A DNA stretch of 64,000 nucleotides from Anaerolineae bacterium (GTDB taxonomy: Bacteria; Chloroflexota; Anaerolineae; DRVO01): positions 48,969 to 112,968 of the forward strand of contig JABLXR010000017.1 in the NCBI GenBank assembly GCA_013178015.1. Direction: 5' to 3'. The notes under the pieces were generated by a model. It made no database searches. It was not told where the DNA came from and saw only the letters and a list, made by a program, of their open reading frames with translations. Shown here one piece after another: positions 1 through 64,000 of the stretch. Position 1 is the stretch's first letter. Every line of letters starts with the position of its first letter. The position numbers and the translations under genes are program-made.

Positions 1-764
1 TTGATCAACACCTGCCCCGCCCGGTGACTAAAGCTGTCCGGATGCCGGAGGAAGTAGGCCGCCAGCGGGGCGACCACCAGTGCTGCCGTAACCGCCACCA
101 GCCCCAGGTTAAGCGCCACCCTTCGCCTCTCCGGACGGCCCGAGCGCCACAGCCACACCGCGCCCCACACAGCCACCACCACGGGCAGAAGCCTGGCGGC
201 CATGTAACCATACAGGGCCAGTCCCAGGAACCCACCGGAGGCAACGTACCAGGCGCGTCGCCCGCTGCGCCATCCCAGCAGCAGGCACAGGAGGGCGGCA
301 TTCCCCAGCAGCGGCAGCAACTCCACCCGCAGTCCGTAGCGGCTGAAGTGCAGGTCCCAGGGCAGGAAGGCCTGCACCAGCGCCGCCAGTACCGCCGGCC
401 AGCGACTGCCGGGGAACAGCAACCGGCCGATGCCGTAGGTGAGTGGGACGGCCAGCACCCCGGCCACGGCGGAGACAGCCCGGATGAGCGCCGGGCCAGG
501 GGGGAACAGACTGAATGCCGCCGCCAGCAGGTAGATGAAGAGGGGCTCGCGCCCGAAGTTGCCCTCGAAGAACACGGGCCGGTGGCCCTGGAGAACGCCG
601 AGCGCATCCAGAGCGTTGTACGCCTCGTCGAAGTGAAGCCCCGGCGGAACCTGCTCCAGGCCGGGGAGGCGCACCGCCCCCGCCACTAGAATTAGCAGCG
701 CCACCACGACCGCCTCGGGCCTTCTCAGCCGCCGCGCGTTGCCCGTGGGCACGGAGACGCCCAC
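1..764 (-). CDS. GT-C membrane glycosyltransferase, 3' end cut by window edge
   Basis: This frame is open from the window edge and has no ATG; I take the GTG at 764 as start, with a TTG at 818 as alternative just after an in-frame TAG. The product starts with a short basic stretch and a hydrophobic helix. An extracytoplasmic loop then carries L-H-F-D-E-A-Y-N, the acidic Asp-Glu pair typical of GT39/ArnT-like GT-C enzymes, followed by R-E-P-L-F-I-Y and several Leu/Ala/Val-rich membrane helices. Such enzymes use polyprenyl-phosphate sugars outside the membrane. At least two more full-length GT-C genes on the same strand lie within 8 kb, and a third lies at 10.9-12.5 kb. The substrate cannot be told, and the C-terminal part is missing from the window. 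Confidence 0.72.
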   Translation of the reverse strand, partial: MGVSVPTGNARRLRRPEAVVVALLILVAGAVRLPGLEQVPPGLHFDEAYNALDALGVLQGHRPVFFEGNFGREPLFIYLLAAAFSLFPPGPALIRAVSAVAGVLAVPLTYGIGRLLFPGSRWPAVLAALVQAFLPWDLHFSRYGLRVELLPLLGNAALLCLLLGWRSGRRAWYVASGGFLGLALYGYMAARLLPVVVAVWGAVWLWRSGRPERRRVALNLGLVAVTAALVVAPLAAYFLRHPDSFSHRAGQVLI

Positions 765-966
765 TCTCGCGTCAGGCAGGATGTCACGGTGGATGGCCAG
801 TGTCGCCTCCGGCAGCAACTGCTACACCTTCGGAGGAGACATCTACACCCACGTAAGTGAGAGTGTCAAATCATACGGCCTACCATAGTTGCAGCACGAT
901 GCTAGATTGGCCGACCTGACGGCAACGAACCTACGGCGCAACCTGCGCCGGCCACTCGGGCGCCCC

Positions 967-1452
967 TCACTCCGGACACTGGATCTGAATGTACTCCAGC
1001 CAACCCAGTATATCGCCCGCCTCGGGCCAGCCCTCCTCACCCTCCGGCAGGAAGCGAGCGTAGACGGTGCCCCACCGGTCCAGCACGAAGACCGCCGGTC
1101 GCAGTTCGCCCTCCGGGCCAGCAGCGCCCACGGCCAGGTGAGCCTCGCCGCTCTCGTCCGCCAGGACGGAGAAGGGCAGGCGGGCCCGACGGGCGAAGGC
1201 GAGGGCTCCGGCCTCCGACCGCGGAATCACCAGGAGTACCAGGGCCCGCTCCAGCTCCAGATCCTCCTCTCGAGAAGCCAGCTTCCGAAGGAGGGCGCTG
1301 GCTGCTCCCTCCTCGTGCCCACCGGAGAACACCACGACCAGGTTGTGGCGGCCTCGATAGTCGTCCCGGTCTACCCGGCGCGCGTCGCTCGAAGGAAGAC
1401 GGAACCCGGGCATCCTCTCGCCCACCGCGGGGAGGCTCTTCACACGGCGCAT
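967..1452 (-). CDS. Peroxiredoxin-like (AhpC/TSA fold) protein lacking active-site cysteine
   Basis: The 161-residue product has a thioredoxin-fold layout: V-G-E-R-M-P-G-F near residue 10, a beta strand L-V-V-V-F at about 38-42, and a late R-P-A-V-F-V-L-D-R-W-G strand as in AhpC/TSA and redoxin proteins. The position that normally holds the peroxidatic Cys, right after the V-V-F-S strand, reads G-G-H-E-E-G-A and has no Cys. The only Cys is third from the C-terminus (Q-C-P-E). So either the catalytic function is lost or the protein is a non-enzymatic relative. The C-terminal W-L-E-Y-I-Q-I-Q is amphipathic. It stands alone between a glycosyltransferase and a terminator hairpin, transcribed in the same direction as both neighbours. 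Confidence 0.65.
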   Translation of the reverse strand: MRRVKSLPAVGERMPGFRLPSSDARRVDRDDYRGRHNLVVVFSGGHEEGAASALLRKLASREEDLELERALVLLVIPRSEAGALAFARRARLPFSVLADESGEAHLAVGAAGPEGELRPAVFVLDRWGTVYARFLPEGEEGWPEAGDILGWLEYIQIQCPE

Positions 1453-1573
1453 GGCTTACGCTCCTCCTGACAGCTCAGCTAACGTCACTCGACCCGCCGA
1501 CGACACGCACGCCGGCATGGCCCCATTATCGGGGCGATGGACCCGGAAGCAAACTCCCTGCCTTGCACCCCGA

Positions 1574-1615
1574 GGAGGGCGCTCCCCCGGCCAGGCGGCC
1601 GGGGGAGTGCCCTCC
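1574..1615 (-). terminator. Strong terminator-like hairpin downstream of the purine permease
   Basis: A 19-bp stem (1574-1592 paired with 1597-1615, one G-T wobble) closes a 4-nt AGGC loop. It lies about 110 nt downstream of the permease stop codon at 1724. No clear U-tract follows on the minus strand, so it may be a terminator or a 3'-end stabiliser. Confidence 0.6.
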
Positions 1616-1688
1616 GCCACATGCACCTCAGCGGAGAGGAAACGCGCCCTATCGGCAAGGATTCGGCGTGCCTCTCCTTTCCATCCTA

Positions 1689-1717
1689 TCTGCGGTCTCA
1701 GCGTTCTCTGCGGTGAA
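1689..1717. repeat. Intergenic degenerate repeat, family C (TCTGCGGTCTCAGCG type)
   Basis: The segment contains TCTGCGGTCTCAGCGTTCTC followed by TGCGGTGAA. It resembles the two inverted copies at 61785-61821 and 61929-61966 and the partial copy near 52180-52220. It sits directly behind the permease stop codon, a typical place for small dispersed repeats. Confidence 0.55.
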
Positions 1718-1723
1718 CTCCCC

Positions 1724-3115
1724 CTACAGCAGCGCCTGGATGGCGGGCAGCGCCAGGTACAGGACGAAGGCCACGGCCGTGCCGTAGAGCAGGCCGCTCA
1801 CCTGTCGGCCTTTCCCCATAGCCACCTTCAGGAAGACGTAGGTGACGAAGCCCCAGGCGATGCCGTTGGTGATGCTCCAGGCGAAGGGCATGAACACGAT
1901 GGTGAACAGAGCGGGCACCCCTTCCTCGATCCTGTCGAAGGGTATCTCCCGCACCTGCTGCACCATCAGGAAGCCGACCAGGATGAGGGCCGCCGCCGTC
2001 GCTTCCTGCGGCACTACCCCGGCCAGGGGCGACAGGAACACGGCCAACAGGAATAGAATGCCCACCACCACCGAGGTGAGTCCGCTGCGGCCGCCTTCCT
2101 CCACTCCCGCAGCGCTCTCGATGTAGGTGGTGGCGCTGCTGGAGCCGGCGATGCCGCCGAACATGGCTGCCAGCGAGTCCACCACCAGAATCTCGCGCAG
2201 ACGAGGCATGCTGCCCGTGCGCTCGTCCACCCAACCGGCCTGGGCGCCGATCCCGATGACCGTGCCCATGGTGTCGAAGAAGTCGGAGAGCATAAACGAG
2301 AAGATGGTGAGCGCTGCCGTGATGACCCCCAGCTTGCCGAAGACGCCCAGGTTCAGGCCCGATCCGAAGGTGGCGAAGGAGGGAGCCACCAGGATCTGGT
2401 CCAGCGGCGGGATCTCGGCTGCGCCCGGAACCACGGAGGTCGGGTTGCCGGTCAGGTAGCGCAGGGCGATGGCGAACACGGTGGTGCCCAGGATGCCCCA
2501 GAGCAAAGCGCCCCGGACCCGGCGCGCCAGCAGCAAGAGCGTGAACAGCAACCCCACGACGGCCACCAGGATGGGCAAGGAGTTGTACAGGCCCAAAGCG
2601 GTGAGAGGACCGGTGAGAGAACCATCAGGGAGTGGGAACACCCCGGTCCGCACGAAGCCGGCGTTGAAGAGGCCGATGAACAGGATGAAGAGGCCGATCC
2701 CCACCGATATGGCCCGCTTCAGGCTCATGGGGATGGCGTTCATGATAGCTTCCCGCAAGCCCGTAAGGACCAGGATGGTGATGAGCAACCCCTCCAGGAA
2801 GATGACCCCCATGGCCTCCTGCCAGGTGAGCCCCAGTTCGGCGTTGGTCAGGACCAGGGCCACCAGCGCCGAGTTGATGCCCATGCCCGGGGCGATGGCG
2901 TAGGGGTAATTGGTCCACAGACCCATCAGCAGCGTCATGGCCCCGGCCACCACGCAAGTGGCCACCAGGGCCGGCCCGGCGGGAACGCCCGCTGCCGACA
3001 GGATTGACGGGTTCACGAAGATGATGTAGGCCATGACCATGAAGGTCGTCAGCCCGGCGACGATCTCCGTCCGTACGTTGGTGCCGCGTTCCTTGAGTCG
3101 GAAGAACTCCTCCAT
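1724..3115 (-). CDS. NCS2/AzgA-type purine (guanine/hypoxanthine) permease
   Basis: The 463-residue polytopic protein starts M-E-E-F-F-R-L-K-E-R-G-T-N-V-R-T-E and runs into G-L-T-T-F-M-V-M-A-Y-I-I-F-V-N-P, the hallmark N-terminus of the AzgA/PbuG/PbuO branch of nucleobase:cation symporters. The conserved A-P-G-M-G-I-N-S (near 93-100), D-F-F-D-T-M-G-T (near 280) and G-S-S-S-A-T-T-Y-I-E-S-A-A-G-V (near 320) segments are all present. Length matches the family. It would import adenine, guanine or hypoxanthine by proton symport. The ATG is preceded by GGGAGGACAGG. The 252 nt upstream hold no convincing purine riboswitch. Substrate choice among purines is not resolved. Confidence 0.93.
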   Translation of the reverse strand: MEEFFRLKERGTNVRTEIVAGLTTFMVMAYIIFVNPSILSAAGVPAGPALVATCVVAGAMTLLMGLWTNYPYAIAPGMGINSALVALVLTNAELGLTWQEAMGVIFLEGLLITILVLTGLREAIMNAIPMSLKRAISVGIGLFILFIGLFNAGFVRTGVFPLPDGSLTGPLTALGLYNSLPILVAVVGLLFTLLLLARRVRGALLWGILGTTVFAIALRYLTGNPTSVVPGAAEIPPLDQILVAPSFATFGSGLNLGVFGKLGVITAALTIFSFMLSDFFDTMGTVIGIGAQAGWVDERTGSMPRLREILVVDSLAAMFGGIAGSSSATTYIESAAGVEEGGRSGLTSVVVGILFLLAVFLSPLAGVVPQEATAAALILVGFLMVQQVREIPFDRIEEGVPALFTIVFMPFAWSITNGIAWGFVTYVFLKVAMGKGRQVSGLLYGTAVAFVLYLALPAIQALL

Positions 3116-3367
3116 CCTGTCCTCCCCCGAGCACGGTCTGCGTGCGCTGATCTAGCCCGGCGCCGGGCGCAGGCCTCCACACGCCACCGGCGCCAGCCTA
3201 CCTGCAAAGCAAGTGCATTGTGCGTGCCAGTTCACAACCAACGCTTGCTGCGGAGAGCGCCAAGAGCGCGCGAAGGGAGCAGTGTAAGGAAGGGACGGAA
3301 TGGGCGCAGCCGGACGACGACAGGTACCCACCACGTCCCAGGGCGGGCCACGCCCCCACCTCCCAAG

Positions 3368-5677
3368 TCAAGGCGAGAAAGGCACGTCCACAGCGTCCAC
3401 CCCGCCCGTCCACTCGAGCCGCTGCCCGCTGTCGGCATCGTAGAGCCCCACCCGCACCAGAGTCGGCGCAGTCCCTGAAGGAAGCACGAGGCCGTGCCGA
3501 TCCACGATGGCCTCTCCCGGCCGCCAGGTACTGGTCGGTCGGGTCCACCCCACGGGGACGGCGTCACTCTGCGCCAGCAGGGCCCCGGAGCGGTCCAGCA
3601 CGTGCACGAACACCTTGTAGTCCCGCGAGGGCCGCGAGTCGGCCAGCCAGGTGAGGCGCACCAGCAAATCGTCCCCTTGCCTGAGCGTGGCCACCTCCTG
3701 TAGCACCGCCCCGTCGACCGTGCGCCGGTCCACGCCAGTGGCCGCCAGCGGGCCGGAGGCCATCAGGTACAGGGACAGGCGGCGATCGCCGGAGCCGGCG
3801 GTCAGGGCAGGGTAGGCGTCGTCGCCCAGCCACGATTCCGCCCCCGTCCCTGAGGCTTCGGCTAGCACCCAGAAGCGCCGATAGCGCGACACCAGCCCGG
3901 CCGGCAGGTCCTCGTCGGGCGCAGCCGTCGAGTATACCGGCAGGCGCCCCTCGTAGCGGTCGGAGAAGGGCACCGAGTCGGCGGGGACTAGAGCCAGCAA
4001 CGCATCGCCGGGCCGCTCCTGTGCCTCGACCAGTCGCAGCAGGGGGTCGAGCGCGTGAGTGCCGCCTGCGTGAGAGCGGACCAGCGACAGGCTCCACGAG
4101 CCCACCAGCGCCAGGGCGGCCACCGCCAGCAGGACACCAGCCCGTCCCCGCAGGGCGCGCAGGAGCGCCGCCGTCGCCAACCCCAGTGTGACTAGGAGCA
4201 CCCCCAGAGCGGAGAGGTCGAGAGGCGCAGGGGCGCCCGCCCGCCGGGCCCAGGCGAAGTCCAGGGCCTCCGGCCGGACGTAGGCCCACTGGCGCAGGAG
4301 GGGCGAGTAGGCCGGGTCCCAGAAGGTGCGTCCGTCGAAGAGGGGCAGGCCGGTCAGAAGCAGGTCGTCCTGAAAGGGGGCGAAGTGGACCAGGGAGCCC
4401 AGCACTTGCGGCACCAGGCTGAGAGCGCCCAGGGCGAGGAAGCCCCCTCGCCACGGCCCGCCCCGCTCCCACACCGGCGCCAAGGCCAGGGCCAGAAAGG
4501 GCAGCGTGGGCAGCAGGAAGCGAGGCCCCCAGCAGTAGCCCCCATGCCACATGAACCACTTGCCGTAGATGAGCACGTGCAGGACGAAGACGCCCAGCAC
4601 CAGCCAGGCGGTCTCGGCGTCGCGCCGCCGGAGCCCGAGCCATCCGGGAAGGGCCAGGAGCAGGATGGGGGCGTACAGGAACAGGCCCCGGCCGGGGCTC
4701 ACCAGCAGCCCGGCCACCCCGGCTACCAGGTCTCCGGAGAACGACTCCTGAGGCAGGTACCCGCTCGTCAGGGGGTGGCCGAAGCGGATCAGGTTGAACC
4801 ACCCGGACAGGGCCACGAAGATGGCTAGCCCCAAGCCGAAAGCCAGCAGATGGGTCAGGCGCCACCCCGTCCCCCCACCCCTGGCCTGAGCGGAAGAAGG
4901 GGAAGGCAAAGCCCGCTCGCCCTCGGCCCCTCTCCCGCCCGTGGCTGAGGCGAGATCTAGCTCCCCCCGTCCTGTCCAGCGAAGAGCCTGTCTTGAGCCC
5001 GACAAAGGAGGGGTTGGGGCGGTCAGGCCGGCTCTCTCCCACCAGAGCGCCAGGGCGAAGACCGGGGCCAGCGCCAGCGAGGTGGTGCGGGTGAGGACGG
5101 CGACGCCGAGCGCCGCTCCTACCCCTGCCGCCATCAGCGCCGACGGCCGCGCCCGGTAGCGCAGCCAGCCGGCGAAGGCGCCGAATAGGGCCAGCCCGGT
5201 GAGAGGATCGCTGAAGAAATACTTGCCGTAAGGCAACACGGGCGTGGCCAGCCCCAGCGCCAGCGCCGCCACCAGTGAAGCCGCCAGCGAGTAGCCCAGC
5301 CCAAGCAAGCACCGGTACAGCAGCCAGCCGGTGCCGGCAGCGACCAATGGGCCCAGCAGCATGGAGGCCTGGAACAGGCCCACCGCCTTCGTCCGCAGGC
5401 CCAGCCGGGCCAGCGGCAGCGCCGCCAGGCTTTGCCCCATGCCCTTGCGCGAGTAGAGCTCCCCGTCGGGGCCGAAGGACCCCTGCTGCAACCCCATCCA
5501 CAGAAAGGAGTTCATGTCCAGGTCGCCGCGCCGCACCAGGCTCTCGGCGGTAGCGAGCATGGCAATGCCATCGCTGGAGTGGGGCACGCCGCTGAAGTTG
5601 AGGGCCTGCACCGCGAGGAGCAGGAGGAACAGGGCCGCTCCCACCCGCCGGCCTCGAGTAGCCTCCCCCACCTTCAT
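3368..5677 (-). CDS. GT-C-like membrane glycosyltransferase with C-terminal beta domain
   Basis: The 769-residue protein has an N-terminal membrane helix, a loop H-S-S-D-G-I-A-M-L-A-T-A-E-S-L-V (near 33-48, where GT39 enzymes carry an Asp-Glu pair) and about ten further hydrophobic segments to residue 560. A soluble C-terminal part has beta-rich character (V-F-V-H-V-L-D-R-S-G, then V-G-L-Y-D-A-D-S-G near 745). Residues about 213-272 form a Pro/Gly/Arg-rich low-complexity insert that looks like captured repeat DNA. The start ATG overlaps the stop of the upstream gene by 4 nt (ATGA), so the two glycosyltransferases are translationally coupled. A role in polyprenyl-linked sugar transfer is inferred; substrate unknown. 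Confidence 0.75.
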   Translation of the reverse strand: MKVGEATRGRRVGAALFLLLLAVQALNFSGVPHSSDGIAMLATAESLVRRGDLDMNSFLWMGLQQGSFGPDGELYSRKGMGQSLAALPLARLGLRTKAVGLFQASMLLGPLVAAGTGWLLYRCLLGLGYSLAASLVAALALGLATPVLPYGKYFFSDPLTGLALFGAFAGWLRYRARPSALMAAGVGAALGVAVLTRTTSLALAPVFALALWWERAGLTAPTPPLSGSRQALRWTGRGELDLASATGGRGAEGERALPSPSSAQARGGGTGWRLTHLLAFGLGLAIFVALSGWFNLIRFGHPLTSGYLPQESFSGDLVAGVAGLLVSPGRGLFLYAPILLLALPGWLGLRRRDAETAWLVLGVFVLHVLIYGKWFMWHGGYCWGPRFLLPTLPFLALALAPVWERGGPWRGGFLALGALSLVPQVLGSLVHFAPFQDDLLLTGLPLFDGRTFWDPAYSPLLRQWAYVRPEALDFAWARRAGAPAPLDLSALGVLLVTLGLATAALLRALRGRAGVLLAVAALALVGSWSLSLVRSHAGGTHALDPLLRLVEAQERPGDALLALVPADSVPFSDRYEGRLPVYSTAAPDEDLPAGLVSRYRRFWVLAEASGTGAESWLGDDAYPALTAGSGDRRLSLYLMASGPLAATGVDRRTVDGAVLQEVATLRQGDDLLVRLTWLADSRPSRDYKVFVHVLDRSGALLAQSDAVPVGWTRPTSTWRPGEAIVDRHGLVLPSGTAPTLVRVGLYDADSGQRLEWTGGVDAVDVPFSP

Positions 5678-7785
5678 CGCGGCGCCACTCGAACGCCCGA
5701 GCCCACCTCCAGGTCGGCCAGCACGCGGTAGTCGCTTCCGTCCGCGGTGAGCAGGCGGCGCCCCGACTGGGGTTGGTACAACCCCACCAGCAGCAGGTAG
5801 CGCCCCTCGGCCAGGCCCCTCAGGTCAAGCGGGTGCCGACCCAGGACGTTCCCCTCGCCCCAAGCCGGAGGTCCATCGCTTTGGGTCAGGGGACGCAGGT
5901 CCTCGGCGGTAAGATGCAGAAAGGCGGACGTGGACATTTCCAGCGGCCCATCGCGGCGCCAGATCAGCTCGACCGTCAGCGCCTCCCCGCCCTCCGCCAC
6001 CGCCCACCGCCACGCCACCAGCTCCACCGAGGGCCCGAAGCGGACCCCCGGCTCCAGCACCGTCAGCCCAGCGCGGGGAATCCAGTGGGAGAGGCGATAC
6101 GGCCCCGACTCCACCTCGCCCACCAAATAGGCAAGGGCCGCGAGCGCGCGCCTTGCATCAGGGGCGAGAGTCGGCTCGTCCTCCCGAGGCAGAGCAAGCC
6201 ACAGGCCCGTCGCCGGCAGAGCCGCCACCTGCCGCTCCAGATACCCGCTCAGGTCGCCGTCGTGGGGGCGGTCGTCCAGCGTGCGCAGGTGCAGAGAGCG
6301 ATGCAGGTGGGGATAGAAGCGCTCCAGGTCAGGCTGGCGCAAGAACAGGAGCGTCTCCCCCGGCCGGCTCTCCGCTTGCAGGAACTCCACCGCCGGTCGG
6401 GCCGGGTCCGCCAGGTAGCGAGAGCGGGAGTAGGCCTCCACCAGCCGCCAGGAGAGCAGGGCCAGCCCCACCACCGCCAGGACGGCAGCAGCCGGGGCCA
6501 GCCGACGCAGGAGTGCCAGCGGCCAGGGCCGGCCCAGGTAGTCCAGCGCCAGGCCGCTCGCCAGACCCAGCAGGAGCACCGTCCGCGCCGAGGTCGTGAG
6601 CACCAGCAGCCAGTCTTCCTCCGGCAGCAGGATGAAGTACCCGTGGGACTCGAGGTAGTTGACGAACGTTAGACTCAGCGCCAGCACGACCCCCCGCCAG
6701 TCCGGCCACAGCACGGCCACGAAAGGCAGCAGCCAGAGCAGGTACTGCGGGCTCCAGCCCTTGCTCAGCACGAAGAGCGAGGCCAGGCTTAGGCCGGCGA
6801 AGGCCACCGCGGTGCGGGGTCGGTGCCAGTCGGCCCGAGCCAGGTACAGCCCGAGGTATAGCCCCGCGAACGCCAGGGTGAGAAGCCCGTAAGGCACCCG
6901 GCCCTGCCAGGCCGGCCCGCTCAGTGCCGCCAGGTCGCGCACGTCCGCCGGAGCTACCCCAAACCCGTAGTACCCGTCCAGCACCGCCCAGACAGTCTGC
7001 CAAGGTGGGCGGATGCGCTGGACGTCCAGGGGCGCCAGGAGCAGCCGAGGGTTCAGATAGAGAAAGGGCGCCGCCACGGCCAGCACGGCGGCCGCGCCCC
7101 CGCCGAGGTAGCGAAGAACAGCCCGCCCGGCGACAACCTGTCGAAGATACGTTCGGTCAGGCGCCAGGCGACGCAGGCCCACCGGGAAGGCCAGGGCGGG
7201 CAGCAACTTGGTCATCGCTCCCACTCCGCCCGCGAGCCCCGCCAGGACCCATCGGCCCTCCAGAGCCAGCCACAGTGACAGCAGCAGCAGGAACACAGGC
7301 AGGCTGTCGAAGTGAGCCTGGGCGGTGTAGGCGGGCAGGAACAGCAGAGCGTAGAACGCCGCCGACCGCAGGGCCCGTCCGCGTCCCCCCACGCGGCGGG
7401 CGAGAGCATGCACCATGGTCAAGGTGCCGGCCTCGGAAATAGCCATCACCGAGCTCAGGAGCAAGTTGAACACCAGCTGGGGCTGCTCCCAGGGCGGCAG
7501 CAGGAGCGAGAGTCGGTACAGGCCCACCAGCAGCCAGGGAAACACGGGCGGGTAAGGGCTCCAGATGTTGACGTAGGGGTATAGGCCCCGGTCGGACAGG
7601 GCGGCATACTCGCGGTAGTAGTAGTAGTCGGAGAAGTCGGCCAGGAACCCGCCCGGCCGGAACAGGAACAGCGAGCCCAACCTGAAGGCGACGAACAGCG
7701 CCAGCAGCAGCACAAAGCCGCCACCGTGCCCAAGGGAACGCTGGTGCGCCTGATAGAACGCTGATCCACGCTGATCTTTCACCAT
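5674..7785 (-). CDS. GT-C-like membrane mannosyltransferase-type protein
   Basis: The 703-residue protein has a first membrane helix at about 24-42 and then a loop A-D-F-S-D-Y-Y-Y-Y-R-E-Y ending in Y-P-Y-V-N-I-W-S-P-Y-P-P. This Asp/Tyr/Pro pattern is typical of GT87/GT39-like polyprenol-sugar mannosyltransferases. At least nine more helices follow up to about residue 460. The last 100 residues form a beta-type domain (V-G-L-Y-Q-P-Q-S-G) resembling the C-terminus of its downstream partner. The ATG follows AGGAAGAG. The first ~15 codons lie inside a small inverted-repeat element (7753-7840), so the N-terminus is partly repeat-derived. Donor and acceptor are unknown. Confidence 0.75.
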   Translation of the reverse strand: MVKDQRGSAFYQAHQRSLGHGGGFVLLLALFVAFRLGSLFLFRPGGFLADFSDYYYYREYAALSDRGLYPYVNIWSPYPPVFPWLLVGLYRLSLLLPPWEQPQLVFNLLLSSVMAISEAGTLTMVHALARRVGGRGRALRSAAFYALLFLPAYTAQAHFDSLPVFLLLLSLWLALEGRWVLAGLAGGVGAMTKLLPALAFPVGLRRLAPDRTYLRQVVAGRAVLRYLGGGAAAVLAVAAPFLYLNPRLLLAPLDVQRIRPPWQTVWAVLDGYYGFGVAPADVRDLAALSGPAWQGRVPYGLLTLAFAGLYLGLYLARADWHRPRTAVAFAGLSLASLFVLSKGWSPQYLLWLLPFVAVLWPDWRGVVLALSLTFVNYLESHGYFILLPEEDWLLVLTTSARTVLLLGLASGLALDYLGRPWPLALLRRLAPAAAVLAVVGLALLSWRLVEAYSRSRYLADPARPAVEFLQAESRPGETLLFLRQPDLERFYPHLHRSLHLRTLDDRPHDGDLSGYLERQVAALPATGLWLALPREDEPTLAPDARRALAALAYLVGEVESGPYRLSHWIPRAGLTVLEPGVRFGPSVELVAWRWAVAEGGEALTVELIWRRDGPLEMSTSAFLHLTAEDLRPLTQSDGPPAWGEGNVLGRHPLDLRGLAEGRYLLLVGLYQPQSGRRLLTADGSDYRVLADLEVGSGVRVAPR

Positions 7786-7840
7786 AGTCTCTTCCTGATC
7801 AGCGTTGATCTGCGGATCATCAGCGCCATCAGCGTTCTAT
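7753..7840. repeat. 88-bp MITE-like element with perfect 13-bp terminal inverted repeats
   Basis: ATAGAACGCTGAT at 7753-7765 is the exact reverse complement of ATCAGCGTTCTAT at 7828-7840. The interior repeats CGCTGATC and GTTGATC. The element covers the stop codon of the macro-domain gene at one end and the start codon of the glycosyltransferase at the other, so it supplies coding sequence to both. It has no room for a transposase. Confidence 0.7.
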
Positions 7841-8362
7841 CGTCACCCCAGGCGGCAGCGGCCGCGAGGATAGCTCCGCCTCGAAGGCGTCGTAGGTCTG
7901 GCTGCCGAAGAGGGCGAAAACGATGAGCTCCAGCCCGGTGCCCCGCTCCAGGTGGGCCAGGACCTCGTCCACCATGGCCCGCGCGGCCTCGGCGGGCGGG
8001 AAGCCGCCCACGCCGGTTCCCAAGGCGGGGAAGGCTACGCTGCGCAGCGACAACTCGTCGGCAAGGAGCAGGGTGTTGCGGGTGGCAGCGCGGATCTTCT
8101 CCTCGTCGGTGATGAGGTCGGGCCCCATAGCAGCCGCGTGAATGACGTAACGCGCCGCCAGCTTCCCGGCACCGGTAGCCACCGCTTCCCCTACGCCGAT
8201 GGGCCCCTTGGCCAGCGCCTCCTTCTCTATCTCGTCGCCCCCGCGCCGCTTGATGGCCCCGGCCACGCCCGCACCCATCCACAAGGAGGAGTTGGCAGCG
8301 TTGACGATGGCATCTGCCTCCAGCTCAGTTATGTCACCTCGATACAGGCGAATCTTGGCCAT
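7829..8362 (-). CDS. Macro-domain ADP-ribose/O-acetyl-ADP-ribose hydrolase
   Basis: The 177-residue protein is one macro domain. It has G-D-I-T-E-L-E-A-D-A-I-V-N-A-A-N-S (residues 9-25), the distal-ribose Asn motif, then G-A-G-V-A-G-A-I near 31. P-A-L-G-T-G-V-G-G-F-P near 110-120 is the phosphate loop. Length and layout match the stand-alone MacroD/YmdB-type enzymes that remove ADP-ribose from proteins or deacetylate O-acetyl-ADP-ribose in the cytoplasm. The ATG is preceded by GGGAGGGATC. Its stop codon lies in a small inverted-repeat element. It may be co-transcribed with the ceramidase-like gene starting at 9742, which ends only 30 nt upstream of this start. Confidence 0.9.
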   Translation of the reverse strand: MAKIRLYRGDITELEADAIVNAANSSLWMGAGVAGAIKRRGGDEIEKEALAKGPIGVGEAVATGAGKLAARYVIHAAAMGPDLITDEEKIRAATRNTLLLADELSLRSVAFPALGTGVGGFPPAEAARAMVDEVLAHLERGTGLELIVFALFGSQTYDAFEAELSSRPLPPGVTIER

Positions 8363-8392
8363 GATCCCTCCCTACTTCATCCCGTATCGTAT

Positions 8393-9742
8393 CTAGCTGA
8401 CCTCCTGGAGAGCCTTCGTCGCCGCCTCGACGAGGGTCTCGAATCCCAAAGGGCTGACGTTGGCCACACCTGCTTCGTACCCTCCCTGCTGGAACGTCTC
8501 GGGCGTGGGCACGTAGCCGAGGCTGTAGTCTATCGGGGCCACCGGAACCAGGTTGAGGTCGGGGAATTGGCGCCAAAGGCTCTCGGCGATCTCCAGGAAA
8601 CATTCGCCCGGCAGCAAAGCGGCGGCGAAGCTACCCCAACGCAAGGCGGCCACGTCGGTGGGCAGCACCCCATCCTCAGTCAGTCGGAGAAGTTGGAGCT
8701 TGTGCGCCAGGCGGCGAATGTCACCGCCTCCGGGCAGTCGTCGGCCCTCGCGCTGCGCCTGCCGGTATACTTCCACCGCTGCCCTCAGCTGCCCCTCCAG
8801 CTTCGCCCGCGTCGGCAGGTCCTCTCGCAGGGGCATGCGCACGGTGCGGCTGTGGAAGCGAAGTCCGTCGCCCTGGACTGGCTCCATCTCCCGCAAGGCG
8901 GCCCGCACCCCATCCGCCAGGTTGCGACCCAGCACTCTCACGTCGCGCACACGGTCGGAGGGCTCCTGCCCGTCTCCCACGTACTTGCCCGGGTTGATGT
9001 TGCCGCAGGGGCCGGTGAAGTAGGTGCAGTAGCGGTAGGGGCGCTCCGTCTCCAGCAGGCGCATGGCTTCCCCGGGAAAGTCGGCGGTGACGTACCATTC
9101 CTCGTCGCCGCCAGCCGCGGTGGGATGGCAGCAGTAGTTGAGCAGCAGTACCTCCCGCGGCCCGCCGATCTCGCTCAGGCGCAGCACCCGCACCCACGGG
9201 TCTATCTCCCCCTCCGGCAGTTCGCGGGCCTCGGCCGGGGGCCGGCTGGAGCGCCAGTGCAGGCGGCCCTGCTCGTCGAGTATGCGGCGGTTGCTGGCCA
9301 CTCCCACCACTCGCCCCCGTCCCCAACTCGCCTCGACCTCGAAGGTGTCCGACACGGCCTCCTGCGCCGCAGCCACTGCCCGGTCCAAGAAGGTGCGGTA
9401 GTAGCTGGGGTCGGCGAACACCAGGCCATAGGGCTCGAGAGGCTCGTTGTTGGCCACCTGGACGGTGGGAGCCTCGTGGGTGTGCGTGGCGTGAGCGAGG
9501 ATACGACCTTCGGGTAGACCGGTGGCGGCGCCGATAGCCCGCTTCAGGTCGAGCTGGTTGCGGCGCTGCAGGCCGATCAAGTCGGTCGAAAGCAGCAGGA
9601 CGCGGTCCTCGCCATCGGAGAGAAGCAGGGCGCGCACGTGAGGCGGATCGAAGATCTCCTGGCACTCGTCGTCCAGCCCCAGGCTGCACGGTACCCCCAG
9701 CGGCGGGGTTATGTCCTGCCTGGCGAACCCAATCCTAAGCAT
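8393..9742 (-). CDS. Neutral/alkaline ceramidase-like hydrolase
   Basis: The product begins M-L-R-I-G-F-A-R-Q-D-I-T-P-P-L-G, the signature N-terminus of neutral/alkaline non-lysosomal ceramidase-like proteins. It keeps the metal-binding H-A-T-H-T-H-E-A-P motif near residue 95 and the C-C-H-P-T segment with a following G-P-C-G-N-I-N-P loop, which match the family's zinc site and nucleophile region. The frame is open up to 9904, but I chose the ATG at 9742 because the family motif begins there and GGGAGTGG precedes it. No signal peptide is seen, so it probably acts in the cytoplasm. Many bacterial members of this family have unknown amide or ester substrates, so true ceramidase activity is unproven. 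Confidence 0.8.
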   Translation of the reverse strand: MLRIGFARQDITPPLGVPCSLGLDDECQEIFDPPHVRALLLSDGEDRVLLLSTDLIGLQRRNQLDLKRAIGAATGLPEGRILAHATHTHEAPTVQVANNEPLEPYGLVFADPSYYRTFLDRAVAAAQEAVSDTFEVEASWGRGRVVGVASNRRILDEQGRLHWRSSRPPAEARELPEGEIDPWVRVLRLSEIGGPREVLLLNYCCHPTAAGGDEEWYVTADFPGEAMRLLETERPYRYCTYFTGPCGNINPGKYVGDGQEPSDRVRDVRVLGRNLADGVRAALREMEPVQGDGLRFHSRTVRMPLREDLPTRAKLEGQLRAAVEVYRQAQREGRRLPGGGDIRRLAHKLQLLRLTEDGVLPTDVAALRWGSFAAALLPGECFLEIAESLWRQFPDLNLVPVAPIDYSLGYVPTPETFQQGGYEAGVANVSPLGFETLVEAATKALQEVS

Positions 9743-9884
9743 GGTTCCACTCCCTGGTGTCCTCTGTGCAGCTGAACCGATGAGCGCGGGCACACACGCT
9801 GCGCAGACGAACCTCGTGTTCGCCCCTAGGCGGGCTCGGTGGCCTGCGCCCACGGCCCAACGGCAGTATGACCTGGCCTCTTGC

Positions 9885-10898
9885 CTAGCTCCCCACCCCC
9901 TCAAGGAGAACCTCGACCACCCGTCCCACTCTCTCCAGAGATTCGGGAGCCACCTTGTCGGCCGTGTCCTGGCCAGTATGCCAGTAGGGATAGTCGAAGT
10001 CTATCACGTCCAGTGCTGGTATGCCTCGCTCAAGAAACGGTGTGTGGTCGTCCAGCATGGCCCACCGGTACTCGTCTATGAAGTACTCCCCATAGCCCAG
10101 ACGGGCCGCCAGTGCCCAGACCCGATCCTGCAGCGCCGGGGTCGAGTTCCGCTCCTTGTACAGCTGCTGATCGGCGTCCCCCACCATGTCAGCAATGATG
10201 ACGAACTCCGGCTCCACCGCCAGGTTGGCGGCGAAGTGGCGCGAGCCGGCGATGAACTCCCATCCATCCAGCCCTCCGTTGTCCTCAGCGTCGAAGAACA
10301 CCAGCCACACTTCGTGAGAGAGCTTCTCCGGCTCCAGAGCGCGGGCCAGCTCCAGCAGCACCGCCACCCCGCTGGCCCCGTCGTTAGCTCCCAGGACCGG
10401 CTCTGTGCGCCGGGCCGGGTCAGGGTCCTGGTCGGCATGGCGGCGGGTGTCGTAGTGAGCCCCGATGAGGGCGATGGGGCCAGAGCCCGCCCGGCCGATG
10501 ACGTTACGGCATGGGGTGCCGCGGTAGGTGAAGTCCTGAAACTCGACCTCCCAGCCCAGACGGCGCAGGTGCTCGGCGATGTAATCAGCGGTGCGAAGCG
10601 CGGCCTCCGATCCGGTGGGCCGGGGGCCCAGGTCCACCTGGGCCAGAACGTGCCCGTAGGCTTCCTCCCCCTGGAATACCGCCGGGAGGGGCGTCACGGT
10701 GGGCACAGGCGAGAGCCGAGCGGTCGGTGGCACCGAGGTCGGGCCGCAGGCCGCTACCTGCAGACACAGCACCAGAGCGGCCAGGCAGCGCAGCAACCCT
10801 GCCGCCGCGCCCGAGGGCCACCGCAACCACATCACGCCGGTGGAGCCCTGGCCCCGGGCCACCAGTGCCCCACCCTCCATCACGTGGCTATCCTTCAT
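9885..10898 (-). CDS. M28-family zinc peptidase, probable lipoprotein
   Basis: After a long N-terminal part, a hydrophobic stretch ends in V-A-A-C (near residue 51), a lipobox, followed by a Thr/Pro-rich linker. The catalytic domain has G-A-H-Y-D-T-R (first zinc His and Asp), G-A-N-D-G-A-S-G-V-A (bridging Asp) and F-F-D-A-E-D-N-G-G (catalytic Glu region), then a late D-Y-P-Y-W-H-T-G-Q-D-T with the last zinc His. This is the order of M28 aminopeptidases and bacterial glutaminyl cyclases, so either activity is possible. The ATG at 10898 overlaps the upstream glycosyltransferase stop by 11 nt; ATG codons at 10880 and 10832 are alternatives. Attachment to the outer face of the membrane is likely. 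Confidence 0.87.
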   Translation of the reverse strand: MKDSHVMEGGALVARGQGSTGVMWLRWPSGAAAGLLRCLAALVLCLQVAACGPTSVPPTARLSPVPTVTPLPAVFQGEEAYGHVLAQVDLGPRPTGSEAALRTADYIAEHLRRLGWEVEFQDFTYRGTPCRNVIGRAGSGPIALIGAHYDTRRHADQDPDPARRTEPVLGANDGASGVAVLLELARALEPEKLSHEVWLVFFDAEDNGGLDGWEFIAGSRHFAANLAVEPEFVIIADMVGDADQQLYKERNSTPALQDRVWALAARLGYGEYFIDEYRWAMLDDHTPFLERGIPALDVIDFDYPYWHTGQDTADKVAPESLERVGRVVEVLLEGVGS

Positions 10899-12489
10899 GA
10901 CGACGCTCCATCAGGTACACCGACGCACCCCGGGCGGAGAACGCCATCGCAGGTGTGTAGGCAGCGCTCAGCTGCGCCAGGAGCTGATTCTCCTCGTCTG
11001 GTGCCGTGTGCGCCGTCACCAGCCAGAAGGACCCAGTGCCATCGGGTAGCGCTGAGAGCACGGCAGCGCCTCTGGCCTCCGGGCTTAGGTGCCTCAGCCA
11101 CGCGCCGTAGACGACGCCATCGGCGATGCAGAAATCCGCCTCAGCCTCCCCAACCCAACACGAAGCATACCAGCCCGGCGGGAGATCTTCCTGCTCCAGG
11201 CCGGCCCGGAGCAGGTAGTAGCGGAATGCGGGCACCGCCCCGTAGTACACGTAGGTGGGCTCCGGACTCCGGCGGCGCTCCCGCCAGAAGCCAACCACTT
11301 CCCTGACGTCCTCCGTCTCCGGCCACGCCAGGGCCCCCCGGGTCACCTGAGAGATGCTCCTGTTCGGCAGCCAGATCAGCGACAGCCCCACCAGTAGGGC
11401 CAACGCCGCCCAGGTCGCCCTGGGATGGCGCCGCTCGTGCCAGGCGAAGACGCCGCCCAGGACCACGGCCAGGAGCGGAGAGAGGAATAGGGAGTAACGG
11501 AAGCCCGGCTGCCCATAGGCGTACCAGCCCAGGCGCAGCGCCAGGTAGTAGGCCGCCAGCGACAGGCCCAGCCAGAGCAACGGCGTCCCTCCGATGGCCC
11601 CTGGCCGCCGGGAGACCGCCGCCAGCGTGGCCAGGACCAGCAGCACCGGAACCGCGATCTGCCATGCGGTGGGGAGGCCAGCGTAGGGCCAGCCCGTGAG
11701 AAGGAAGAGCACCACGGCCCCGCAAGCCCGGGCCAGACGAGCCAGCTCTGCCATCGGCATCTGCAGCGGTTCTGCGGCCGCATCCGCCGCCGTGCCCAGG
11801 AGCTGGCCGGGCAGATATGGATGTACCAGCAGGCCCACGCCGATGAGGGAGGCCACGCCCACGGCCAGCTGGCCGGCGACGGCGGTCCGGCGTCCGGCCC
11901 GCGCATGGCCGACCCAGACGGCCAGAGCAGGAGGCGCCAGGACGAGCGCGGCCCCGTAGTGCGTCAGCGCCGCCAGAGCACTGGCCAGGCCCCAGGCGCC
12001 CCAGCGCGCCAGCGAAGGTGCCATGCGAGCCCGGTCCAGTGCCAACAGAGACAGGGCGACCAGCCAGACGCCCAGAGCGTACTCACCCACCTCCTGGGAG
12101 TACTTCACCGCCGCGGGCGACACGGCCAGGATCAGGGCGGCAACAGCCCCGGCGCGCCCTCCGTACGCCCTGCGGGCCAGGGCGAACCCGCTGCCCACCG
12201 TCCCCACACCGCAGGCGACCGACAGGAGGCGGAGCCAGCTCTCCGCGTGGCCCAGCCGGCTCCACCAGTGGAGCACGTAGGTGTACAGCGGCGGCTGCCT
12301 GGCGGTGGCGATGCCCAGGGAGAGAGAGGAGAGCGGGGCGCTGGCCACCCAGTACTCCACCGCCTCGTCGAACCAGAGGGAGCGGGCCGCGAGGTCCCAG
12401 AGCCGCAGCAGCAGCGCCGCCGCCATCAGCGACCCGACGGCTATGGCAGCGAAACGGGATTCACCGCCGGCAAGCCACCGTTGGGCCAC
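10888..12489 (-). CDS. GT39-like membrane glycosyltransferase
   Basis: I chose the GTG at 12489 (V-A-Q-R-W-L-A-G-G). The frame stays open to 12837, but that part overlaps the deformylase gene and is Pro/Arg-rich without membrane character. The product (~533 residues) has a first membrane helix followed by S-L-W-F-D-E-A-V-E-Y-W, the Asp-Glu loop of PMT/ArnT-type GT-C enzymes. Next come R-Q-P-P-L-Y-T-Y-V-L-H-W and about nine further helices. A hydrophilic ~140-residue C-terminal part faces outside. The gene overlaps the M28 peptidase by 11 nt and follows the deformylase after 71 nt. Sugar and acceptor are unknown. Confidence 0.78.
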   Translation of the reverse strand: MAQRWLAGGESRFAAIAVGSLMAAALLLRLWDLAARSLWFDEAVEYWVASAPLSSLSLGIATARQPPLYTYVLHWWSRLGHAESWLRLLSVACGVGTVGSGFALARRAYGGRAGAVAALILAVSPAAVKYSQEVGEYALGVWLVALSLLALDRARMAPSLARWGAWGLASALAALTHYGAALVLAPPALAVWVGHARAGRRTAVAGQLAVGVASLIGVGLLVHPYLPGQLLGTAADAAAEPLQMPMAELARLARACGAVVLFLLTGWPYAGLPTAWQIAVPVLLVLATLAAVSRRPGAIGGTPLLWLGLSLAAYYLALRLGWYAYGQPGFRYSLFLSPLLAVVLGGVFAWHERRHPRATWAALALLVGLSLIWLPNRSISQVTRGALAWPETEDVREVVGFWRERRRSPEPTYVYYGAVPAFRYYLLRAGLEQEDLPPGWYASCWVGEAEADFCIADGVVYGAWLRHLSPEARGAAVLSALPDGTGSFWLVTAHTAPDEENQLLAQLSAAYTPAMAFSARGASVYLMERRHEG

Positions 12490-12560
12490 GGAGCCACCGG
12501 GCGTCGGCCCGGGGGGCGCACCTAGAGGCCCGCCTTCACCAAGGGCTGCCCGGCCTGCCG

Positions 12561-13133
12561 TCACGGCTGGCCCTGGAGTGGTTTCGGCCCCGCAGGCGGA
12601 GGCTCGGGGACGACGAGGTGGCTCTGGCTGCGCAGGGCGAAGGAGCGTCCATCCACGGCCCGGGACACCGCCAGGACACCATCCAGGTGGTCGCACTCGT
12701 GCTGCAGCAACTCGGACAGGTCGCCTTCCAGGTCCCACACCCGGGGCCGCCACTCCAGGTCGCGGTACTCCAGCCTGCAGGCCCGGTGCCGGAGCACGCG
12801 CACCAGCAGGTCGGGGAAGCACATGCAGTCGTCCCACACGGTCATCATCTCGTCGCTGCGCCAGGTGAACTGCGGATTCAGGAGGACCATCGGCCCTTCG
12901 GCCAGATGCGCGGAGGTAGTGCCCTCCAGGTGAACGTAGACCAGCCGCTTCCTCACCCCGATCTGGGGCGCAGCGATGGCCCGCCCGGCCCCGTAGCGCC
13001 CTCGAAAGGCGAGCAGCGTGTCCCGCAAGTCGGCCACCACTGCCGCCATCTCGGCCAGGTCTTCCGGCTCGACCGCACTGCTGACGCGGTAGAGAAGCGG
13101 GTTGCCCAGAAGCAAGATTTCCCTTTCGGCCAC
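12561..13133 (-). CDS. def: Peptide deformylase, variant motif II
   Basis: The 190-residue product shows all three deformylase motifs in order: G-A-G-R-A-I-A-A-P-Q-I-G-V (48-60, motif I), D-D-C-M-C-F-P-D (101-108, motif II with metal ligand Cys103) and H-E-C-D-H (145-149, motif III HExxH with both His ligands and the catalytic Glu). Motif II usually reads E-G-C-L-S; here Glu-Gly is Asp-Asp and the Ser is Cys. The enzyme removes the formyl group from nascent N-terminal Met. The start is a GTG preceded by GGAGAGCATC. Whether this is the housekeeping copy cannot be judged from one window. Confidence 0.85.
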   Translation of the reverse strand: MAEREILLLGNPLLYRVSSAVEPEDLAEMAAVVADLRDTLLAFRGRYGAGRAIAAPQIGVRKRLVYVHLEGTTSAHLAEGPMVLLNPQFTWRSDEMMTVWDDCMCFPDLLVRVLRHRACRLEYRDLEWRPRVWDLEGDLSELLQHECDHLDGVLAVSRAVDGRSFALRSQSHLVVPEPPPAGPKPLQGQP

Positions 13134-13150
13134 GATGCTCTCCGAATCGG

Positions 13151-14377
13151 TCAGATGCCGATGATCTCGGCCACGGCGTTGAGCAGTTGCTCCCGGCCGA
13201 CCGGCTTCTTCAGCAGGGCCGTGGCCCCCAGAGCCCGGGCAAGCTCGGGCTCGTTGATCACGGAGCAGACCAGCACCGGGATGTCCTGGGTGCCGGGATC
13301 GGCCTTGAATTGCTGCAGGATGGCCCAGCCGTCCATGTCCCGCATCATGACGTCCAGCACCACCAGTCGGGCCCGGTTCTCCCGCGCCAGCCGCAGGGCC
13401 TCCGACCCCTCGGCGGTGCTGACCACCCGGTAACCGTGCCCCGCCAGGTAGCGCTCGAACAGGCGGAGCATGCCCGGGTTGTCGTCCACCAAAACGATGG
13501 GAGGCTCCTCGAAGCGAGGCCAGTAGAGCCCCAGAAGCTCGTCTCCCTCGTCCCGGGAGAGAAGGGTGAGCTCGCCTCCCTGCTGCTCCATCAGCCGGCG
13601 CGCACGCACCAGGGCCTCGTCCTCGGTTGAGGATGAGGCCGGGGCCGGGGGTGGCGCAGCCGTCTCATAGTGGAGGAAGATGGCCTGCTTCTGAGGGCAG
13701 GGCACCACTTCCAGGCCCACGTCGCCCTGGGCGCGGCGCAGAGCGAAGGACAGGGCGGCGATGATCGCCTGGCGGGAGAGGGCAGCGTCGGCCACGGCCA
13801 CCGCCGGGACATCGGTGCACGCCAGGTGTACCGAGCTCCCACGGGACCGGGCCAGCTCCTGCAGCAAGGGAAGCGACTCGGCGCCCAGGCGGTTGAGGTC
13901 CAGCCGCTCAAAGAGGAGGCCCATTCCCTCCAAGCTGGCGGTAAAGGCGTCGGGCTCGACCTCTTCGGGCGGGGAAGCCCGAGCCCGTAGGGCAGCGGTG
14001 AGCAGCGTCACCCCTGCCTTCAAGTCGCGGAAGAACTGACGTTCTGAGATGCCAAGGTCGCTGCGGATCTTGTCGTCGGAGGCACCGTCCAGGTAGCGGT
14101 ACACCAGGATGCCATAGGGCCGCCACTCCCGGCTGCGGGCCACCACCGGCGGCGGCGGTCGCAGCTCCTGGATGGCCTCGATAATAACGGTTCGCAGGGC
14201 CTGGGTGCGTGCCAGAGGGTCGGGCATGTGGCGGCGCACCAGTAGGGGGAGCAGAGGATGGTCGCGCAGGTAGGCGCTGTCGTACAGGTGCGCCAGAGCA
14301 TCCCGAACCAGCTCTTCGCTGACGTCGTCGTCCGCGCCCTGGCCACCACCCCGGTTCACCCCAAGGCGTTCCTCCAT
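13151..14377 (-). CDS. Response-regulator fusion with N-terminal HTH-like and degenerate kinase-like regions
   Basis: The C-terminal ~120 residues are a receiver domain: P-P-I-V-L-V-D-D-N-P-G-M (acidic pocket), V-V-L-D-V-M-M-R-D-M-D-G (phospho-acceptor Asp) and L-L-K-K-P-V (Lys). The first ~130 residues are helical and include S-D-L-G-I-S-E-R-Q-F-F-R-D, which reads like a recognition helix. The central part has the texture of a histidine-kinase ATPase domain without its N and G boxes. Receiver domains fused C-terminally to a sensory or ATPase-like part often mark hybrid regulators. ATG at 14377 with upstream GCGAGG; GTG at 14380 is possible. It is followed 17 nt later by def. No cognate kinase is adjacent. 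Confidence 0.72.
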   Translation of the reverse strand: MEERLGVNRGGGQGADDDVSEELVRDALAHLYDSAYLRDHPLLPLLVRRHMPDPLARTQALRTVIIEAIQELRPPPPVVARSREWRPYGILVYRYLDGASDDKIRSDLGISERQFFRDLKAGVTLLTAALRARASPPEEVEPDAFTASLEGMGLLFERLDLNRLGAESLPLLQELARSRGSSVHLACTDVPAVAVADAALSRQAIIAALSFALRRAQGDVGLEVVPCPQKQAIFLHYETAAPPPAPASSSTEDEALVRARRLMEQQGGELTLLSRDEGDELLGLYWPRFEEPPIVLVDDNPGMLRLFERYLAGHGYRVVSTAEGSEALRLARENRARLVVLDVMMRDMDGWAILQQFKADPGTQDIPVLVCSVINEPELARALGATALLKKPVGREQLLNAVAEIIGI

Positions 14378-14438
14378 CACGCCTCGCTTCCCCGGCGTCC
14401 CGGCAGGCTGAAGCTCGCGGACCGCATCCTACTCGCTC

Positions 14439-16163
14439 TCACCCCTTGCGGTAGTGGTTGGTGATGGGCAGGCGGCGGTCCTTGCCGAAAGCGCGCCGCG
14501 AGACGCGCACGCCCGGGGCCGCCTGGCGCCGCTTGTACTCATTGACGTCCACCATCCTCACCACCCGCTCCACCAGCGGCCGATCGTATCCTAGGCTCAC
14601 GATGTCCTCGATGGAGCGGTCCTCCTCCACGTACGCCTCCAGGACGGGATCTAGGACTCGATATGGAGGCAGCGTCTGGTCGTCGCGCTGGTCGGGCCGG
14701 AGCTCGGCCGAGGGCGGCCGGGTGATGGCCTCCTCCGGGATAACCGGCGACACTGAGTTGCGAAAGCGAGACAGCTCGTACACCAGCATCTTGGGCACGT
14801 CCTTGATGACAGCATACCCCCCGGCCATGTCGCCGTACAGTGTGCAGTAGCCCACGGCCAGCTCGCTCTTGTTGCCGGTGGTCAGCACCAGCCAGCCGAA
14901 CTTGTTGGAGAGGGCCATGAGGATGTTGCCCCGAATGCGGGCCTGGATGTTCTCCTCGGTGACGTCGGGCGCCACGTCCCGGAACGAATCGGCCATCATC
15001 TGCAGGTAGGCCTCGAAGGTGTCGTCTATGCCGATGGTGCGGTACTCCAGGCCCAGGGCGGCGCTCAGCTCCTCGGCCACCCGGCGGCTCAGGTCGGCGG
15101 AGTAGCGCGAGGGCATGTAGACCGCGTGCACGTGATCCGGCCCCAGGGCATCGGCCGCGATGGCCGCCACTAGCGACGAGTCTATGCCTCCGCTCACCCC
15201 CAGGACCACGTCGCGGAATCCGTTCTTGTGTACGTAGTCCCGCGTCCCCAGCACCAGGGCCTGGTACACCTCGGGCAGTCGGTCCAGCCACTGCACCGTC
15301 CGGGCCTCGACGGGCGCACGGTCCGCCTGGCGCCGCGCCAGGACCGGCACCGTTGGCACTGGCACAGGGACCTCCTGACGGCGCCGGGGATCGCGCAGCC
15401 GCATCCGGAAGACGTGGCTCAGGTTCAGGTCCGCCACCAGCAAGTCCTCCCGGAACTGCCGTCCCCGGGCGATCACCTGCGCGTCCGGGCCGATGAGCAA
15501 GCTGGAGCCGTCGAAGACGAGCTCGTCCTGGCCCCCCACCAGGTTGCAGAAGGCCATGGCGGCCAGGTTGTCCGAAGCCCGGGTGCGCAGCATGCGCTCG
15601 CGCTCGCGTGGCTTGCCCATGTGGTAGGGGGAGGCGGAGATGTTGACGATCAGCTCGGCGCCTGCCAGGCTCTCGGCTTCGGCCGGTCCACTGCCGTACC
15701 AGATGTCCTCACAGACGGTCACCCCGATGCGAGTGTCCCCCATCTCGAGCACCAGGGGATTGCGCCCGGCCCGGAAGTACCGGGCCTCGTCGAAGACGGC
15801 GTAGTTGGGCAGGTGCATCTTGTGGTAGCGGGCCCGAATCTCGCCCTGGCAGAGGACGGCTGCGGTGTTGTAGAGGTCGTCGCCCAGCTCCGGGCAGCGC
15901 GTGGCCGAGCCCACGATGGCGGTCAGGTCGTGAGTGTGGCGGGCGATTTCCTCCAGCGCCAGCTGGGCGTTGGCCACGAAGCCCGGCTTCAGCAGCAAGT
16001 CCTCGGGCGGGTAGCCGGTTACGGCCATCTCCGGGAGCAGCACTAGGTCGGCGCCCGCCTCCCGGGCTCGCTCGATGGCGTCCAGGATGCGCTTGGCGTT
16101 GCCGTCCAGGTCACCGACGACGCAGTTGATCTGGGCGAGGGCTAGACGCAGGGGGTTGGGCAC
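14439..16163 (-). CDS. nadE: Glutamine-dependent NAD+ synthetase
   Basis: The 574-residue protein is the two-domain form. The N-terminal nitrilase-type glutaminase domain has the catalytic triad Glu45 (L-P-E-M), Lys115 (H-K-M-H-L-P-N-Y) and Cys151 (V-C-E-D-I-W). The C-terminal synthetase domain has the ATP pyrophosphatase loop S-G-G-I-D-S-S at 324-330. It amidates nicotinic acid adenine dinucleotide to NAD+ using ammonia channelled from glutamine, in the cytoplasm. The GTG start overlaps by 1 nt the TAG stop of the short HEPN-like frame upstream (TAGTG). The Y-C-T-L-Y-G-D-M-A-G-G loop near 440 is also conserved in this family. Confidence 0.96.
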   Translation of the reverse strand: MPNPLRLALAQINCVVGDLDGNAKRILDAIERAREAGADLVLLPEMAVTGYPPEDLLLKPGFVANAQLALEEIARHTHDLTAIVGSATRCPELGDDLYNTAAVLCQGEIRARYHKMHLPNYAVFDEARYFRAGRNPLVLEMGDTRIGVTVCEDIWYGSGPAEAESLAGAELIVNISASPYHMGKPRERERMLRTRASDNLAAMAFCNLVGGQDELVFDGSSLLIGPDAQVIARGRQFREDLLVADLNLSHVFRMRLRDPRRRQEVPVPVPTVPVLARRQADRAPVEARTVQWLDRLPEVYQALVLGTRDYVHKNGFRDVVLGVSGGIDSSLVAAIAADALGPDHVHAVYMPSRYSADLSRRVAEELSAALGLEYRTIGIDDTFEAYLQMMADSFRDVAPDVTEENIQARIRGNILMALSNKFGWLVLTTGNKSELAVGYCTLYGDMAGGYAVIKDVPKMLVYELSRFRNSVSPVIPEEAITRPPSAELRPDQRDDQTLPPYRVLDPVLEAYVEEDRSIEDIVSLGYDRPLVERVVRMVDVNEYKRRQAAPGVRVSRRAFGKDRRLPITNHYRKG

Positions 16164-16267
16164 TAAGGTATCTCCCAGTAGGTCACTTCAGACACGGACG
16201 GAGGCAGACGTAGGTGGTACTCCCTGACGAGCCATGCGCGTACCTGCTTTGTCTTGGCTTCCCCCAT
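16163..16267 (-). pseudogene. HEPN-domain toxin remnant (N-terminal 34 codons)
   Basis: A 34-codon frame starting at the ATG at 16267 reads M-G-E-A-K-T-K-Q-V-R-A-W-L-V-R-E-Y-H. This looks like the N-terminus of HEPN proteins paired with MNT nucleotidyltransferases, which normally run to about 130 residues. It then stops next to nadE. Only the first helix is left, without the R-x4-6-H nuclease motif, so it should be inactive. It overlaps the 3' end of the MNT gene in another frame. Family assignment from such a short piece is tentative. Confidence 0.5.
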
Positions 16268-16592
16268 AGATCGTCCGGCCCTCCTCGCTAACCCTCGCTT
16301 CCGGTGAGGCGTGCGCCTGTCGGTATTCCTCGAATTGGGATCGAGTCCTGACCAGAATGTCGGCAGGAACGGCGAGCCCCCGCAATGAGCGGTATGCTCG
16401 TGCGGCCCGGCGTGCCGGCCGCTCCTGGCTCTCCCGTACGATGACCATGATGTCCAGATCGCTGTCTTCATGGAGAGCGCCCCAGGCGTGAGAACCGAAG
16501 AGGATGATCTCCTCTGGCTGGAACTCGTCTGCCAGCGGACGGGCGGTCTCTTCTGTGAGTTGCTCACTGGCTTCTTTCATAACGGCATACAC
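16188..16592 (-). CDS. MNT-type minimal nucleotidyltransferase (antitoxin of HEPN/MNT pair)
   Basis: The product carries I-I-L-F-G-S-H-A-W-G followed by E-D-S-D-L-D-I-M-V (residues about 28-50), the G-S-x10-D-x-D signature of polymerase-beta-type nucleotidyltransferases of the MNT group. Known MNT antitoxins adenylylate a tyrosine on their HEPN toxin. The last ~25 residues (after G-R-T-I-Y-G) look unrelated to the family and overlap the HEPN remnant in another frame, so the original stop was probably lost when the toxin gene decayed. ATG codons at 16592 and 16580 are both possible. It lies 22 nt downstream of another antitoxin-like gene. Confidence 0.75.
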   Translation of the reverse strand: MYAVMKEASEQLTEETARPLADEFQPEEIILFGSHAWGALHEDSDLDIMVIVRESQERPARRAARAYRSLRGLAVPADILVRTRSQFEEYRQAHASPEARVSEEGRTIYGGSQDKAGTRMARQGVPPTSASVRV

Positions 16593-16614
16593 CTAGCGTG
16601 CGCGCCAATGATGA

Positions 16615-16815
16615 TCACCGGAGCGCATCCCGGTCTCCTTCATCCACGCTCCCATAGGGATCGGTATGGCGAATGGACATGCCGCGCAGAGGATACCGCT
16701 CGGTGCCCTCACGCGCGCATTGGCGGCTGAGTAGGATGACCTCCGCTCTCTCCCCGGCAGAGAAAGGTATGCCATACAAAGAGAGCATGCCGGTCTCCAC
16801 CCTATAGACCTCCAT
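16615..16815 (-). CDS. Small antitoxin-like protein (66 aa), orphan
   Basis: The ATG at 16815 follows GGAGGTAGGCACC. The 66-residue product has I-P-F-S-A-G-E-R-A-E-V-I-L-L, a beta strand after a P-F-x-x-G turn, and then R-Y-P-L-R-G-M-S-I-R-H-T-D-P-Y. This resembles the Y-P-L-R-G-x-P-x-x-Y-x-x-P-F tail of small proteins that often precede PIN-domain toxins in cyanobacteria and Chloroflexi. Here no PIN gene follows; the next gene is the MNT protein. I cannot give a domain name with certainty. The frame is open further upstream to 16899 but without supporting signals. Confidence 0.55.
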   Translation of the reverse strand: MEVYRVETGMLSLYGIPFSAGERAEVILLSRQCAREGTERYPLRGMSIRHTDPYGSVDEGDRDALR

Positions 16816-17041
16816 GGTGCCTACCTCCACTGCTTTGGCGTGGCCCAGGCACCAGCGCTTCTGGTTCTCAACGGGCGCGCTTCGCACCGCTGCCCTCAAG
16901 AATGGACCGCCAGCAGCATCTCGAGCAGGCGCGCCTCATCGCGCCACGCAGATAGGCTCTGCCGATTCCAGTTCACAGCGGTCCCCTGCAGCACTACTAC
17001 ACGCATTCTACCTGTCAGCGCCAAGTTCTGCAGCCCGCTGT
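16816..17041. other. Intergenic stretch without recognised genes
   Basis: Apart from the ribosome-binding site of the small antitoxin-like gene I see no coding or RNA feature here. Short open frames on both strands have no protein-like composition. Confidence 0.4.
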
Positions 17042-17180
17042 TCAGTCGGAGATGCTCCGGCGCTCGGCCTCAACTTCCTCGAACCAGTTCTCCAGATCGG
17101 CTAGCATCCAGCCGGTTCTCTCCGGCTCGGACCCCGCCAGGTTAGGCTGCTCGAGTGGGTCCCCCCGATGTTGGACAGCA
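17042..17180 (-). pseudogene. Possible C-terminal remnant of a sulfatase
   Basis: Reading the minus strand to the TGA at 17042-17044 gives a short peptide containing D-P-L-E-Q-P-N-L-A-G-S-E-P-E-R and then M-L-A-D-L-E-N-W-F-E-E-V-E-A-E-R. This resembles the tail of arylsulfatases, where a D-P-x-E-x-x-N-L motif is followed by a terminal amphipathic helix. There is no catalytic part upstream, so it can only be a leftover. The match is from memory of the family pattern and is weak evidence. Confidence 0.35.
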
Positions 17181-17444
17181 AAGGTGGCGGGCGAGGCGAG
17201 ATATCGCGCTCGGGCTGGGGCGCTCTCAGGACGTCACTGCGGCGTTCCCGCTCGTCCTTCAAGGCCCGCTCCATCCGCAGACCCTCCAGTGACCGCCCCC
17301 TCGTACTTCTCTCTCGTGTTCGCCCGGTCCGCGGACCCGCGTGTGGCGACGCCACGATCGGCAGCGGTGATCCGCCCGTTCCCGTTAGAGGCAGACCGAA
17401 GCACACCGCCCCTCGCAATCGCAACGCGGACTCGCGAAGAAGCC

Positions 17445-17485
17445 GGGGGCCATCGCGCGGCCCGGCCCACTGCGCGATGGCCCCC
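17445..17485 (-). terminator. Terminator-like hairpin behind the giant secreted protein gene
   Basis: GGGGGCCATCGCGC (17445-17458) is the perfect reverse complement of GCGCGATGGCCCCC (17472-17485), giving a 14-bp stem with a 13-nt loop. It begins 20 nt after the stop codon of the 1,877-residue gene. No long U-run follows. Confidence 0.6.
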
Positions 17486-17504
17486 GAGACTGGGTCGCGA
17501 GACC

Positions 17505-20500
17505 CTATTGCCGGAACAAAAGCGGGAGGTAGCGGCGGTAGCTGATCCCCGCACCCTCTGTACCGCAGGGGTAGGTGCAGGTGCTCATCCCCTGATCCTT
17601 CCAGCCCAGCACCGTCTGGCAGCGATTGCCGCTGCCACTACCGCCGCTCTGCGACGCCGCCGAAATGTCCTTGCTAGTGTTGCCGCAGGCCAGGTTGGCC
17701 GACACCCGCGCCCCGCTGGCGTTGCTCAGGTCCAGGCCCGTTTGGTTGGTGGCCAGGTAGTTCTGGGCGAACTGCGACCGCTGCGAGTTGGCAGCCTGAA
17801 TGCCGCAGGTGCTGTTCGCAGTCACCACCGAGCGCTCCACTTGCGAGTCGGCGGCGCCCCGCAAGTCCATCCCTGTAGCGTACCCCTGCACGACACACCC
17901 GATGATCCCGACGTTCTTGCGGCCGGCGGCCAGGATGCCCGTCCCCGACCCGTCACCCACCAGCCGGGCGCTGCTGCAGTCCAGCGTCAGGTTGTCCGCA
18001 TCCACGATGATCACCCCCGGGCTTCCCCGGTCCGGCAGGGTGTATGACCCAGGGCACAGGACTGCCGACTGGGTGAGGCGCAGGTCATCCCTAGGGGCGA
18101 CACAGGCCGGCTTCTGGCAATCCTCCGGGCATCCCGCCGGGCTCTCCCCCACGCCGCAGGCCTTGTCGCCGCAGGTCTGCAGGCTCACGCCGATGGTGGC
18201 GTGGTTGAGGTCCAGCCAGTTGCTGGGGGCAAAGACGGCTGTGGTCATGCCCGGCACCGTCACCCCGGTACGCGTGGCCGTGGGGAATGCCTCCTCCACA
18301 CCCGTCCGGCTGGACGTCATGGTGTTCTGAAGCTCTACCGAACAGGTCATGGGCACCGACGCCCGGTTGGTGAGCCGAAGCGAGCTGAAGTCGGGGCTGA
18401 CGCTGAAGACAGCCTGGCCCCCAGGCACCGTCATGCACTTGAGGGTGTAGAGCCGGGCCGAGTCGGAGACCTCGAAGTGCTCGCCGATGGTGGCGGTGAC
18501 CAGCTTGGAAGCATCCGAGCTGGTGAATACGAAGCCGCCGGTGGGCGGGCCGTCGTTCTCGTGGTAGAAGGACATGGTGTCCCGAGTGGACGTGGTGGCA
18601 GGGATGTCGGTCAGCAGTAGCATCTGGTTGCCGGCGAACACGGCCGCGCTGTAGGTGCCGCTGCCCAAGCCGGTGAAGGTGGCGGTGTAGGGACCCCGGG
18701 GCAGCATATACAGCCCCCTGCCGCGGTCTACCGCCTGGCCTATCTGGGGGTAGGGCGCGGCATCCGGGATCTCCGCCACCATCTGGTCCCCTTCCCATCC
18801 CATCCGGCGCCCTTCGCTGTCTGTCACCAGGGAGCTGGCCGAGCCCCAGTTGATGAACAGATCGCCGTGCCATTTGAGCGGGATCGTGAGGCTGCTGGAG
18901 ACCGTGCTGTAGGGCAGGAAGTAGAGAGAGTAGAACCCTGGCCCGGCGGCATACTCCCACGTGTTGCTGTCCTTGTGGATGGTGATGTAGGGGAAGGGGT
19001 CTACGCTGTCGTAGTACTGGGCCCAGAGAGGGACGCGCCAATCGCTGTTCATGGGGTAGTTGTTGTCGTAGACGTAGATGCGGGCGGTATTGGCGTCCAC
19101 GTCGCGTACGTCGGTGGCGACAACCGTGTGGCCGCTCGTCAACGCAGACATGACCAGGCTGCCCAACTGCCCGCTGGCGAGGCTCTGCTTGACCTGATCC
19201 AGGACTGCGTTGGCGTACTGCTGACCGGCCTTGTAGCTGGCCCACCAGCCCAGGTACATCTTCGCCAACTCCTCTGACATGATGGCACCCTGGCCGGCAT
19301 CAATGGCGTTCTCCAGGTCGCCGTAGTACGTCAGGTCGGAGGCTTTCTGGGCACTAGGCCCATAGTCCGTGACACGCCTGTCGCCGTAGTAGAAGCGCAG
19401 GCTGGTGGTGCTCATGCCGGTGCAGGAGCCCGGGCCCGCTGCCCAGGCGTAGGCGGCGAAGTACCAGGCGGTAGCGTGCGGCCGGGGGATGGGCGTCGGC
19501 ACCTTGGCCTCGTAGCCGATACAGGCGCAGCCGAGGCCCGGCACGCACAGCGGCACGCCGATGCAGATATCCACAGTCTGGTAGATCTTCTCCTCGCCGA
19601 AGGTGTCGACATAGTCCCCCTGGCAGCCACCGTAGGGACAGCCGAAGCTGAGCATGCCTTTGGAGGGGTTGGGGAACTGGTATCCATACAGGTACTGGTA
19701 CCACCCGATGCACTTCTCGTTGCAGCCCGGGCTGACACGCCCGGCGTCGAACCAGTTCGAGATGGTCACGCAGGTGTTGCCCGAGCCGGTGCTCTTGGTG
19801 TTCTCGTTCAGGACGTCCAGCGTCTTGTTGTAGCAGATGCGGTTGCTCTGCAGGTTGGCCTGGCTGTGCCCGTCCAGCTCCACCCCGTAGCCGTTCCTGG
19901 TGATCTCGCTGCCGCTGAGGGCCAGGCCGCTGGTGCCGATGGCGGCCACACCCGAGGCCGTGTTCGCGCGGACGGTATTGCCAGTAAGGGTCGGTGAGCT
20001 GACGTCCTGCAGCCTGATGCCTACATTGTTGCCCGTCACCGTGTTGTTGCTTACCTGCAGCCCTGGGGAGGCGCCAGAGACGTACAGACCCATGCCCACC
20101 TGTGGCGCCGGCCTGACGTTGTTCTGCAAGGTGTTGTTCGTGACCTGGCAGTTGCTGCAGTCGCTGAGCTCCACCGCACTCCGGCGGCTGCTGGTGATGG
20201 TGTTGTTTGCCACCGTAACCTGCTGCGACCCATCCACGTAGAGCCCGTTCGTGCGGTTGAGCGTGTTGTTGCGCACCTGAACGCCGCTGGAGTCCAGCAC
20301 TACTATGCCGTCCCCGTTGACCGTTCCGTCGTCCATCGTCAGGCCCTGTACGGTGGCGTTCTGGACGTTGCAGAGCATCACCTGGCCGTAGCCTCCCGCG
20401 GGGACGGTGCCGGCGTTGGGCGAGTCGTGCCAGTAGAGGAGGGGCAGGCCCGGTCCGCTCAGGTTGCCCGTCACGGTGTTGTTGCAGGCGCCGCTCACCC

Positions 20501-23138
20501 AGAGGCCGTAGAGCCCATTGCTTCTCAAATCGTTGTCGCTGACGGTGTTATCCGCCACGTTGTTGAGCGAGATGCCGAAGATGGCGTTGGCGGTGCTGTT
20601 GTTGTTGGACAGCACGTTCTCCCGCGGGGCATAGAGCGAGTCCACCGCCACTAGGGCGATGCCCGTCTCGTTGTTGGTCACGACGTTCTGGTCCAGGGTG
20701 CAGTGCGAGGAGTCGCGCAGCTCGATGCCAGTGTCGTAGTTCTGGATGCCGCAGTTCCGCACCGTGACGTTCAGCCGGTTCGCCAGGCTGATGCCCACCC
20801 CGGACCCATTCCCCGAGAGAGTGTGGCCGGCGCAGTCCAGCGTCAGGTGGTTGCCCGTTATCTGCAGGCCGCCGGGCAAGGAGAGGGCCCCCGCTAGCGT
20901 CACCTGATTGTACTTGCCTGTGAGGGCCCCGAGGCACTCCTCGGGCGACGAGCACGTGGTGGCCTCATTGGGCGTGCAGGTCTGGTCGCACCATTCGATG
21001 GTGCGCGGGCTGGTGCCGTTCCAGTTCCAGCCGTAGATGGCATCGCACCTATCGCCGGAGCGAGTGTTGCCCGAATTGGGGGCCGGAAGCGAGATGTCGC
21101 GCTGGTTCTTACACACCATGTTTCCCGATAGGGCGTTGTTGTTGGCCGAGTAGAGCACCATGCCGTCTTCGTTCGGCCCGATGAGGTTGCTGGTGAGCGT
21201 GTTGTTGTGGGAACCGCTCAGATAGAGGCCGCTACCGTTTTCGTAGAGGACATTGCCGGCCACCTCGTTGTAGGAGGAATTCAGCAGCCTGATACCGGAG
21301 CCGAAGCCCTTGATCCGGCAGCTGCGGACGATGTTGCGGGCCTGGCTCGATATCGAGACGCCGTAGCTGAACTCCTCCGAAGCATCGGTCCCCTGGATCA
21401 GATGTCCCTGACAATCGAAGGTGGTGTTGCTGGCGGCGAAGCTGATGCAGGTCGTGCTTTCTGCCACCATGTCACCATCGAGGTAGACGAGGGAGTAGCC
21501 CCCGCTCAGCTTGGCCGTGCAGTCGGCGCAGGAGTTGCAGTGGGCGATCCCCGAGGGCGGATGGTCGTAGAACTTGTTGCCATCCAGCGTCTGGCCCAGA
21601 AGAGGAGCACTGTAGCGTATGCGGTTGCTGTCCACCACCGTGCCCCCTACCGACGTGGCGCCCGCCGACAGGTAGCCAGGCAGGTCCGTCTCCACGATGT
21701 CGTAGTACAGGCAATAGCCGGCCACCGGCAGTACGAAGTTGCCCGTGCCGTCGGTCACGCGGCTCTCGATCAGCGTCCCCAGGCCGGCTCCCGTCGAGCA
21801 GTAGAGCTGAAGTGTGACCCCCGCCACCGGCGTGGTCTCAGCGCCCACCCCTCCCGCCCACACCCGCCCCGAGAGGGGCCACAGGCGGGCTAGGTCGGCG
21901 TAGATGTCAGTTCCCTGGGTGGCATCGTTGCGGCTATCTTCCCAGGCGACCAGGTAGGAATAGGCGTTGTCGGGAGCCAGGCGGGGACGGGCCTCGGCGT
22001 AGTCGGTGGTCGCCAACCCGAGCAGGCCCTCCACCGTGTTTTCGCTCTCGTCCACCCGCCGGAAGTAGACGTCGTGGTCGGCGGACGAGTAGGCGTACTC
22101 CACCGTTACCAGGAACTCACGAGCATTGGGGTGGTAGGCAACATCCGGGTTGGTCGAGCTGTTGGGAAGGGTGTCTATGGCGATGCCACCTCCCGCCAGG
22201 CCGCCGTACGCGTACACCCGCTGGCCATAGATGTCCCAGTTAGTCCCTGTGCCGGTGACGTCCTGCTGCCACACCACCAGGAAGGTGTTGTTGCTAGGGC
22301 TGAACGCCACCCGGGGGTTCTCCTTGCTGTTTGGCTGGGCGGAGATGATGAGCTCGGACTCCAGAGGGGCACCATCGTTCCTCAGTCGCCATCCGCGGAT
22401 CCCGTACTGCGAACTGCAGGTCGAGCCAGTGGACCTGGTCTGCCAGACCACCAGGTAGCCCTCGCCGGCTGCTACCGCCGGGCGGGCATCGTCGCACAGA
22501 GTCGTGGCAATGGGAATGGCGCCGCCTAGGAGGACGCCCGTCCCGCTGACGCGCTGCGCGTAGACGTGGTGGTACCCAAGCTCGCCGCCCACCAGGCTCT
22601 GCCACACCACCAGGTACTCACCGGTGGCGGCATTGAAGGCCACCTTCGGCAGGCGCTCCTCGTAGCTGCTGGAGGCGATCCATATGCAGCTCCCCGTGGG
22701 AGTGCCATTGCCCAGCAGCCGCAAGGCACAGACATCGTCGTTGGTATGCTCGCTTTCGAAAACGAGCAGATACTCGTTGCGGGCCGGATTGTAGGCCACG
22801 TCCGGCTCGGCGGGGACGCCGCCCGGCCCTGCCGTTGCTAGGTACAGAGGGCTGCCAACCGGCGTGCCGTCGGCTGCCACCCGCTGGCCTACGATGTCGT
22901 GCAGGCCGTACTCGCCCTCGGACTCGAAGACCACCAGGTACTCGCCCGCCTGGCTGTTGAAGGCGACCGCAGGGCGGATCTGCTCCAGGGCACCCACCCC
23001 GATGGGGTTAGCGACGGACGCCACGCCAACCGTCTCTGGGCTCGGTTTGCTGGACGGCAGCGGCGGATGCAGCCAGGAACTGAGGGGCAGGAACACCACG
23101 GCGAACAGAGTCAGCAAGGGGACGCGCATCAGTCTCAT
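17505..23138 (-). CDS. Giant secreted protein: propeller-like repeats, beta-helix, papain-like domain
   Basis: I chose the ATG at 23138, spaced 7 nt from GGAGAG; the frame also opens at a GTG at 23153. About 1,877 residues (positions below count from that GTG, ~5 higher). A signal peptide (L-L-T-L-F-A-V-V-F-L-P-L-S) is followed by about six repeats of the A-F-N-x-x-x-x-E-Y-L-V-V-x-x-x type (to ~400), as in beta-propeller surface proteins. Next come a carboxypeptidase-regulatory-like beta domain (~430-540) and many N-N-T-x-x-x-N beta-helix turns with paired cysteines (~540-1140). A domain at ~1240-1370 has S-C-T-G-M-S, S-G-H-T-V-V-A and Y-D-N-N-Y-P, a Cys-His-Asn/Asp arrangement as in papain-like peptidases. 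After a C-G-x4-C-G-V-G-E-S Cys cluster (~1660), a second beta-helix ends in R-R-Y-L-P-L-L-F-R-Q. Probably cell-surface; function unproven. Confidence 0.75.
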   Translation of the reverse strand: MRLMRVPLLTLFAVVFLPLSSWLHPPLPSSKPSPETVGVASVANPIGVGALEQIRPAVAFNSQAGEYLVVFESEGEYGLHDIVGQRVAADGTPVGSPLYLATAGPGGVPAEPDVAYNPARNEYLLVFESEHTNDDVCALRLLGNGTPTGSCIWIASSSYEERLPKVAFNAATGEYLVVWQSLVGGELGYHHVYAQRVSGTGVLLGGAIPIATTLCDDARPAVAAGEGYLVVWQTRSTGSTCSSQYGIRGWRLRNDGAPLESELIISAQPNSKENPRVAFSPSNNTFLVVWQQDVTGTGTNWDIYGQRVYAYGGLAGGGIAIDTLPNSSTNPDVAYHPNAREFLVTVEYAYSSADHDVYFRRVDESENTVEGLLGLATTDYAEARPRLAPDNAYSYLVAWEDSRNDATQGTDIYADLARLWPLSGRVWAGGVGAETTPVAGVTLQLYCSTGAGLGTLIESRVTDGTGNFVLPVAGYCLYYDIVETDLPGYLSAGATSVGGTVVDSNRIRYSAPLLGQTLDGNKFYDHPPSGIAHCNSCADCTAKLSGGYSLVYLDGDMVAESTTCISFAASNTTFDCQGHLIQGTDASEEFSYGVSISSQARNIVRSCRIKGFGSGIRLLNSSYNEVAGNVLYENGSGLYLSGSHNNTLTSNLIGPNEDGMVLYSANNNALSGNMVCKNQRDISLPAPNSGNTRSGDRCDAIYGWNWNGTSPRTIEWCDQTCTPNEATTCSSPEECLGALTGKYNQVTLAGALSLPGGLQITGNHLTLDCAGHTLSGNGSGVGISLANRLNVTVRNCGIQNYDTGIELRDSSHCTLDQNVVTNNETGIALVAVDSLYAPRENVLSNNNSTANAIFGISLNNVADNTVSDNDLRSNGLYGLWVSGACNNTVTGNLSGPGLPLLYWHDSPNAGTVPAGGYGQVMLCNVQNATVQGLTMDDGTVNGDGIVVLDSSGVQVRNNTLNRTNGLYVDGSQQVTVANNTITSSRRSAVELSDCSNCQVTNNTLQNNVRPAPQVGMGLYVSGASPGLQVSNNTVTGNNVGIRLQDVSSPTLTGNTVRANTASGVAAIGTSGLALSGSEITRNGYGVELDGHSQANLQSNRICYNKTLDVLNENTKSTGSGNTCVTISNWFDAGRVSPGCNEKCIGWYQYLYGYQFPNPSKGMLSFGCPYGGCQGDYVDTFGEEKIYQTVDICIGVPLCVPGLGCACIGYEAKVPTPIPRPHATAWYFAAYAWAAGPGSCTGMSTTSLRFYYGDRRVTDYGPSAQKASDLTYYGDLENAIDAGQGAIMSEELAKMYLGWWASYKAGQQYANAVLDQVKQSLASGQLGSLVMSALTSGHTVVATDVRDVDANTARIYVYDNNYPMNSDWRVPLWAQYYDSVDPFPYITIHKDSNTWEYAAGPGFYSLYFLPYSTVSSSLTIPLKWHGDLFINWGSASSLVTDSEGRRMGWEGDQMVAEIPDAAPYPQIGQAVDRGRGLYMLPRGPYTATFTGLGSGTYSAAVFAGNQMLLLTDIPATTSTRDTMSFYHENDGPPTGGFVFTSSDASKLVTATIGEHFEVSDSARLYTLKCMTVPGGQAVFSVSPDFSSLRLTNRASVPMTCSVELQNTMTSSRTGVEEAFPTATRTGVTVPGMTTAVFAPSNWLDLNHATIGVSLQTCGDKACGVGESPAGCPEDCQKPACVAPRDDLRLTQSAVLCPGSYTLPDRGSPGVIIVDADNLTLDCSSARLVGDGSGTGILAAGRKNVGIIGCVVQGYATGMDLRGAADSQVERSVVTANSTCGIQAANSQRSQFAQNYLATNQTGLDLSNASGARVSANLACGNTSKDISAASQSGGSGSGNRCQTVLGWKDQGMSTCTYPCGTEGAGISYRRYLPLLFRQ

Positions 23139-23474
23139 CGCATCGCTCTCCACTGAATAGACAGCCGGGTCTACGACCGTCTACTGCCCGCAGGGGGGAA
23201 TGCGGAGCAGGGCCCTGCCTGCACACCGAGTCTGTGGCCAGCCCGATGGGCCACGGTGAGCGGATTGCGCCGATAGGTCGGCTAGACGAGAGGGCCCGTG
23301 TGGGCCCGGAGCGGAGCGGACGCCCAGAGGAGTGAGGCTTTCGGACAACGAACAGCGTCGCTGACGATTGGGCGACCCAGCTAGAGCACCCGGGTCGGTG
23401 CCCAAAGCACCACACCGGCTATCCTACAGTGGCTCATGGGTTCCGTCAAAGCCTCACCGGCCGATCGCGTCATT

Positions 23475-23555
23475 CAGCCGTGGCCCCTCTCTCCCCACGA
23501 GGAGTGAGCGCCCCCAGGCGCGGACCGCTCGCGCATGGGCGGGCGAACTCCTCGG
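23475..23555. repeat. Family B repeat, copy 1
   Basis: About 81 bp beginning CAGCCGTGGCC and ending GGGCGAACTCCTCGG. It matches the copy at 23621-23701 along its whole length with few differences, including the identical core GAGGAGTGAGCGCCCCCAGG. Its terminal GGGCG-GCGAACTCCTC part recurs near 44.1 kb and 52.1 kb. Confidence 0.7.
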
Positions 23556-23620
23556 GCTGCCAGGGCTAGACACGGGCGCGTGCCTCTCGGAGCGCAGCCG
23601 GCGGAGAGCGGCTGCATCCT

Positions 23621-23701
23621 CAAGCCGTGGCCTCTCTCTCCCGACGAGGAGTGAGCGCCCCCAGGCGCAAGCCGCTCGCGGGTGGGCGGGTGAACTCCTC
23701 C
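23621..23701. repeat. Family B repeat, copy 2
   Basis: Direct repeat of 23475-23555 with a period of about 146 bp. The core GAGGAGTGAGCGCCCCCAGG is identical; the end reads GGGTGGGCGGGTGAACTCCT. Between the copies lies unrelated sequence. Confidence 0.7.
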
Positions 23702-23882
23702 TGTTGGTGGGATTCGGAAGCAAGACACGATGGCCGTGGGGCACGGCCCAGACCGCACATCAGTACCTGAGCGGGAGGCGTAGCGGGGACCAGTCGCAAG
23801 GCAGCGGCTGAGGGCGGGCCTTTGTGGCCCCAAAGAAGCCGGTGCTATAATCTCCCAGGAAACCCGCCAGGAGCGACACCAG

Positions 23883-25271
23883 TTGAAGGTTACCACCGAG
23901 CAGACTGAGGAACGTGTTGCCAACCTCACTATAGAAGTTGACGAAGAGACGATGCGCCCGGCCCTACAGAAGGCGGCGCGGGAAGCCTCACGCCGCCTTC
24001 AGATCCCCGGCTTCCGCAAGGGCAAAGCACCGTACGACGTAGTCGTGCGGCTGGTGGGCGAGGAGTACCTTACCCAAGAGGCGCTCGAGGAACTGGCTCC
24101 GGACCTGGTAGCCAGGGCCATGGAAGAGCAGGAGATCGAGCCCTACGGTCGGCCCCAGCTCACCGACATGCAGATCAACCCCCCTCGCGTCAGTGTGGCC
24201 ATCCCTCTGGAACCCCAAGTGGAGCTAGGCGACTATCGTTCCATCCACCTAGAGAGGGAGCCCGTCGAGATATCAGACGAGGACATCGACCGCGCCATCG
24301 AGGAGTTGCGCAAGGCCAGGGCTCGCCTGGAGCCGATAGAGCGCCCCTTACAGATCGGTGACATCATCACCGGCCGGCTGCAGGTGCAGGTGGAGGACGG
24401 CCCCACAGAGGAGAACGAAGACTTCCAGGCCCAGGTGTCCACACCGGAGGAGGAGAGCCTGCCTGGGCTGTCTGAGCATCTGGTGGGGGCGGTAGTGGGC
24501 GACGTGGTAGAGTTCGACACCGTCTTCCCCGTGGACTACCGCGAGGCGGCGGTAGCAGGCAAGAAGGCGCACGTCGTGGTAGAGTTGAATGAGACTCAGG
24601 TAGAGGTGCTCCCCGAGGTCAACGACGAGTTCGCCGTGATAGTAGGCGACTACGATGACCTCGAAAGCCTTAGGCGCGAGCTCAGGCAGAAGCTGGAAGC
24701 GGAGGCTACGAGAAAGGCGGAGGAGTCTCTGCGACAGCGGGCGGTGGAAGCGCTAACGGAAGCGGCCTCCATCAGGTATCCCCAAGCCGCCGTGGAAGAC
24801 GAGCTGGACCGGATGATGGAGGCCTTCGAGCAGAATCTTCGCTCTCGGCGCATCAGCCCTGACGCCTGGTACCGGGCTGCGGGCCGTTCGCGCGAGGAGC
24901 AACGCCTGTCTATGCGGCAGGCAGCGGAGAGGAACGTGAGGGAGGGGCTGGCCCTGCGCCAGTTCATCCGGGAGGAGGGCATCCAGGCCACCGAGGAGGA
25001 GTTGACGGCGCGCGTCGAGCGCGCGGTGCGCGACTTGGCTCAGGGCGACCCCGCTCTCGAGACCATCCTCCGTAGTCCGGCATACCGTCTGCGCCTGGCC
25101 AACAGCCTGGTCTTCAACCGAGCCATGCGCCGCCTCATCAGCATCGTAACCGGGGAACCGGAGCCTCCTGAGGAAGCTCTGCCCCTGGAAGAGATGCCGG
25201 CGCCTCCGGTCCAGGTCATCGAAGCGAGCGAGGGTGAGGAAGAAGAGACTCCAATGCCAGAGGAAGGCTAG
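23883..25271 (+). CDS. tig: Trigger factor, ribosome-associated chaperone
   Basis: The 462-residue product opens with a TTG codon placed 9 nt after AGGAG. The N-terminal ribosome-binding domain holds the signature G-F-R-K-G-K-A-P at 43-50, with which trigger factor docks on ribosomal protein L23. The middle has the FKBP-type domain (A-G-K-K-A-H-V-V-V near 220-228, P-E-V-N-D-E-F-A near 239). The C-terminal part is a long helical chaperone domain ending in a Glu/Pro-rich acidic tail that is longer than usual. It folds nascent chains at the tunnel exit. It is the first gene of tig-clpP-clpX, with 1 nt between its stop and the chosen clpP start, a widely conserved proteostasis operon. Confidence 0.95.
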
Positions 25272-25272
25272 C

Positions 25273-25932
25273 ATGCACAACCTAGTTCCCATGGTTATCG
25301 AGACCACCGGTCGGGGGGAGCGCGCCTACGACATCTACTCACTGTTGTTGCGCGAGCGCATCATCTTCCTCGGTACGCCCATCAATGACCAGGTGTCGAA
25401 CCTGGTCGTGGCCCAGTTGCTTTACTTGAACCGGGAGGACCCGGAGAGGGAGATCTCCATCTACATCAACTCCCCTGGGGGCGAGATCTACCCGGGGCTG
25501 GCCATGTACGACACCATGCAGATCATCGAGGCCCCTGTCAGCACCATAGCCGTGGGCTGGACGGCCAGCCTGGGCACCCTCATCCTGGCCGCGGGCACCA
25601 AAGGCCTTCGCTATGCCCTGCCCAATGCCACCGTGCACATGCACCCGGCGGGCGGCGGCGCGAGAGGCTACGCACCCGACGTGGAGATCGCGGCCAAGGA
25701 GTTGTTGCGCATGCAGGCCCGACTATATGAGATCCTCGCCCGGCACACCGGGCAGTCTGTCGAGCAGATCTCGATGGACTTTCAGCGGGACCGATTCATG
25801 ACCGCGGAGGAGGCCGTTCAGTACGGCATAGTGGATCAGATCCTGGCCATGAACGACAAGAAACTGGAACTGCTCAAGACCGTTGGCCAGAAGCGGAAGC
25901 CGCCAGAGGAAGAAAGCGATGAGCAACGCTAG
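25273..25932 (+). CDS. clpP: ATP-dependent Clp protease proteolytic subunit
   Basis: I chose the ATG at 25273 ([10 protein letters not shown]); ATG at 25291 would give the mature-like N-terminus [16 protein letters not shown]. The catalytic triad is Ser99 (W-T-A-S-L-G), His124 (V-H-M-H-P) and Asp173 (Q-R-D-R-F-M). The segments around Ser and His are diverged from the usual A-A-S-M-G and M-I-H-Q-P, with a G-G-G-A-R-G-Y insertion-like loop, but all three residues are present. N-S-P-G-G (67-71) forms the oxyanion region. It assembles a 14-subunit chamber fed by ClpX. The 3' end overlaps clpX by 14 nt. Confidence 0.94.
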
Positions 25933-27193
25933 AAGCATGCAATTCTGCTCCTTCTGTGGCAGGCGCCAGGACCAGGTCAGCCGGCTCATCGCCGGCCCTG
26001 ATGGCGTCTTCATCTGCGACGAGTGCGTCGAGCTCTGCCGCGAGATCCTGGAGGAGGAGCGGGGGGCCAGGAAGGAGACCACCCAGGGCCTGCAGCTTCT
26101 CTCCCCCAAGGAGATCTACCGGCGCATCAACGACTACGTCGTGGGGCAGGACCGGGCCAAGAAAGTGCTCTCCGTCGCCGTCTACAACCACTACAAGCGC
26201 ATCACCTCGGAAGACCAGGGGGACGGCGTTGAGCTCCAGAAGAGCAACATCCTGCTTATCGGGCCCACCGGCTGCGGTAAGACCCTCCTGGCCCAGACTC
26301 TGGCCCGCATCCTGAACGTCCCCTTCTGCATCGCCGACGCCACTTCGCTCACCGAGGCGGGGTACGTGGGCGAGGATGTGGAGAACATCCTCCTCCGCCT
26401 CATCCAGGTGGCCGATTTCGACATCGCCCGGGCGGAGAAGGGCATCGTCTACATAGACGAGATAGACAAGATCGCCCGCAAGACGGGCGACAACCCCTCC
26501 ATCACCCGGGACGTGTCGGGCGAGGGAGTGCAACAAGCCCTCCTCAAGATCATCGAGGGCACCGTCGCCAACGTGCCACCCCAGGGAGGGAGGAAGCACC
26601 CCCACCAGGAGTTCCTCCAGATTAATACGTCCAAGATCCTGTTCATCGTGGGCGGCGCCTTCGACAACCTGGACGAGATCGTGGCTCGGCGAGTCGGTAG
26701 CAAGGGTCGGGTGGGCTTTCCCAAGGGCGACGCCGAGCGCCGTAGCCGCAACGCTGAGCTGGGCGAACTGCTGCGCCAAGTCACCCCAGACGACCTTCTC
26801 GAGTTCGGCCTCATTCCGGAGTTCGTGGGGCGGCTGCCTGTCGTCGTCAGCGTTGACCCCTTGGACCGAGACACCCTGATCGAGATCCTGACCCAGCCCA
26901 AGGATGCCCTGCTCAAGCAGTACCAGCGCCTCTTCGCCATGGACGACGTCGAGTTGGTATTCACCGACGATGCCCTAGCCGCCATCGCCGACAAGGCGCT
27001 TGAGCGCAAGACGGGAGCTCGGGGGCTGCGCACCATCGTGGAGGAGATCCTGCTGGACGTCATGTACGAGATTCCCTCCCGCAAAGACGTGCGCAAGTGC
27101 ATCGTCAGCGCCGATACCGTGCTGCTGGCCAACCCGCCGCTTCTGCTGACTCAGTCCGAGAGACCGGTGGACTGGCTGCGAGAGACGGCGTAA
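25919..27193 (+). CDS. clpX: ATP-dependent Clp protease ATP-binding subunit ClpX
   Basis: The ATG at 25919 lies inside the end of clpP and gives a 424-residue protein of normal length. It begins with the N-terminal zinc-binding domain (Cys10, Cys13, Cys33, Cys36 in C-S-F-C and C-D-E-C). The AAA+ module has Walker A G-P-T-G-C-G-K-T at 115-122, Walker B I-V-Y-I-D-E-I-D at 176-183, the G-Y-V-G pore loop at 148-151 and a sensor-2 segment G-A-R-G-L-R near 367. ClpX unfolds tagged proteins and threads them into ClpP. The overlap with clpP implies translational coupling. A rho-independent terminator lies 32 nt downstream. Confidence 0.97.
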
Positions 27194-27224
27194 GGGGCCG
27201 CCCCACATTCGTCGGATAGCACTG

Positions 27225-27250
27225 AAGGCGCGGGCCCACCCCCGCGCCTT
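27225..27250 (+). terminator. Rho-independent terminator of tig-clpP-clpX
   Basis: AAGGCGCGGG (27225-27234) pairs perfectly with CCCGCGCCTT (27241-27250) around a CCCACC loop, followed by TTCTCATT. It sits between clpX and the URO-D-family gene and is the cleanest intrinsic terminator in the window. Confidence 0.85.
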
Positions 27251-27300
27251 TCTCATTCCCCGGAGCCAGTGCCCGTCTCCGGCCCCTGCAGGAGCTGAGC

Positions 27301-28329
27301 ATGAACCCCAGAGAACGCTTCATGGCCGTGCTGGAAGGACGACAGCCGGACCGCGTGCCTACCTTCGAGATCCTGATCCACCCGGACGTGATCGAGGCCC
27401 TCTGCCCGGGCTGCTCCTACGCCGATTTCGTGGACTACATGGATATCGAGGCGGCCATGACCGGCACTCCCTCCTCTCTCTATGGCCGCACCGTCGTTGA
27501 TCCCGAGCGAGGCATCATCCGCGACGAGTGGGGAGTGGAGCGCCGGCTGGGGAAGGAGGTGGTGCCCATGCCCGCAAGGGGGCCCATCGCCACCCTGGAG
27601 GACCTGCGCTCCTACCGACCTCCCGATCCCTGGGCCCCCGGCCGACTGCGGCAGCTGGAGGAACTGGTGGCCCGATTCGGAGGGCGCCGGGCCGTAGGCG
27701 TCCACTTGCACGACTCCTTCAGCTATCCCACCTACCTCATGGGCATGGACAAGCTCCTGATGGCCCTGCACCTGGATCCGGACTTGGTCCGAGCCCTGGT
27801 GGACCTGTCGGTGGAGCACACCCTGGGCATGATCGAGCGGGCCACCAGCCTGGGGGCCGACTTCATCCTCTTCGGAGACGATTACGCCGCTACTACCGGC
27901 CCTCTCATGAGCCCCAAGTCCTTCGAGGAGTTCCTGCTCCCCGGGCTACGCACAGTGGTGCGGGCAGCCCAGGACAGAGGCGCGCGGGTGATCAAGCACA
28001 CCTGCGGCATGATAGAGCCCCTGCTGGACATGATAGTGGACACCGGGATAGACGCCCTCCACCCCCTAGACGCAGCCGCCGGCATGGACATGAAGGTGGT
28101 GAAGGAGCGCTACGGGGGCCGCATAGCCGTATGCGGAGGCATCAACTGCGGAGAGGTGCTGAGCGACTGGGCTCCAGAGCAGGTGGCGGCGGAAGTGAAG
28201 CGCCGGCTAGAGGAGATGATGCCAGGGGGTGGCTATATCCTCTGCTCCAGCAACTCCATCCACTCCATGGTTCGACCAGAGAACTACCGGGCCATGATCG
28301 AGGCGCTCCGCCAGTACGGAACGTACTGA
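27301..28329 (+). CDS. Uroporphyrinogen decarboxylase-family protein (URO-D/MtaA-like)
   Basis: The 342-residue product starts M-N-P-R-E-R-F-M-A-V-L-E-G-R-Q-P-D-R-V-P, the typical opening of URO-D superfamily proteins of the methyltransferase (MtaA/CmuA-like) branch. Later segments fit the TIM barrel: F-G-D-D-Y-A near 191, H-T-C-G-M-I near 234, H-P-L-D-A-A-A-G-M-D near 250, and a closing G-G-G-Y-I-L-C-S-S-N-S-I-H. It lacks a clear N-terminal Arg-rich substrate site of HemE, so haem synthesis is unlikely; corrinoid-dependent methyl transfer is one possibility. ATG follows GGAGCTGAGC. It is monocistronic between two terminators. The substrate is unknown. Confidence 0.85.
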   Translation: MNPRERFMAVLEGRQPDRVPTFEILIHPDVIEALCPGCSYADFVDYMDIEAAMTGTPSSLYGRTVVDPERGIIRDEWGVERRLGKEVVPMPARGPIATLEDLRSYRPPDPWAPGRLRQLEELVARFGGRRAVGVHLHDSFSYPTYLMGMDKLLMALHLDPDLVRALVDLSVEHTLGMIERATSLGADFILFGDDYAATTGPLMSPKSFEEFLLPGLRTVVRAAQDRGARVIKHTCGMIEPLLDMIVDTGIDALHPLDAAAGMDMKVVKERYGGRIAVCGGINCGEVLSDWAPEQVAAEVKRRLEEMMPGGGYILCSSNSIHSMVRPENYRAMIEALRQYGTY

Positions 28330-28467
28330 GAGGGGGAGACAGGGAGACAGGGAGAGGGGGAGACGCGGAGACACGGAGACAGGGAGACGCCCACAAGCCC
28401 CGCGTCTCCCTGTCTCCCCCTCTCCCCGTCTCCGTGTCTCCGTGTCTCCGTGTCTCCGCGTCCCCTA
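28327..28467. repeat. Long GGGAGACA-type inverted repeat between convergent genes
   Basis: The left arm (about 28331-28391) is a run of GGAGACA/GGGAGAC units. The right arm (about 28400-28465) is its complement, TCTCCCTGTCTCCC units. Together they could form a very long hairpin acting as terminator for both convergent genes. The same CTCCGTGTCTCC unit reappears at the window's end (63985-63996), so it is a dispersed repeat family (family D). Confidence 0.75.
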
Positions 28468-28857
28468 CTCCTCCTGACGCTTGCGGTGGTAGTACAGGGC
28501 CACCCGGCCCAATGACAGGGCCGCCGTGCCCACGATGGCCGCTCCCAGCACGGCCTCTCTGCCGTGGCCCCGAACCACCGAAGCCAGGCGCTCCGTCCTA
28601 GTCTCTGGGTGGGCCCATTCCATTCGCCGCCTGATCCGGGCGCGCGTCTCTTCCGTGATCGGCAGAGGACGGAGCACTAGCGCCAGCTCTGCTGCCAGGT
28701 CCATCAGAGCCGCCAAGCCGGGCGCCTGCTCGTCTCGCAGCTGCTGCGCCCGCTGCATGTCCCCCGCAGTAAGGGCGTGGGCATGCTCGTCGAGCAGGTT
28801 CGCCTCTCGGCGCTCCATGAACCGCTGCCTGTCGCTGATGAAACTCCAGAGCCTCAT
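28465..28857 (-). CDS. Small membrane protein co-transcribed with ECF sigma factor
   Basis: I chose the ATG at 28857, 7 nt after GGAGGT. The ~130-residue product is mostly helical and charged, with one C-terminal hydrophobic segment E-A-V-L-G-A-A-I-V-G-T-A-A-L-S-L-G followed by a basic tail Y-Y-H-R-K-R-Q-E-E. So the body faces the cytoplasm if the tail does not. It starts 22 nt after the sigma-factor gene. Position and topology would fit an anti-sigma factor or sigma-linked membrane protein, but there is no zinc-binding H-x3-C-x2-C motif. I do not recognise a family. Confidence 0.6.
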   Translation of the reverse strand: MRLWSFISDRQRFMERREANLLDEHAHALTAGDMQRAQQLRDEQAPGLAALMDLAAELALVLRPLPITEETRARIRRRMEWAHPETRTERLASVVRGHGREAVLGAAIVGTAALSLGRVALYYHRKRQEE

Positions 28858-28878
28858 GCCCATACCTCCGGGACTTCC

Positions 28879-29463
28879 CTAGTCCCCGTCTTCGGAGAAG
28901 AACCCCTGCTCCTCGAGGCTTTTCCGTAGAGCCAGTAGTGTGCGGTGGTACAGCGATTTGATGGCACTCTCGCTTCGGCCCAGCACCTCGCCGATCTCGG
29001 CATTGGAAAGGTGCTCGTTGAACTTCAGTATCACCAGTTGCTGACGATCCTCCGGCAACTCCCGGATGGCTCGCAGTAACGCCTGAGCCCGCTCTCCTCT
29101 CTCCGCCGCCGCCGAGGGCGATTCCACGTCGGCCCGCTGGCTGACCAGGCTCTCCAGCGATATCGTCTGACGGCGGGATCGGTCCCGGTGGAAGTTGGCC
29201 ACCAGGTTGTGCGCGATACGGTAGAACCAGGCCGAGATGGGCACCCCGCGGGACTCGAAAGTCCTCACGTTGGCCAGGGCCCGTTGGAACGTCCTGGCAG
29301 TGATGTCCTCGGCGTCGTGGCGATTGCCGACCCGGTAGTAGACGTAGTTGTAGATGCGCGCTACGAAACGCTCGTAGAGGAGCCCAAACGCCTCCGGGTC
29401 GGTCTTGGCTCGCTCGATCACCTCCGCATCGGACAGATCGGCGCCACCGTTCTCCTCACTCAT
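28879..29463 (-). CDS. ECF-type RNA polymerase sigma factor
   Basis: The 194-residue product has region 2 (L-L-Y-E-R-F-V-A-R-I-Y-N-Y-V-Y-Y-R-V-G followed by D-A-E-D-I-T-A-R-T-F) and region 4 (L-P-E-D-R-Q-Q-L-V-I-L-K-F then S-N-A-E-I-G-E-V-L-G-R-S-E-S-A-I-K-S-L-Y). Region 3 is absent, as in group 4 sigma factors. It would direct RNA polymerase to a small regulon. The downstream 130-residue membrane protein is a candidate regulator. ATG follows GGAG. Divergent to the GH4 gene across 203 nt, which should contain both promoters. Confidence 0.93.
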   Translation of the reverse strand: MSEENGGADLSDAEVIERAKTDPEAFGLLYERFVARIYNYVYYRVGNRHDAEDITARTFQRALANVRTFESRGVPISAWFYRIAHNLVANFHRDRSRRQTISLESLVSQRADVESPSAAAERGERAQALLRAIRELPEDRQQLVILKFNEHLSNAEIGEVLGRSESAIKSLYHRTLLALRKSLEEQGFFSEDGD

Positions 29464-29666
29464 GGCTCCATACTAAACAATGGCGCCCGCTCACACAATG
29501 GAACCCCGGTTCGGACACCCCGTTGCTACCGGTCCAGTCAGGAAGACAAGCGCATGCACTGGCGCTACAATCCCCCCGCCAAGGCGCCTCGGTGTTGCGG
29601 TCCTTGCACCTTGGCGTCTGGGCGTGAGGGTGTTCCTCCAATCGGCACCATCAAAGGAGACTGGCA

Positions 29667-30971
29667 ATGCCTTCGCTCAAGCTGACTCTCATCGGTGCCG
29701 GCTCGGCCTTCACCTTCCACGTGGTGTCGGACCTCATCCGACAGCCGGCGCTGGCCGGCAGCACTGTGGCCCTGGTAGATGTGGACGAGAAGGCTCTCGA
29801 CCTCTCCGCCCGCATCGCTGCCCGGATGGTGGAGCGAGCCGGTGCCGACCTGGCCATCGAGCCCAGTACCGACCGGCGCGCCCTCCTCGCCGGCAGCCAC
29901 TTCGTGCTCCACTCCATCTCGGTGGGCGAGCCCTGGGCCCGAGAGCGGGACGTTGCCATTGCCGAGGAATACGGCATCTACCAGCCCACCTCTCAGACGG
30001 TGGGGCCGGCCGGATTCACGCGGGGGTTGCGGGTGGTGCCCCAGGCCGTGGCCATCGCCCGCGACGTGGCCGAGCTGTGCCCGAGGGCCATCGTCCTCAA
30101 CCTGGCCAACCCTCTGTCGGCCGTATGCCGAGCCATGGTACGGGAAGCCGGGCTCACGGTGGTCGGCCTCTGTGAGGCCTGGCGCCTCTCCCTGCCCCTG
30201 CTGACCGCCGCCCTGGACATGCCCGAAGACGAGCTTACGGTGACCCCCGCCGGGATCAACCACCTGACCTTCGCCCTCTCGGTCCACCATCGGGGCGAGG
30301 ACGTCCTTCCTCGGGCCCTGGAGCGGCTTCACTCCCCTGAGGGCGCCCCCCTCCTCGCCCAGGTGCCCGTCTCCCGAGAAGTGTATGCCGCCTTCGGCCT
30401 CTGGCCCCTGGGCACGGAGGACCACATCGCCGAGTTCTTCCCCTACTTCCTTACCCGGGAGACACGAGGGGGCGCCGATTATGGGCTGTCCATCCGACAC
30501 ACCACCGAGGAGCAATACCGAGCCCGTTGGCGGGAACGATGGGAACGCGCTGAGGGCCGGCGTCCGGTGGACGACCTCCTGGCTCCCTCGGGGGAGAGCG
30601 CCGTGGAGATCATCGCCGCCCTGGCGGGGACGGAGGCGCCCTCCCGTCAGGTGGTGAACCTCCCCAACCGCGGTCTGATAGACAACTTGCCCCACGAGGC
30701 CATCGTGGAGGTGCCAGCCTGGGTGGGGCAGGATGGGGTGCGGGGGCTCAAGGTGGGCCCGCTGCCGCAGCCCCTGGCCCACCTGCTGGCCGGCCGCTCC
30801 GTGCAGCAGGAACTGCTGGTGGACGCCGCCCTCTCCGGCGATCGGGCCCTGGCGCTCAGGGGCCTCCTGCTGGACGCCCAGATCGCCTCGCTACCGGTCG
30901 CCCGCGACATCCTGGAGCGCTCCCTGGAAGCGAACGCGGAGTGGTTGCCCCAATTCCATGCCCGAGCCTAG
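29667..30971 (+). CDS. Glycoside hydrolase family 4 (NAD-dependent) enzyme
   Basis: The 434-residue product has an N-terminal Rossmann motif L-I-G-A-G-S-A-F-T (8-16) and D-V-D-E at 38-41 for NAD. The family features N-L-A-N-P-L-S (145-151), G-L-C (167-169) and G-I-N-H-L (196-200) follow; Cys169 and His199 are the Mn-ligand pair. The residue after Cys, often His in phospho-glucosidases, is Glu170. GH4 enzymes cleave alpha- or beta-glucosides and galacturonides by an oxidation-elimination route. The specificity cannot be told; no PTS genes are near. ATG is preceded by AAGGAG at 8 nt. It is convergent with the DUF4013 gene beyond. Confidence 0.88.
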   Translation: MPSLKLTLIGAGSAFTFHVVSDLIRQPALAGSTVALVDVDEKALDLSARIAARMVERAGADLAIEPSTDRRALLAGSHFVLHSISVGEPWARERDVAIAEEYGIYQPTSQTVGPAGFTRGLRVVPQAVAIARDVAELCPRAIVLNLANPLSAVCRAMVREAGLTVVGLCEAWRLSLPLLTAALDMPEDELTVTPAGINHLTFALSVHHRGEDVLPRALERLHSPEGAPLLAQVPVSREVYAAFGLWPLGTEDHIAEFFPYFLTRETRGGADYGLSIRHTTEEQYRARWRERWERAEGRRPVDDLLAPSGESAVEIIAALAGTEAPSRQVVNLPNRGLIDNLPHEAIVEVPAWVGQDGVRGLKVGPLPQPLAHLLAGRSVQQELLVDAALSGDRALALRGLLLDAQIASLPVARDILERSLEANAEWLPQFHARA

Positions 30972-31029
30972 CGCCCTGACCCGGAGCTCGGCTGGCTCCT
31001 GCTCGGCGTCGGCGATGGGCTAACCCGCC

Positions 31030-31056
31030 CCTTGCCCGCCGTCACCGTCGGCAAGG
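31030..31056. terminator. Hairpin between convergent GH4 and DUF4013 genes
   Basis: CCTTGCC (31030-31036) pairs with GGCAAGG (31050-31056) with a partly paired interior. It abuts the stop codon of the DUF4013 gene and lies 59 nt past the GH4 stop, so it could serve both. Confidence 0.4.
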
Positions 31057-31734
31057 TCAGCCTTCCACCGGCAGCCGACCCAGCTCCGCCGACAGCCTGG
31101 CCACGCCCAGCAGGGCCCAAAATAGGGTGAAGGCCAGGCCCACCCCGGCCACTAGCACCCCCGATCCGGCCAGGCCCAGGAGCGCCGCCTGCCGCAGCCA
31201 CAGCCGCACCAGCGGCCCCACCTCCGCCCGGGCCCGCCGCAGCACGGCCAGGGGCGAGACGGAGCCAGTGGCCGCCTGGATGAGCAGCACCGGGCCCAGC
31301 AGGACCAGCAGCAGGAACCAGAGCAGGCCTAGAGGCTGCAGCATCAGCGCCGCTGAGGCCAGCAGCCCCGCCACCGGGCTGCCTTCCAGCGGCCCCCCAA
31401 AGATCAGCGGCCCCACCGCCAGCGTGCTCAGCGCCAGAAGCGAAGGCCAACCCAGCGCCGCACCCGCCAGCCCCAGCCGCCAGCCGTCCCTCAGACGGGC
31501 CCCCAACGGGCGCCATTTGGGCAACCCGGCCGCCGAACCCCTTACCGCCAGCCGGGTCACCTCCACCAGGTAGCCCAGGACCAGCAGACCGGGCACGACC
31601 AGGGGCGCCCCCAGGGTGAGCAGCCCACCGACCGTCGCCTTGGCTGCCCAGCCCGGGTCGGCGAAAGGAAAGGTCAAGAGCCCTCGCAGGGAAGGCCGCA
31701 GCCGGTCCGATTCGGCGTCCGGGCCCATCGTCAT
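31057..31734 (-). CDS. DUF4013 membrane protein, paralogue 3 (diverged)
   Basis: I chose the ATG at 31734; the frame stays open to 31791. The ~225-residue product has the DUF4013 layout: L-L-T-F-P-F-A-D-P-G-W-A-A-K near the N-terminus, followed by six to seven hydrophobic helices and a G-Y-L-V-E-V-T-R segment after the first helix pair. It is clearly related to the two genes upstream (F-T-F-x-F-E-D-R-x-W-V-x-K in those) but has lost the D-Y-G-K start and the H-L-Y-G-Q-Y-Y-R-N-F end. Function of DUF4013 proteins is unknown; they are integral membrane proteins. Confidence 0.7.
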   Translation of the reverse strand: MTMGPDAESDRLRPSLRGLLTFPFADPGWAAKATVGGLLTLGAPLVVPGLLVLGYLVEVTRLAVRGSAAGLPKWRPLGARLRDGWRLGLAGAALGWPSLLALSTLAVGPLIFGGPLEGSPVAGLLASAALMLQPLGLLWFLLLVLLGPVLLIQAATGSVSPLAVLRRARAEVGPLVRLWLRQAALLGLAGSGVLVAGVGLAFTLFWALLGVARLSAELGRLPVEG

Positions 31735-31802
31735 GGAGCGGCCTTCGGGCAGCCCGAGAGAGCAATCGCGCCCGGTGGGTGGGGGCCGCAAGCGCGATTC
31801 GA

Positions 31803-31824
31803 GCCCGCACAGGGCCGTGCGGGC
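31803..31824 (-). terminator. Hairpin between DUF4013 paralogues 2 and 3
   Basis: GCCCGCAC (31803-31810) and GTGCGGGC (31817-31824) form an 8-bp perfect stem with a 6-nt loop, about 97 nt behind the stop codon of paralogue 2. No T-run. Confidence 0.45.
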
Positions 31825-31920
31825 CGGCTCGCCGCAGGCACACCCCTGCCCGGCGAAGGGAGTGCCCAGTCGTGCAGTGGAGCGCTCCGCCGTGCCACGG
31901 ATCTGGACCCCTGCCTTACG

Positions 31921-32598
31921 CTAGACAGCGGCGGGCACGGGCGACGCGGGTGGCGCCGAGACGAAGTTGCGGTAATACTGGCCGTACAGGTGAGCCTGTA
32001 CCAGATACGCCCAGAACAGGGTGGCCAGGACCCCGATCAGGCAGAGGATGACCCCGAAGAAGGCGATGCCCGCGGCGACGTACGAGAGGATGATCACCAG
32101 GACGTAGTGCCCGAAGTGGGCCCGAATGACGTCCCACACTGCCGCGGGGTTCAGGGAGGCACCAAAGCTGCGGGTCATAGCGTAGCGCATGATGACTGCT
32201 GGGGTCACCACCGTGTAAAGGAGGGCGAAGAGCAGGAAGAGCCCGATCGCCGCCAGCATGAGCAGGAGTAGCAGCAAGCCCGTCCGCGGGCCGGCCTGGT
32301 CCAGGGCCGGTCCCAGCACCGACCACAGACAGCTGAACAGGGTCATGGGTATGGCCAGGATGATCAGGATGATGGTCACTATCAGGCCCTCGGCGAACTT
32401 GTCTCCCAGCCGATCCCACTCGGGCAAGACGTCGGCGCGCCCGGCCGCCACCCGTCGGACCACCTCTAGGAAGTAGCCCATGACGAAGGGAAGCCCGATG
32501 AGGAAGAAGCTCAGGAGGGTGAACAGGGCCCCGATGAGTATCTTGCCTACCCAGTTGCGGTCCTCGAATGCGAAAGTGAAGGCTTTGCCGTAGTCCAT
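31921..32598 (-). CDS. DUF4013 membrane protein, paralogue 2
   Basis: I chose the ATG at 32598 (M-D-Y-G-K-A-F-T-F-A-F-E-D), preceded by GGGGGTGCAG; it aligns with the start of paralogue 1. The 225-residue product has I-G-A-L-F-T-L-L-S-F-F-L-I-G-L-P as first helix, E-V-V-R-R-V-A-A-G-R-A-D-V-L-P-E-W after the second, and then four or five more helices. It ends H-L-Y-G-Q-Y-Y-R-N-F-V-S. The strong similarity to paralogue 1 over its whole length shows a tandem duplication. No function is established for the family. Confidence 0.85.
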   Translation of the reverse strand: MDYGKAFTFAFEDRNWVGKILIGALFTLLSFFLIGLPFVMGYFLEVVRRVAAGRADVLPEWDRLGDKFAEGLIVTIILIILAIPMTLFSCLWSVLGPALDQAGPRTGLLLLLLMLAAIGLFLLFALLYTVVTPAVIMRYAMTRSFGASLNPAAVWDVIRAHFGHYVLVIILSYVAAGIAFFGVILCLIGVLATLFWAYLVQAHLYGQYYRNFVSAPPASPVPAAV

Positions 32599-32777
32599 GT
32601 CTGCACCCCCCTGCTTGCCAGTGGGCGTCACTGCATGCGCGCTTCTGGTTGCCGATAGTAGTGGAGCCGGGTCGGTCCATCAACCCCTCGCTCCCTCACC
32701 GGCGATCCCCGGCCTCGGCAGCGGGAACCACCTGCCCGCCGGCACCGGCCAGGCAAGGTGCGAGCCCAAGGGAACAG

Positions 32778-32806
32778 CGAGGGCGAGCACCATCGGCTCG
32801 CCCTCG
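32778..32806 (-). terminator. Terminator-like hairpin downstream of DUF4013 paralogue 1
   Basis: CGAGGGCGAGC (32778-32788) is the exact reverse complement of GCTCGCCCTCG (32796-32806): an 11-bp stem with a 7-nt loop, 23 nt after the stop. On the minus strand it is followed by CTGTTCCCTT, a weak T-rich tail. Confidence 0.65.
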
Positions 32807-32829
32807 GCCCACCGGTTCGAAAGGGGAAA

Positions 32830-33522
32830 CTAGAAAGCGGGCGCGGTCGGCTCGGCGGGCATTGGCGGCACCCGCGAGACGAAGTTGCGGTAGTACTGCC
32901 CGTACAGGTGTCCCTGCACCAGCATAGACCAGAACCCGGTCACGAACACTCCGATGATGCAGGCGATGACGCCCAGGCTGGCGATCACTCCGGCCACCCA
33001 ACCCACCAGCAACACCAGCACGTAGTTGCCCAGGTCGGCGCTCACGACCTGCCAGAGGGCACTCAGGTTGAAGGTAGCCCCGAAATCGCGGGTCATGGCG
33101 TACCGGATGCTGATGGCAGGGATCAGCAGGCCAATGAGAAAGCCGTACAGGCCCACCAGCAGATTGACCAGGGCCAGCAGCAGCCCGAAGACGGTACCAC
33201 CGACGTTGCTCCGCCCTGCATCGGCCAGGCTGCTCAGGAAGATGCTAGAGCAGGAGCCCAGCAGCGTCGCAGGCAGGTAGAAGATGAAGAGGATGACCAC
33301 CAGGATCAGGCCCTGGACGAACTTGTCCCCCAGGTCGTCCCAGGCCGGCAGGACGTCCTCCCTGCCCGCAGCCACTCGCCGGATCACCTCCAAAGCGTAG
33401 CCCAACACGAAGGGAATGCCGATGAGAACGATGCTCAAGAGGGCAAATAATGCTCCGATGAGTATCTTCGCTACCCACTCTCGGTCCTCAAACATGAAAG
33501 TGAACGGCTTGCCGTAGTCCAT
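32830..33522 (-). CDS. DUF4013 membrane protein, paralogue 1
   Basis: The ATG at 33522 is 6 nt from AGGAGG; an ATG at 33528 touches that site directly and is less likely. The 230-residue product reads M-D-Y-G-K-P-F-T-F-M-F-E-D-R-E-W-V-A-K, then alternates hydrophobic helices with short loops (E-V-I-R-R-V-A-A-G-R-E-D-V-L-P-A-W). It ends H-L-Y-G-Q-Y-Y-R-N-F-V-S followed by a Pro-rich tail. First gene of the three-gene DUF4013 array; each member is followed by its own hairpin, so they may be transcribed separately or with attenuation. Function unknown. Confidence 0.87.
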   Translation of the reverse strand: MDYGKPFTFMFEDREWVAKILIGALFALLSIVLIGIPFVLGYALEVIRRVAAGREDVLPAWDDLGDKFVQGLILVVILFIFYLPATLLGSCSSIFLSSLADAGRSNVGGTVFGLLLALVNLLVGLYGFLIGLLIPAISIRYAMTRDFGATFNLSALWQVVSADLGNYVLVLLVGWVAGVIASLGVIACIIGVFVTGFWSMLVQGHLYGQYYRNFVSRVPPMPAEPTAPAF

Positions 33523-33539
33523 TGTCATCCTCCTGCGAA

Positions 33540-34370
33540 GCTACAACTGCGCCATCTCGGCCGGCATTATAGGCCCGACCCGTATGCGCATCAACCGCAT
33601 TCGCGCCTTACCCGCTCTAGTATGCAGCCACTGCACTCCTCAGGCGTCCTCGCCCCCCGCGTGTAACGGTCCGAACGCGCCCCGGAGGACAAGGCACAGA
33701 CTGCCTGGCCCTAGGAGCCTGGCCCCCCTCCTGCCAATCGTCCTCATGGGGGAATCGGCCCTGCCTCGGAGACGACAACGGGTGGAAGCCACCGGCGGCA
33801 GGTGGAATCAGTTGCGACCTCATAGGCACGCACTCGGTTCTGCCAGGTTCCCCGCTGCCCGGGCGCCCCAAAACAGCCGCAGACCAAAGCAGGACGCGCT
33901 ACGATCAGTGATCGGGGTTCGAGCCCAACCAGTGGGCTGGTTCGGCTCCCGTCTCCTGCTTGACGGCCGTGTGGCCGCCCTCTAGACTAGGGCCACGCCG
34001 GGCCGGAGAGGAAAACCGGCGGCTAGGCTGGCGACCCCTGCACTGGCCAGCAGGCCCGGGGGGCACCGTGCTAAGCTGTTCTCGAGGCTATGCCCCGCTC
34101 CCCGAAGGGAGATCGTGTAGCTTACCAGCTTACGACGCGCAGCAGGTGTGGCGTGCCTCTCCCACCGCTCCTGCCCGTATGTAGCCGGCCAGCACTGCCA
34201 TTCACCTGAGCCAGTCGCCGGCACCTCGCCGCTGGGCCCTGGCCTTCCTGCGCCACGGCCCTCGGGGCGAGGCAAAGCGAAGGCAGCCGATTGTGGCGGC
34301 CGCCGTGGCGTTGGTGCCAGAGCGTCTGAGATCTTAGGCCGTTGATCTTGACCGTTAGGAGGTGACTGCC
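33540..34370. other. Long intergenic region without recognised gene
   Basis: About 830 nt lie between the DUF4013 array and the cytochrome gene. Open frames exist on both strands but have biased, non-protein composition. A T-loop-like GGGTTCGAGCC at 33916-33926 does not fold into a tRNA. The last bases carry TTAGGAGGTG, the cytochrome ribosome-binding site. I see no known RNA motif; an unrecognised structured RNA or decayed gene is possible. Confidence 0.4.
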
Positions 34371-36488
34371 ATGAGCAGGGTCAGGCCGCCAGCGTTAGCG
34401 TCTGTGGTTGTTCTCTTGCTGATCTGTACCTCATCTGCCAATGCCTGGACTCCCGAGGCCATCGCTCTGGACCCCAGCGTGAGAATGCCGGGCACGCAAC
34501 CGAACGGGGCGATCACATTCCAGTCGGCAACGAGTTGCACCTGCCACTTCAACTACGGGCTCCCATCGTTCGAGATCGGGTTCAACTGGCAGGGCTCGCT
34601 TATGTCTCAGTCTGCGCGGGACCCCCTCTTCCTGGCCAGCATGGTGGTGGCCGCCCAGGATTCCATTTGGGCTTTCGGCAACCCCAACGCCGTAGATCTG
34701 TGCGAGCGCTGTCACTTCCCGATGGGGTGGCTGCGGGGCCACTCCGACCCGCCCAACGGCATCAACTTCATGGGCCCCGACTGGGAAGGCGTGAGCTGCG
34801 ATCTCTGCCACCGCATGTACGACCCCTTCTTCCAGGCCACCTTCAACGGCGCGCGCGAGCGAGGAACCATCCCAGAGGGCGTCTACTGGGATGAGGCCAC
34901 CACCGCCTCTCACACGGCGCTCTCCACCACTCTCGTGCAGGATCGCGCGGAGTCGACCACGGTTCAGATGTTCAACGGATCGCCGTTCTACGACCCAGCG
35001 TACATGCCCCCCGCAGGCTACACTGAGGCCGGCTCTGGGCAGATGTTCGTCTCAGCAGCGCCCAGCTATCGCGCGTCTTTCGCCGATGCCGTGGCGGGGC
35101 ATGGTAGTCTCTACAGCCGGTTCCACAAGAGCAGGTACTTCTGTGGCACGTGCCACGACGTGTCCAACCCGGTTCTGGCCAACCAGGGCGCCGACCCAAG
35201 CAACGCACTTCCGGCAGAGACGCAGTCAGCGTTCGCCTACGCCCACGCTGAGCGGACCTTCTCCGAGTTCGCCCTGTCGGCATTCGGTCAGCCCGGCGGT
35301 GCCGCGGGCAGTGGCTACTTCGCCCCCGGCTCGATCAACACCGCCCAACCGGGTGACCTGATCGCCTCCTGTCAGGACTGCCACATGCGCGATGCGGAGG
35401 GGTATGCTACTTCCACCTCTCTGACCCGGCCCACTGACAGCACCGAGCACCCGAATAGCGGCCTGCCCGTCCACGACATGACCGGAGGTGGCGCCTGGGT
35501 GGCCAGCATCCTCGCCAGCGTGGTTTCCGGGTCGGCCAGCTACGACGCCACGAACGCTAGCCTGCTGGGACAGGGGCCGCAGGTCTTGACGCTCGACCTG
35601 ACCCAGGGAGCGCCGTTGAACTGGGTAGCTCTACAAGCCGGCGCCGGTCGTGCCAGGCAACAGCTCCAGGTGGCCGCGTCTTTGGAAGACGTAGTCTACT
35701 ACCGCAACATGGGTACTCTCTCGTTCCGCATCCGGAACCACACCGGCCACAAGCTACTCACCGGCTACCCCGAGGGACGCCGCATGTTCGTCAACATCAG
35801 GGTATTCGATACCGCCAAGATCGCCCTGCCCATTCCGGTTTATGAGATCAATCCCTACGACTACACCGTGGGTACGCTCAAAGGTCTGCCTGGCGTCGCC
35901 AGCAGCCCTGCTCTGCAGGCCGATGAGAGGTACGAGGACAGGCTGGTGTACGAAGCCAAAGGCAGCAGTTCCCTGACCGGCGAGGCGCGGACGTTCCACT
36001 TCGCCCTGACCACCGGCCGCTACAAGGACAACCGCATCCCGCCAGCAGGTTTCGACGTCGCCAGCTCGGCAGCACGCTTGGCCGACCCTGTCTACAACGG
36101 CGTCTCCGCCTTGAACTACTTCACGGTGGACGAGTACGCGGGCGGCTACGATGACGTTCTGGTGACCGGTCTGCCTCTGAACGCCACTAGTGTGGAGGTG
36201 ACGCTGTTCTACCAGACCACTACCCGCGAGTACGTCGAGTTCCTGCGCGACGAGATCAATGGCACCGCCACCACGCTGGTGGGCACCGGCGCCGGCGGCG
36301 ACCCTCCTTACATCGTGAGCACGGATGGGTTCTTCTCCCACCTCCGGGGCTGGGGGGACACCATCTGGAACCTCTGGCTCCACAACAAGGACCTGCCCGG
36401 CGCGGCGCCCATACGGATGGCCAGCGCAACCGCGGCCGAGTCCCAAGTCACCATGACCTTCTTGCCGCTCGTAACCCGACAGCGGTGA
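34371..36488 (+). CDS. Secreted multihaem cytochrome c family protein
   Basis: The ATG at 34371 follows AGGAGG by 8 nt. The 705-residue protein has a signal peptide (A-L-A-S-V-V-V-L-L-L-I-C with cleavage near S-S-A-N-A). Four canonical haem-binding motifs follow: C-E-R-C-H (111-115), C-D-L-C-H (143-147), C-G-T-C-H (258-262) and C-Q-D-C-H (334-338). A fifth site reads C-T-C-H (56-59), one residue short of CxxCH. The C-terminal half is beta-rich (F-R-I-R-N-H-T-G-H-K-L-L-T-G-Y-P-E-G near 450) with extra His ligands, a pattern seen in cytochrome c554/NrfB-like proteins. It ends T-F-L-P-L-V-T-R-Q-R, resembling the tail of the giant secreted protein. Role in extracytoplasmic electron transfer; partner unknown. 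Confidence 0.82.
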   Translation: MSRVRPPALASVVVLLLICTSSANAWTPEAIALDPSVRMPGTQPNGAITFQSATSCTCHFNYGLPSFEIGFNWQGSLMSQSARDPLFLASMVVAAQDSIWAFGNPNAVDLCERCHFPMGWLRGHSDPPNGINFMGPDWEGVSCDLCHRMYDPFFQATFNGARERGTIPEGVYWDEATTASHTALSTTLVQDRAESTTVQMFNGSPFYDPAYMPPAGYTEAGSGQMFVSAAPSYRASFADAVAGHGSLYSRFHKSRYFCGTCHDVSNPVLANQGADPSNALPAETQSAFAYAHAERTFSEFALSAFGQPGGAAGSGYFAPGSINTAQPGDLIASCQDCHMRDAEGYATSTSLTRPTDSTEHPNSGLPVHDMTGGGAWVASILASVVSGSASYDATNASLLGQGPQVLTLDLTQGAPLNWVALQAGAGRARQQLQVAASLEDVVYYRNMGTLSFRIRNHTGHKLLTGYPEGRRMFVNIRVFDTAKIALPIPVYEINPYDYTVGTLKGLPGVASSPALQADERYEDRLVYEAKGSSSLTGEARTFHFALTTGRYKDNRIPPAGFDVASSAARLADPVYNGVSALNYFTVDEYAGGYDDVLVTGLPLNATSVEVTLFYQTTTREYVEFLRDEINGTATTLVGTGAGGDPPYIVSTDGFFSHLRGWGDTIWNLWLHNKDLPGAAPIRMASATAAESQVTMTFLPLVTRQR

Positions 36489-36530
36489 CCGGCAGAGCGC
36501 TGGCGGGCACATCGGAGAGGCACAATCGCT

Positions 36531-36568
36531 GCCATCGGGGCGCGACCCTGGTGTCGCCCCCCGATGGC
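36531..36568 (+). terminator. Strong terminator hairpin behind the cytochrome gene
   Basis: GCCATCGGGGCGCGAC (36531-36546) pairs with GTCGCCCCCCGATGGC (36553-36568) with one mismatch around a CCTGGT loop. It starts 42 nt after the stop codon. No U-run follows. Confidence 0.6.
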
Positions 36569-36778
36569 CTGGGCCCACCAGCCTGGGCAGCGGCCGTGTA
36601 CACAAGCAGAAGCGGGCACTTCCTCCACCGCTCCCTCGCTCCTCTCAGTTCGGACCAGCTCACCCCGAGCAGCCTCTACGCGTAGCTCCTCCATACCCAG
36701 ACGGAGGCTGCTTAGGCTTCCCCTTGCCGGTGGCCTCGGGTATACTCCGGCCCCTGACCGACAGACTCAGAGGAGCTT

Positions 36779-38275
36779 ATGCCCCGTCTGCCCAGCGGCG
36801 CTCCCGCCACCGGCCCACTGACCGTCGCCGTCTTCGCCCTTACCTTCACCCTCCTGCTCGCCCTGTCCAGCGCCCATCAGGCCCAGGCGACCCCGGCGGC
36901 CCCTCCGGCCTTGCCCCAGGTGGAGCCTTCGCCCCCGGGCGGCACCGCCCCCACAGCCCCAACGACCACCTCGCTGCCGACGCCGGACCGCCCGGCAGCC
37001 GCGGCCGCCTCCACTTCCCAGGCCCGCTATCGGGCCACCTCTGGGGCCCGGGAGACCGTAGCCGCCCTGGCAGCCACTGCTCAAGCCCAGGCGACCAGAC
37101 AGGCTGCCTTCGGCCGGGCCAGCACCACTCAGGCCGAGGCCACCTCCCGGGCGGAGGCGCGCAGGGCCGCCGAAGCAGCAACGGAGCAGGCCGCGATGGC
37201 CCTGGCCGCCCAGGCGGCGGCGACGGCCACGGCAGAAGCAGTACCTGCCACCGCCACCCCCGAGCCACAGACCGTCGCCCAGGCCGAAACCCCCAGTGAG
37301 CCCCCAGCCGAGCCGGCCGCCCCTCCTCCACCGCCCCCTGCCGCGACCCACCCACAGGTTCCCCGGCTGGTCCTGGCCAGCTATCTCGCCTGGTACGACT
37401 CCGATAGCTGGGACGGCTGCAACATCAGCGGGGGCGACCGGCCACTGGAGCCCTATCACTCAGACGATCCGGGCGCCATCGGCCGGCACGTCCGCATGGC
37501 CATCGAAGCGGGCATAGACGGGTTCCTCCTGCACTGGTTCGCCCCCGGCGATCGGACCGACGCCAACATGTCGCGCCTCTTGGAGCAGTCCCAGGGGACG
37601 GGCTTCCAGTCCTCGGTGGTCTTCTTGCGCCACATCTGGCACGGATCGCCGGCCCCCACCAAGGACAACGTGGCTGACGCCCTCAGCCACATCATCGCCA
37701 GCTACGGGACCCACCCCAACTTCCTCCGGCTGGAGGGCAAGCCGGTGATCTTCTTCTCCGACATGTACCGCGTGCCCACCGGGGGCTCGAGCCCGCAGGC
37801 AGCGTGGCAAGAGATCCGCGACCGGGTGGATCCCCACCGCGACACCTGGTGGATCGCCGAGGGGCTGGACCCGTCTTACCTTTCCGTCTTCGACGGGCTC
37901 TACGTCTACAAGATAACGCATGCCAGCGACCCGGCCGCCTACCTCAAGGCCGGCCGGTGGGCCGAGGCCGTCCGGCAGGCCGAGGCATCCGCCGGACAGC
38001 CCAAGCTCTGGGTGGGGACCATCTCCCCCGGCTACGACGACCGGCACGCCGGCTGCAAATCCGACGTGCGGGTGCCGTCCGGGGCCCAGTACCGTGACCG
38101 CGAGGGTGGTGCCTTCTACCGAGCCACTTACGACGCTGCCGTAGCCAGCAACCCCGATTGGCTCCTGGTCCAGAGCTTCAACGAATGGGTGGAGGGCACC
38201 TACGTCGAGCCCAGCGTGCAGTACGGTGATCTGTACCTGCAGCTGACGCGGGAACTGGCCCAGGCGTTCCGCTAG
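36779..38275 (+). CDS. GH99-like secreted protein with long Ala/Thr-rich linker
   Basis: The 498-residue protein has a signal peptide or anchor (L-T-V-A-V-F-A-L-T-F-T-L-L-L-A-L). A Pro/Thr region and then an Ala/Gln/Arg-rich segment (about 75-170), likely helical, follow. A Pro-run leads into the catalytic-type domain from ~195: L-V-L-A-S-Y-L-A-W-Y-D, then D-D-P-G-A-I-G-R-H-V-R-M-A-I-E-A-G-I-D-G-F, and near the end S-F-N-E-W-V-E-G-T-Y-V-E-P. This fits the GH99 endo-alpha-mannosidase/GH71-like TIM barrels where the late Glu pair is catalytic. Substrate may be a mannose-containing glycan, an inference. ATG follows GAGGAG. Confidence 0.75.
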   Translation: MPRLPSGAPATGPLTVAVFALTFTLLLALSSAHQAQATPAAPPALPQVEPSPPGGTAPTAPTTTSLPTPDRPAAAAASTSQARYRATSGARETVAALAATAQAQATRQAAFGRASTTQAEATSRAEARRAAEAATEQAAMALAAQAAATATAEAVPATATPEPQTVAQAETPSEPPAEPAAPPPPPPAATHPQVPRLVLASYLAWYDSDSWDGCNISGGDRPLEPYHSDDPGAIGRHVRMAIEAGIDGFLLHWFAPGDRTDANMSRLLEQSQGTGFQSSVVFLRHIWHGSPAPTKDNVADALSHIIASYGTHPNFLRLEGKPVIFFSDMYRVPTGGSSPQAAWQEIRDRVDPHRDTWWIAEGLDPSYLSVFDGLYVYKITHASDPAAYLKAGRWAEAVRQAEASAGQPKLWVGTISPGYDDRHAGCKSDVRVPSGAQYRDREGGAFYRATYDAAVASNPDWLLVQSFNEWVEGTYVEPSVQYGDLYLQLTRELAQAFR

Positions 38276-38326
38276 AACACCGGCCGACTATGGGTCGCTA
38301 TGCTGCATGGAGCGTCTGTTCGCGAA

Positions 38327-38339
38327 GTGAAGCATCTCC
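38327..38339. repeat. Inverted partial copy of repeat family A
   Basis: GTGAAGCATCTCC is the exact reverse complement of GGAGATGCTTCAC at 38371-38383, so the region can form a 13-bp stem with a 31-nt loop between the two convergent genes. Confidence 0.6.
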
Positions 38340-38359
38340 CGTGATCCCTAGACGCCTAT

Positions 38360-38430
38360 TCGAGTGGGCTGGAGATGCTTCACTACGTTCAGCATGACAC
38401 AAGCTCCGTGGCTAGCGACAGGGCAGTGAC
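38360..38430. repeat. Family A repeat, copy 1 (AGATGCTTCACTACGTTCAG type)
   Basis: 71 bp, nearly identical to 38447-38517 (the first 44 bp are the same). The core AGATGCTTCACTACGTTCAG followed by CATGAC is a known type of dispersed bacterial intergenic repeat, on the other strand reading CTGAACGTAGTGAAGCATCT. Confidence 0.75.
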
Positions 38431-38446
38431 TATCTGAGAGGCCTTC

Positions 38447-38517
38447 TCGAGTGGGCTGGAGATGCTTCACTACGTTCAGCATGACACAAGCCCCGTGGCT
38501 AGCAGCGGGGCAGTGAC
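38447..38517. repeat. Family A repeat, copy 2
   Basis: Direct repeat of 38360-38430 with a period of 87 bp. Differences cluster near the end (CAGCGGGGCAGTGAC against GACAGGGCAGTGAC). Confidence 0.75.
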
Positions 38518-38593
38518 TGCTGGACCGGTGCTCTGGACCCACCTGACCACCCGCGCACCGACGGGACTCGATGGGGGCAGGCTGGACTGCGCC

Positions 38594-39295
38594 CTACTCC
38601 TCCTCGATCTCCACTGTGAAGAGGGTATCGCCCGGGTAGGAGGGGTTCTCGCGCGGATCCCGCAACCGCAGGGACAGAGCTACATCCATCCCCTCCACCA
38701 CTCTGCCGAAGATGGTGTGGGCCCCGTTGAGCCAGGGCGTGGGAACGAAGGTGATGAAGAACTGGCTGCCGTTAGTGTTGGCCCCGGCGTTGGCCATGGC
38801 CAGCAGACCGGGCTCATCGAAGGCAAGACCGGGGTCTATCTCATCCTCGAAGCGGTAACCGGGGCCGCCGCTCCCGGTGCCGGTCGGGTCGCCCCCCTGG
38901 GCCATGAAGTCCGCCAGCACCCGGTGGAAAGTGGTGTTGTCGTAGAAGCCCTCGCGGGCCAGGAAGACGAAGTTGTTGACCGTCTTAGGCGCCCAATCCG
39001 CGAACAGCTCCACCCGGATGTCCCCCTTCTCCGTCTTGAGAGTGGCGAAGTAGGTCTTTGCCGTGTCGATGGTCATCGGGGGCGGGCTGGTCCACTGCTT
39101 AGGCGCGGGCATGCTGCTCTCTCCCTGAGTCGGGGTAGCGATCTCCGGGTAGGCGGTGGCGCGGATGCGGGCGGCCTGAGTGGCCTGTACACCCGCATCC
39201 GGTGTGCTCCCACCACAGCCGGCCAGGAGGTGCCCCGGCACCAACCCGGCGAGAATCAGGAATGCCCGCCTGCAGCGCAACGTGGCTGGTGGCAT
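38594..39295 (-). CDS. Cyclophilin-type peptidyl-prolyl isomerase lipoprotein
   Basis: I chose the ATG at 39295, preceded by AAGGAAGA; the frame continues upstream to 39394 without support. The ~233-residue protein has a signal with lipobox L-L-A-G-C and a Gly/Ser/Thr linker. The cyclophilin domain follows: [32 protein letters not shown] (active-site Arg, Phe, Met, Gln) and N-G-S-Q-F-F-I-T. It would catalyse cis-trans prolyl isomerisation outside the cytoplasmic membrane. It starts 141 nt downstream of msrA's stop on the same strand, so both may belong to extracytoplasmic protein care. Confidence 0.92.
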
Positions 39296-39436
39296 GGTAC
39301 TCTTCCTTGGAGTGGGGATCCCTGGCGCCTGCCTCCCCCACCGGTCAGGAGGCCGGCGCGCGCTGAGGATAGTGACCGCGCCGCGCGCTGTCAAGGTGGG
39401 CGGCGCGGTCAGGTGCGTAGCTGGACGGGCTTCAGC

Positions 39437-40252
39437 CTATCGCGCCCGGCGCCCCACCAGGGCCAGCAGAGCCTGGTTGGCCTGGGGCGAGAGGCCATAG
39501 CTGCTTAGCTCTTGGCGCAGCACTTCGACCTCCCCATACCCGCCCAGGTATCCGTTGGCTCGGGCGGCGGCAGTGGAGTCCACGATATCGGCCTCGTCGG
39601 GGTACATGGCCTGGAACTCCCGCATGATCTCTGGCGTGTTGCGCAGGAAGTACTTCTGATGGTAGCCCTCGGCTAGGTAGAAGTGGTCCAGTGGCTTCAC
39701 TTCGGTGTAGATTCCCTCTCCAGAGGCGCGCTCCAGCCCCTCCTTCGACTCGAGGATCGCCCGTTTCTGGTCCTCGTCCTGGTAGAAGGCGATGGAGGCA
39801 TACTGGCGTGACCACGGCCGGCGCGAAGGGTTGTGGCTGCTCCAGAACACATCCAGCAGTTGCTCGAAGCTGACGCGCTCGGGATCGTAGTCCACCTGGA
39901 CCGTCTCACTGTGATCGCCGAGGTCATAGTAGGTGGGGTTCGGCTTGGTGCCGCCGGCGTAGCCCACGCGGGTGCGGACCACTCCGGCCATACTCCCGAA
40001 CCGGGAGTCGGGACCCCAGAATCAGCCCAGAGCGAAGGTGGCCGTCTTCACCTGTGCGGGCTGGGCTCTATCTATGGGCGGCGCGTTCGTCTCAGGCCTG
40101 GGTTCGGCTGCCATAACGTCACTCTCCTGATTCATGCTAACGGAGACGATTAGAAGTGAGAACACCAGCAGGCCGAGCAACAGCAGGAGCCTGCTGAGGC
40201 GGACATTGAGGGTGCGGCTTGAGAACAGCTGGACACCTCCTCCAGAAGTCAT
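39437..40252 (-). CDS. msrA: Selenocysteine-containing, membrane-targeted methionine sulfoxide reductase A (UGA recoded at 40022-40024)
   Basis: Reading one in-frame TGA as selenocysteine gives a 271-residue MsrA. Residues 1-60 are a basic start, a Leu-rich membrane/signal segment and a hydrophilic linker. Then come V-K-T-A-T-F-A-L-G, Sec77, F-W-G-P-D-S-R-F-G: the catalytic G-C-F-W-G motif with TGA in place of the Cys codon. Downstream the family is intact: V-G-Y-A-G-G-T, G-D-H-S-E-T-V-Q-V-D-Y-D-P, H-N-P-S-R-R-P-W-S-R-Q-Y and E-G-Y-H-Q-K-Y. The whole protein has no Cys, so Sec would be its only redox residue. A SECIS-like hairpin lies just after the TGA. MsrA repairs Met-S-sulfoxide. The alternative is a pseudogene with a Cys-to-stop mutation, less likely given the hairpin and the intact frame. 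Confidence 0.88.
39992..40008 (-). promoter_or_regulatory. Putative bacterial SECIS hairpin inside msrA
   Basis: On the mRNA strand ACTCCCGGTTCGGGAGT folds into a perfect 6- to 7-bp stem with GGUUC (or GUU) at the tip. It begins 13 nt after the TGA. Counting the U of UGA as 1, the loop GGU is at 23-25; in the E. coli fdhF element it is at 22-24. SelB recognises a GGU-type apical loop at this distance. Confidence 0.8.
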
Positions 40253-40260
40253 ATCGTACT

Positions 40261-40290
40261 AGTATACGACCGGGGGCGATGGTGGACCAA
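40261..40290 (-). promoter_or_regulatory. Possible msrA promoter
   Basis: On the minus strand TATACT (40266-40261) is spaced 18 nt from TTGGTC (40290-40285). Transcription would start at about 40253-40254, at the ATG at 40252, implying a leaderless message, or translation from a CTG at 40228 behind the GGAGGAGG at 40243-40236. Promoter call is by eye only. Confidence 0.4.
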
Positions 40291-40371
40291 TACCTACCAG
40301 ACACGCATGCACACTGAACGCACAGGTAGCCCATCCAGGTTAGTCATCGCGGCGGACCATGGAGGGAGGCA

Positions 40372-41310
40372 GTGAGGGTGGTCAGTTCTCGATCGTTAGG
40401 CCTGGCCCTGAGCCTAGGCGCGGGGGTGGTGGCCATATCCTTCGCCGCCATCTTCATCCGGCTGGCGCAGGGCGAGGGCATGCCCTCGCTGGCCATCGCC
40501 GCCTGGCGGCTGATCCTAGCGTCGGCGCTGCTATCCCCCTATGCGTGGGCCACTCGGCGGGAGGAGATCGGGCGCGTTTCTGGCCGGGAGTGGGTACTGC
40601 TGGCCGGGGCCGGAGCCTTCCTGGGCTTCCACTTCGCGACCTGGATAGCCTCTCTGCGCTACACCTCGGTGGCCAGCTCCGTGGTGCTGGTCACCACCGG
40701 ACCGGTGTTCGTGGGCCTGGGCTCGTGGCTGCTGCTGGGGGAGCGGCCCGGGGCAGGGACGATCGCGGGCATCGCCGTTGCCGTCGTCGGCAGCATTGCC
40801 ATCGGCTGGGGCGACCTGGGCCGGGGCAGCCTGCACCTCCTCGGCGACGTGCTGGCCCTCTTTGGCGCGGTCATGATGGCCGGCTACCTGATGATCGGGC
40901 GCCGGGTGCGAGCGGGACGTTCCCTGGTGGCCTACACCGCAGCGGTGTACGCCCTGTCGGCGGCCACCCTGCTGCTTCTGGCGCTGGTCGCCCGGCAGCC
41001 GCTGCTTGGATTCAGCCTTCGCGGTTACGGGTGGGTGCTGGGCATGGCCCTCGTATCTCAGCTGGTGGGCCATTCCGCCCTCAACTGGGCCCTGCGCCAC
41101 ATCTCCGCCACCTACGTGGCCATGGTCACCATGGCCGAGCCCATCGGCTCCGGCCTGCTCGCCTACCTTATCTTCGGGGAAGGCGTCGCCGGCTCCACGG
41201 CGGTAGGAGCAGTGCTGATTCTAGCCGGCATCTACATCGCTTCCCAGGACGAGCTTCGCCCCCGACTCAGGCAGAGTAATGCCACGCAGGTGACAGAACG
41301 GCCATTATGA
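40372..41310 (+). CDS. DMT-superfamily (EamA) transporter
   Basis: The 312-residue product starts with GTG directly behind GGAGGGAGGCA. It has ten hydrophobic helices in two homologous halves. The first half has F-A-A-I-F-I-R-L-A and W-R-L-I-L-A-S-A, the second G-W-V-L-G-M-A-L-V-S-Q-L-V-G-H-S-A-L-N-W-A-L-R-H and A-E-P-I-G-S-G-L-L-A-Y-L. E-P near the ninth helix is typical of EamA permeases. Such transporters export amino acids or metabolites; the substrate is not inferable. It is divergent from msrA across ~119 nt and followed after 55 nt by the AGE-family gene. Confidence 0.9.
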   Translation: MRVVSSRSLGLALSLGAGVVAISFAAIFIRLAQGEGMPSLAIAAWRLILASALLSPYAWATRREEIGRVSGREWVLLAGAGAFLGFHFATWIASLRYTSVASSVVLVTTGPVFVGLGSWLLLGERPGAGTIAGIAVAVVGSIAIGWGDLGRGSLHLLGDVLALFGAVMMAGYLMIGRRVRAGRSLVAYTAAVYALSAATLLLLALVARQPLLGFSLRGYGWVLGMALVSQLVGHSALNWALRHISATYVAMVTMAEPIGSGLLAYLIFGEGVAGSTAVGAVLILAGIYIASQDELRPRLRQSNATQVTERPL

Positions 41311-41365
41311 GGCATTGTTTCAGGCAGGCCGGAGCTTCGGCCCATTCATCCGTGCGAGGACGGCT

Positions 41366-42682
41366 ATGGCACCCGAGACACGCGCGCTAGACGTTCGGAC
41401 AGCCGGAGAGCTGCGCCAGTTCTACCAGGACCACCTGTTCAACCACCTGTTGCCCTTCTGGCTGGACAAAGGCATTGACCGGGAGCATGGCGGCTACTTC
41501 ACTGGCTTCTCCAACTCCGGCGGCAAGCTCCTGCACACCCACAAGTTCACCTGGTCTCAGGGTCGGTTCGTGTGGGTGTGGGCCCGGCTGGCCTGTCAGT
41601 TCTCTCACCTGCCCCAGGCGCCCCAGTACCTACAGCTGGCCCGCTCCGGGGCGGAGTTCCTCATGGACCACGCCCTGCTCCCCAACGGCCACGTGGCCTT
41701 CATCCTCAGCCGCGAGGGCGAGCCCATCCTGCTGGACGATCAGGGCAACCCCAGAAAGGCCGGGCCCGACGAGCCCTACGACACCAGTACCTTCGCCGAC
41801 TGCTTCGTCGTCTACGGCCTTTCCGAGTACGCCCGCGCCGCCCAGGACCGGCGCGCCTTCCAGTTCGCCTTGGGCCTCTACGAATCGGTCGAGGCCCGGC
41901 TGGCCCGCGGTGCCTTCCGCACCGACCCTTACCCCACTCCCGAGGGCTACCGGCAGCACGGCGTGCCCATGATCATGCTCGAGGTCACTCGAGAGTTGGC
42001 CGTGACCTGCGAGGACTTCGATCCCGGCCTGAGCGTCCGCCTGCATGAGCGAGCCGGCGAGTATGCCCGACAGGTGATGTACGAGCACCGCCAGGCCGGC
42101 AGAGACATCGTGATCGAGTTCCTGGGCCAGGACAATCTCGTGCGAAACAATCTCCTCGGCACCTACATCAACCCCGGGCACACCCTCGAGTCCATGTGGT
42201 TCGTGCTCCACTACGCCGAAGGGGCGGAGAACGAGAAGATGAAGGCGGAGGCAGTGCAGACCATCCGCCGTGCCCTCGAACTGGGCTGGGACGACCAGTA
42301 CCCGGGCCTGTTCCAGTTCGCCCACATGGAGGGCGGCCGCCCGCGTGGGCCTGTCCCTCAGGGGCTGGAAGACCACCCCATGATCCACAAGCTTCAGGAA
42401 GACTGGGACGCCAAGCTGTGGTGGGTTCACTCGGAGGCCCTGTACGCCCTTCTCCTGGCTCACTACTACTACCAGCCAGACTGGGCGCGGGAGTGGTTCT
42501 GGCGGGTACACGACTACACCTTCGCTACCTACCCCGCCCCCGAGGGCGAGTGGATGTCCATCCGCAACCGGGACAACACCCCGGTGGACAAGGTGGTGGC
42601 CCTGCCAGTGAAGGATCCCTTCCACGTGCCCCGCGCCTTCATGCACATCGTGAGGCTGTTGAGCATGCCCGACTGGAAGTAG
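41366..42682 (+). CDS. N-acylglucosamine 2-epimerase (AGE)-family enzyme
   Basis: I chose the ATG at 41366 with GAGGA upstream; the frame opens earlier at 41315. The ~438-residue product is an (alpha/alpha)6-barrel AGE protein: L-P-F-W-L-D-K-G-I-D-R-E-H-G-G-Y, K-F-T-W-S-Q-G-R-F-V-W-V-W, N-P-G-H-T-L-E-S-M-W-F and W-W-V-H-S-E-A-L are all conserved in the active-site lining, including the catalytic His residues. Members epimerise GlcNAc or ManNAc, mannose or cellobiose. The adjacent apiosidase-like hydrolase suggests a sugar catabolic pair; which sugar is unknown. Confidence 0.9.
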   Translation: MAPETRALDVRTAGELRQFYQDHLFNHLLPFWLDKGIDREHGGYFTGFSNSGGKLLHTHKFTWSQGRFVWVWARLACQFSHLPQAPQYLQLARSGAEFLMDHALLPNGHVAFILSREGEPILLDDQGNPRKAGPDEPYDTSTFADCFVVYGLSEYARAAQDRRAFQFALGLYESVEARLARGAFRTDPYPTPEGYRQHGVPMIMLEVTRELAVTCEDFDPGLSVRLHERAGEYARQVMYEHRQAGRDIVIEFLGQDNLVRNNLLGTYINPGHTLESMWFVLHYAEGAENEKMKAEAVQTIRRALELGWDDQYPGLFQFAHMEGGRPRGPVPQGLEDHPMIHKLQEDWDAKLWWVHSEALYALLLAHYYYQPDWAREWFWRVHDYTFATYPAPEGEWMSIRNRDNTPVDKVVALPVKDPFHVPRAFMHIVRLLSMPDWK

Positions 42683-42739
42683 CAGGCGGAGCAGCCTTGG
42701 GCTGGGGGGTGCACACACACAGCACCAGGAGGAGCGACG

Positions 42740-44116
42740 ATGGGAGAAGCGAAGCCATTCCACGGACCCCTGCGGGTGAGCCCGACGAACCCCCGCTACT
42801 TTACCGACGACCGGGGTGAGGCCATCTACCTTACCGGCTCCCACACCTGGGCCAACCTGGTGGACATCCGGCGGGAGGGCGATCCTCTCTTCGACTACCG
42901 GGAGTACCTGGACTTCATGGAGGCCCACGACCACAACTTCATGCGCTTGTGGACCTGGGACCACACCGAGATGGCCCCCTGGACGGAAGATAAGCTCTAC
43001 TTCGACCCCCTGCCCCACGCCCGAACCGGACCCGGCCTGGCCCTAGATGGCAAGCCTAAGTTCGACCTGGGCCGGTGGAACCAGGCCTACTTCGACCGCT
43101 TGCGCTCGCGGGTGCTCCAGGCGGGCGAGCGCGGCATCTACGTCTCCATCATGCTCTTCGAAGCCTGGTGCCTGCGCAACGCGCGGCCGGCGAGCGACCC
43201 CTGGATCACTCACCCCTACAACAGCCACAACAACGTCAACGGAGTGGATGGCGACCCCGATGGGGATGGCAAGCCCAGCGTGTACACCCTGGACATACCG
43301 GAGGTGGTCGAGTACCAGAAGGCCTACATCCGCCAAGTAGTGGACACGGTCAACGACCTGGACCACGTCCTCTACGAGATCATCAACGAGACCAAGGACG
43401 ACGAGCCCGGGGTGGCCTGGCACTCCCACATGGTCGACTACGTTCACGAGTACGAACGCACAAAGCCTAAGCAGCATCCGGTGGGCATGACCTCCGACGG
43501 CGGGCCGCGGTACAACCCTATCCTGCTCGCCAGCAACGCCGACTGGATCTCTCCCAGCGTCCGGCCCGGTGAGGACTACCGGTATGACCCCCCACCCGCC
43601 GACGGCACCAAGGTGATAATCGCCGACACCGACCACATCTGGGGGACGGGCGGCACCTATCAGTGGGCCTGGAAGTGCTTTCTCCGGGGCATGAACCCCA
43701 TATTCATGGACCCGTGGGGGCCCCTTCCCTCCTGGAGCGACGACGCTCGCCGCGCCTACGACCGAAGCGTGCTCATGACCCGCAATTTCCCCGACTGGGG
43801 GCTCCTGCGGGCCAACCTGGGGCACACGCGGCGCTTCGCCCGGCGCCTGCCCCTCGACTCGATGAGCCCGCAGGGGGAGCTGGCCTCCTCCGGGTACTGC
43901 CTGGCCGCTCCCGGCGAGGTGTACCTGGTGTACTCCCCCTATGACGCCCAGGTCTGGGTGGACCTGTCGGCGGCACCGGGCCCCGTGGCGGTGGAGTGGT
44001 TCTGCCCTCGCACCGCCGAGCACACCACCGCGCCGGCTGTGCAAGGGGGCCGGCGTTACACCTTCGTCTCGCCCTTCGGGCTGGATGCGGTGCTTCTGCT
44101 CACGGCCAGACGCTAG
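42740..44116 (+). CDS. Apiosidase-like TIM-barrel glycoside hydrolase (DUF4038/GH140-like)
   Basis: The 458-residue product starts 7 nt behind AGGAGG. It has R-V-S-P-T-N-P-R-Y-F-T-D-D-R-G near the N-terminus, followed by Y-L-T-G-S-H-T-W-A-N-L, H-N-F-M-R-L-W and Y-E-I-I-N-E-T, where the last Glu matches the general acid of clan GH-A enzymes. D-P-W-G-P near residue 325 and a C-terminal beta-sandwich (putative collagen-binding-like domain) complete the layout. No signal peptide, so it probably acts inside the cell. Placed 57 nt after the AGE-family gene and likely in one operon. Substrate assignment to apiose-containing pectin is only by family resemblance. Confidence 0.8.
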   Translation: MGEAKPFHGPLRVSPTNPRYFTDDRGEAIYLTGSHTWANLVDIRREGDPLFDYREYLDFMEAHDHNFMRLWTWDHTEMAPWTEDKLYFDPLPHARTGPGLALDGKPKFDLGRWNQAYFDRLRSRVLQAGERGIYVSIMLFEAWCLRNARPASDPWITHPYNSHNNVNGVDGDPDGDGKPSVYTLDIPEVVEYQKAYIRQVVDTVNDLDHVLYEIINETKDDEPGVAWHSHMVDYVHEYERTKPKQHPVGMTSDGGPRYNPILLASNADWISPSVRPGEDYRYDPPPADGTKVIIADTDHIWGTGGTYQWAWKCFLRGMNPIFMDPWGPLPSWSDDARRAYDRSVLMTRNFPDWGLLRANLGHTRRFARRLPLDSMSPQGELASSGYCLAAPGEVYLVYSPYDAQVWVDLSAAPGPVAVEWFCPRTAEHTTAPAVQGGRRYTFVSPFGLDAVLLLTARR

Positions 44117-44551
44117 CCTAACCCACGGGCGAGCAGATCCGCGGGTGGGCGCGCGGACTCCTTATGGGGATAAGGGCCATACAGGAACGACACCTCGCAA
44201 CAGGAGGAGTTCGCGCGCCCACGTGCGCTGCTACCGCACCTGGGGGAACAACACACCCCGAGGAGCGCGCACGCCCACGTGCGCTGCTACCCGCACCTGG
44301 GGCAGTCTGCTGGAATCCGCCCTTGAGGAGGGGTGAGAGACAGCGCGGCAGACCGGAAACAGGTCTGTCCGGGGATGGGAGCGGGATCGTGGCAGGGCCT
44401 CTCTAGGCTGTCTGCTCCTTCGCCTGGCGGGCTTGGTGCGCCCACCAGCGTGCCGCCCGCCTGTGCTCTATGGCCGCAGCGGTGAAGCTGGCGTGAAGCT
44501 GCGCCCCCTGCCGACCACGATAGCGGACCTGGCGTAGCCCCTGCCCTCGGG
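44117..44551. other. Repeat-rich intergenic region
   Basis: This stretch holds family B repeat pieces at 44140-44163 (direct), 44203-44226 and 44259-44275 (inverted), and a direct repeat of CCCACGTGCGCTGCTAC at 44218 and 44274. Nothing else is recognised before the ABC-transporter remnant. Confidence 0.45.
44213..44302. repeat. Two direct copies of a ~32-bp repeat
   Basis: Copies at 44213-44245 and 44271-44302 share CCCACGTGCGCTGCTACC and CGCACCTGGGG (one has an extra C). They lie beside family B fragments. Confidence 0.65.
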
Positions 44552-44737
44552 TGGAAGAGGCTCTTCAGCCGCCGCGACGCCACCTGCCTGGCAGTGTCGC
44601 ACCGACGGGTGGCCCTCCGTCGGGCCGACTGCATCGTCGTGCTCAAGGACAGAAGAGTAGAGGCAGCGGGGAAGCTGGAGGAGCTGTTAGCCACGCGTGA
44701 GGAGATGCGGCGGCTGTGGCAGGGCGATCTGGCTTGA
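44552..44737 (+). pseudogene. C-terminal remnant of an ABC exporter ATPase
   Basis: The 61-codon tail reads [19 protein letters not shown], then [16 protein letters not shown] and [15 protein letters not shown]. This is the H-loop (S-H-R) and C-terminal end of an ABC transporter nucleotide-binding domain. The Walker A, signature and Walker B parts are missing upstream, where the frame loses protein character. It therefore cannot hydrolyse ATP. Likely a deletion relic at a repeat-rich spot. Confidence 0.72.
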
Positions 44738-44819
44738 CGATGGGAGGAGCATGACCACGACTGTTCGCTGCAGGTGGGCTGCGCCGGGGACTCGCCTAAG
44801 CCGCCAGCCATTGCCGCGC

Positions 44820-45263
44820 CTACGGCGCGTCGCCTCCGATCCAGTACGCCCAGGTCACCCCGTGGTTCACCAGGGCATCAACCAGTCTATGATCGGCACT
44901 CCATAGGGCCGCCCCGGCCCGCTCGGCGAGGGCCACGTAGAAGCTGTCGTAGGCCGACGCGCGTCCGAGACGCAGAGTCCAGCCGTAGGCGCTGCCGGTG
45001 AGACCGGCATCCGGAACCACCAGTCGCACCTCAAGGGAATGCGCCAGCGCCAGTGCCCGACGACCCTCGTCCCGGGTCAGTTGGTCGAAGTGCACCGCCT
45101 TGCACAGAGCAGAGGTGACCTCATAGATCCAGAGACTGGGTGCACTCAAGGAGCTACCTTCTCCTCGCCAGCGTTCCATCAGTTCGCGGCACGAGGCCTG
45201 GCGCGGCCCTGGCAGCAGAAGTCTGAAGGCGAAGCTGGCGTCAATCACCACCGAGTCGGCCAT
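44820..45263 (-). CDS. PIN-domain toxin (VapC-like), pair 1
   Basis: The ATG at 45263 follows CTGGAGGAGCG. The 147-residue product begins M-A-D-S-V-V-I-D-A-S-F-A (first catalytic Asp) and has I-Y-E-V-T-S-A-L (Glu), A-Y-D-S-F-Y-V-A-L-A-E (Asp) and W-S-A-D-H-R-L (last Asp), the acidic quartet of PIN nucleases. VapC toxins cleave tRNA or rRNA. Its start overlaps the upstream antitoxin gene by 23 nt, the usual toxin-antitoxin arrangement. The cell would be protected by the Phd/YefM-like partner. Confidence 0.87.
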   Translation of the reverse strand: MADSVVIDASFAFRLLLPGPRQASCRELMERWRGEGSSLSAPSLWIYEVTSALCKAVHFDQLTRDEGRRALALAHSLEVRLVVPDAGLTGSAYGWTLRLGRASAYDSFYVALAERAGAALWSADHRLVDALVNHGVTWAYWIGGDAP

Positions 45264-45561
45264 CGCGCTCCTCCAGCTCCGCCCGGGCCTGGGTCCAGAT
45301 CCCATCCAGATCCAGCGGTTGGCCGCCCCGTCGCCTCTGGATATCCGAACTCAGCCTCTCGCTTTCTGCCAGCCAGGCCCGCCAACTGGAGCCATCGGAG
45401 GTCTGGTTCTTCAGGCGGTCATAGTCGTCCACGCTGATCAGCACCGCCTTAGCCTTGCCACGAGAGGTCAGGACCACCCTCTCGCCTCCGTAGGCCACCC
45501 GGTTCAGCAGCTCGGACAGGTCTCTCTTCACGCGGCCAATGCTCACGCGCACCTCGGCCAT
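45241..45561 (-). CDS. Phd/YefM-type antitoxin, pair 1
   Basis: I chose the ATG at 45561 behind CAGGAGAGCGATCC. The 106-residue product has the fold signature M-A-E-V-R-V-S-I-G-R-V-K-R-D-L-S-E-L-L-N-R-V and R-V-V-L-T-S-R-G-K-A-K-A-V-L-I-S-V-D-D-Y, typical of Phd/YefM DNA-binding antitoxins. The C-terminal ~40 residues should wrap the PIN toxin. It likely represses its own promoter. The toxin gene overlaps its 3' end. Confidence 0.86.
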   Translation of the reverse strand: MAEVRVSIGRVKRDLSELLNRVAYGGERVVLTSRGKAKAVLISVDDYDRLKNQTSDGSSWRAWLAESERLSSDIQRRRGGQPLDLDGIWTQARAELEERDGRLGGD

Positions 45562-45715
45562 GGATCGCTCTCCTGGTTGCACCGTATTCTCTATAGCCAT
45601 ATTACAACACCCCAGAGCACCGAAGGCAACCGGGACAGTAACAGCCCAGGATCGGGGCTCGCAACAGCTTCCCCGATGCTGGGCCGTTGCCTCCGGCGGC
45701 GTGGGAATGCAGGAC

Positions 45716-48700
45716 TCAGTATGGCAAGGTCATGAATCTCAGGCTCTCGACGATCTCACGTATGTGAGCTTGGTCCGCATACAGGATGAAGTAACGGTAT
45801 GTCCCGCCGGAGATGGTCACAGGCTCGGGGTACTCGACGATCACCGCCGCTTGGCCCTTCATCTCCTCCGGCTGGTCAGTCGAAGGCAAGATGAGTCGCG
45901 CCTGCTGGCCCTGGACCTGCAGGCTCTCTATGGTCGGTTCGGTGCCATAGGGACGCAGCTTGTGCTCCGACTCGAGCCTGTAGACCTCATCAATCGTCCA
46001 GCCTTGGCCCGACATGGCGCCCACAGAGAAGAAACCGGTGTCCCCTTCGTGGCGCTCGCCATAGTATCCGGCCACAGGCTGCCACTCAGCCGGGTAGGTG
46101 AACGATACGCGGAACTCCACACTGCTGTGCACCTCCCACCCCGGGCGAGTGGCCTGTGTCTCGGCTGACTCCGACGACGCCGCCAGGTCAAGCTGGCCTT
46201 CGTCGGCTGTGACGAAGGCCAGCATCTGCCACCACCCGCAGCCGCCATAGTGGCAGGTCGGGTCCTCCAGGCCGGTGAGGAGCACCTCGTCCAGCCACCC
46301 ATCCAGCGCCACCACGCGCACGTCGGTACGGCCCTCCGCCTGGCGAGTGTACAGGAGCCGGGAGCCGTCGGCCGACCACCGCGGCCATCCGTCCACCGCC
46401 TCGCCCGGATCGGTTAGCCGCCGTGTATCCCCATCATGGAGGTAGATGGCCCTGCCCTCGAGGAGCTCCTCCATGGCGGGGCCCTCTCCGCGCCCTTCGG
46501 ATGAGGCAGGCCCGGCCACGTAGGCCAGGGTGTTGCCGTCCGGGGACCAGGCCGGCTCGAAGGCAGCCATCTCCGGGCCGGTGAGGTAGCGCAGGTTGCC
46601 GCCGATCACGTCCAGCAGGGCCAGGCGCTTGTTCTGCATGATGAACCGCCCTCCCCCCTCGGCCAGTGCCAACAGGCCAGCCTCGGTCGGATGCCAGTCG
46701 TAGGCTTCGGGCGTCAGGAGCATGGTGGCCCCGAGATCACGAATCTGGCCCGTATCCGCGTTGATGGTAACCAGAGGCACCCCATCCACCCAGAGCGACG
46801 CGGCCATCAGGCCCTTGCCCGCCAGGATCAGGTTCGTGCCCGGCACCCAGTCGAGCAACTCGTAGTAGGCGTCGCGGATGTCGTCGCTCAAGCGATGGGT
46901 GGTGACCGCAGTGCCGGGCTCGGCTCCGCGGACGGAGAGGTCCTGGGCCCAGTGCCCGCCTCGGGCCAGTTGGTCCATGTGAGGGGTCCAGGCGAGCCTG
47001 CCATCCTCCGACCACAACACCTTCGCGCGCCCCTCCTCGCCCAGACTCCCGGCCGATAGGACCTCCCTGGCGGTAGCGTTGCCGAAGAAGGGGATAGCCC
47101 AGAGAGAGCCGTCATCGCGAGGCACCGCCAGCCAATCCTCCGAGCCGAGCAGAGCCTCCGCCGGGGCCCAGAATGGGTCCTGAAGTGCCTCGCTGACGCT
47201 CTGCTCTGGGGTGCCGTCGCGGCGGTAGACACGGTAGGCGCGGCTCCCCTCGGCTACCAGGAGACGCTCCCCCGAGGGCGACCAGCCGATGAGGCGGGCC
47301 GGTCTCTCGCCCAAGACGGCCGTACGTCCGGTCTCAAGATCGGCCACCACCGGCCGACCGGAGAACGACGGGCGTTGATCCACGAAGGCGAGCAGTCCCT
47401 CGGCCAGCGCCTCAGCCCGCAGGCAGCCCGGCAGGCCGGGGAAGACGTCGGCGCAGTCAATGATGGCCTCGGTTCCGGGGGCCAGTGCAACTGGGGTGGA
47501 AACCGGGGTGATGCTCGGCGGTGGCGTGGCCGGAGGGAAGTAGTCGGGTGGCGGTACCCTGATGACCTGGCCCACCTGGATGCTGCTGGCGTCGGTGATT
47601 CCGTTGTAGGCCAGCAGCGCATCGAGGGACACTCCCAGACGCTCAGCAATCTGACCCAGCGTGTCGCCGGCTTGGATGATGTAGGTTGTCGGGCCCTCGG
47701 TCGCGGCCCCAGGGGCAGCGGCGGTGGGGGTCGAGGGCACCCGCGTGATGGAGGCGCCAGGGGTCACCACTACCGGCGTGGGGGTCGGCATCGAGGCAGG
47801 TGCCGGCGTGGGAGTGAGAGGGACACGCTCCGGCGGGGTCACTACCGGGGCGGGAGCCGGACTGACCGGCGCCGGTGGCTGCCACCAGTCAAACAGCCCA
47901 TCCCACTCGATGTGGCCGTAGTAGCCAAACCAACCGGGCGACGGCGTCAGCTCTTCCACCACCTGTTCCGCCTCGCCGCCATGCGCAGGGATCAGCCACA
48001 GTGAGGCTCGGTCCTCTCGGTCCAGGCGGGCAAAGAGGATGTGGGAGCCGCCAGTGGACCAGAGGGGACGTTCATCCCGGTAGTCGCCGTCATCGGTGAG
48101 CGCCATCGGGAACGAGCTGGAGAGGAGATCGAGCACCCACAGGCGGCGCTGCAGCAGCCCCTCGTGGGCAGTGTCTCCGCCCACCAGGTCCCCCTCGTCG
48201 GGCATGGCTACATAGGCCAAGCGATGCCCATCGGGGGCCCAGGCCGGAGATATCGCCGCCAGGTCAGGCCCGGTCACGGCTAGCCCCTCCTCGTTCTCGG
48301 CGTTGACCACATAGATCCTCTTCTGCGTCCACGCCCCGCGGTAGCCGCCCACGACCGCCGCGATCTGGGAGCCTGCCCCCGGCCCGAAGGACAGGAAGTC
48401 ATCGTAGGCCAGCATAGTGTCCACCACCTGCCGGGGCTCCCCGCCCTCCGCCAAGATAGCGTAAAGGGGCACACCATCTGCCAGTATGGAGGCGGAAAGC
48501 ATGGGGCTCTGCCAGAAGAGGATCCACCGGCCATCCGAGGTCCAACCGGCGAGGATGGCTTCTCCTTCCCCGGGGACACTGGCCTCGACCAGCGACCTGG
48601 TTTCGCGTCCGTCCGCCGACACGATGCCGATGCCCTGCCCCAGAAGTGGCTCTCCCTTACGCTGAGTATGCCACTGGCAAGCCACCCAGCCACCATCTGG

Positions 48701-49336
48701 GCTCCAGGCGATGCGTCTGATGGATGGTTGAGCCAGCCCGGTGTTGGGATCGGGTGTGGGCGGCGCAACGGGCTGGGTGGGCACCAGTGTGGTGAACCCT
48801 TCTTGCTCAGGCGACATGAGGTGGAGCCCTTGGCCATCAACGTATGCCAGCATGTCCGCGACCGGGGACCAGGCGAACACGCCGTCCGGTAGGACCGCCA
48901 CCTGGCGCCCTTCGCTCCCGTCGCGGCGCATGATCCAGAGCAGGCTTTGCTCATCCTTAAGATAGGCCAGCCACTCCCCTGAGCGCGACCACCGCGGCTC
49001 GCGGTTGAGCCCGTCTTGGGTCAGCCTGTGGGGCTCACCATCGGGCAGCGCCCGGGTCCAGATGTCTCCTCCCTGAACGTAGGCGAGCTTACCCAGGGGC
49101 GAGGGCGCGGGCATGTCGGCAGGGGCTGCCGCCTCGGTCAGTCGAAGGGCCAACTCGGCCTTCTCCGTGGACAGGGCGACTATCGTGGCTGCGGCAGCGG
49201 TGTCCCTGGTGGGCGTCTCTGCGCCGGGCGACGGCATCACCCCCACCTCCAGGTACGTGCCGCAGCCACCCAATGCCAGGGCAGCCAACACAATCACCAA
49301 TAGGCACAGCAGTCTTCGTCCTTTGCCTCCGATCAT
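45716..49336 (-). CDS. Lipoprotein with two TolB-like beta-propellers and a central LysM domain
   Basis: I chose the ATG at 49336 because the lipobox L-A-L-G-G-C falls ~26 residues later and GGAGG lies 10 nt upstream. The ~1,206-residue protein has TolB/WD40-like repeats such as A-W-S-P-D-G-G-W-V-A and R-P-L-W-S-T-G-G-S-H-I-L-F-A (to ~500), a Thr/Pro linker, and a LysM domain T-Y-I-I-Q-A-G-D-T-L-G-Q-I-A (near 570). A second propeller follows with S-P-S-G-E-R-L-L-V-A and W-S-P-D-G-N-T-L-A-Y (to ~1080). The C-terminal ~110 residues form a separate domain (F-T-Y-P-A-E-W-Q-P-V). LysM suggests attachment to cell-wall glycan; propellers may bind proteins. Confidence 0.82.
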   Translation of the reverse strand: MIGGKGRRLLCLLVIVLAALALGGCGTYLEVGVMPSPGAETPTRDTAAAATIVALSTEKAELALRLTEAAAPADMPAPSPLGKLAYVQGGDIWTRALPDGEPHRLTQDGLNREPRWSRSGEWLAYLKDEQSLLWIMRRDGSEGRQVAVLPDGVFAWSPVADMLAYVDGQGLHLMSPEQEGFTTLVPTQPVAPPTPDPNTGLAQPSIRRIAWSPDGGWVACQWHTQRKGEPLLGQGIGIVSADGRETRSLVEASVPGEGEAILAGWTSDGRWILFWQSPMLSASILADGVPLYAILAEGGEPRQVVDTMLAYDDFLSFGPGAGSQIAAVVGGYRGAWTQKRIYVVNAENEEGLAVTGPDLAAISPAWAPDGHRLAYVAMPDEGDLVGGDTAHEGLLQRRLWVLDLLSSSFPMALTDDGDYRDERPLWSTGGSHILFARLDREDRASLWLIPAHGGEAEQVVEELTPSPGWFGYYGHIEWDGLFDWWQPPAPVSPAPAPVVTPPERVPLTPTPAPASMPTPTPVVVTPGASITRVPSTPTAAAPGAATEGPTTYIIQAGDTLGQIAERLGVSLDALLAYNGITDASSIQVGQVIRVPPPDYFPPATPPPSITPVSTPVALAPGTEAIIDCADVFPGLPGCLRAEALAEGLLAFVDQRPSFSGRPVVADLETGRTAVLGERPARLIGWSPSGERLLVAEGSRAYRVYRRDGTPEQSVSEALQDPFWAPAEALLGSEDWLAVPRDDGSLWAIPFFGNATAREVLSAGSLGEEGRAKVLWSEDGRLAWTPHMDQLARGGHWAQDLSVRGAEPGTAVTTHRLSDDIRDAYYELLDWVPGTNLILAGKGLMAASLWVDGVPLVTINADTGQIRDLGATMLLTPEAYDWHPTEAGLLALAEGGGRFIMQNKRLALLDVIGGNLRYLTGPEMAAFEPAWSPDGNTLAYVAGPASSEGRGEGPAMEELLEGRAIYLHDGDTRRLTDPGEAVDGWPRWSADGSRLLYTRQAEGRTDVRVVALDGWLDEVLLTGLEDPTCHYGGCGWWQMLAFVTADEGQLDLAASSESAETQATRPGWEVHSSVEFRVSFTYPAEWQPVAGYYGERHEGDTGFFSVGAMSGQGWTIDEVYRLESEHKLRPYGTEPTIESLQVQGQQARLILPSTDQPEEMKGQAAVIVEYPEPVTISGGTYRYFILYADQAHIREIVESLRFMTLPY

Positions 49337-49586
49337 GGGTACATTTGCCTCCGGGCCGCTACGGCGGCGTTTGCCCGGCATTCTAGCGCTCCAGTGTAGC
49401 CGACGCGTGACGGCTGCGTAACAACCAGGTTACAGAAGATCGGCTGCAGTAACAGGCACCGCCGCCCTGGGTGCTGGAACAGCCTTGCCCTACCTACCGG
49501 CGCCCACCGCCCACATGGGATAGGCGGGCCGCTCACCCCTAGTGTACAATGGTCTCCAGCAGCTGATGGTGATCCACGAGGCGAAG

Positions 49587-49841
49587 ATGACTGTAGACGA
49601 GCTGATCCGAGACATACATGTGCTCAACCGGGAGCTGGAGCATTTCGAGGTCAAGTACCGCGTCCTCTCCCAGGACTTCTACCGGCTCTACATCGAGGGC
49701 AAGCTCCCTGATGAGGATGTCGAGCAGATTGACGAGTTTGGCGAGTGGGCTGCGCTCTATCGCGCCAAGCTGTCCCGGGAGTCTCGGTACCGTGAATTGG
49801 TGCACGAGAAGCAAGAACCGGTGCTGTCTTCGCTCGGCTGA
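49587..49841 (+). CDS. Small protein upstream of TumE-like gene, possible antitoxin
   Basis: The ATG at 49587 (M-T-V-D-E-L-I-R-D-I-H-V-L-N-R-E-L) sits after CACGAGGCGAAG; an in-frame ATG at 49542 is also open. The 84-residue product is helical and acidic: E-H-F-E-V-K-Y-R-V-L-S-Q-D-F-Y-R-L-Y and P-D-E-D-V-E-Q-I-D-E-F-G-E-W. It has no clear DNA-binding motif. It precedes the TumE-like gene by 37 nt, which suggests a pair in which this is the antitoxin. Confidence 0.6.
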   Translation: MTVDELIRDIHVLNRELEHFEVKYRVLSQDFYRLYIEGKLPDEDVEQIDEFGEWAALYRAKLSRESRYRELVHEKQEPVLSSLG

Positions 49842-49878
49842 GGGCGCTGGTGAGAGCAATTGCTGACAGAGCACTGCT

Positions 49879-50307
49879 GTGCTGACGTCGCCGAGTGCCT
49901 ATGCCGCTTTCGTCTACGGTCTACGCGAGCGCTTTGCCGAGATCGAAAGCTCCACTCTGGTGTTGCTGCCGCGGTCACCAACGGTGGCGGTACTCCGAGG
50001 CGAACTCCTGTTCGCGGGCGGCATTCGCCTGCGCGTAGTGGAGCAGGTTGACTTCGCCGAAGCACGCATCCACTACTACTCCTACACTGTCTACCGCGGG
50101 GAGGAGCGGCTGTACTGGTACGATCCTCAGCCCCACCCCAACGACCCCTCCCTGGACAGCACCCACCCTCACCACAAGCATGTCCCGCCGGACATCAGAC
50201 ACAACCGCATCCCCGCTCCCGGCCTGAGCTTCGAGCGGCCCAACCTGCCTATGCTGATCGAGGAAGTGGAGAGGGCACTACTGACCCCTGAACCTCCTCC
50301 AACGTGA
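49879..50307 (+). CDS. TumE-like (DUF6516) putative toxin
   Basis: The 142-residue product has a beta-rich N-terminal half (V-D-F-A-E-A-R-I-H-Y-Y-S-Y-T-V-Y) and the family core L-Y-W-Y-D-P-Q-P-H-P, then T-H-P-H-H-K-H-V, matching the Y-D-N-x-P-H-H and F-P-H-H-K-H motifs of DUF6516/TumE proteins. The His-rich centre could be catalytic. These are found in presumed toxin-antitoxin pairs; their cellular target is not known to me. The convergent histidine kinase gene begins 12 nt beyond its stop. Confidence 0.65.
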   Translation: MLTSPSAYAAFVYGLRERFAEIESSTLVLLPRSPTVAVLRGELLFAGGIRLRVVEQVDFAEARIHYYSYTVYRGEERLYWYDPQPHPNDPSLDSTHPHHKHVPPDIRHNRIPAPGLSFERPNLPMLIEEVERALLTPEPPPT

Positions 50308-50319
50308 CCCCGGCCTGAG

Positions 50320-51234
50320 CTAGTGCACCGGCAGCCGCACACTAACCGCCGTCCCCTCGCCCGGCCGGCTGCTCACCGAGAGGTCGCCGCCGTGCCGGGC
50401 CACCACGGCCCGCGCCAGGGCCAGACCGAGCCCGCTGCCCTCCGTGCCCCGGGCGTTGGCCCCCCGAAACAGCTCCTCGCCCAGGTGCGGCAGCTCATCC
50501 GCCGCGATGCCGGGGCCGGTGTCGGCCACGATCACAACTACCCAGCGGCCATCCTCGAACCCGCGCACTTCCACCGTGTCTCCCGGATGCGAGAACTTGA
50601 GGGCATTGTCCACCAGGTTGTAGAAGGCCAGGAAAAGCAGGTCATGATCCCCGGCAATGCAGGGCAAGGGCCAGGGCGCCTCCGGCAGGCTCAGGCGCAC
50701 CCGGCGCTCCGAAGCCCCCGGCCGGGCGGAGGCATCCTCCAGCACCTGGTGCAGAAGCTCGGTCAAGTCCACCGGCTCTCGCTCTAGAGGGATGGTCTCC
50801 AGGTCGGCCAGCTTACGCAGGTCGGCGCCCAGGCGGGCCAGGCGGTCCACCTGGGAACGCACTGCGGCGATCCCCGGCGGCTGCCCCTCGGGCGTCGCGG
50901 GCTCCGTCACCAGAGAGAGGTTGGCCAACCCGGCGCGGATGGCCGTCACCGGGTTCTTCAACTCGTGCTCCAGGCGGCGCACGAAGCGGCGATGAGCCTC
51001 GCCCTGCTCCCGCCGGAGGTTCGCCACTTCGCCCGACCAGCGTCGGTTCACGGAGCGAATCGCCAGAGCTACCGCTCCCCAGAGGGCGCTGCCCGCCATC
51101 CCTATGAGAAGGACAGTGGTGGCCAAGTCGGCCCGGACGAACAGCACCGGGTCGGGCAGGGGCGCCCGCCGCCAGACCAGAAACAGCAGCACCCCGATCA
51201 CCAGCGGTAGACCGCTCCAGAGCCCTCGCCTCAC
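50320..51234 (-). CDS. Sensor histidine kinase
   Basis: The 304-residue protein has two N-terminal membrane helices (P-L-V-I-G-V-L-L-F-L-V-W and T-V-L-L-I-G-M-A-G-S-A-L-W) with a very short outside loop. The dimerisation helix carries the phospho-acceptor His in R-R-L-E-H-E-L-K-N-P. The ATPase boxes follow: N-L-V-D-N-A-L-K (N), D-T-G-P-G-I-A (G1) and G-S-G-L-G-L-A (G2). The short loop suggests it senses the membrane or a partner protein. A GTG start overlaps the stop of the response regulator by 4 nt (GTGA), so the two proteins are a cognate pair. Confidence 0.95.
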   Translation of the reverse strand: MRRGLWSGLPLVIGVLLFLVWRRAPLPDPVLFVRADLATTVLLIGMAGSALWGAVALAIRSVNRRWSGEVANLRREQGEAHRRFVRRLEHELKNPVTAIRAGLANLSLVTEPATPEGQPPGIAAVRSQVDRLARLGADLRKLADLETIPLEREPVDLTELLHQVLEDASARPGASERRVRLSLPEAPWPLPCIAGDHDLLFLAFYNLVDNALKFSHPGDTVEVRGFEDGRWVVVIVADTGPGIAADELPHLGEELFRGANARGTEGSGLGLALARAVVARHGGDLSVSSRPGEGTAVSVRLPVH

Positions 51235-51950
51235 TCCCCTCGCTCCACCCGGCCCACGAAGCGGTACCCTTCGCCCACGACCGTCTCGATCAGGTCCGCT
51301 CGGTCCCCGAGCGCACGTCTGAGCTCGGCCACGCGAGCGTCCACTGCGCGAGTCCCGGCGGGATAGTCCCAGCCCCAGACGGCGTCGAGTAGCCTGTCGC
51401 GACTCAGCATCTCATCGGAATGAAGCATCATGTATTCCAGCAGGGCCAGAGCCCGGGCGGTGACCGGCTTTTCCCGGCCTGCGATCAGCAGCCGGCGCGA
51501 ACGGCGGTCCAGCCTCACCGGCCCGCACCGGAGCGAGTCCGCTCCGGCGATGGGCTGGGCCTGCAGCCGGCTCCGGCGCAGGACGGCCCGGACGCGAGCT
51601 ACCAGCTCGAAGGGCTCGAAGGGCTTGTTGAGGTAGTCGTCGGCCCCCTCCTCCAGGGCCATGGCCCTCTCCCCCGCCGCTCCCACCCGGGTGAGCAGGA
51701 TCACCGGGGTCCAGTTGCCCGAGCGGCGGAGCCGGCGCAGGGCTTCCCGACCGTCCAGGCGGGGCATCAGTACGTCGAGGACGATCACGTCGGGAGAGAA
51801 GCTCTCGGCCTGGCGCAAGGCCTCCTCCCCGTCCCCGGCGATAGACACGCGGAAGCCGGCCCGCTCCAGCAACTGGCTGAGCTCGGTGGTGATGGCTGGC
51901 TCGTCGTCGGCTAGGAGTACTCTAGGACGAATGTCGGCCTGACTGCTCAC
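51231..51950 (-). CDS. OmpR-family response regulator
   Basis: I chose the GTG at 51950 (V-S-S-Q-A-D-I-R-P-R-V-L-L-A-D-D-E-P) because GAGGG is 8 nt upstream and the extension to 52022 is repeat-derived. The receiver domain has L-L-A-D-D-E, phospho-acceptor Asp in V-I-V-L-D-V-L-M-P-R-L-D-G and L-N-K-P-F-E-P. The C-terminal winged helix has V-T-A-R-A-L-A-L-L-E-Y-M-M and R-A-V-D-A-R-V-A-E-L-R-R-A-L-G. It presumably controls a small regulon; an inverted repeat at 52044-52062 upstream could be its operator. Confidence 0.95.
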   Translation of the reverse strand: MSSQADIRPRVLLADDEPAITTELSQLLERAGFRVSIAGDGEEALRQAESFSPDVIVLDVLMPRLDGREALRRLRRSGNWTPVILLTRVGAAGERAMALEEGADDYLNKPFEPFELVARVRAVLRRSRLQAQPIAGADSLRCGPVRLDRRSRRLLIAGREKPVTARALALLEYMMLHSDEMLSRDRLLDAVWGWDYPAGTRAVDARVAELRRALGDRADLIETVVGEGYRFVGRVERGE

Positions 51951-52230
51951 TGCTGGGACCCTCAAGTAGATGGCACACTGACGAACGCGGATAGACCGCT
52001 GATGGGCACGGACAACGGACAAGGAGCGGCAAGCACAAATGTAGCAACATTAAGCATGTTGCGCGATTGCAGGCCGACCTCGGTCTCGGACGGGCGCCTG
52101 GTGAAGGCTGCTCCCCTTCACGCACACCACGGGAATCGCGTCTGGGGGCGCGAACTCCTCGATGCTAGATGTGACTCCGTTCTTCTCTGCAATCTCGGCC
52201 GTTAGGTCCTCCGAGCAACGCCAACGCAGA
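51951..52230. other. Upstream region of the two-component operon with repeat fragments
   Basis: Contains ACGAACGCGGATAGACC (51983-51999), the fragment GGGGGCGCGAACTCCTCG (52144-52161, family B) and TCTTCTCTGCAATCTCGGCC (52181-52200, family C). No gene fits. Confidence 0.5.
52044..52062 (-). promoter_or_regulatory. Inverted repeat upstream of the two-component operon (possible operator)
   Basis: GCAACAT (52044-52050) and ATGTTGC (52056-52062) form a 7-bp perfect dyad with a 5-nt spacer. It sits ~94 nt upstream of the response regulator's start codon, in the most AT-rich part of this spacer. Confidence 0.35.
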
Positions 52231-53070
52231 CTACGCGCTCGTGGCCTTCTCACCCACGTAGAAGATGTGCTCGGAGAGGCCGAGGGTGTCCGGGTCCTCG
52301 CAGGTGGCGAGCATCAGGGCCGCCGCTTTCTCCTGCACCGCCTCTGGGGCCTCGTCGAGGCTCTTCAGCCCGGTGAGAACGCCCTTGCAGGCTGCCATAC
52401 TCATGGTCCGGAAGCCGTGTCGCTCGAAGAACCTCCGAAAAGGCTCCGGCCTGGTGCGATAGGGGCTGATGACGTCATGCTCGTCGCACCTGTCGCTCCA
52501 TAGTCCATCCACTCGGGGATTGCAGGGCACTTCGTCGCTGAGGAAGCGGTCGTGCTTCTCCCAGGTCAGCAAGCCCCTGATGAAGCTGTAGACGGTCAGA
52601 GCGGCGGCGATGATCCGGCCTCCCGGTTTGAGCACCTGCCACGTGGCCTGGGCGGCGCGGTCGCGATCTGACCGTCTGATGAGGTGATAGAACGGCCCAT
52701 TGCTCAGGACGGCGTCGAAGGACTCTCTTCCCAGCGACACCACCTCCGTAGCATCCAAGACCAGGGCACGGAAGCGAGGGTGTCCCCCGTACTGCTCCTG
52801 AGCGCACTCTACCGCCCTGGGTGAGATGTCCACCAGGGTGATATCGAAGCCACGGTCGAGGAAGTCCTGCGAGTAGCTGCCGGGACCACCGCCTACGTCG
52901 AGGAGTCTTCCTCCGGCGGCGAAGTACCGGTCCACCAGGTGCAACACGAGGCGCTTCTCCAAGTGGTTGTAGAAGCTCTCGCTGAGGCGGGCCCTCTCCC
53001 GCTGCAGGTTGTCATCGTAGTACCGGGCCACTTGGTCCCCGGCGCTGACGGGCGGCCACCTCCTACTCAA
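52231..53070 (-). CDS. Class I SAM-dependent methyltransferase
   Basis: The 279-residue product has motif I L-L-D-V-G-G-G-P-G-S-Y-S (near 55-66), the acidic D-I-T-L-V-D-I-S after it, and F-D-A-V-L-S-N-G-P-F-Y-H-L and L-K-P-G-G-R-I-I-A-A near 125-155, the order of Rossmann-fold methyltransferases. The acceptor is unknown; the C-terminal region has helix-breaking His/Cys-containing stretches. It overlaps the end of the PIN toxin gene upstream by 8 nt, so it may be co-transcribed with that toxin-antitoxin pair or merely packed behind it. Confidence 0.88.
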   Translation of the reverse strand: MSRRWPPVSAGDQVARYYDDNLQRERARLSESFYNHLEKRLVLHLVDRYFAAGGRLLDVGGGPGSYSQDFLDRGFDITLVDISPRAVECAQEQYGGHPRFRALVLDATEVVSLGRESFDAVLSNGPFYHLIRRSDRDRAAQATWQVLKPGGRIIAAALTVYSFIRGLLTWEKHDRFLSDEVPCNPRVDGLWSDRCDEHDVISPYRTRPEPFRRFFERHGFRTMSMAACKGVLTGLKSLDEAPEAVQEKAAALMLATCEDPDTLGLSEHIFYVGEKATSA

Positions 53071-53461
53071 GCCAGTCCTCCAGTATCAGACCTGCCGCGC
53101 CGACTAGCCGGGAGAAGTGCCTCGTATTGTGGGTCACCAGTGTGCCTTCACGGTCGAGAGCAATGCTGGCGATCAGCAGGTCAATGTCACCGATGGCCTG
53201 GCCGGCCTGCTTGAGCTGGGCCTTGAGCAGACCGAACCTACGCGCCGACCACTCGTCAAACGGCAGAACCGTCACGGCGGCAAGCAGCGTATCAACACGA
53301 GCCAGGTTCTCGACGGCATGCCGCGACTTGGCTGCCCCGTGTATCAGCTCGCCGACTGCGACAGCTGTGATGGCCAGCTCTTCGCCCGCCCCCATGTGTT
53401 CGGTCAAGTCCAGCTGTGAGCGCAGAATCGCCACACAGTGATCGCTGTCAAGGATCTTCAC
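53063..53461 (-). CDS. PIN-domain toxin (VapC-like), pair 2
   Basis: I chose the GTG at 53461 because it overlaps the antitoxin stop by 4 nt (GTGA). The ~132-residue product starts V-K-I-L-D-S-D-H-C-V-A-I-L (first Asp) and shows V-G-E-L-I-H-G-A (Glu), I-G-D-I-D-L-L-I-A (Asp) and V-T-H-N-T-R-H-F (final loop, Asn in place of an Asp). This subclass resembles VapC/FitB-type tRNA nucleases. Catalysis is presumed. Confidence 0.86.
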   Translation of the reverse strand: MKILDSDHCVAILRSQLDLTEHMGAGEELAITAVAVGELIHGAAKSRHAVENLARVDTLLAAVTVLPFDEWSARRFGLLKAQLKQAGQAIGDIDLLIASIALDREGTLVTHNTRHFSRLVGAAGLILEDWLE

Positions 53462-53802
53462 AGGTTGACACTGGGACGGGTACTCGGTTTGTCGCGCCCC
53501 GCAGCGATCTCCTCTGCCAGGTTCGCCAGGTCCTCCTCGTCCCGCCACAGGCCGAAGGCGGCCATTGCCGGGTGCAGCTCGCCCCGCTCAATCTTCTCCA
53601 GTATGGCTTCCTCCTGGCCCAATGCCCGAGCCAGCCGGAGCGCAGTGTGCGGTGTCCGCTCCAGGCGGTCTAGGTCCGCCACTCCGACAAGCGCGGCCAC
53701 CGGGCGCTCTCGGCGCTTGATCACGAATCTCTCGCCAGCTGCCGCCCGGCTGAGTAGCTCAGAGAAACGGGCTTTCGCCTCAGCCACATTGATGGTCACC
53801 AT
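53458..53802 (-). CDS. Phd/YefM-type antitoxin, pair 2
   Basis: The 114-residue product reads M-V-T-I-N-V-A-E-A-K-A-R-F-S-E-L-L-S-R-A-A-A then F-V-I-K-R-R-E-R-P-V-A-A-L-V-G, the standard Phd/YefM N-terminal DNA-binding core. The C-terminal half is longer than usual and acidic (D-E-E-D-L-A-N-L-A-E-E-I), as expected for toxin wrapping. It sits directly before its PIN toxin. Confidence 0.86.
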   Translation of the reverse strand: MVTINVAEAKARFSELLSRAAAGERFVIKRRERPVAALVGVADLDRLERTPHTALRLARALGQEEAILEKIERGELHPAMAAFGLWRDEEDLANLAEEIAAGRDKPSTRPSVNL

Positions 53803-53923
53803 TTACACCCCCAGCTATTGAGTCATTATGACCTGTTGACCTGAAGCATACCACCGAATGGTCAAGAATGCATGGCGAGCATCCGGCGCTCAGACCCGGC
53901 TTCGAGGCCTCGTCTTCGCCAGA

Positions 53924-54736
53924 TCAGTCCGACTCCAGCCGCCCCTCGGCGCGCATCCGGGCCCCATACTCCTCCAGCACCGCCTTCTCTTCCGCGGTCA
54001 GCGTCGGCCGCTCCGCCACCGCTCGGACCACTCGCTGGAAGAGAGTAACGTCCCGCAGGCCCACCAGCACTACGCCCACGGCGTCGGAGGTGAGCACGTA
54101 GCGGTAGAAGTCCTCCGGTGCCGGATCCCCCGTGTCGCTGAACAGCTTATCCACCCGGGTGGCCTGCATGATCACCACCCCGGTGCCCTGCCTCCTGGCC
54201 TCGGGGAACACCAGCGTCTCCGGCTCCTTCATGGCGCAGTTGTACCAGCAGAGCACGGTGTCAAAGTGGCCCGTCGCTACGTTCTTGCCCACCTCAACCC
54301 AGTCGTGCCCGGTGACCCCGATGTAGCGGATCAGGCCCTCATCGCGCGCCTTCAGAGCCGCCTCCAGGGCACCGCCGGGCGCCAGCACGCGCTCCCGATC
54401 GGAGGCCGTATTCACGAAGTGGAGCTGCCAAACATCAATGCAGTCCACCTGGAGCCCCCTGAGAGATGCCTCCAGGTCTGCCCTGGCGCCGGTGGCATCG
54501 CGCTGCATAGTCTTGGTGGCGATGACGAGGTCGTCCCGGCGGCCCGCGATGGCCTGGCCGATGATCCTCTCATCCCTTCCGTCGTGGTAGGCTCGGGCGG
54601 TGTCCACGTAGTTGGCGCCTGTATCCAGGGCGGCCCGGTACCCGTCCGCCGAATCGCAGTAGCCGCCGCCTATGCCCAGGCGGGTCACCACCAGACCAGT
54701 GCGTCCCAGAACCGTCTTCGGCAGGTCGAGTCCCAT
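53924..54736 (-). CDS. Aldo/keto reductase
   Basis: I chose the ATG at 54736, behind GGAGG; a GTG 12 nt further upstream is open too. The ~270-residue product starts M-G-L-D-L-P-K-T-V-L-G-R-T-G-L-V-V-T-R-L-G-I-G and has N-Y-V-D-T-A-R-A-Y (catalytic Asp and Tyr), I-A-T-K-T (Lys), L-H-F-V-N (His) and V-V-L-V-G-L near the NADPH site. This is an NAD(P)H-dependent carbonyl reductase of the kind that detoxifies aldehydes; the real substrate is unknown. It lies alone after the toxin-antitoxin pair. Confidence 0.92.
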   Translation of the reverse strand: MGLDLPKTVLGRTGLVVTRLGIGGGYCDSADGYRAALDTGANYVDTARAYHDGRDERIIGQAIAGRRDDLVIATKTMQRDATGARADLEASLRGLQVDCIDVWQLHFVNTASDRERVLAPGGALEAALKARDEGLIRYIGVTGHDWVEVGKNVATGHFDTVLCWYNCAMKEPETLVFPEARRQGTGVVIMQATRVDKLFSDTGDPAPEDFYRYVLTSDAVGVVLVGLRDVTLFQRVVRAVAERPTLTAEEKAVLEEYGARMRAEGRLESD

Positions 54737-55083
54737 CGCCAGCGTCACCTCCGGTGGGCCGTTGCCCGGCCTACCCCATCCTGGGGACGATAGGCCGGAG
54801 ACTGCACTGATGTCAATCGCCCGATCGCCACGGCAGCAAGGAGCGCCAGTGGGGCTCGCCTACCAGGCCAGCGGCCCGAACGAGGTCGGCCAGGGTCCGG
54901 CTATGCCAGGGGGCCCGTTCGTGCTATCCTCAGGGGGTGAGCAACCAGCGCGGGGAGGGGCCCTGCCGGCACGGTGCTGCCCCAGGCGCCGCTGCAGCGT
55001 GGGTGCTCCAGGCGGGCGGCACCCTAGGCGAGACCGGTCCGAGGTATTCCCCGAGGTTCGCGGCCCATTGGGAGAAGGCATAG
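54737..55083. other. Intergenic region before glnS
   Basis: No gene is seen. A weak hairpin (GGGTGC...GCACCC, near 54999-55024) lies ~60 nt upstream of glnS. A canonical T-box antiterminator motif was looked for and not found. GGGAGAAGG lies just before the glnS ATG. Confidence 0.4.
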
Positions 55084-56802
55084 ATGGAGGACAGAGCAGA
55101 GGAAAGGAAGGTGGCGGAGCCCATGCCCGAGCACCCCACCGACTTCATCCGCGAGGCGATCATGGAGGACATCCGCTCCGGCCGGTTCGGCGGCCGGGTG
55201 CATACCCGCTGGCCCCCCGAGCCCAACGGGTACCTCCACATCGGCCACGCTAAGGCTATCTGCCTCAACTTCAGCATCGCCGAGGAATTTGGCGGCCTGT
55301 GCAACTTCCGCTTCGACGACACCAACCCTATCAAAGAAGAGCAGGAGTTCGTGGACGCCCAGATCGAGGACGTCCGCTGGCTGGGGTTCGACTGGGGCGA
55401 CCGCCTCTTCTACGCCTCCGACTACTTCGAGCAGCTCTACCAGTGGGCTGTCCAGCTCATCAAGGAGGGCAAGGCGTACGTAGATGATCTGAGCCCGGAC
55501 GAGGTACGAGAGTACCGCGGCACCCTCACCGAGCCAGGCAGGGAGAGCCCCTACCGCAACCGCTCCGTGGAGGAGAACCTGGACCTCTTCGAGCGCATGC
55601 GCAAGGGCGAGTTTCCGGAAGGCTCGCGCACGCTTCGGGCCAAGATAGACATGTCGTCGGGGAACATCAACCTGCGCGATCCGGTAATGTACCGCATCCT
55701 GCACGCCACCCACCACCGCACCGGCGACAAGTGGCGCATCTACCCTATGTACGACTGGGCCCACGGACAGTGCGACTCCATAGAAGGCATCACCCATTCT
55801 CTCTGCAGCCTGGAGTACGCCGACCACCGGCCCCTCTACGACTGGTTCCTGGATCAGCTCGGCATCCACCACCCCCGCCAGATCGAGTTCGGTCGGACTA
55901 GCCTCACCTACACCGTGGTCAGCAAGCGGTACCTAGCCGAGCTGGTGCGCGAGGGCTACGTGGACGGCTGGGACGACCCTCGGATGCCCACCCTATCCGG
56001 GTTGCGCCGCCGGGGTTACACCCCTGAGTCCATCCGGGACTTCGCCGACCGGACGGGAGTGCCCCGGGTCAACAGCACGGTGGACGTGGCCCTGCTGGAG
56101 CACTGCCTGCGCGAGGACCTGAACCGAAGGGCCCAGCGGGTCATGGCTGTGCTCCGGCCTTTGCGACTGGTGATCGAGAACTACCCCGAGGGCCAGGTGG
56201 AGTACATCGAGGCCATCAACAACCCTGAAGACCAGTCCATGGGGACACGCAAGGTCCCCTTCTCCCGCGTGCTCTACATAGAGCGGGAAGACTTCATGGA
56301 GGAGCCGCCCAAGAAGTTCTACCGCCTGGCGCCCGGACGCGAGGTGAGGCTGCGCTACGCCTACTTCGTCACCTGCACCGGCGTGGTCAAGGACGAGAAC
56401 GGAGAGGTGGTGGAGGTGCGCTGCACGTACGACCCGGCCACCCGAGGTGGCGACGCTCCCGACGGTCGCAAGGTCCGCGCTACCCTGCACTGGGTCTCGG
56501 CCGAACACGCCCTGGACGCGGAGGTACGGCTGTACGACCGGCTATTCACCAAAGAGGACCCCAGCGACGTAGAGGAGGGCAAGCGCTTCACGGACTACGT
56601 CAACCCCAACTCCCTCGAGGTGCTGCGGGGCTGCAAGGTGGAGCCCTTCCTCGCAGGCGCCGAGCCCGGCAGCCGCTACCAGTTCGAACGCCAGGGCTAC
56701 TTCTGCGCGGACAGCAAGGACTCCCGACCAGGAGCGCTGGTGTTCAACCGTACCGTGCCCCTGCGTGACACCTGGGCGAAGGTGCAGGGAAGGGAAGGCT
56801 AG
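55084..56802 (+). CDS. glnS: Glutaminyl-tRNA synthetase
   Basis: The 572-residue enzyme has the class I signature [11 protein letters not shown] (HIGH at ~52-55), D-D-T-N-P near 80, and Y-T-V-V-S-K-R as the KMSKS-equivalent near 280. The anticodon-binding beta-barrel part includes [20 protein letters not shown] and S-L-C-S-L-E-Y distinguish GlnRS from GluRS. It charges tRNA-Gln directly, so the cell need not rely only on the Glu-AdT route. Length is normal. The gene is monocistronic, followed by a DNA methyltransferase. Confidence 0.96.
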
Positions 56803-56971
56803 AGGCCATGTCCTGCTCGCCACACGGACGGCCTGGCAGCGCTTCTGGCCGGCTCCGGGCCGTCCCCAGGGGCATTTCGGGCCTGCGCGCCCGTGAGGTA
56901 CCGGGCTCCGCATTCGGGTCCGGCGCCAGGTGACCGGTCACCGCTTCCAGGCCGCACCCCCCAACGAGAGG

Positions 56972-57895
56972 ATGGGCAGTGTGGCCACCGGCCGCATCTA
57001 CTTCGGTGATAACCTGCCCATCCTGAAGGACTTCCCCGACGCGTTCGCCGATCTGATCTACATTGACCCGCCCTTCAACACCGGCAGGACCCAGGCCCGA
57101 ACCCGGATCAAGACCGCCCGTTCCGACAACGGCGACCGCACCGGGTTCCAGGGGCGGCGCTACCGCACCACCCGGCTGGGCTCACAGTCATTCGCCGACG
57201 TCTTCGACGACTACCTCGCCTTCCTGGAGCCCAGGCTTCAGCAAGCACACCGCGTCCTGGCCTTGCACGGTACCCTGTACTTTCACATAGACTACCGTGA
57301 GGTCCACTACTGCAAGGTCCTGCTGGATCAGATATTCGGGCGCGAGTGCTTCCTAAACGAGGTCATCTGGGCCTATGACTACGGAGGGCGCACCACCAGA
57401 CGATGGCCCCCTAAGCACGACAACATCCTGGTCTACGTGAAGGACCCTGGCCGATACGTTTTCAACGCCGACGCTATCGAGCGCATCCCCTACCTGGCCC
57501 CCAGGCTAGTGGGGCCGGAGAAGGCTAGCCGGGGCAAGCTCCCTACTGACACCTGGTGGCATACCATAGTACCCACCAGCGGGTCGGAGAGAACGGGGTA
57601 CCCGACTCAGAAACCCCTGGGGATACTGAGGCGAATCGTCCAGGCTTCCTCGAACACCGGCGACCTGGTCCTGGATTTCTTCGCCGGAAGCGGCACTACC
57701 GGAGCAGCCTGCCTGGAGCTCGGCCGGCGGTTCGTCCTCGTTGACGACAACCCGGCGGCGCTGGAGGTGATGGCCCGGCGTTTCCATGGCGTGGCCGGCA
57801 TAGAATGGGTGGGTTTCGACCCCGCTCCCTCCCAGGCGCGGGCAGAACAGCCCCTCCTACTCGACGGGGTTGCCGGCTCCCCGCGGCACCGCTAG
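56972..57895 (+). CDS. Orphan DNA adenine/cytosine-N4 methyltransferase, beta-class order
   Basis: The catalytic motif I-D-P-P-F-N-T-G comes first and the SAM-binding D-F-F-A-G-S-G-T-T-G last, the order of beta-class amino-methyltransferases; the target-recognition part lies between. Candidate starts are ATG at 56972 and GTG at 56981, the latter better spaced from GAGAGG; a GTG at 56930 is open as well. G-Y-P-T-Q-K-P-L-G-I-L (near 220) is conserved in the family. D-P-P-F rather than D-P-P-Y is common for some enzymes. No restriction partner is adjacent, suggesting an epigenetic or orphan role. Confidence 0.87.
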   Translation: MGSVATGRIYFGDNLPILKDFPDAFADLIYIDPPFNTGRTQARTRIKTARSDNGDRTGFQGRRYRTTRLGSQSFADVFDDYLAFLEPRLQQAHRVLALHGTLYFHIDYREVHYCKVLLDQIFGRECFLNEVIWAYDYGGRTTRRWPPKHDNILVYVKDPGRYVFNADAIERIPYLAPRLVGPEKASRGKLPTDTWWHTIVPTSGSERTGYPTQKPLGILRRIVQASSNTGDLVLDFFAGSGTTGAACLELGRRFVLVDDNPAALEVMARRFHGVAGIEWVGFDPAPSQARAEQPLLLDGVAGSPRHR

Positions 57896-57976
57896 CACTG
57901 ACGCCCCCGGCGGCTGCCGAAGGAGGGTGTCGTGCTTGCCTCTGCTACCCTCTTCCTGTCTGCTGTGCCCTCTCGC

Positions 57977-58702
57977 TCACAGCTCGAGACGCAAGGTGTA
58001 CTGGTTCTGGGCATCGTCCGGCTTCAGGCCGGCAGCGTCGGCCTGCTCGCGCATGGTGCGCACGAATTCATCGTAGCCCTCGATACACAAGCGGTCCCGT
58101 GCAGTCACCCGGAAGCCCAATCTCTTCCAGAAGCGTCTGCCCGCCTGTCCGGTGATGGCATACACAAGATCCAGGTCCTCGTAGGCTGTAGCCTCTATCG
58201 CCTCCCATCCCTGCGCCTGGGCCCACGGAACCAACGACTGCACCATCCTGGTGGCGATGCCCTTTCGCTGGTACGGGTTGTGCTCTTGCTTCGGCGACCC
58301 AGTCATCATGCAGTGGACGGACAAGGTCCTGTCTCCCATGTCCGCCAAAGTGGGGAAGGGCTGCTCCACCAGCACCTCCGATGGACCCGCCGGATAGGCT
58401 TGCTGGAGACACATGTGGCCGGCCCCATCCAGTGCGAAGAGAGCCTTGGGGTAGAACCGCAAGAAGCCCACGACCTCTTCCCCATCCCGTGCCAACATGG
58501 CGCAGGAGCCATAGGTCCTGATGATCTTCCGCAGTAAGGGAACGTTCACCTCGTGGTGTCGCCCCCATTGCAGCGCTCCGGGCCCGGTACCATCAGGTGG
58601 CACCCTCTCGATGCCTGTCTTCGATAGGGGGCCATCGTGGAGGCAGCGCCAGAGGATGAAGTCCTCGCTCATGGGCTCGATGCGAACATCTTCCGCAGCC
58701 AT
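57977..58702 (-). CDS. GNAT-family acetyltransferase-like protein
   Basis: The ATG at 58702 follows GGGGGAG. The ~241-residue product has the acetyl-CoA-binding segment R-K-G-I-A-T-R-M-V-Q-S-L (after H-N-P-Y-Q) and a W-E-A-I-E-A-T-A strand, then F-W-K-R-L-G-F near 200, the typical GNAT motifs A and B. Two beta strands before it (V-V-G-F-L-R-F) form the entry to the fold. The acceptor is unknown. It ends 81 nt beyond the methyltransferase stop, transcribed the opposite way. Confidence 0.82.
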   Translation of the reverse strand: MAAEDVRIEPMSEDFILWRCLHDGPLSKTGIERVPPDGTGPGALQWGRHHEVNVPLLRKIIRTYGSCAMLARDGEEVVGFLRFYPKALFALDGAGHMCLQQAYPAGPSEVLVEQPFPTLADMGDRTLSVHCMMTGSPKQEHNPYQRKGIATRMVQSLVPWAQAQGWEAIEATAYEDLDLVYAITGQAGRRFWKRLGFRVTARDRLCIEGYDEFVRTMREQADAAGLKPDDAQNQYTLRLEL

Positions 58703-59522
58703 GTGACTCCCCCGCCCACCATGTGGCAGCTTGCGGATGCAAGCCGGGGCTTGGGCAGACGTGGGCCAGGTAGTAGCGGCGCCGTCCTCGCGCCCGATCC
58801 AGAGCGTTCCGCCAATCGCCCCTCTACTGCCCTCACTCCGGCACCCCCCACCACCAACCCTCTCGCTCCGGTGCCCCCAGGCCCAGAAAGCGGGCGACGT
58901 GGCCGGCCAGCCCGGCGCCGAGCCAGGGCAGTGCGGGCAGCCCGGCCTCCCCTCGCATCCGGCGCATCTCAGCCACCCTCTGGGTCGCCTCGGGCACAGC
59001 CCAGGCGGCCTTGCGGTAGGCCCACACCCGGTGGCTAGAGGCGCCCTCCAGCTGTAACTACCGCGGTCTACCCCGATCTCGGTGCCGTTTCCAGCCAGAC
59101 CCGGTGCCTCGGGGGGCCTCCAGTTGCAGCTCGTGCTGGCGGCGGGAACCCCGGCGCCGACCACTACCGCACCCTCAGGGAGTCCCTACGCGAACGCTTC
59201 GTTCCTCCCATGGATCGATCTCCCACGGCATATGATCGCCCGACAACGGGCCGTTTTGGGGAAGCGGTCACGAAGCACCATCTCGCCGCTGAGCCGTCAG
59301 AACTGCGCCAAAGGGCCCCAGTGTACGGGACGCTGGTCGAGAGCAGGGCGCCGCATCTTGCGGGCTCTTCAGCTGTACGGGACTGGCCGGTGCCTTGCAC
59401 ACCACCGTAGTCAGCCCGGCCTGCCGCTGCCCACCCCCTCGCCGGCCGCACGATTCCGGACCAGGCCGAGTGGACCTAGGCTGCGCCAGCCGACTCGGCT
59501 ATACTCCCGGACGGGAGGGACG
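58703..59522. other. Intergenic region with an HhH remnant
   Basis: About 820 nt lie between divergent genes. Apart from the HhH-like piece at 58833-59057 I see no coding feature. Frames across 59082-59522 are Pro/Arg-rich and probably non-coding. GGGAGGGACG marks the ribosome-binding site of the next gene. Confidence 0.45.
58833..59057 (-). pseudogene. Helix-hairpin-helix domain remnant
   Basis: The minus strand gives L-Q-L-E-G-A-S-S-H-R-V-W-A-Y-R-K-A-A, then E-A-G-L-P-A-L-P-W-L-G-A-G-L-A-G-H-V-A-R-F-L. This is close to the A-Y-R-R-A-A and G-L-x-x-L-P-G-I-G-x-x-L-A pattern of PolX/PHP-type HhH domains. A TAG directly precedes the leading Leu codon, and no start fits, so the N-terminus seems lost. 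A small intact HhH protein with a later start (59027) cannot be excluded. Confidence 0.45.
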
Positions 59523-60326
59523 ATGAAGGTTCTCATTGCCGCCGACATGGAAGGACTCGCCGGGCTGGTGCAATGGGATAGCTCCGAGGAGGAGCTGATG
59601 CGCCGGCTCATGACCGAGGAGGTCAACGCCGCCGCCCGAGGTGCCTTCGCCGGCGGCGCCACCGAGGTCCTCGCCGCTCAGAGCCACGGCGGCATGCGCA
59701 ACCTGCTGCCGGAGGCTCTCGACCCCCGAGTGACCTACATGGCGGGCCAGCCCAAGCCCCTCAACCACATGGCAGGGGTGGACGGCTCCTTCGACTTGGC
59801 CCTGTTCGTCGGCTACCACTCCCGGGCGGGCACGCGGCACGGCGTCATGGCCCATACCTTTTCCAACGGCGTCTTCTCCCTCAGCTTCAACGGCATCGAG
59901 ATGGGCGAGATCGGCACCGACGCCGCCCTGTGCGGGCACTTCGGCGTCCCGGTGGGCCTCGTCTGCGGCGACCAGGCCGCCTGCGAGGAGGCGACAGCCC
60001 TGCTGGGGGACGTGATCACGGTGCCGGTGAAAGAGGGGGTCAGCCGTTTCGCCGCCCGATGTCTGCCCCTGGCCGCAGCGCGCTCCCGGATCGAACGGTC
60101 GGCGGCCGACGCGGTCCGGCACGCTGGGAGCTTTGCACCCTTCGTCGTCGCCGGCCCAATCGCCGTCAGCCTGACCTTCACCCTGCCCGAATTCGCCGAC
60201 GCGGTGGAACACCTCGACTTCGTCTCCCGAGTGGACGGTCGGACGGTGACTTTCGAGGCCGAGGACTTCCCCCGAGCGTTCGAGCGCTTCAACGCTCTCC
60301 ACTTCCTGGCGCCTACCGTCCGCTAG
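59523..60326 (+). CDS. M55-family D-aminopeptidase (DppA-like)
   Basis: I chose the ATG at 59523, 4-5 nt after GGGAGG. The 267-residue product reads M-K-V-L-I-A-A-D-M-E-G-L-A-G (Asp8 and Glu10 zinc ligands), S-H-G-G-M-R (His), V-G-Y-H-S-R-A-G-T (His) and G-E-I-G-T-D-A (Glu), the full metal set of DppA-like enzymes. These form a ring-shaped decamer that cleaves D-amino-acid-containing peptides, possibly for cell-wall recycling. Longer upstream frame (to 59082) lacks protein character. It stands alone. Confidence 0.93.
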   Translation: MKVLIAADMEGLAGLVQWDSSEEELMRRLMTEEVNAAARGAFAGGATEVLAAQSHGGMRNLLPEALDPRVTYMAGQPKPLNHMAGVDGSFDLALFVGYHSRAGTRHGVMAHTFSNGVFSLSFNGIEMGEIGTDAALCGHFGVPVGLVCGDQAACEEATALLGDVITVPVKEGVSRFAARCLPLAAARSRIERSAADAVRHAGSFAPFVVAGPIAVSLTFTLPEFADAVEHLDFVSRVDGRTVTFEAEDFPRAFERFNALHFLAPTVR

Positions 60327-60470
60327 GGCCGCCTTGGCAGGAATCGCTGCCTGCCCGACAATGGGCCGGATGTCGCTGCGGCACACCGGTCGCGCATTCA
60401 GCGCCATCAAGAGAATGCGCCCGGCGGAATCGGTCAGAAACACGACTGCAAGAGCGGGAGGCGAGTGGCA

Positions 60471-60950
60471 ATGAGTACCTTGGTGGTCTACGACTCGAGG
60501 TTCGGCAATACGGAGAAGATCGCGCGGGCGATCGGAGAAACCCTGGGCGCAACCGATGTGGTTCGGGTCAGCAATGTGAAGCCGGAGCAACTGACGGGCG
60601 TGGACCTGCTGATCGTCGGCTCTCCCACCCACGGTTTCAGGCCCACCCCCGCGACCACCGACCTGCTCAAGGCCATCCCGGATAACGCCCTTCAGGGAGT
60701 GAAGGTGGCCGCCTTCGACACCAGGATCGACCCCAGCGAGGTGAAGGGCTTCGGTGGCCTCATATTGCGGCCCCTGATGAGCATCTTCGGCTACGCGGCC
60801 AAGCCCATCGCCAACCGCCTTGCGGCCAAGGGAGGGGAGCTCATCGCTCCGCCAGAGGGATTCATTGTGCTGGACCGGGAAGGGCCATTGCGAGACGGCG
60901 AGCTCGAACGGGCCGCCCACTGGGCCAGAAGGCTCCAATCAACCCAGTAG
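60471..60950 (+). CDS. Flavodoxin
   Basis: The ATG at 60471 lies ~10 nt after GGGAGG. The 159-residue product starts M-S-T-L-V-V-Y-D-S-R-F-G-N-T-E-K-I-A, the FMN phosphate loop, and has G-S-P-T-H-G-F-R-P (near 50-58) and a further aromatic-bearing region. The length is standard for short-chain flavodoxins. It would carry single electrons between metabolic enzymes. No dedicated partner is near. Confidence 0.9.
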   Translation: MSTLVVYDSRFGNTEKIARAIGETLGATDVVRVSNVKPEQLTGVDLLIVGSPTHGFRPTPATTDLLKAIPDNALQGVKVAAFDTRIDPSEVKGFGGLILRPLMSIFGYAAKPIANRLAAKGGELIAPPEGFIVLDREGPLRDGELERAAHWARRLQSTQ

Positions 60951-61336
60951 CAGGCCGGGGTTCGCCCTCACCACTTGAGGCACCGTCGGCTCCCTCGCCA
61001 GCATCGGAAGTAGCCACTCTCTCTGCCAGAGAGGGACCCGGGACGGTGAGGACCGCCCCTGCGCTCGCAGCGACTGGCTGGCCTCCTCTCGTCGCGGTAG
61101 GCACTCCGCCTGATCGGGGCGGAGCCAGCCTAATGTCACCTGGTTCTCACCCTTCTGCTGCCGGCCAGCCAGGGCCACAGTCGCCGAAGGTGATTGCACA
61201 CTGAACTAGCGGCCGACCACCGCGGCCTGCCCCTGGCAGGCACAACCACATGCAGCGAAGCTGTGGCTAGCGATCCCGTTCCTGCGCCTCGTGTGCCCGC
61301 GCCGGTGGGGTGCGCCTCAACCAGGCCGGGTCGGGA
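60951..61336. other. Intergenic region between flavodoxin and msrB
   Basis: A small hairpin CTCTCTGCCAGAGAG (61018-61032) follows flavodoxin and could be a weak terminator. A frame on the minus strand (60939-61199) has a mildly protein-like texture but no family I can name. Otherwise nothing is recognised. Confidence 0.4.
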
Positions 61337-61759
61337 TCACTCGCCCTCCTCTTCCCCAGCCTCCTCCTGAGGCAAGAAGCGCAGGGCCGCCGAATTGATG
61401 CAGTAGCGCAGACCGGTGGGCCGGGGCCCGTCCGTGAACACATGCCCCAAGTGGGCGTCGCAGACCTGGCACACTACCTCGGTGCGTACCATGCCGTGGC
61501 TGCGATCGGCCCGCTCGCTCACCGCCTGCTCGTGCTCGGGCGCCGTGAAGCTGGGCCACCCTGTGCCCGACTCGAACTTCGCCTCGGAGCGGAACAGACG
61601 GTTGCCGCAGCACACGCACACGTAGTGGCCCTCCTCGTGGTGGTCCCAGTACTCACCGGTGAAAGGCGGTTCCGTGCCCGCCTGCCGCGTGACTCGATAC
61701 TGCTCCGCAGTCAACTGCTCCCGCCATTCCTCGTCAGTCTTCCTAACCTTGTCAGCCAT
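61337..61759 (-). CDS. msrB: Methionine sulfoxide reductase B, cytosolic
   Basis: I chose the ATG at 61759; the frame upstream is repeat-derived (family C). The 140-residue product has the two zinc C-x-x-C pairs (C-V-C-C-G region and C-Q-V-C-D), E-S-G-T-G-W-P-S-F, and G-L-R-Y-C-I-N-S with the catalytic Cys. It reduces Met-R-sulfoxide, complementing MsrA. It has no signal peptide and no Sec codon, unlike the MsrA at 39.4-40.3 kb. So the two Msr enzymes of this window act in different compartments and use different nucleophiles. Confidence 0.95.
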
Positions 61760-61784
61760 TTGGTCAACCTCACATTGTGGAGAT

Positions 61785-61821
61785 TTCACCGCTGAGATCG
61801 CTGAGACCGCAGAGAAGAAAC
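61785..61821. repeat. Family C repeat, inverted partner 1
   Basis: ACCGCTGAGATCGCTGAGAC followed by CGCAGAGAAGAAAC. It is the inverse of the copy at 61929-61966, so the ~180-bp segment between msrB and the DUF1624 gene looks like a MITE-type element with degenerate terminal inverted repeats. Confidence 0.6.
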
Positions 61822-61928
61822 ATCGGGTATGTAAGCGCAACCTCTACCGAATCGAGTCCCCTGACGAGCTACGCCGTCTCCGAGCGAACTCCGTCAAGGA
61901 GGAACTAACTGCGGCTCCGTTTCTTCAC

Positions 61929-61966
61929 CTTCTCTTCTCTGTGGTCTCCGCGATCTCTGCAGTCAC
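61929..61966. repeat. Family C repeat, inverted partner 2
   Basis: TTCTCTGTGGTCTCCGCGAT and then CTCTGCAGTCAC. It overlaps the stop codon (61963-61965) of the DUF1624-like gene. Confidence 0.6.
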
Positions 61967-62790
61967 ATCCGTAGCGCCAGCAGTAGCACCGCGATCAGCA
62001 GGGGCTGGTGGGCAAGGTACACCGGCAGAGAGTGCGCACCCATCCAGATCAGCGGACGCAGCACCGGCTTCCCGCTCCAATCGGGCAGGCGGAAGCGAGG
62101 GGCACCCCCTGGATACAGGTAGCGCCCGGCCACGGTACCCAGGATCATCACTCCGACCCAGGGGAGAAAGGGGAAGAAGTCCAGCTGGGCCGGAGGTGGC
62201 GGCCCTACCCCGAACCAGCCCAGCCGCGGGTCAGCGCCCTGCACGGTGGTCAGATAGACGCCAACAGAGGTGGCGGCCAGCCCCGGTATCAGGGCGTAGT
62301 AGCCCCAGCCCAAGACCAGGGTGCTCACCAGCGTGGCGGTACCAATCAGCTGCAGGATGCCGAAGACCACCACGGGCTGCCCGAAGTACAGCCAGGTGAC
62401 GGCGGTGATGGTCAGCCCCCAACCTATGAGCTTGAGCCCGCGAGAGAGGTGCCGCGCCCGAAGCTCGGCGGCGCTCCGGGTCCGGCGACCCCGCTGGTCG
62501 GCTAGGGCCAGGGCCATCCCGGCCAGGAAGACGAACTGAACCACGATAACACTCGAGGCGGGCCGCCACTTGCCCTCGAAGGGCTCTCCCGAAATGAAGC
62601 CGAACATCACCAGGTCGTAGGCTAGGTGGAAGACGATCATCATAACGATGGGGATGCCTCGCAGAGCATCCAGCTCCCAGAAGCGGGAAGATCCACCCTC
62701 GTGCACGAGGAGCAAGAAGCGACCGAGGCGCCGCAGCGCCCCGACGTGGGGTGCCACATCTGCCGTCCCCACTGCAGCTCCCTGACTCAT
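61963..62790 (-). CDS. DUF1624/HGSNAT-like membrane acyltransferase
   Basis: I chose the ATG at 62790 (M-S-Q-G-A-A-V-G); the frame opens at 62931. The ~275-residue protein has R-F-W-E-L-D-A-L-R-G-I-P-I-V-M-M-I-V-F-H-L (D-x-x-R-G signature and catalytic-type His in the first helix), as in DUF1624/heparan-alpha-glucosaminide acetyltransferase-like proteins. Seven to eight further helices follow, with S-L-P-V-Y-L-A-H-Q-P-L-L (second conserved His) near the end. It may transfer acyl groups across the membrane to surface glycans, which would fit the many glycosyltransferases. Confidence 0.85.
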   Translation of the reverse strand: MSQGAAVGTADVAPHVGALRRLGRFLLLVHEGGSSRFWELDALRGIPIVMMIVFHLAYDLVMFGFISGEPFEGKWRPASSVIVVQFVFLAGMALALADQRGRRTRSAAELRARHLSRGLKLIGWGLTITAVTWLYFGQPVVVFGILQLIGTATLVSTLVLGWGYYALIPGLAATSVGVYLTTVQGADPRLGWFGVGPPPPAQLDFFPFLPWVGVMILGTVAGRYLYPGGAPRFRLPDWSGKPVLRPLIWMGAHSLPVYLAHQPLLIAVLLLALRM

Positions 62791-62985
62791 ACCCTGCACT
62801 CCGTCACCGACCAACCACCTGTGCTTGCCGTCGCTCACTAACACCTGCAAAGAAGGGTATGCGAGTGCGGCAGTCGAAGTCAAACCGCGTCCAACAGCGA
62901 GAGCCCCTCCGCCAAGTCCCCCTTCTCGCACTCCCCAAGAGCAGGGGCAGCAGTCGGAAGCCGACGGCTGAGGGTGCCGCTGGCC

Positions 62986-63741
62986 CTACTCCCCTCGCAC
63001 CCGGCGTACCAGATCGCGCATGGCCCGGTCTATGATCACCAGGTCGGTGGTGGTAGTGACGAAGAGGAAACCCTTCTCGATCCAGTAGGCAGGGTCGTCG
63101 CCACCGTAGATGCCGGGGATCTTCCCGGCATGCCGGCAGGCGGCCAGCACCCGCATGATGGCCTCCTCGTGGCGACGGCGGTCTCCTGCCTCGGACAGGT
63201 CCAGCCCCATGGTGGCAGCCAGATCGTTGGGCCCGATCCAGCACCCGTCCACTCCCTCCACCGCCATGATCTCATCCACGTTCTCCAGGCCGGTGGCCGT
63301 CTCGATCTGGACTGCCAGGAAGACCTGGTCGTCGGCCCAGCGGACGTAGTTGGGTGCCTCGTAGTAGTCCACCGAGAAGGCACCCATGGAGCGTCCGCCC
63401 CGAGGCGGGTAGCGCATGGCGAAGGCCGCCGCCTCGGCCTCTGCCCGGGTGTTTACCATGGGGACCACGATGCCCAGAGCGCCGCGGTCGAGCAGCCGGC
63501 CGATGTCGTAGAAGTCGTTGCGGTGCACCCGCGCCATGGGCGTGGCCGGCCCGAGGCTTATCTTGGCGAAGGCGTCCATCGCCTCGTTGAGCTCCCAGGC
63601 CCCGTGCTGACAGTCCACCAACACGAAGTCGAATCCGGCCTGGGAGAGAGACTGGGCCACGAGGGACGAGCCCGTGGTGCAGACCACGCCCAAGGCAGGC
63701 ATTCCCTCGGTCAGGCGGCGCAAGGTGGCATTAGATCGCAT
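62986..63741 (-). CDS. HpcH/HpaI-family aldolase
   Basis: I chose the ATG at 63741 with AGGAGATG upstream. The 251-residue product has F-D-F-V-L-V-D-C-Q-H-G-A-W (metal/His region), M-A-R-V-H-R-N-D (Arg), G-A-L-G-I-V-V-P-M-V-N-T, V-A-V-Q-I-E-T (as L-A-V-Q-I-E-T, metal Glu) and W-I-G-P-N-D-L-A-A-T-M-G (metal Asp). It is a class II aldolase cleaving 2-keto-3-deoxy- or 4-hydroxy-2-oxo-acids to pyruvate plus an aldehyde. The substrate is unknown. Confidence 0.93.
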   Translation of the reverse strand: MRSNATLRRLTEGMPALGVVCTTGSSLVAQSLSQAGFDFVLVDCQHGAWELNEAMDAFAKISLGPATPMARVHRNDFYDIGRLLDRGALGIVVPMVNTRAEAEAAAFAMRYPPRGGRSMGAFSVDYYEAPNYVRWADDQVFLAVQIETATGLENVDEIMAVEGVDGCWIGPNDLAATMGLDLSEAGDRRRHEEAIMRVLAACRHAGKIPGIYGGDDPAYWIEKGFLFVTTTTDLVIIDRAMRDLVRRVRGE

Positions 63742-63908
63742 CGAAGCATCTCCTGTGATAGGCGTGCGAGGATGATACGACACCAGGGCAGAGTAGGACA
63801 GGTCAGAGAGGTCGTCGAATGGAATTCGGGGCTAGACGGCCCGGCGGCCGAATGCCCGCCTACGCGGACACACCACGTGTATCGGGGTGCGTCGGCGCAA
63901 GGCCTACC

Positions 63909-64000
63909 CTCTCGAAAGGCTCAGGGCAAGCTCTCAGCCCTCCCAGGGGGTAACGCCCGGCCGTAGCCCCCGCCACCCCGCACCTCCGTGTCTCCCGCTC
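63909..64000. repeat. Window-end repeat fragments (GAAAGGCTCAGGGCAAGCTC and family D)
   Basis: CTCGAAAGGCTCAGGGCAAG (63912-63931) is close to a widespread intergenic repeat type; CCTCCGTGTCTCCC near 63983-63996 repeats the family D unit seen at 28.3 kb. No gene is present in 63742-64000. Confidence 0.5.

Follow-up and report, generated by a model that had tools for sequence, protein, structure and literature searches.

Selenocysteine (Sec) forms of MsrA occur in Chlamydomonas and in Clostridium oremlandii, of which Alkaliphilus oremlandii is a synonym. According to the available parts of PMC4333827 and PMC4479559, the C. oremlandii enzyme (CoMsrA) contains Sec and no Cys, possesses a distinct helical domain without which nearly all of the activity is lost, shows with Sec 20 times the activity of its Cys form, and uses glutaredoxin rather than thioredoxin as its reductant. 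MsrA is listed as a selenoprotein of Syntrophobacter fumaroxidans in the available part of PMC1794560, nine sequences of the Global Ocean Sampling are given as Sec-MsrA in that of PMC2398784, and a review of 2026 (PMC13188914, available part) names MBI4965933.1 as its MsrA example. The statement in the initial annotation of the locus described here, that Sec-MsrA is known from some organisms, thus agrees with the literature, in which C. oremlandii, S. fumaroxidans and the ocean sequences are all represented.

The locus lies in a 64-kb stretch of DNA, the whole of which is called the window in this work. The main reading of its msrA holds: we judge the gene to be a genuine member of a known selenoprotein family, encoding a predicted membrane-anchored variant. 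We regard it as highly probable that the UGA codon of msrA is read as Sec by means of a conserved predicted SECIS hairpin and that the product, predicted to be anchored in the membrane, would repair oxidised Met at the outer face of the membrane. The following features were delimited:

39437..40252, minus strand: msrA frame, 271 codons long when the UGA is translated; the ATG at 40252 is assumed as the start
40022..40024, minus strand: in-frame TGA, residue 77, at the catalytic nucleophile position of G-U-F-W-G; likely Sec codon
40139..40216, minus strand: N-terminal helix, residues 13-38; predicted signal anchor or signal peptide, from hydropathy and the structure model
39635..40045, minus strand: MsrA catalytic domain PF01625, residues 70-206, from the Pfam profile and the structure model
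39482..39580, minus strand: C-terminal helical domain PF20939 (profile score slightly below the cut-off), residues 225-257, from the Pfam profile and the structure model
39991..40009, minus strand: predicted bacterial SECIS hairpin with the stem ACUCCC/GGGAGU (40008-40003 with 39997-39992)

Reading frame, domains and active site

The initial annotation had described a minus-strand frame from 40252 to 39437 that is open but for a single TGA lying on the catalytic Cys codon of MsrA, and the translation bears this out: it comprises 271 residues with the sole internal stop at residue 77, flanked by TFALG before and FWGPD after (ALG-U-FWGPD). The further claims that the 194 codons after the TGA are open with intact MsrA motifs and that the protein lacks Cys are also correct, since the PMSR match spans the TGA, the active-site positions are identical to those of CoMsrA and 0 Cys was counted in 271 residues. 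As had been anticipated, standard gene calling splits msrA into a 184-aa ORF (39437-39991) and a 76-aa ORF (40022-40252). The 184-aa piece of Sec-MsrA is itself present in the protein database as entry P0001, and two relatives, P0002 (95% identical) and P0003 (85% identical), begin at the same Met as this piece.

The Pfam PMSR profile (PF01625) matched residues 70-206, crossing the TGA, with 138 bits against a cut-off of 23.7 (E 3.9e-40). The profile PF20939, named "selenoprotein MsrA helical domain", scored 21.9 bits, slightly below the 23.7 cut-off (E 1.5e-4). Despite this score a PF20939-type helical domain is, in our judgement, present in the window protein, since the sequence alignment to CoMsrA extends through residue 266 and the predicted structure matches the 205-residue chain of 4LWJ. 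The AlphaFold2 model, built with 42 sequences and Cys substituted for Sec, has a mean pLDDT of 91.4 and aligned with 4LWJ over 205 columns of that chain with a TM of 0.92 by target length (Foldseek E 2.3e-25 to CoMsrA); it additionally shows a helix at residues 13-38. The top seven matches among solved structures are the C. oremlandii selenoprotein MsrA and its variants, with 223.6 down to 189 bits, and the first MsrA structure after those seven scored 102 bits. Among those seven is 7c13, whose title presents it as the partner in a glutaredoxin complex.

Nine active-site positions (Sec/Cys, Phe, Trp, Tyr, Glu, Gln, Tyr, His, Tyr), taken from the list for CoMsrA in the available part of PMC4333827, were checked. 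The window protein is identical to CoMsrA at all nine, and among the 23 UGA proteins of the class survey described below the same positions are all conserved save the last Tyr (22/23). No Cys follows the Sec in 17 of these 23 proteins.

Decoding of the UGA codon and the predicted SECIS hairpin

The survey covered 396 genomes of the same class, 237 of them with some MsrA match, and the catalytic codon was read in 31 fetched loci, the paralogue of the window genome included, the TGA counts for the class being lower bounds. The codon was TGA in 23 loci (the window genome and 22 others), TGC in five and TGT in two, and in the remaining locus (L035) the frame is disrupted around the TGA, for which reason it was dropped before the counts. 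TGA thus occupies the catalytic codon in at least 23 of the 396 class genomes, that of the window included. The 23 TGA loci are close matches of the helical type, of which L034 alone has TGC. When 400 genomes of the phylum were searched at E <= 1e-40, four matched, namely the window genome, another of the class and two that do not belong to it; each of the four has TGA. The TGA genes of the 22 further class genomes and of the two genomes outside the class encode proteins of 43-59% identity, and their frames stay open after the TGA. The 80 named homologues that were fetched, from Dehalococcoidia, Bipolaricaulota, Omnitrophota, Planctomycetota, Halobacteria and others, have TGC in 41 and TGT in 39 cases, the search pattern containing Cys so that TGA was hardly findable there. 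At the Sec/Cys column of 120 listed database proteins there are 95 Cys, 20 Trp, one Ser and one Arg, and three proteins start after the column. The Ser and the Arg belong to the database homologues P0070 and P0115. The 20 Trp would most simply reflect TGA read as Trp by gene callers.

The initial annotation had proposed two checks on the relatives, namely whether TGA alternates with TGC/TGT at this column and whether near relatives carry other stops or indels. The alternation was seen in the alignment, and in the near relatives the TGA is conserved, the one disrupted frame (L035) still retaining it. Internal stops were also met in G325 (TGA), G339 (TAG) and G347 (TAG), but these have Cys at the column and were rejected as ordinary MsrA. 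G025, of the same genus and with tRNA-Sec, gave no MsrA match at all, and the viral contigs searched yielded two distant Cys MsrA only. On a tree of 65 rows the Sec/Cys labels need at least seven changes (bootstrap 5-8), of which the starred, well-supported branches force only one; repeated gain or loss of Sec in the MsrA tree is, on this sequence evidence, likely. The Cys MsrA L052 of a Dehalococcoidia bacterium retains the full hairpin (7/7 pairs), as would be expected from a recent replacement of Sec by Cys.

These data bear on the possibility that the UGA is a genuine stop, or else a sequencing error or pseudogene mutation with TGC or TGT as the true codon. UGA does serve as a stop elsewhere in the window, where four of the nine frames checked end in TGA, EamA and MsrB among them, and the unremarkable folding of the single sequence (see below) would fit a broken gene. 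Such a gene is not compatible with the same TGA recurring in 22 further class genomes and two outside the class ahead of an open frame, nor with the third-position-biased divergence after the UGA, where 59, 48 and 101 changes against L023 fall on codon positions 1, 2 and 3 of the 194 codons. The hairpin is moreover constrained, and the two database relatives begin at the same Met after the UGA. The conserved TGA and the hairpin leave sequencing error or pseudogene virtually eliminated, and we consider a stop or a broken codon extremely improbable.

The residue would likewise not be Sec if the organism read UGA generally as another amino acid, for example Trp, and the Trp found at the column in 20 of the 120 listed homologues could be taken in that sense. 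Against this, TGA terminates other genes of the window, a tRNA-Sec with the anticodon TCA is encoded together with SelA, SelB and SelD, and the alternative residue in the 80 named homologues is Cys (TGC/TGT), while Trp would provide no nucleophile. On the grounds of the TGA stops in the window, the tRNA-Sec and the Cys alternative, general recoding of UGA was rejected as scarcely credible. The UGA at residue 77 is therefore, as far as can be judged from sequence, probably decoded as Sec.

The initial annotation had called for a search for selA, selB, selC and selD in the same genome, and all four were found in the assembly, a draft of 4.57 Mb in 97 contigs (95% complete, 2.9% contamination). 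The tRNA-Sec (anticodon TCA) scored 76.7 bits, SelB 336 bits, SelA 440.6 bits and SelD 342 bits. In this draft assembly the sel genes lie on contigs other than that of msrA, and a tRNA search of the 64-kb window gave none. The selD gene (L017, C50:15894-16829) contains one in-frame TGA, giving the peptide AAG-U-AAK, and 32 nt after this TGA there is a hairpin with the GGUUC pentaloop, as in msrA; SelD of this genome is thus likely to be a selenoprotein itself. Among the other 22 class genomes with TGA, 17 have a tRNA-Sec of at least 64 bits, and the five without it consist of 420 to 620 contigs each, one of them being rated 99% complete. An enrichment of tRNA-Sec in the TGA genomes was considered as added proof and fails, since at E <= 1e-10 tRNA-Sec occurs in 294 of the 396 class genomes (74%) and its presence does not single out those with TGA. 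Its occurrence in the TGA genomes is a precondition in place, not a correlation.

The predicted SECIS hairpin begins 13 nt after the UGA and carries the pentaloop GGUUC (40002-39998), 19 nt from the UGA, the outer G and C of which are able to pair. Relatives also pair the outermost two columns (40009, 39991), which are unpaired in the window gene. The bSECIS criteria given in the available part of PMC13188914 are a loop of 3-9 nt, a stem of 4-16 bp, a G in the first two loop positions, a distance of 16-37 nt from the UGA and an MFE of -7.5 or lower. The window hairpin lies within these limits, with a loop of 3 or 5 nt, 6-7 bp, the G present, 19 nt of distance and -10.9 kcal/mol. The hairpin that the initial annotation had suggested looking for with bSECISearch was hence found by the published criteria, and it is constrained at the nucleotide level as well. 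Folding of the single sequence was unexceptional, with z of -0.40, -2.15 and 0.03 for the three segments folded, and an Rfam scan of the 64-kb window gave no match at gathering scores. Since the single-sequence folding was unremarkable, the conservation of pairing was tested.

For each gene the codons were redrawn synonymously with the gene's own usage in 2000 draws. The 23 UGA genes have a mean of 6.35 of 7 pairs against 4.09 (sd 0.22) in this null, none of the 2000 draws being as high, and at least six pairs are found in 19 of the 23. A set of 36 Cys homologues, picked by us from 81 rows and including L034 and L056, which by length (7093) are the same contig and are identical in the tree, has 2.56 pairs against 2.44 (450 of 2000 draws as high) and shows no hairpin excess. 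In the alignment of the UGA genes 88.6% of cells pair, compared with 81.7% in shuffles (0/500 as high), and 16 cells are changed on both sides, the shuffle mean being 7.5 (0/500 as high); the 23 sequences being related, neither the shuffles nor the null draws amount to independent trials. Among these double changes, one pair has gone from U-A to G-C in six sequences, and the loop-closing pair from G-C to A-U in eight. Two other measures did not rise above the control: the count of pairs altered on both sides was 3 (reached in 200 of 500 shuffles), and that of further pair types was 7 (460 of 500). When the partners were slid by 1-3 columns the pairing fell to 59% or less.

After Phe, in the 3' arm, all 22 UGA genes that encode Gly at that position use GGG for it, against 8 of 35 genes of the Cys set. 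The 23rd UGA gene, L038, has Glu in place of this Gly and has lost most of the stem (-1.3 kcal/mol). As an isolated 19-nt element the hairpin reaches -7.5 kcal/mol or better in 21 of the 23 genes. The two UGA genes outside the class, which were not used in defining the stem, have 5 and 6 of the 7 pairs and the GGUUC loop.

N-terminus, predicted location and proposed mechanism

No good ribosome site precedes the assumed ATG, and the stretch GGAGGAGG sits within the msrA frame (39437-40252) downstream of it, so that the assignment of the start codon is tentative. Counted from this ATG, Arg13, Arg18 and Arg21 stand at the start of the helix and are followed by a hydrophobic stretch at residues 22-40, with a Kyte-Doolittle value of 2.80 over 19 residues. 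The first alternative start codons in the frame (ATG, GTG or TTG) are those of residues 25, 30 and 40, within or at the end of the hydrophobic stretch. With a limit of at least 1.9, chosen by us, a hydrophobic N-terminus was scored in 15 of the 23 UGA proteins, six of which have a lipobox-like Cys; of the eight that score none, two (L025 and L026) are MsrB-Sec-MsrA fusions whose hydrophobic N-terminus ahead of MsrB lay outside the score. In their extended form (L134:4878-5591 and L135:6952-7629) these fusions have MsrB in front of Sec-MsrA and would be membrane-anchored MsrB-MsrA(Sec) proteins. In G049 an MsrB frame lies directly upstream of Sec-MsrA. A further MsrA encoded in the window genome is of the cytosolic type, has GCFWC and contains four Cys; owing to this separate enzyme the Sec-MsrA copy would be free for another compartment.

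From its sequence and model the window Sec-MsrA is predicted to be anchored in the membrane or exported. The hydrophobic N-termini, the MsrB fusions and the separate cytosolic-type MsrA speak for a location outside the membrane as the likelier one. It would be unlikely, in our estimate, that the enzyme is a genuine Sec-MsrA residing in the cytosol, either because the N-terminal helix is no export signal or because translation starts after it. The lack of a good ribosome site before the assumed ATG and the stretch noted inside the frame would suit a cytosolic enzyme, as would the eight non-scoring UGA proteins (the two fusions with their unscored stretch among them) and the C. oremlandii enzyme, which starts 15 residues before Sec. 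It is harder to reconcile with a stretch of such hydrophobicity preceded by three Arg, which has its like in 15 of the 23 UGA proteins, six of them lipobox-like, with next start codons that fall within or at the end of that stretch, and with the presence of a separate cytosolic-type MsrA.

For the membrane-anchored or exported Sec-MsrA the following mechanism is proposed. SelB with Sec-tRNA-Sec would bind the hairpin and insert Sec77, as the genes and the hairpin suggest, and the N-terminal helix is predicted to anchor or export the protein. By analogy with the C. oremlandii enzyme, Sec77 would attack methionine-S-sulfoxide, free methionine and turn into a selenenic acid. Since the protein contains no Cys, the selenenic acid could not be resolved within the chain and an outside thiol would be needed for its reduction. 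An exported enzyme would have no access to a glutaredoxin in the cytosol, so our guess for the reductant is a membrane route, for example through the CcdA/DsbD-type protein of the genome, or small thiols. A single glutaredoxin (48.5 bits) and a single membrane protein of the CcdA/DsbD type (57.4 bits) came out of the family searches of the genome.

The window also contains the sole MsrB (PF01641) match of the genome, at 61337-61840 on the minus strand and some 21 kb away from Sec-MsrA; this MsrB is of the Cys type and by eye has no clear export signal. In a comparison of the neighbours in 25 regions (the window and 24 loci) no frame besides msrA recurs in more than five, the recurring clusters being by eye antisense frames, permease-like frames and aminotransferase-like frames, and MsrB adjoins Sec-MsrA or is fused to it in three of the 25. 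The gene after msrA on the same strand (38594-39394, minus) encodes a cyclophilin (PF00160) with an N-terminus that by eye resembles a lipoprotein signal. At 34362-36488 (plus strand) there is a 708-aa exported-looking protein with several CxxCH motifs, by eye c-type cytochrome-like, which matched no Pfam family at E 0.001. The overlapping pair 44820-45305 and 45241-45600 (both minus) resembles, by eye, a PIN-domain toxin with its Phd/YefM-type antitoxin.

Comparison with known systems

The Cys MsrA of the same clade, from Dehalococcoidia, Bipolaricaulota, Halobacteria and Halanaerobium, resemble the window protein in the catalytic region, and several have a hydrophobic N-terminus; many of the Halobacteria rows have one Cys only. 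They differ in having TGC or TGT in place of TGA, and as a group they show no hairpin excess. The Sec-MsrA of S. fumaroxidans and of the Global Ocean Sampling are alike in being selenoprotein MsrA, a likeness drawn from their listing in the available parts of the sources.

A different comparison is offered by Neisseria PilB, streptococcal MsrAB2 and MsrPQ, which we take to be exported bacterial Msr systems and with which the shared task would be methionine sulfoxide repair outside the cytoplasm. These systems are Cys- or Mo-based, and to our knowledge none of them is a selenoprotein. PilB structures appear among the Foldseek matches of the model.

In the open-licence PMC literature searched, no exported or membrane-anchored Sec-MsrA and no Sec-MsrA of Chloroflexota was found, and the word Chloroflex- is absent from the main text of the 2026 review (PMC13188914). 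The Sec-MsrA family is known, and the variant whose N-terminus carries a hydrophobic segment, joined to MsrB in two of the genomes, seems to be undescribed. A wider proposal, whose chances we see as evenly balanced, is that Chloroflexota possess a clade of exported, Cys-free Sec-MsrA tethered outside the membrane, some of them fused behind MsrB for both methionine sulfoxide isomers, and that an extracytoplasmic electron route would reduce the lone selenenic acid without a resolving Cys. The proteins concerned form a set of Chloroflexota proteins that are easily mis-annotated, being cut short after the UGA or having the UGA read as Trp.

The closest known system is CoMsrA (PDB 4LWJ-4LWM, 4U66), with which the window protein shares Sec in G-U-F-W-G, zero Cys, the active-site residues that were checked and, in our judgement, the C-terminal helical domain. 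The two differ at the N-terminus: CoMsrA has 209 residues, 15 of them before Sec, whereas the window protein has 76 residues before Sec with the predicted membrane helix. They may also differ in the reductant, which for CoMsrA is glutaredoxin according to the available parts of PMC4333827 and PMC4479559, whereas the window enzyme, if exported, would lie beyond a cytosolic glutaredoxin. Sec-MsrA is known as soluble and dependent on glutaredoxin; the present reading moves it to a predicted place outside the membrane, where the cytosolic partner would not reach it. If this reading is right, the question becomes what reduces a one-residue selenium active site there and why selenium is worth its cost.
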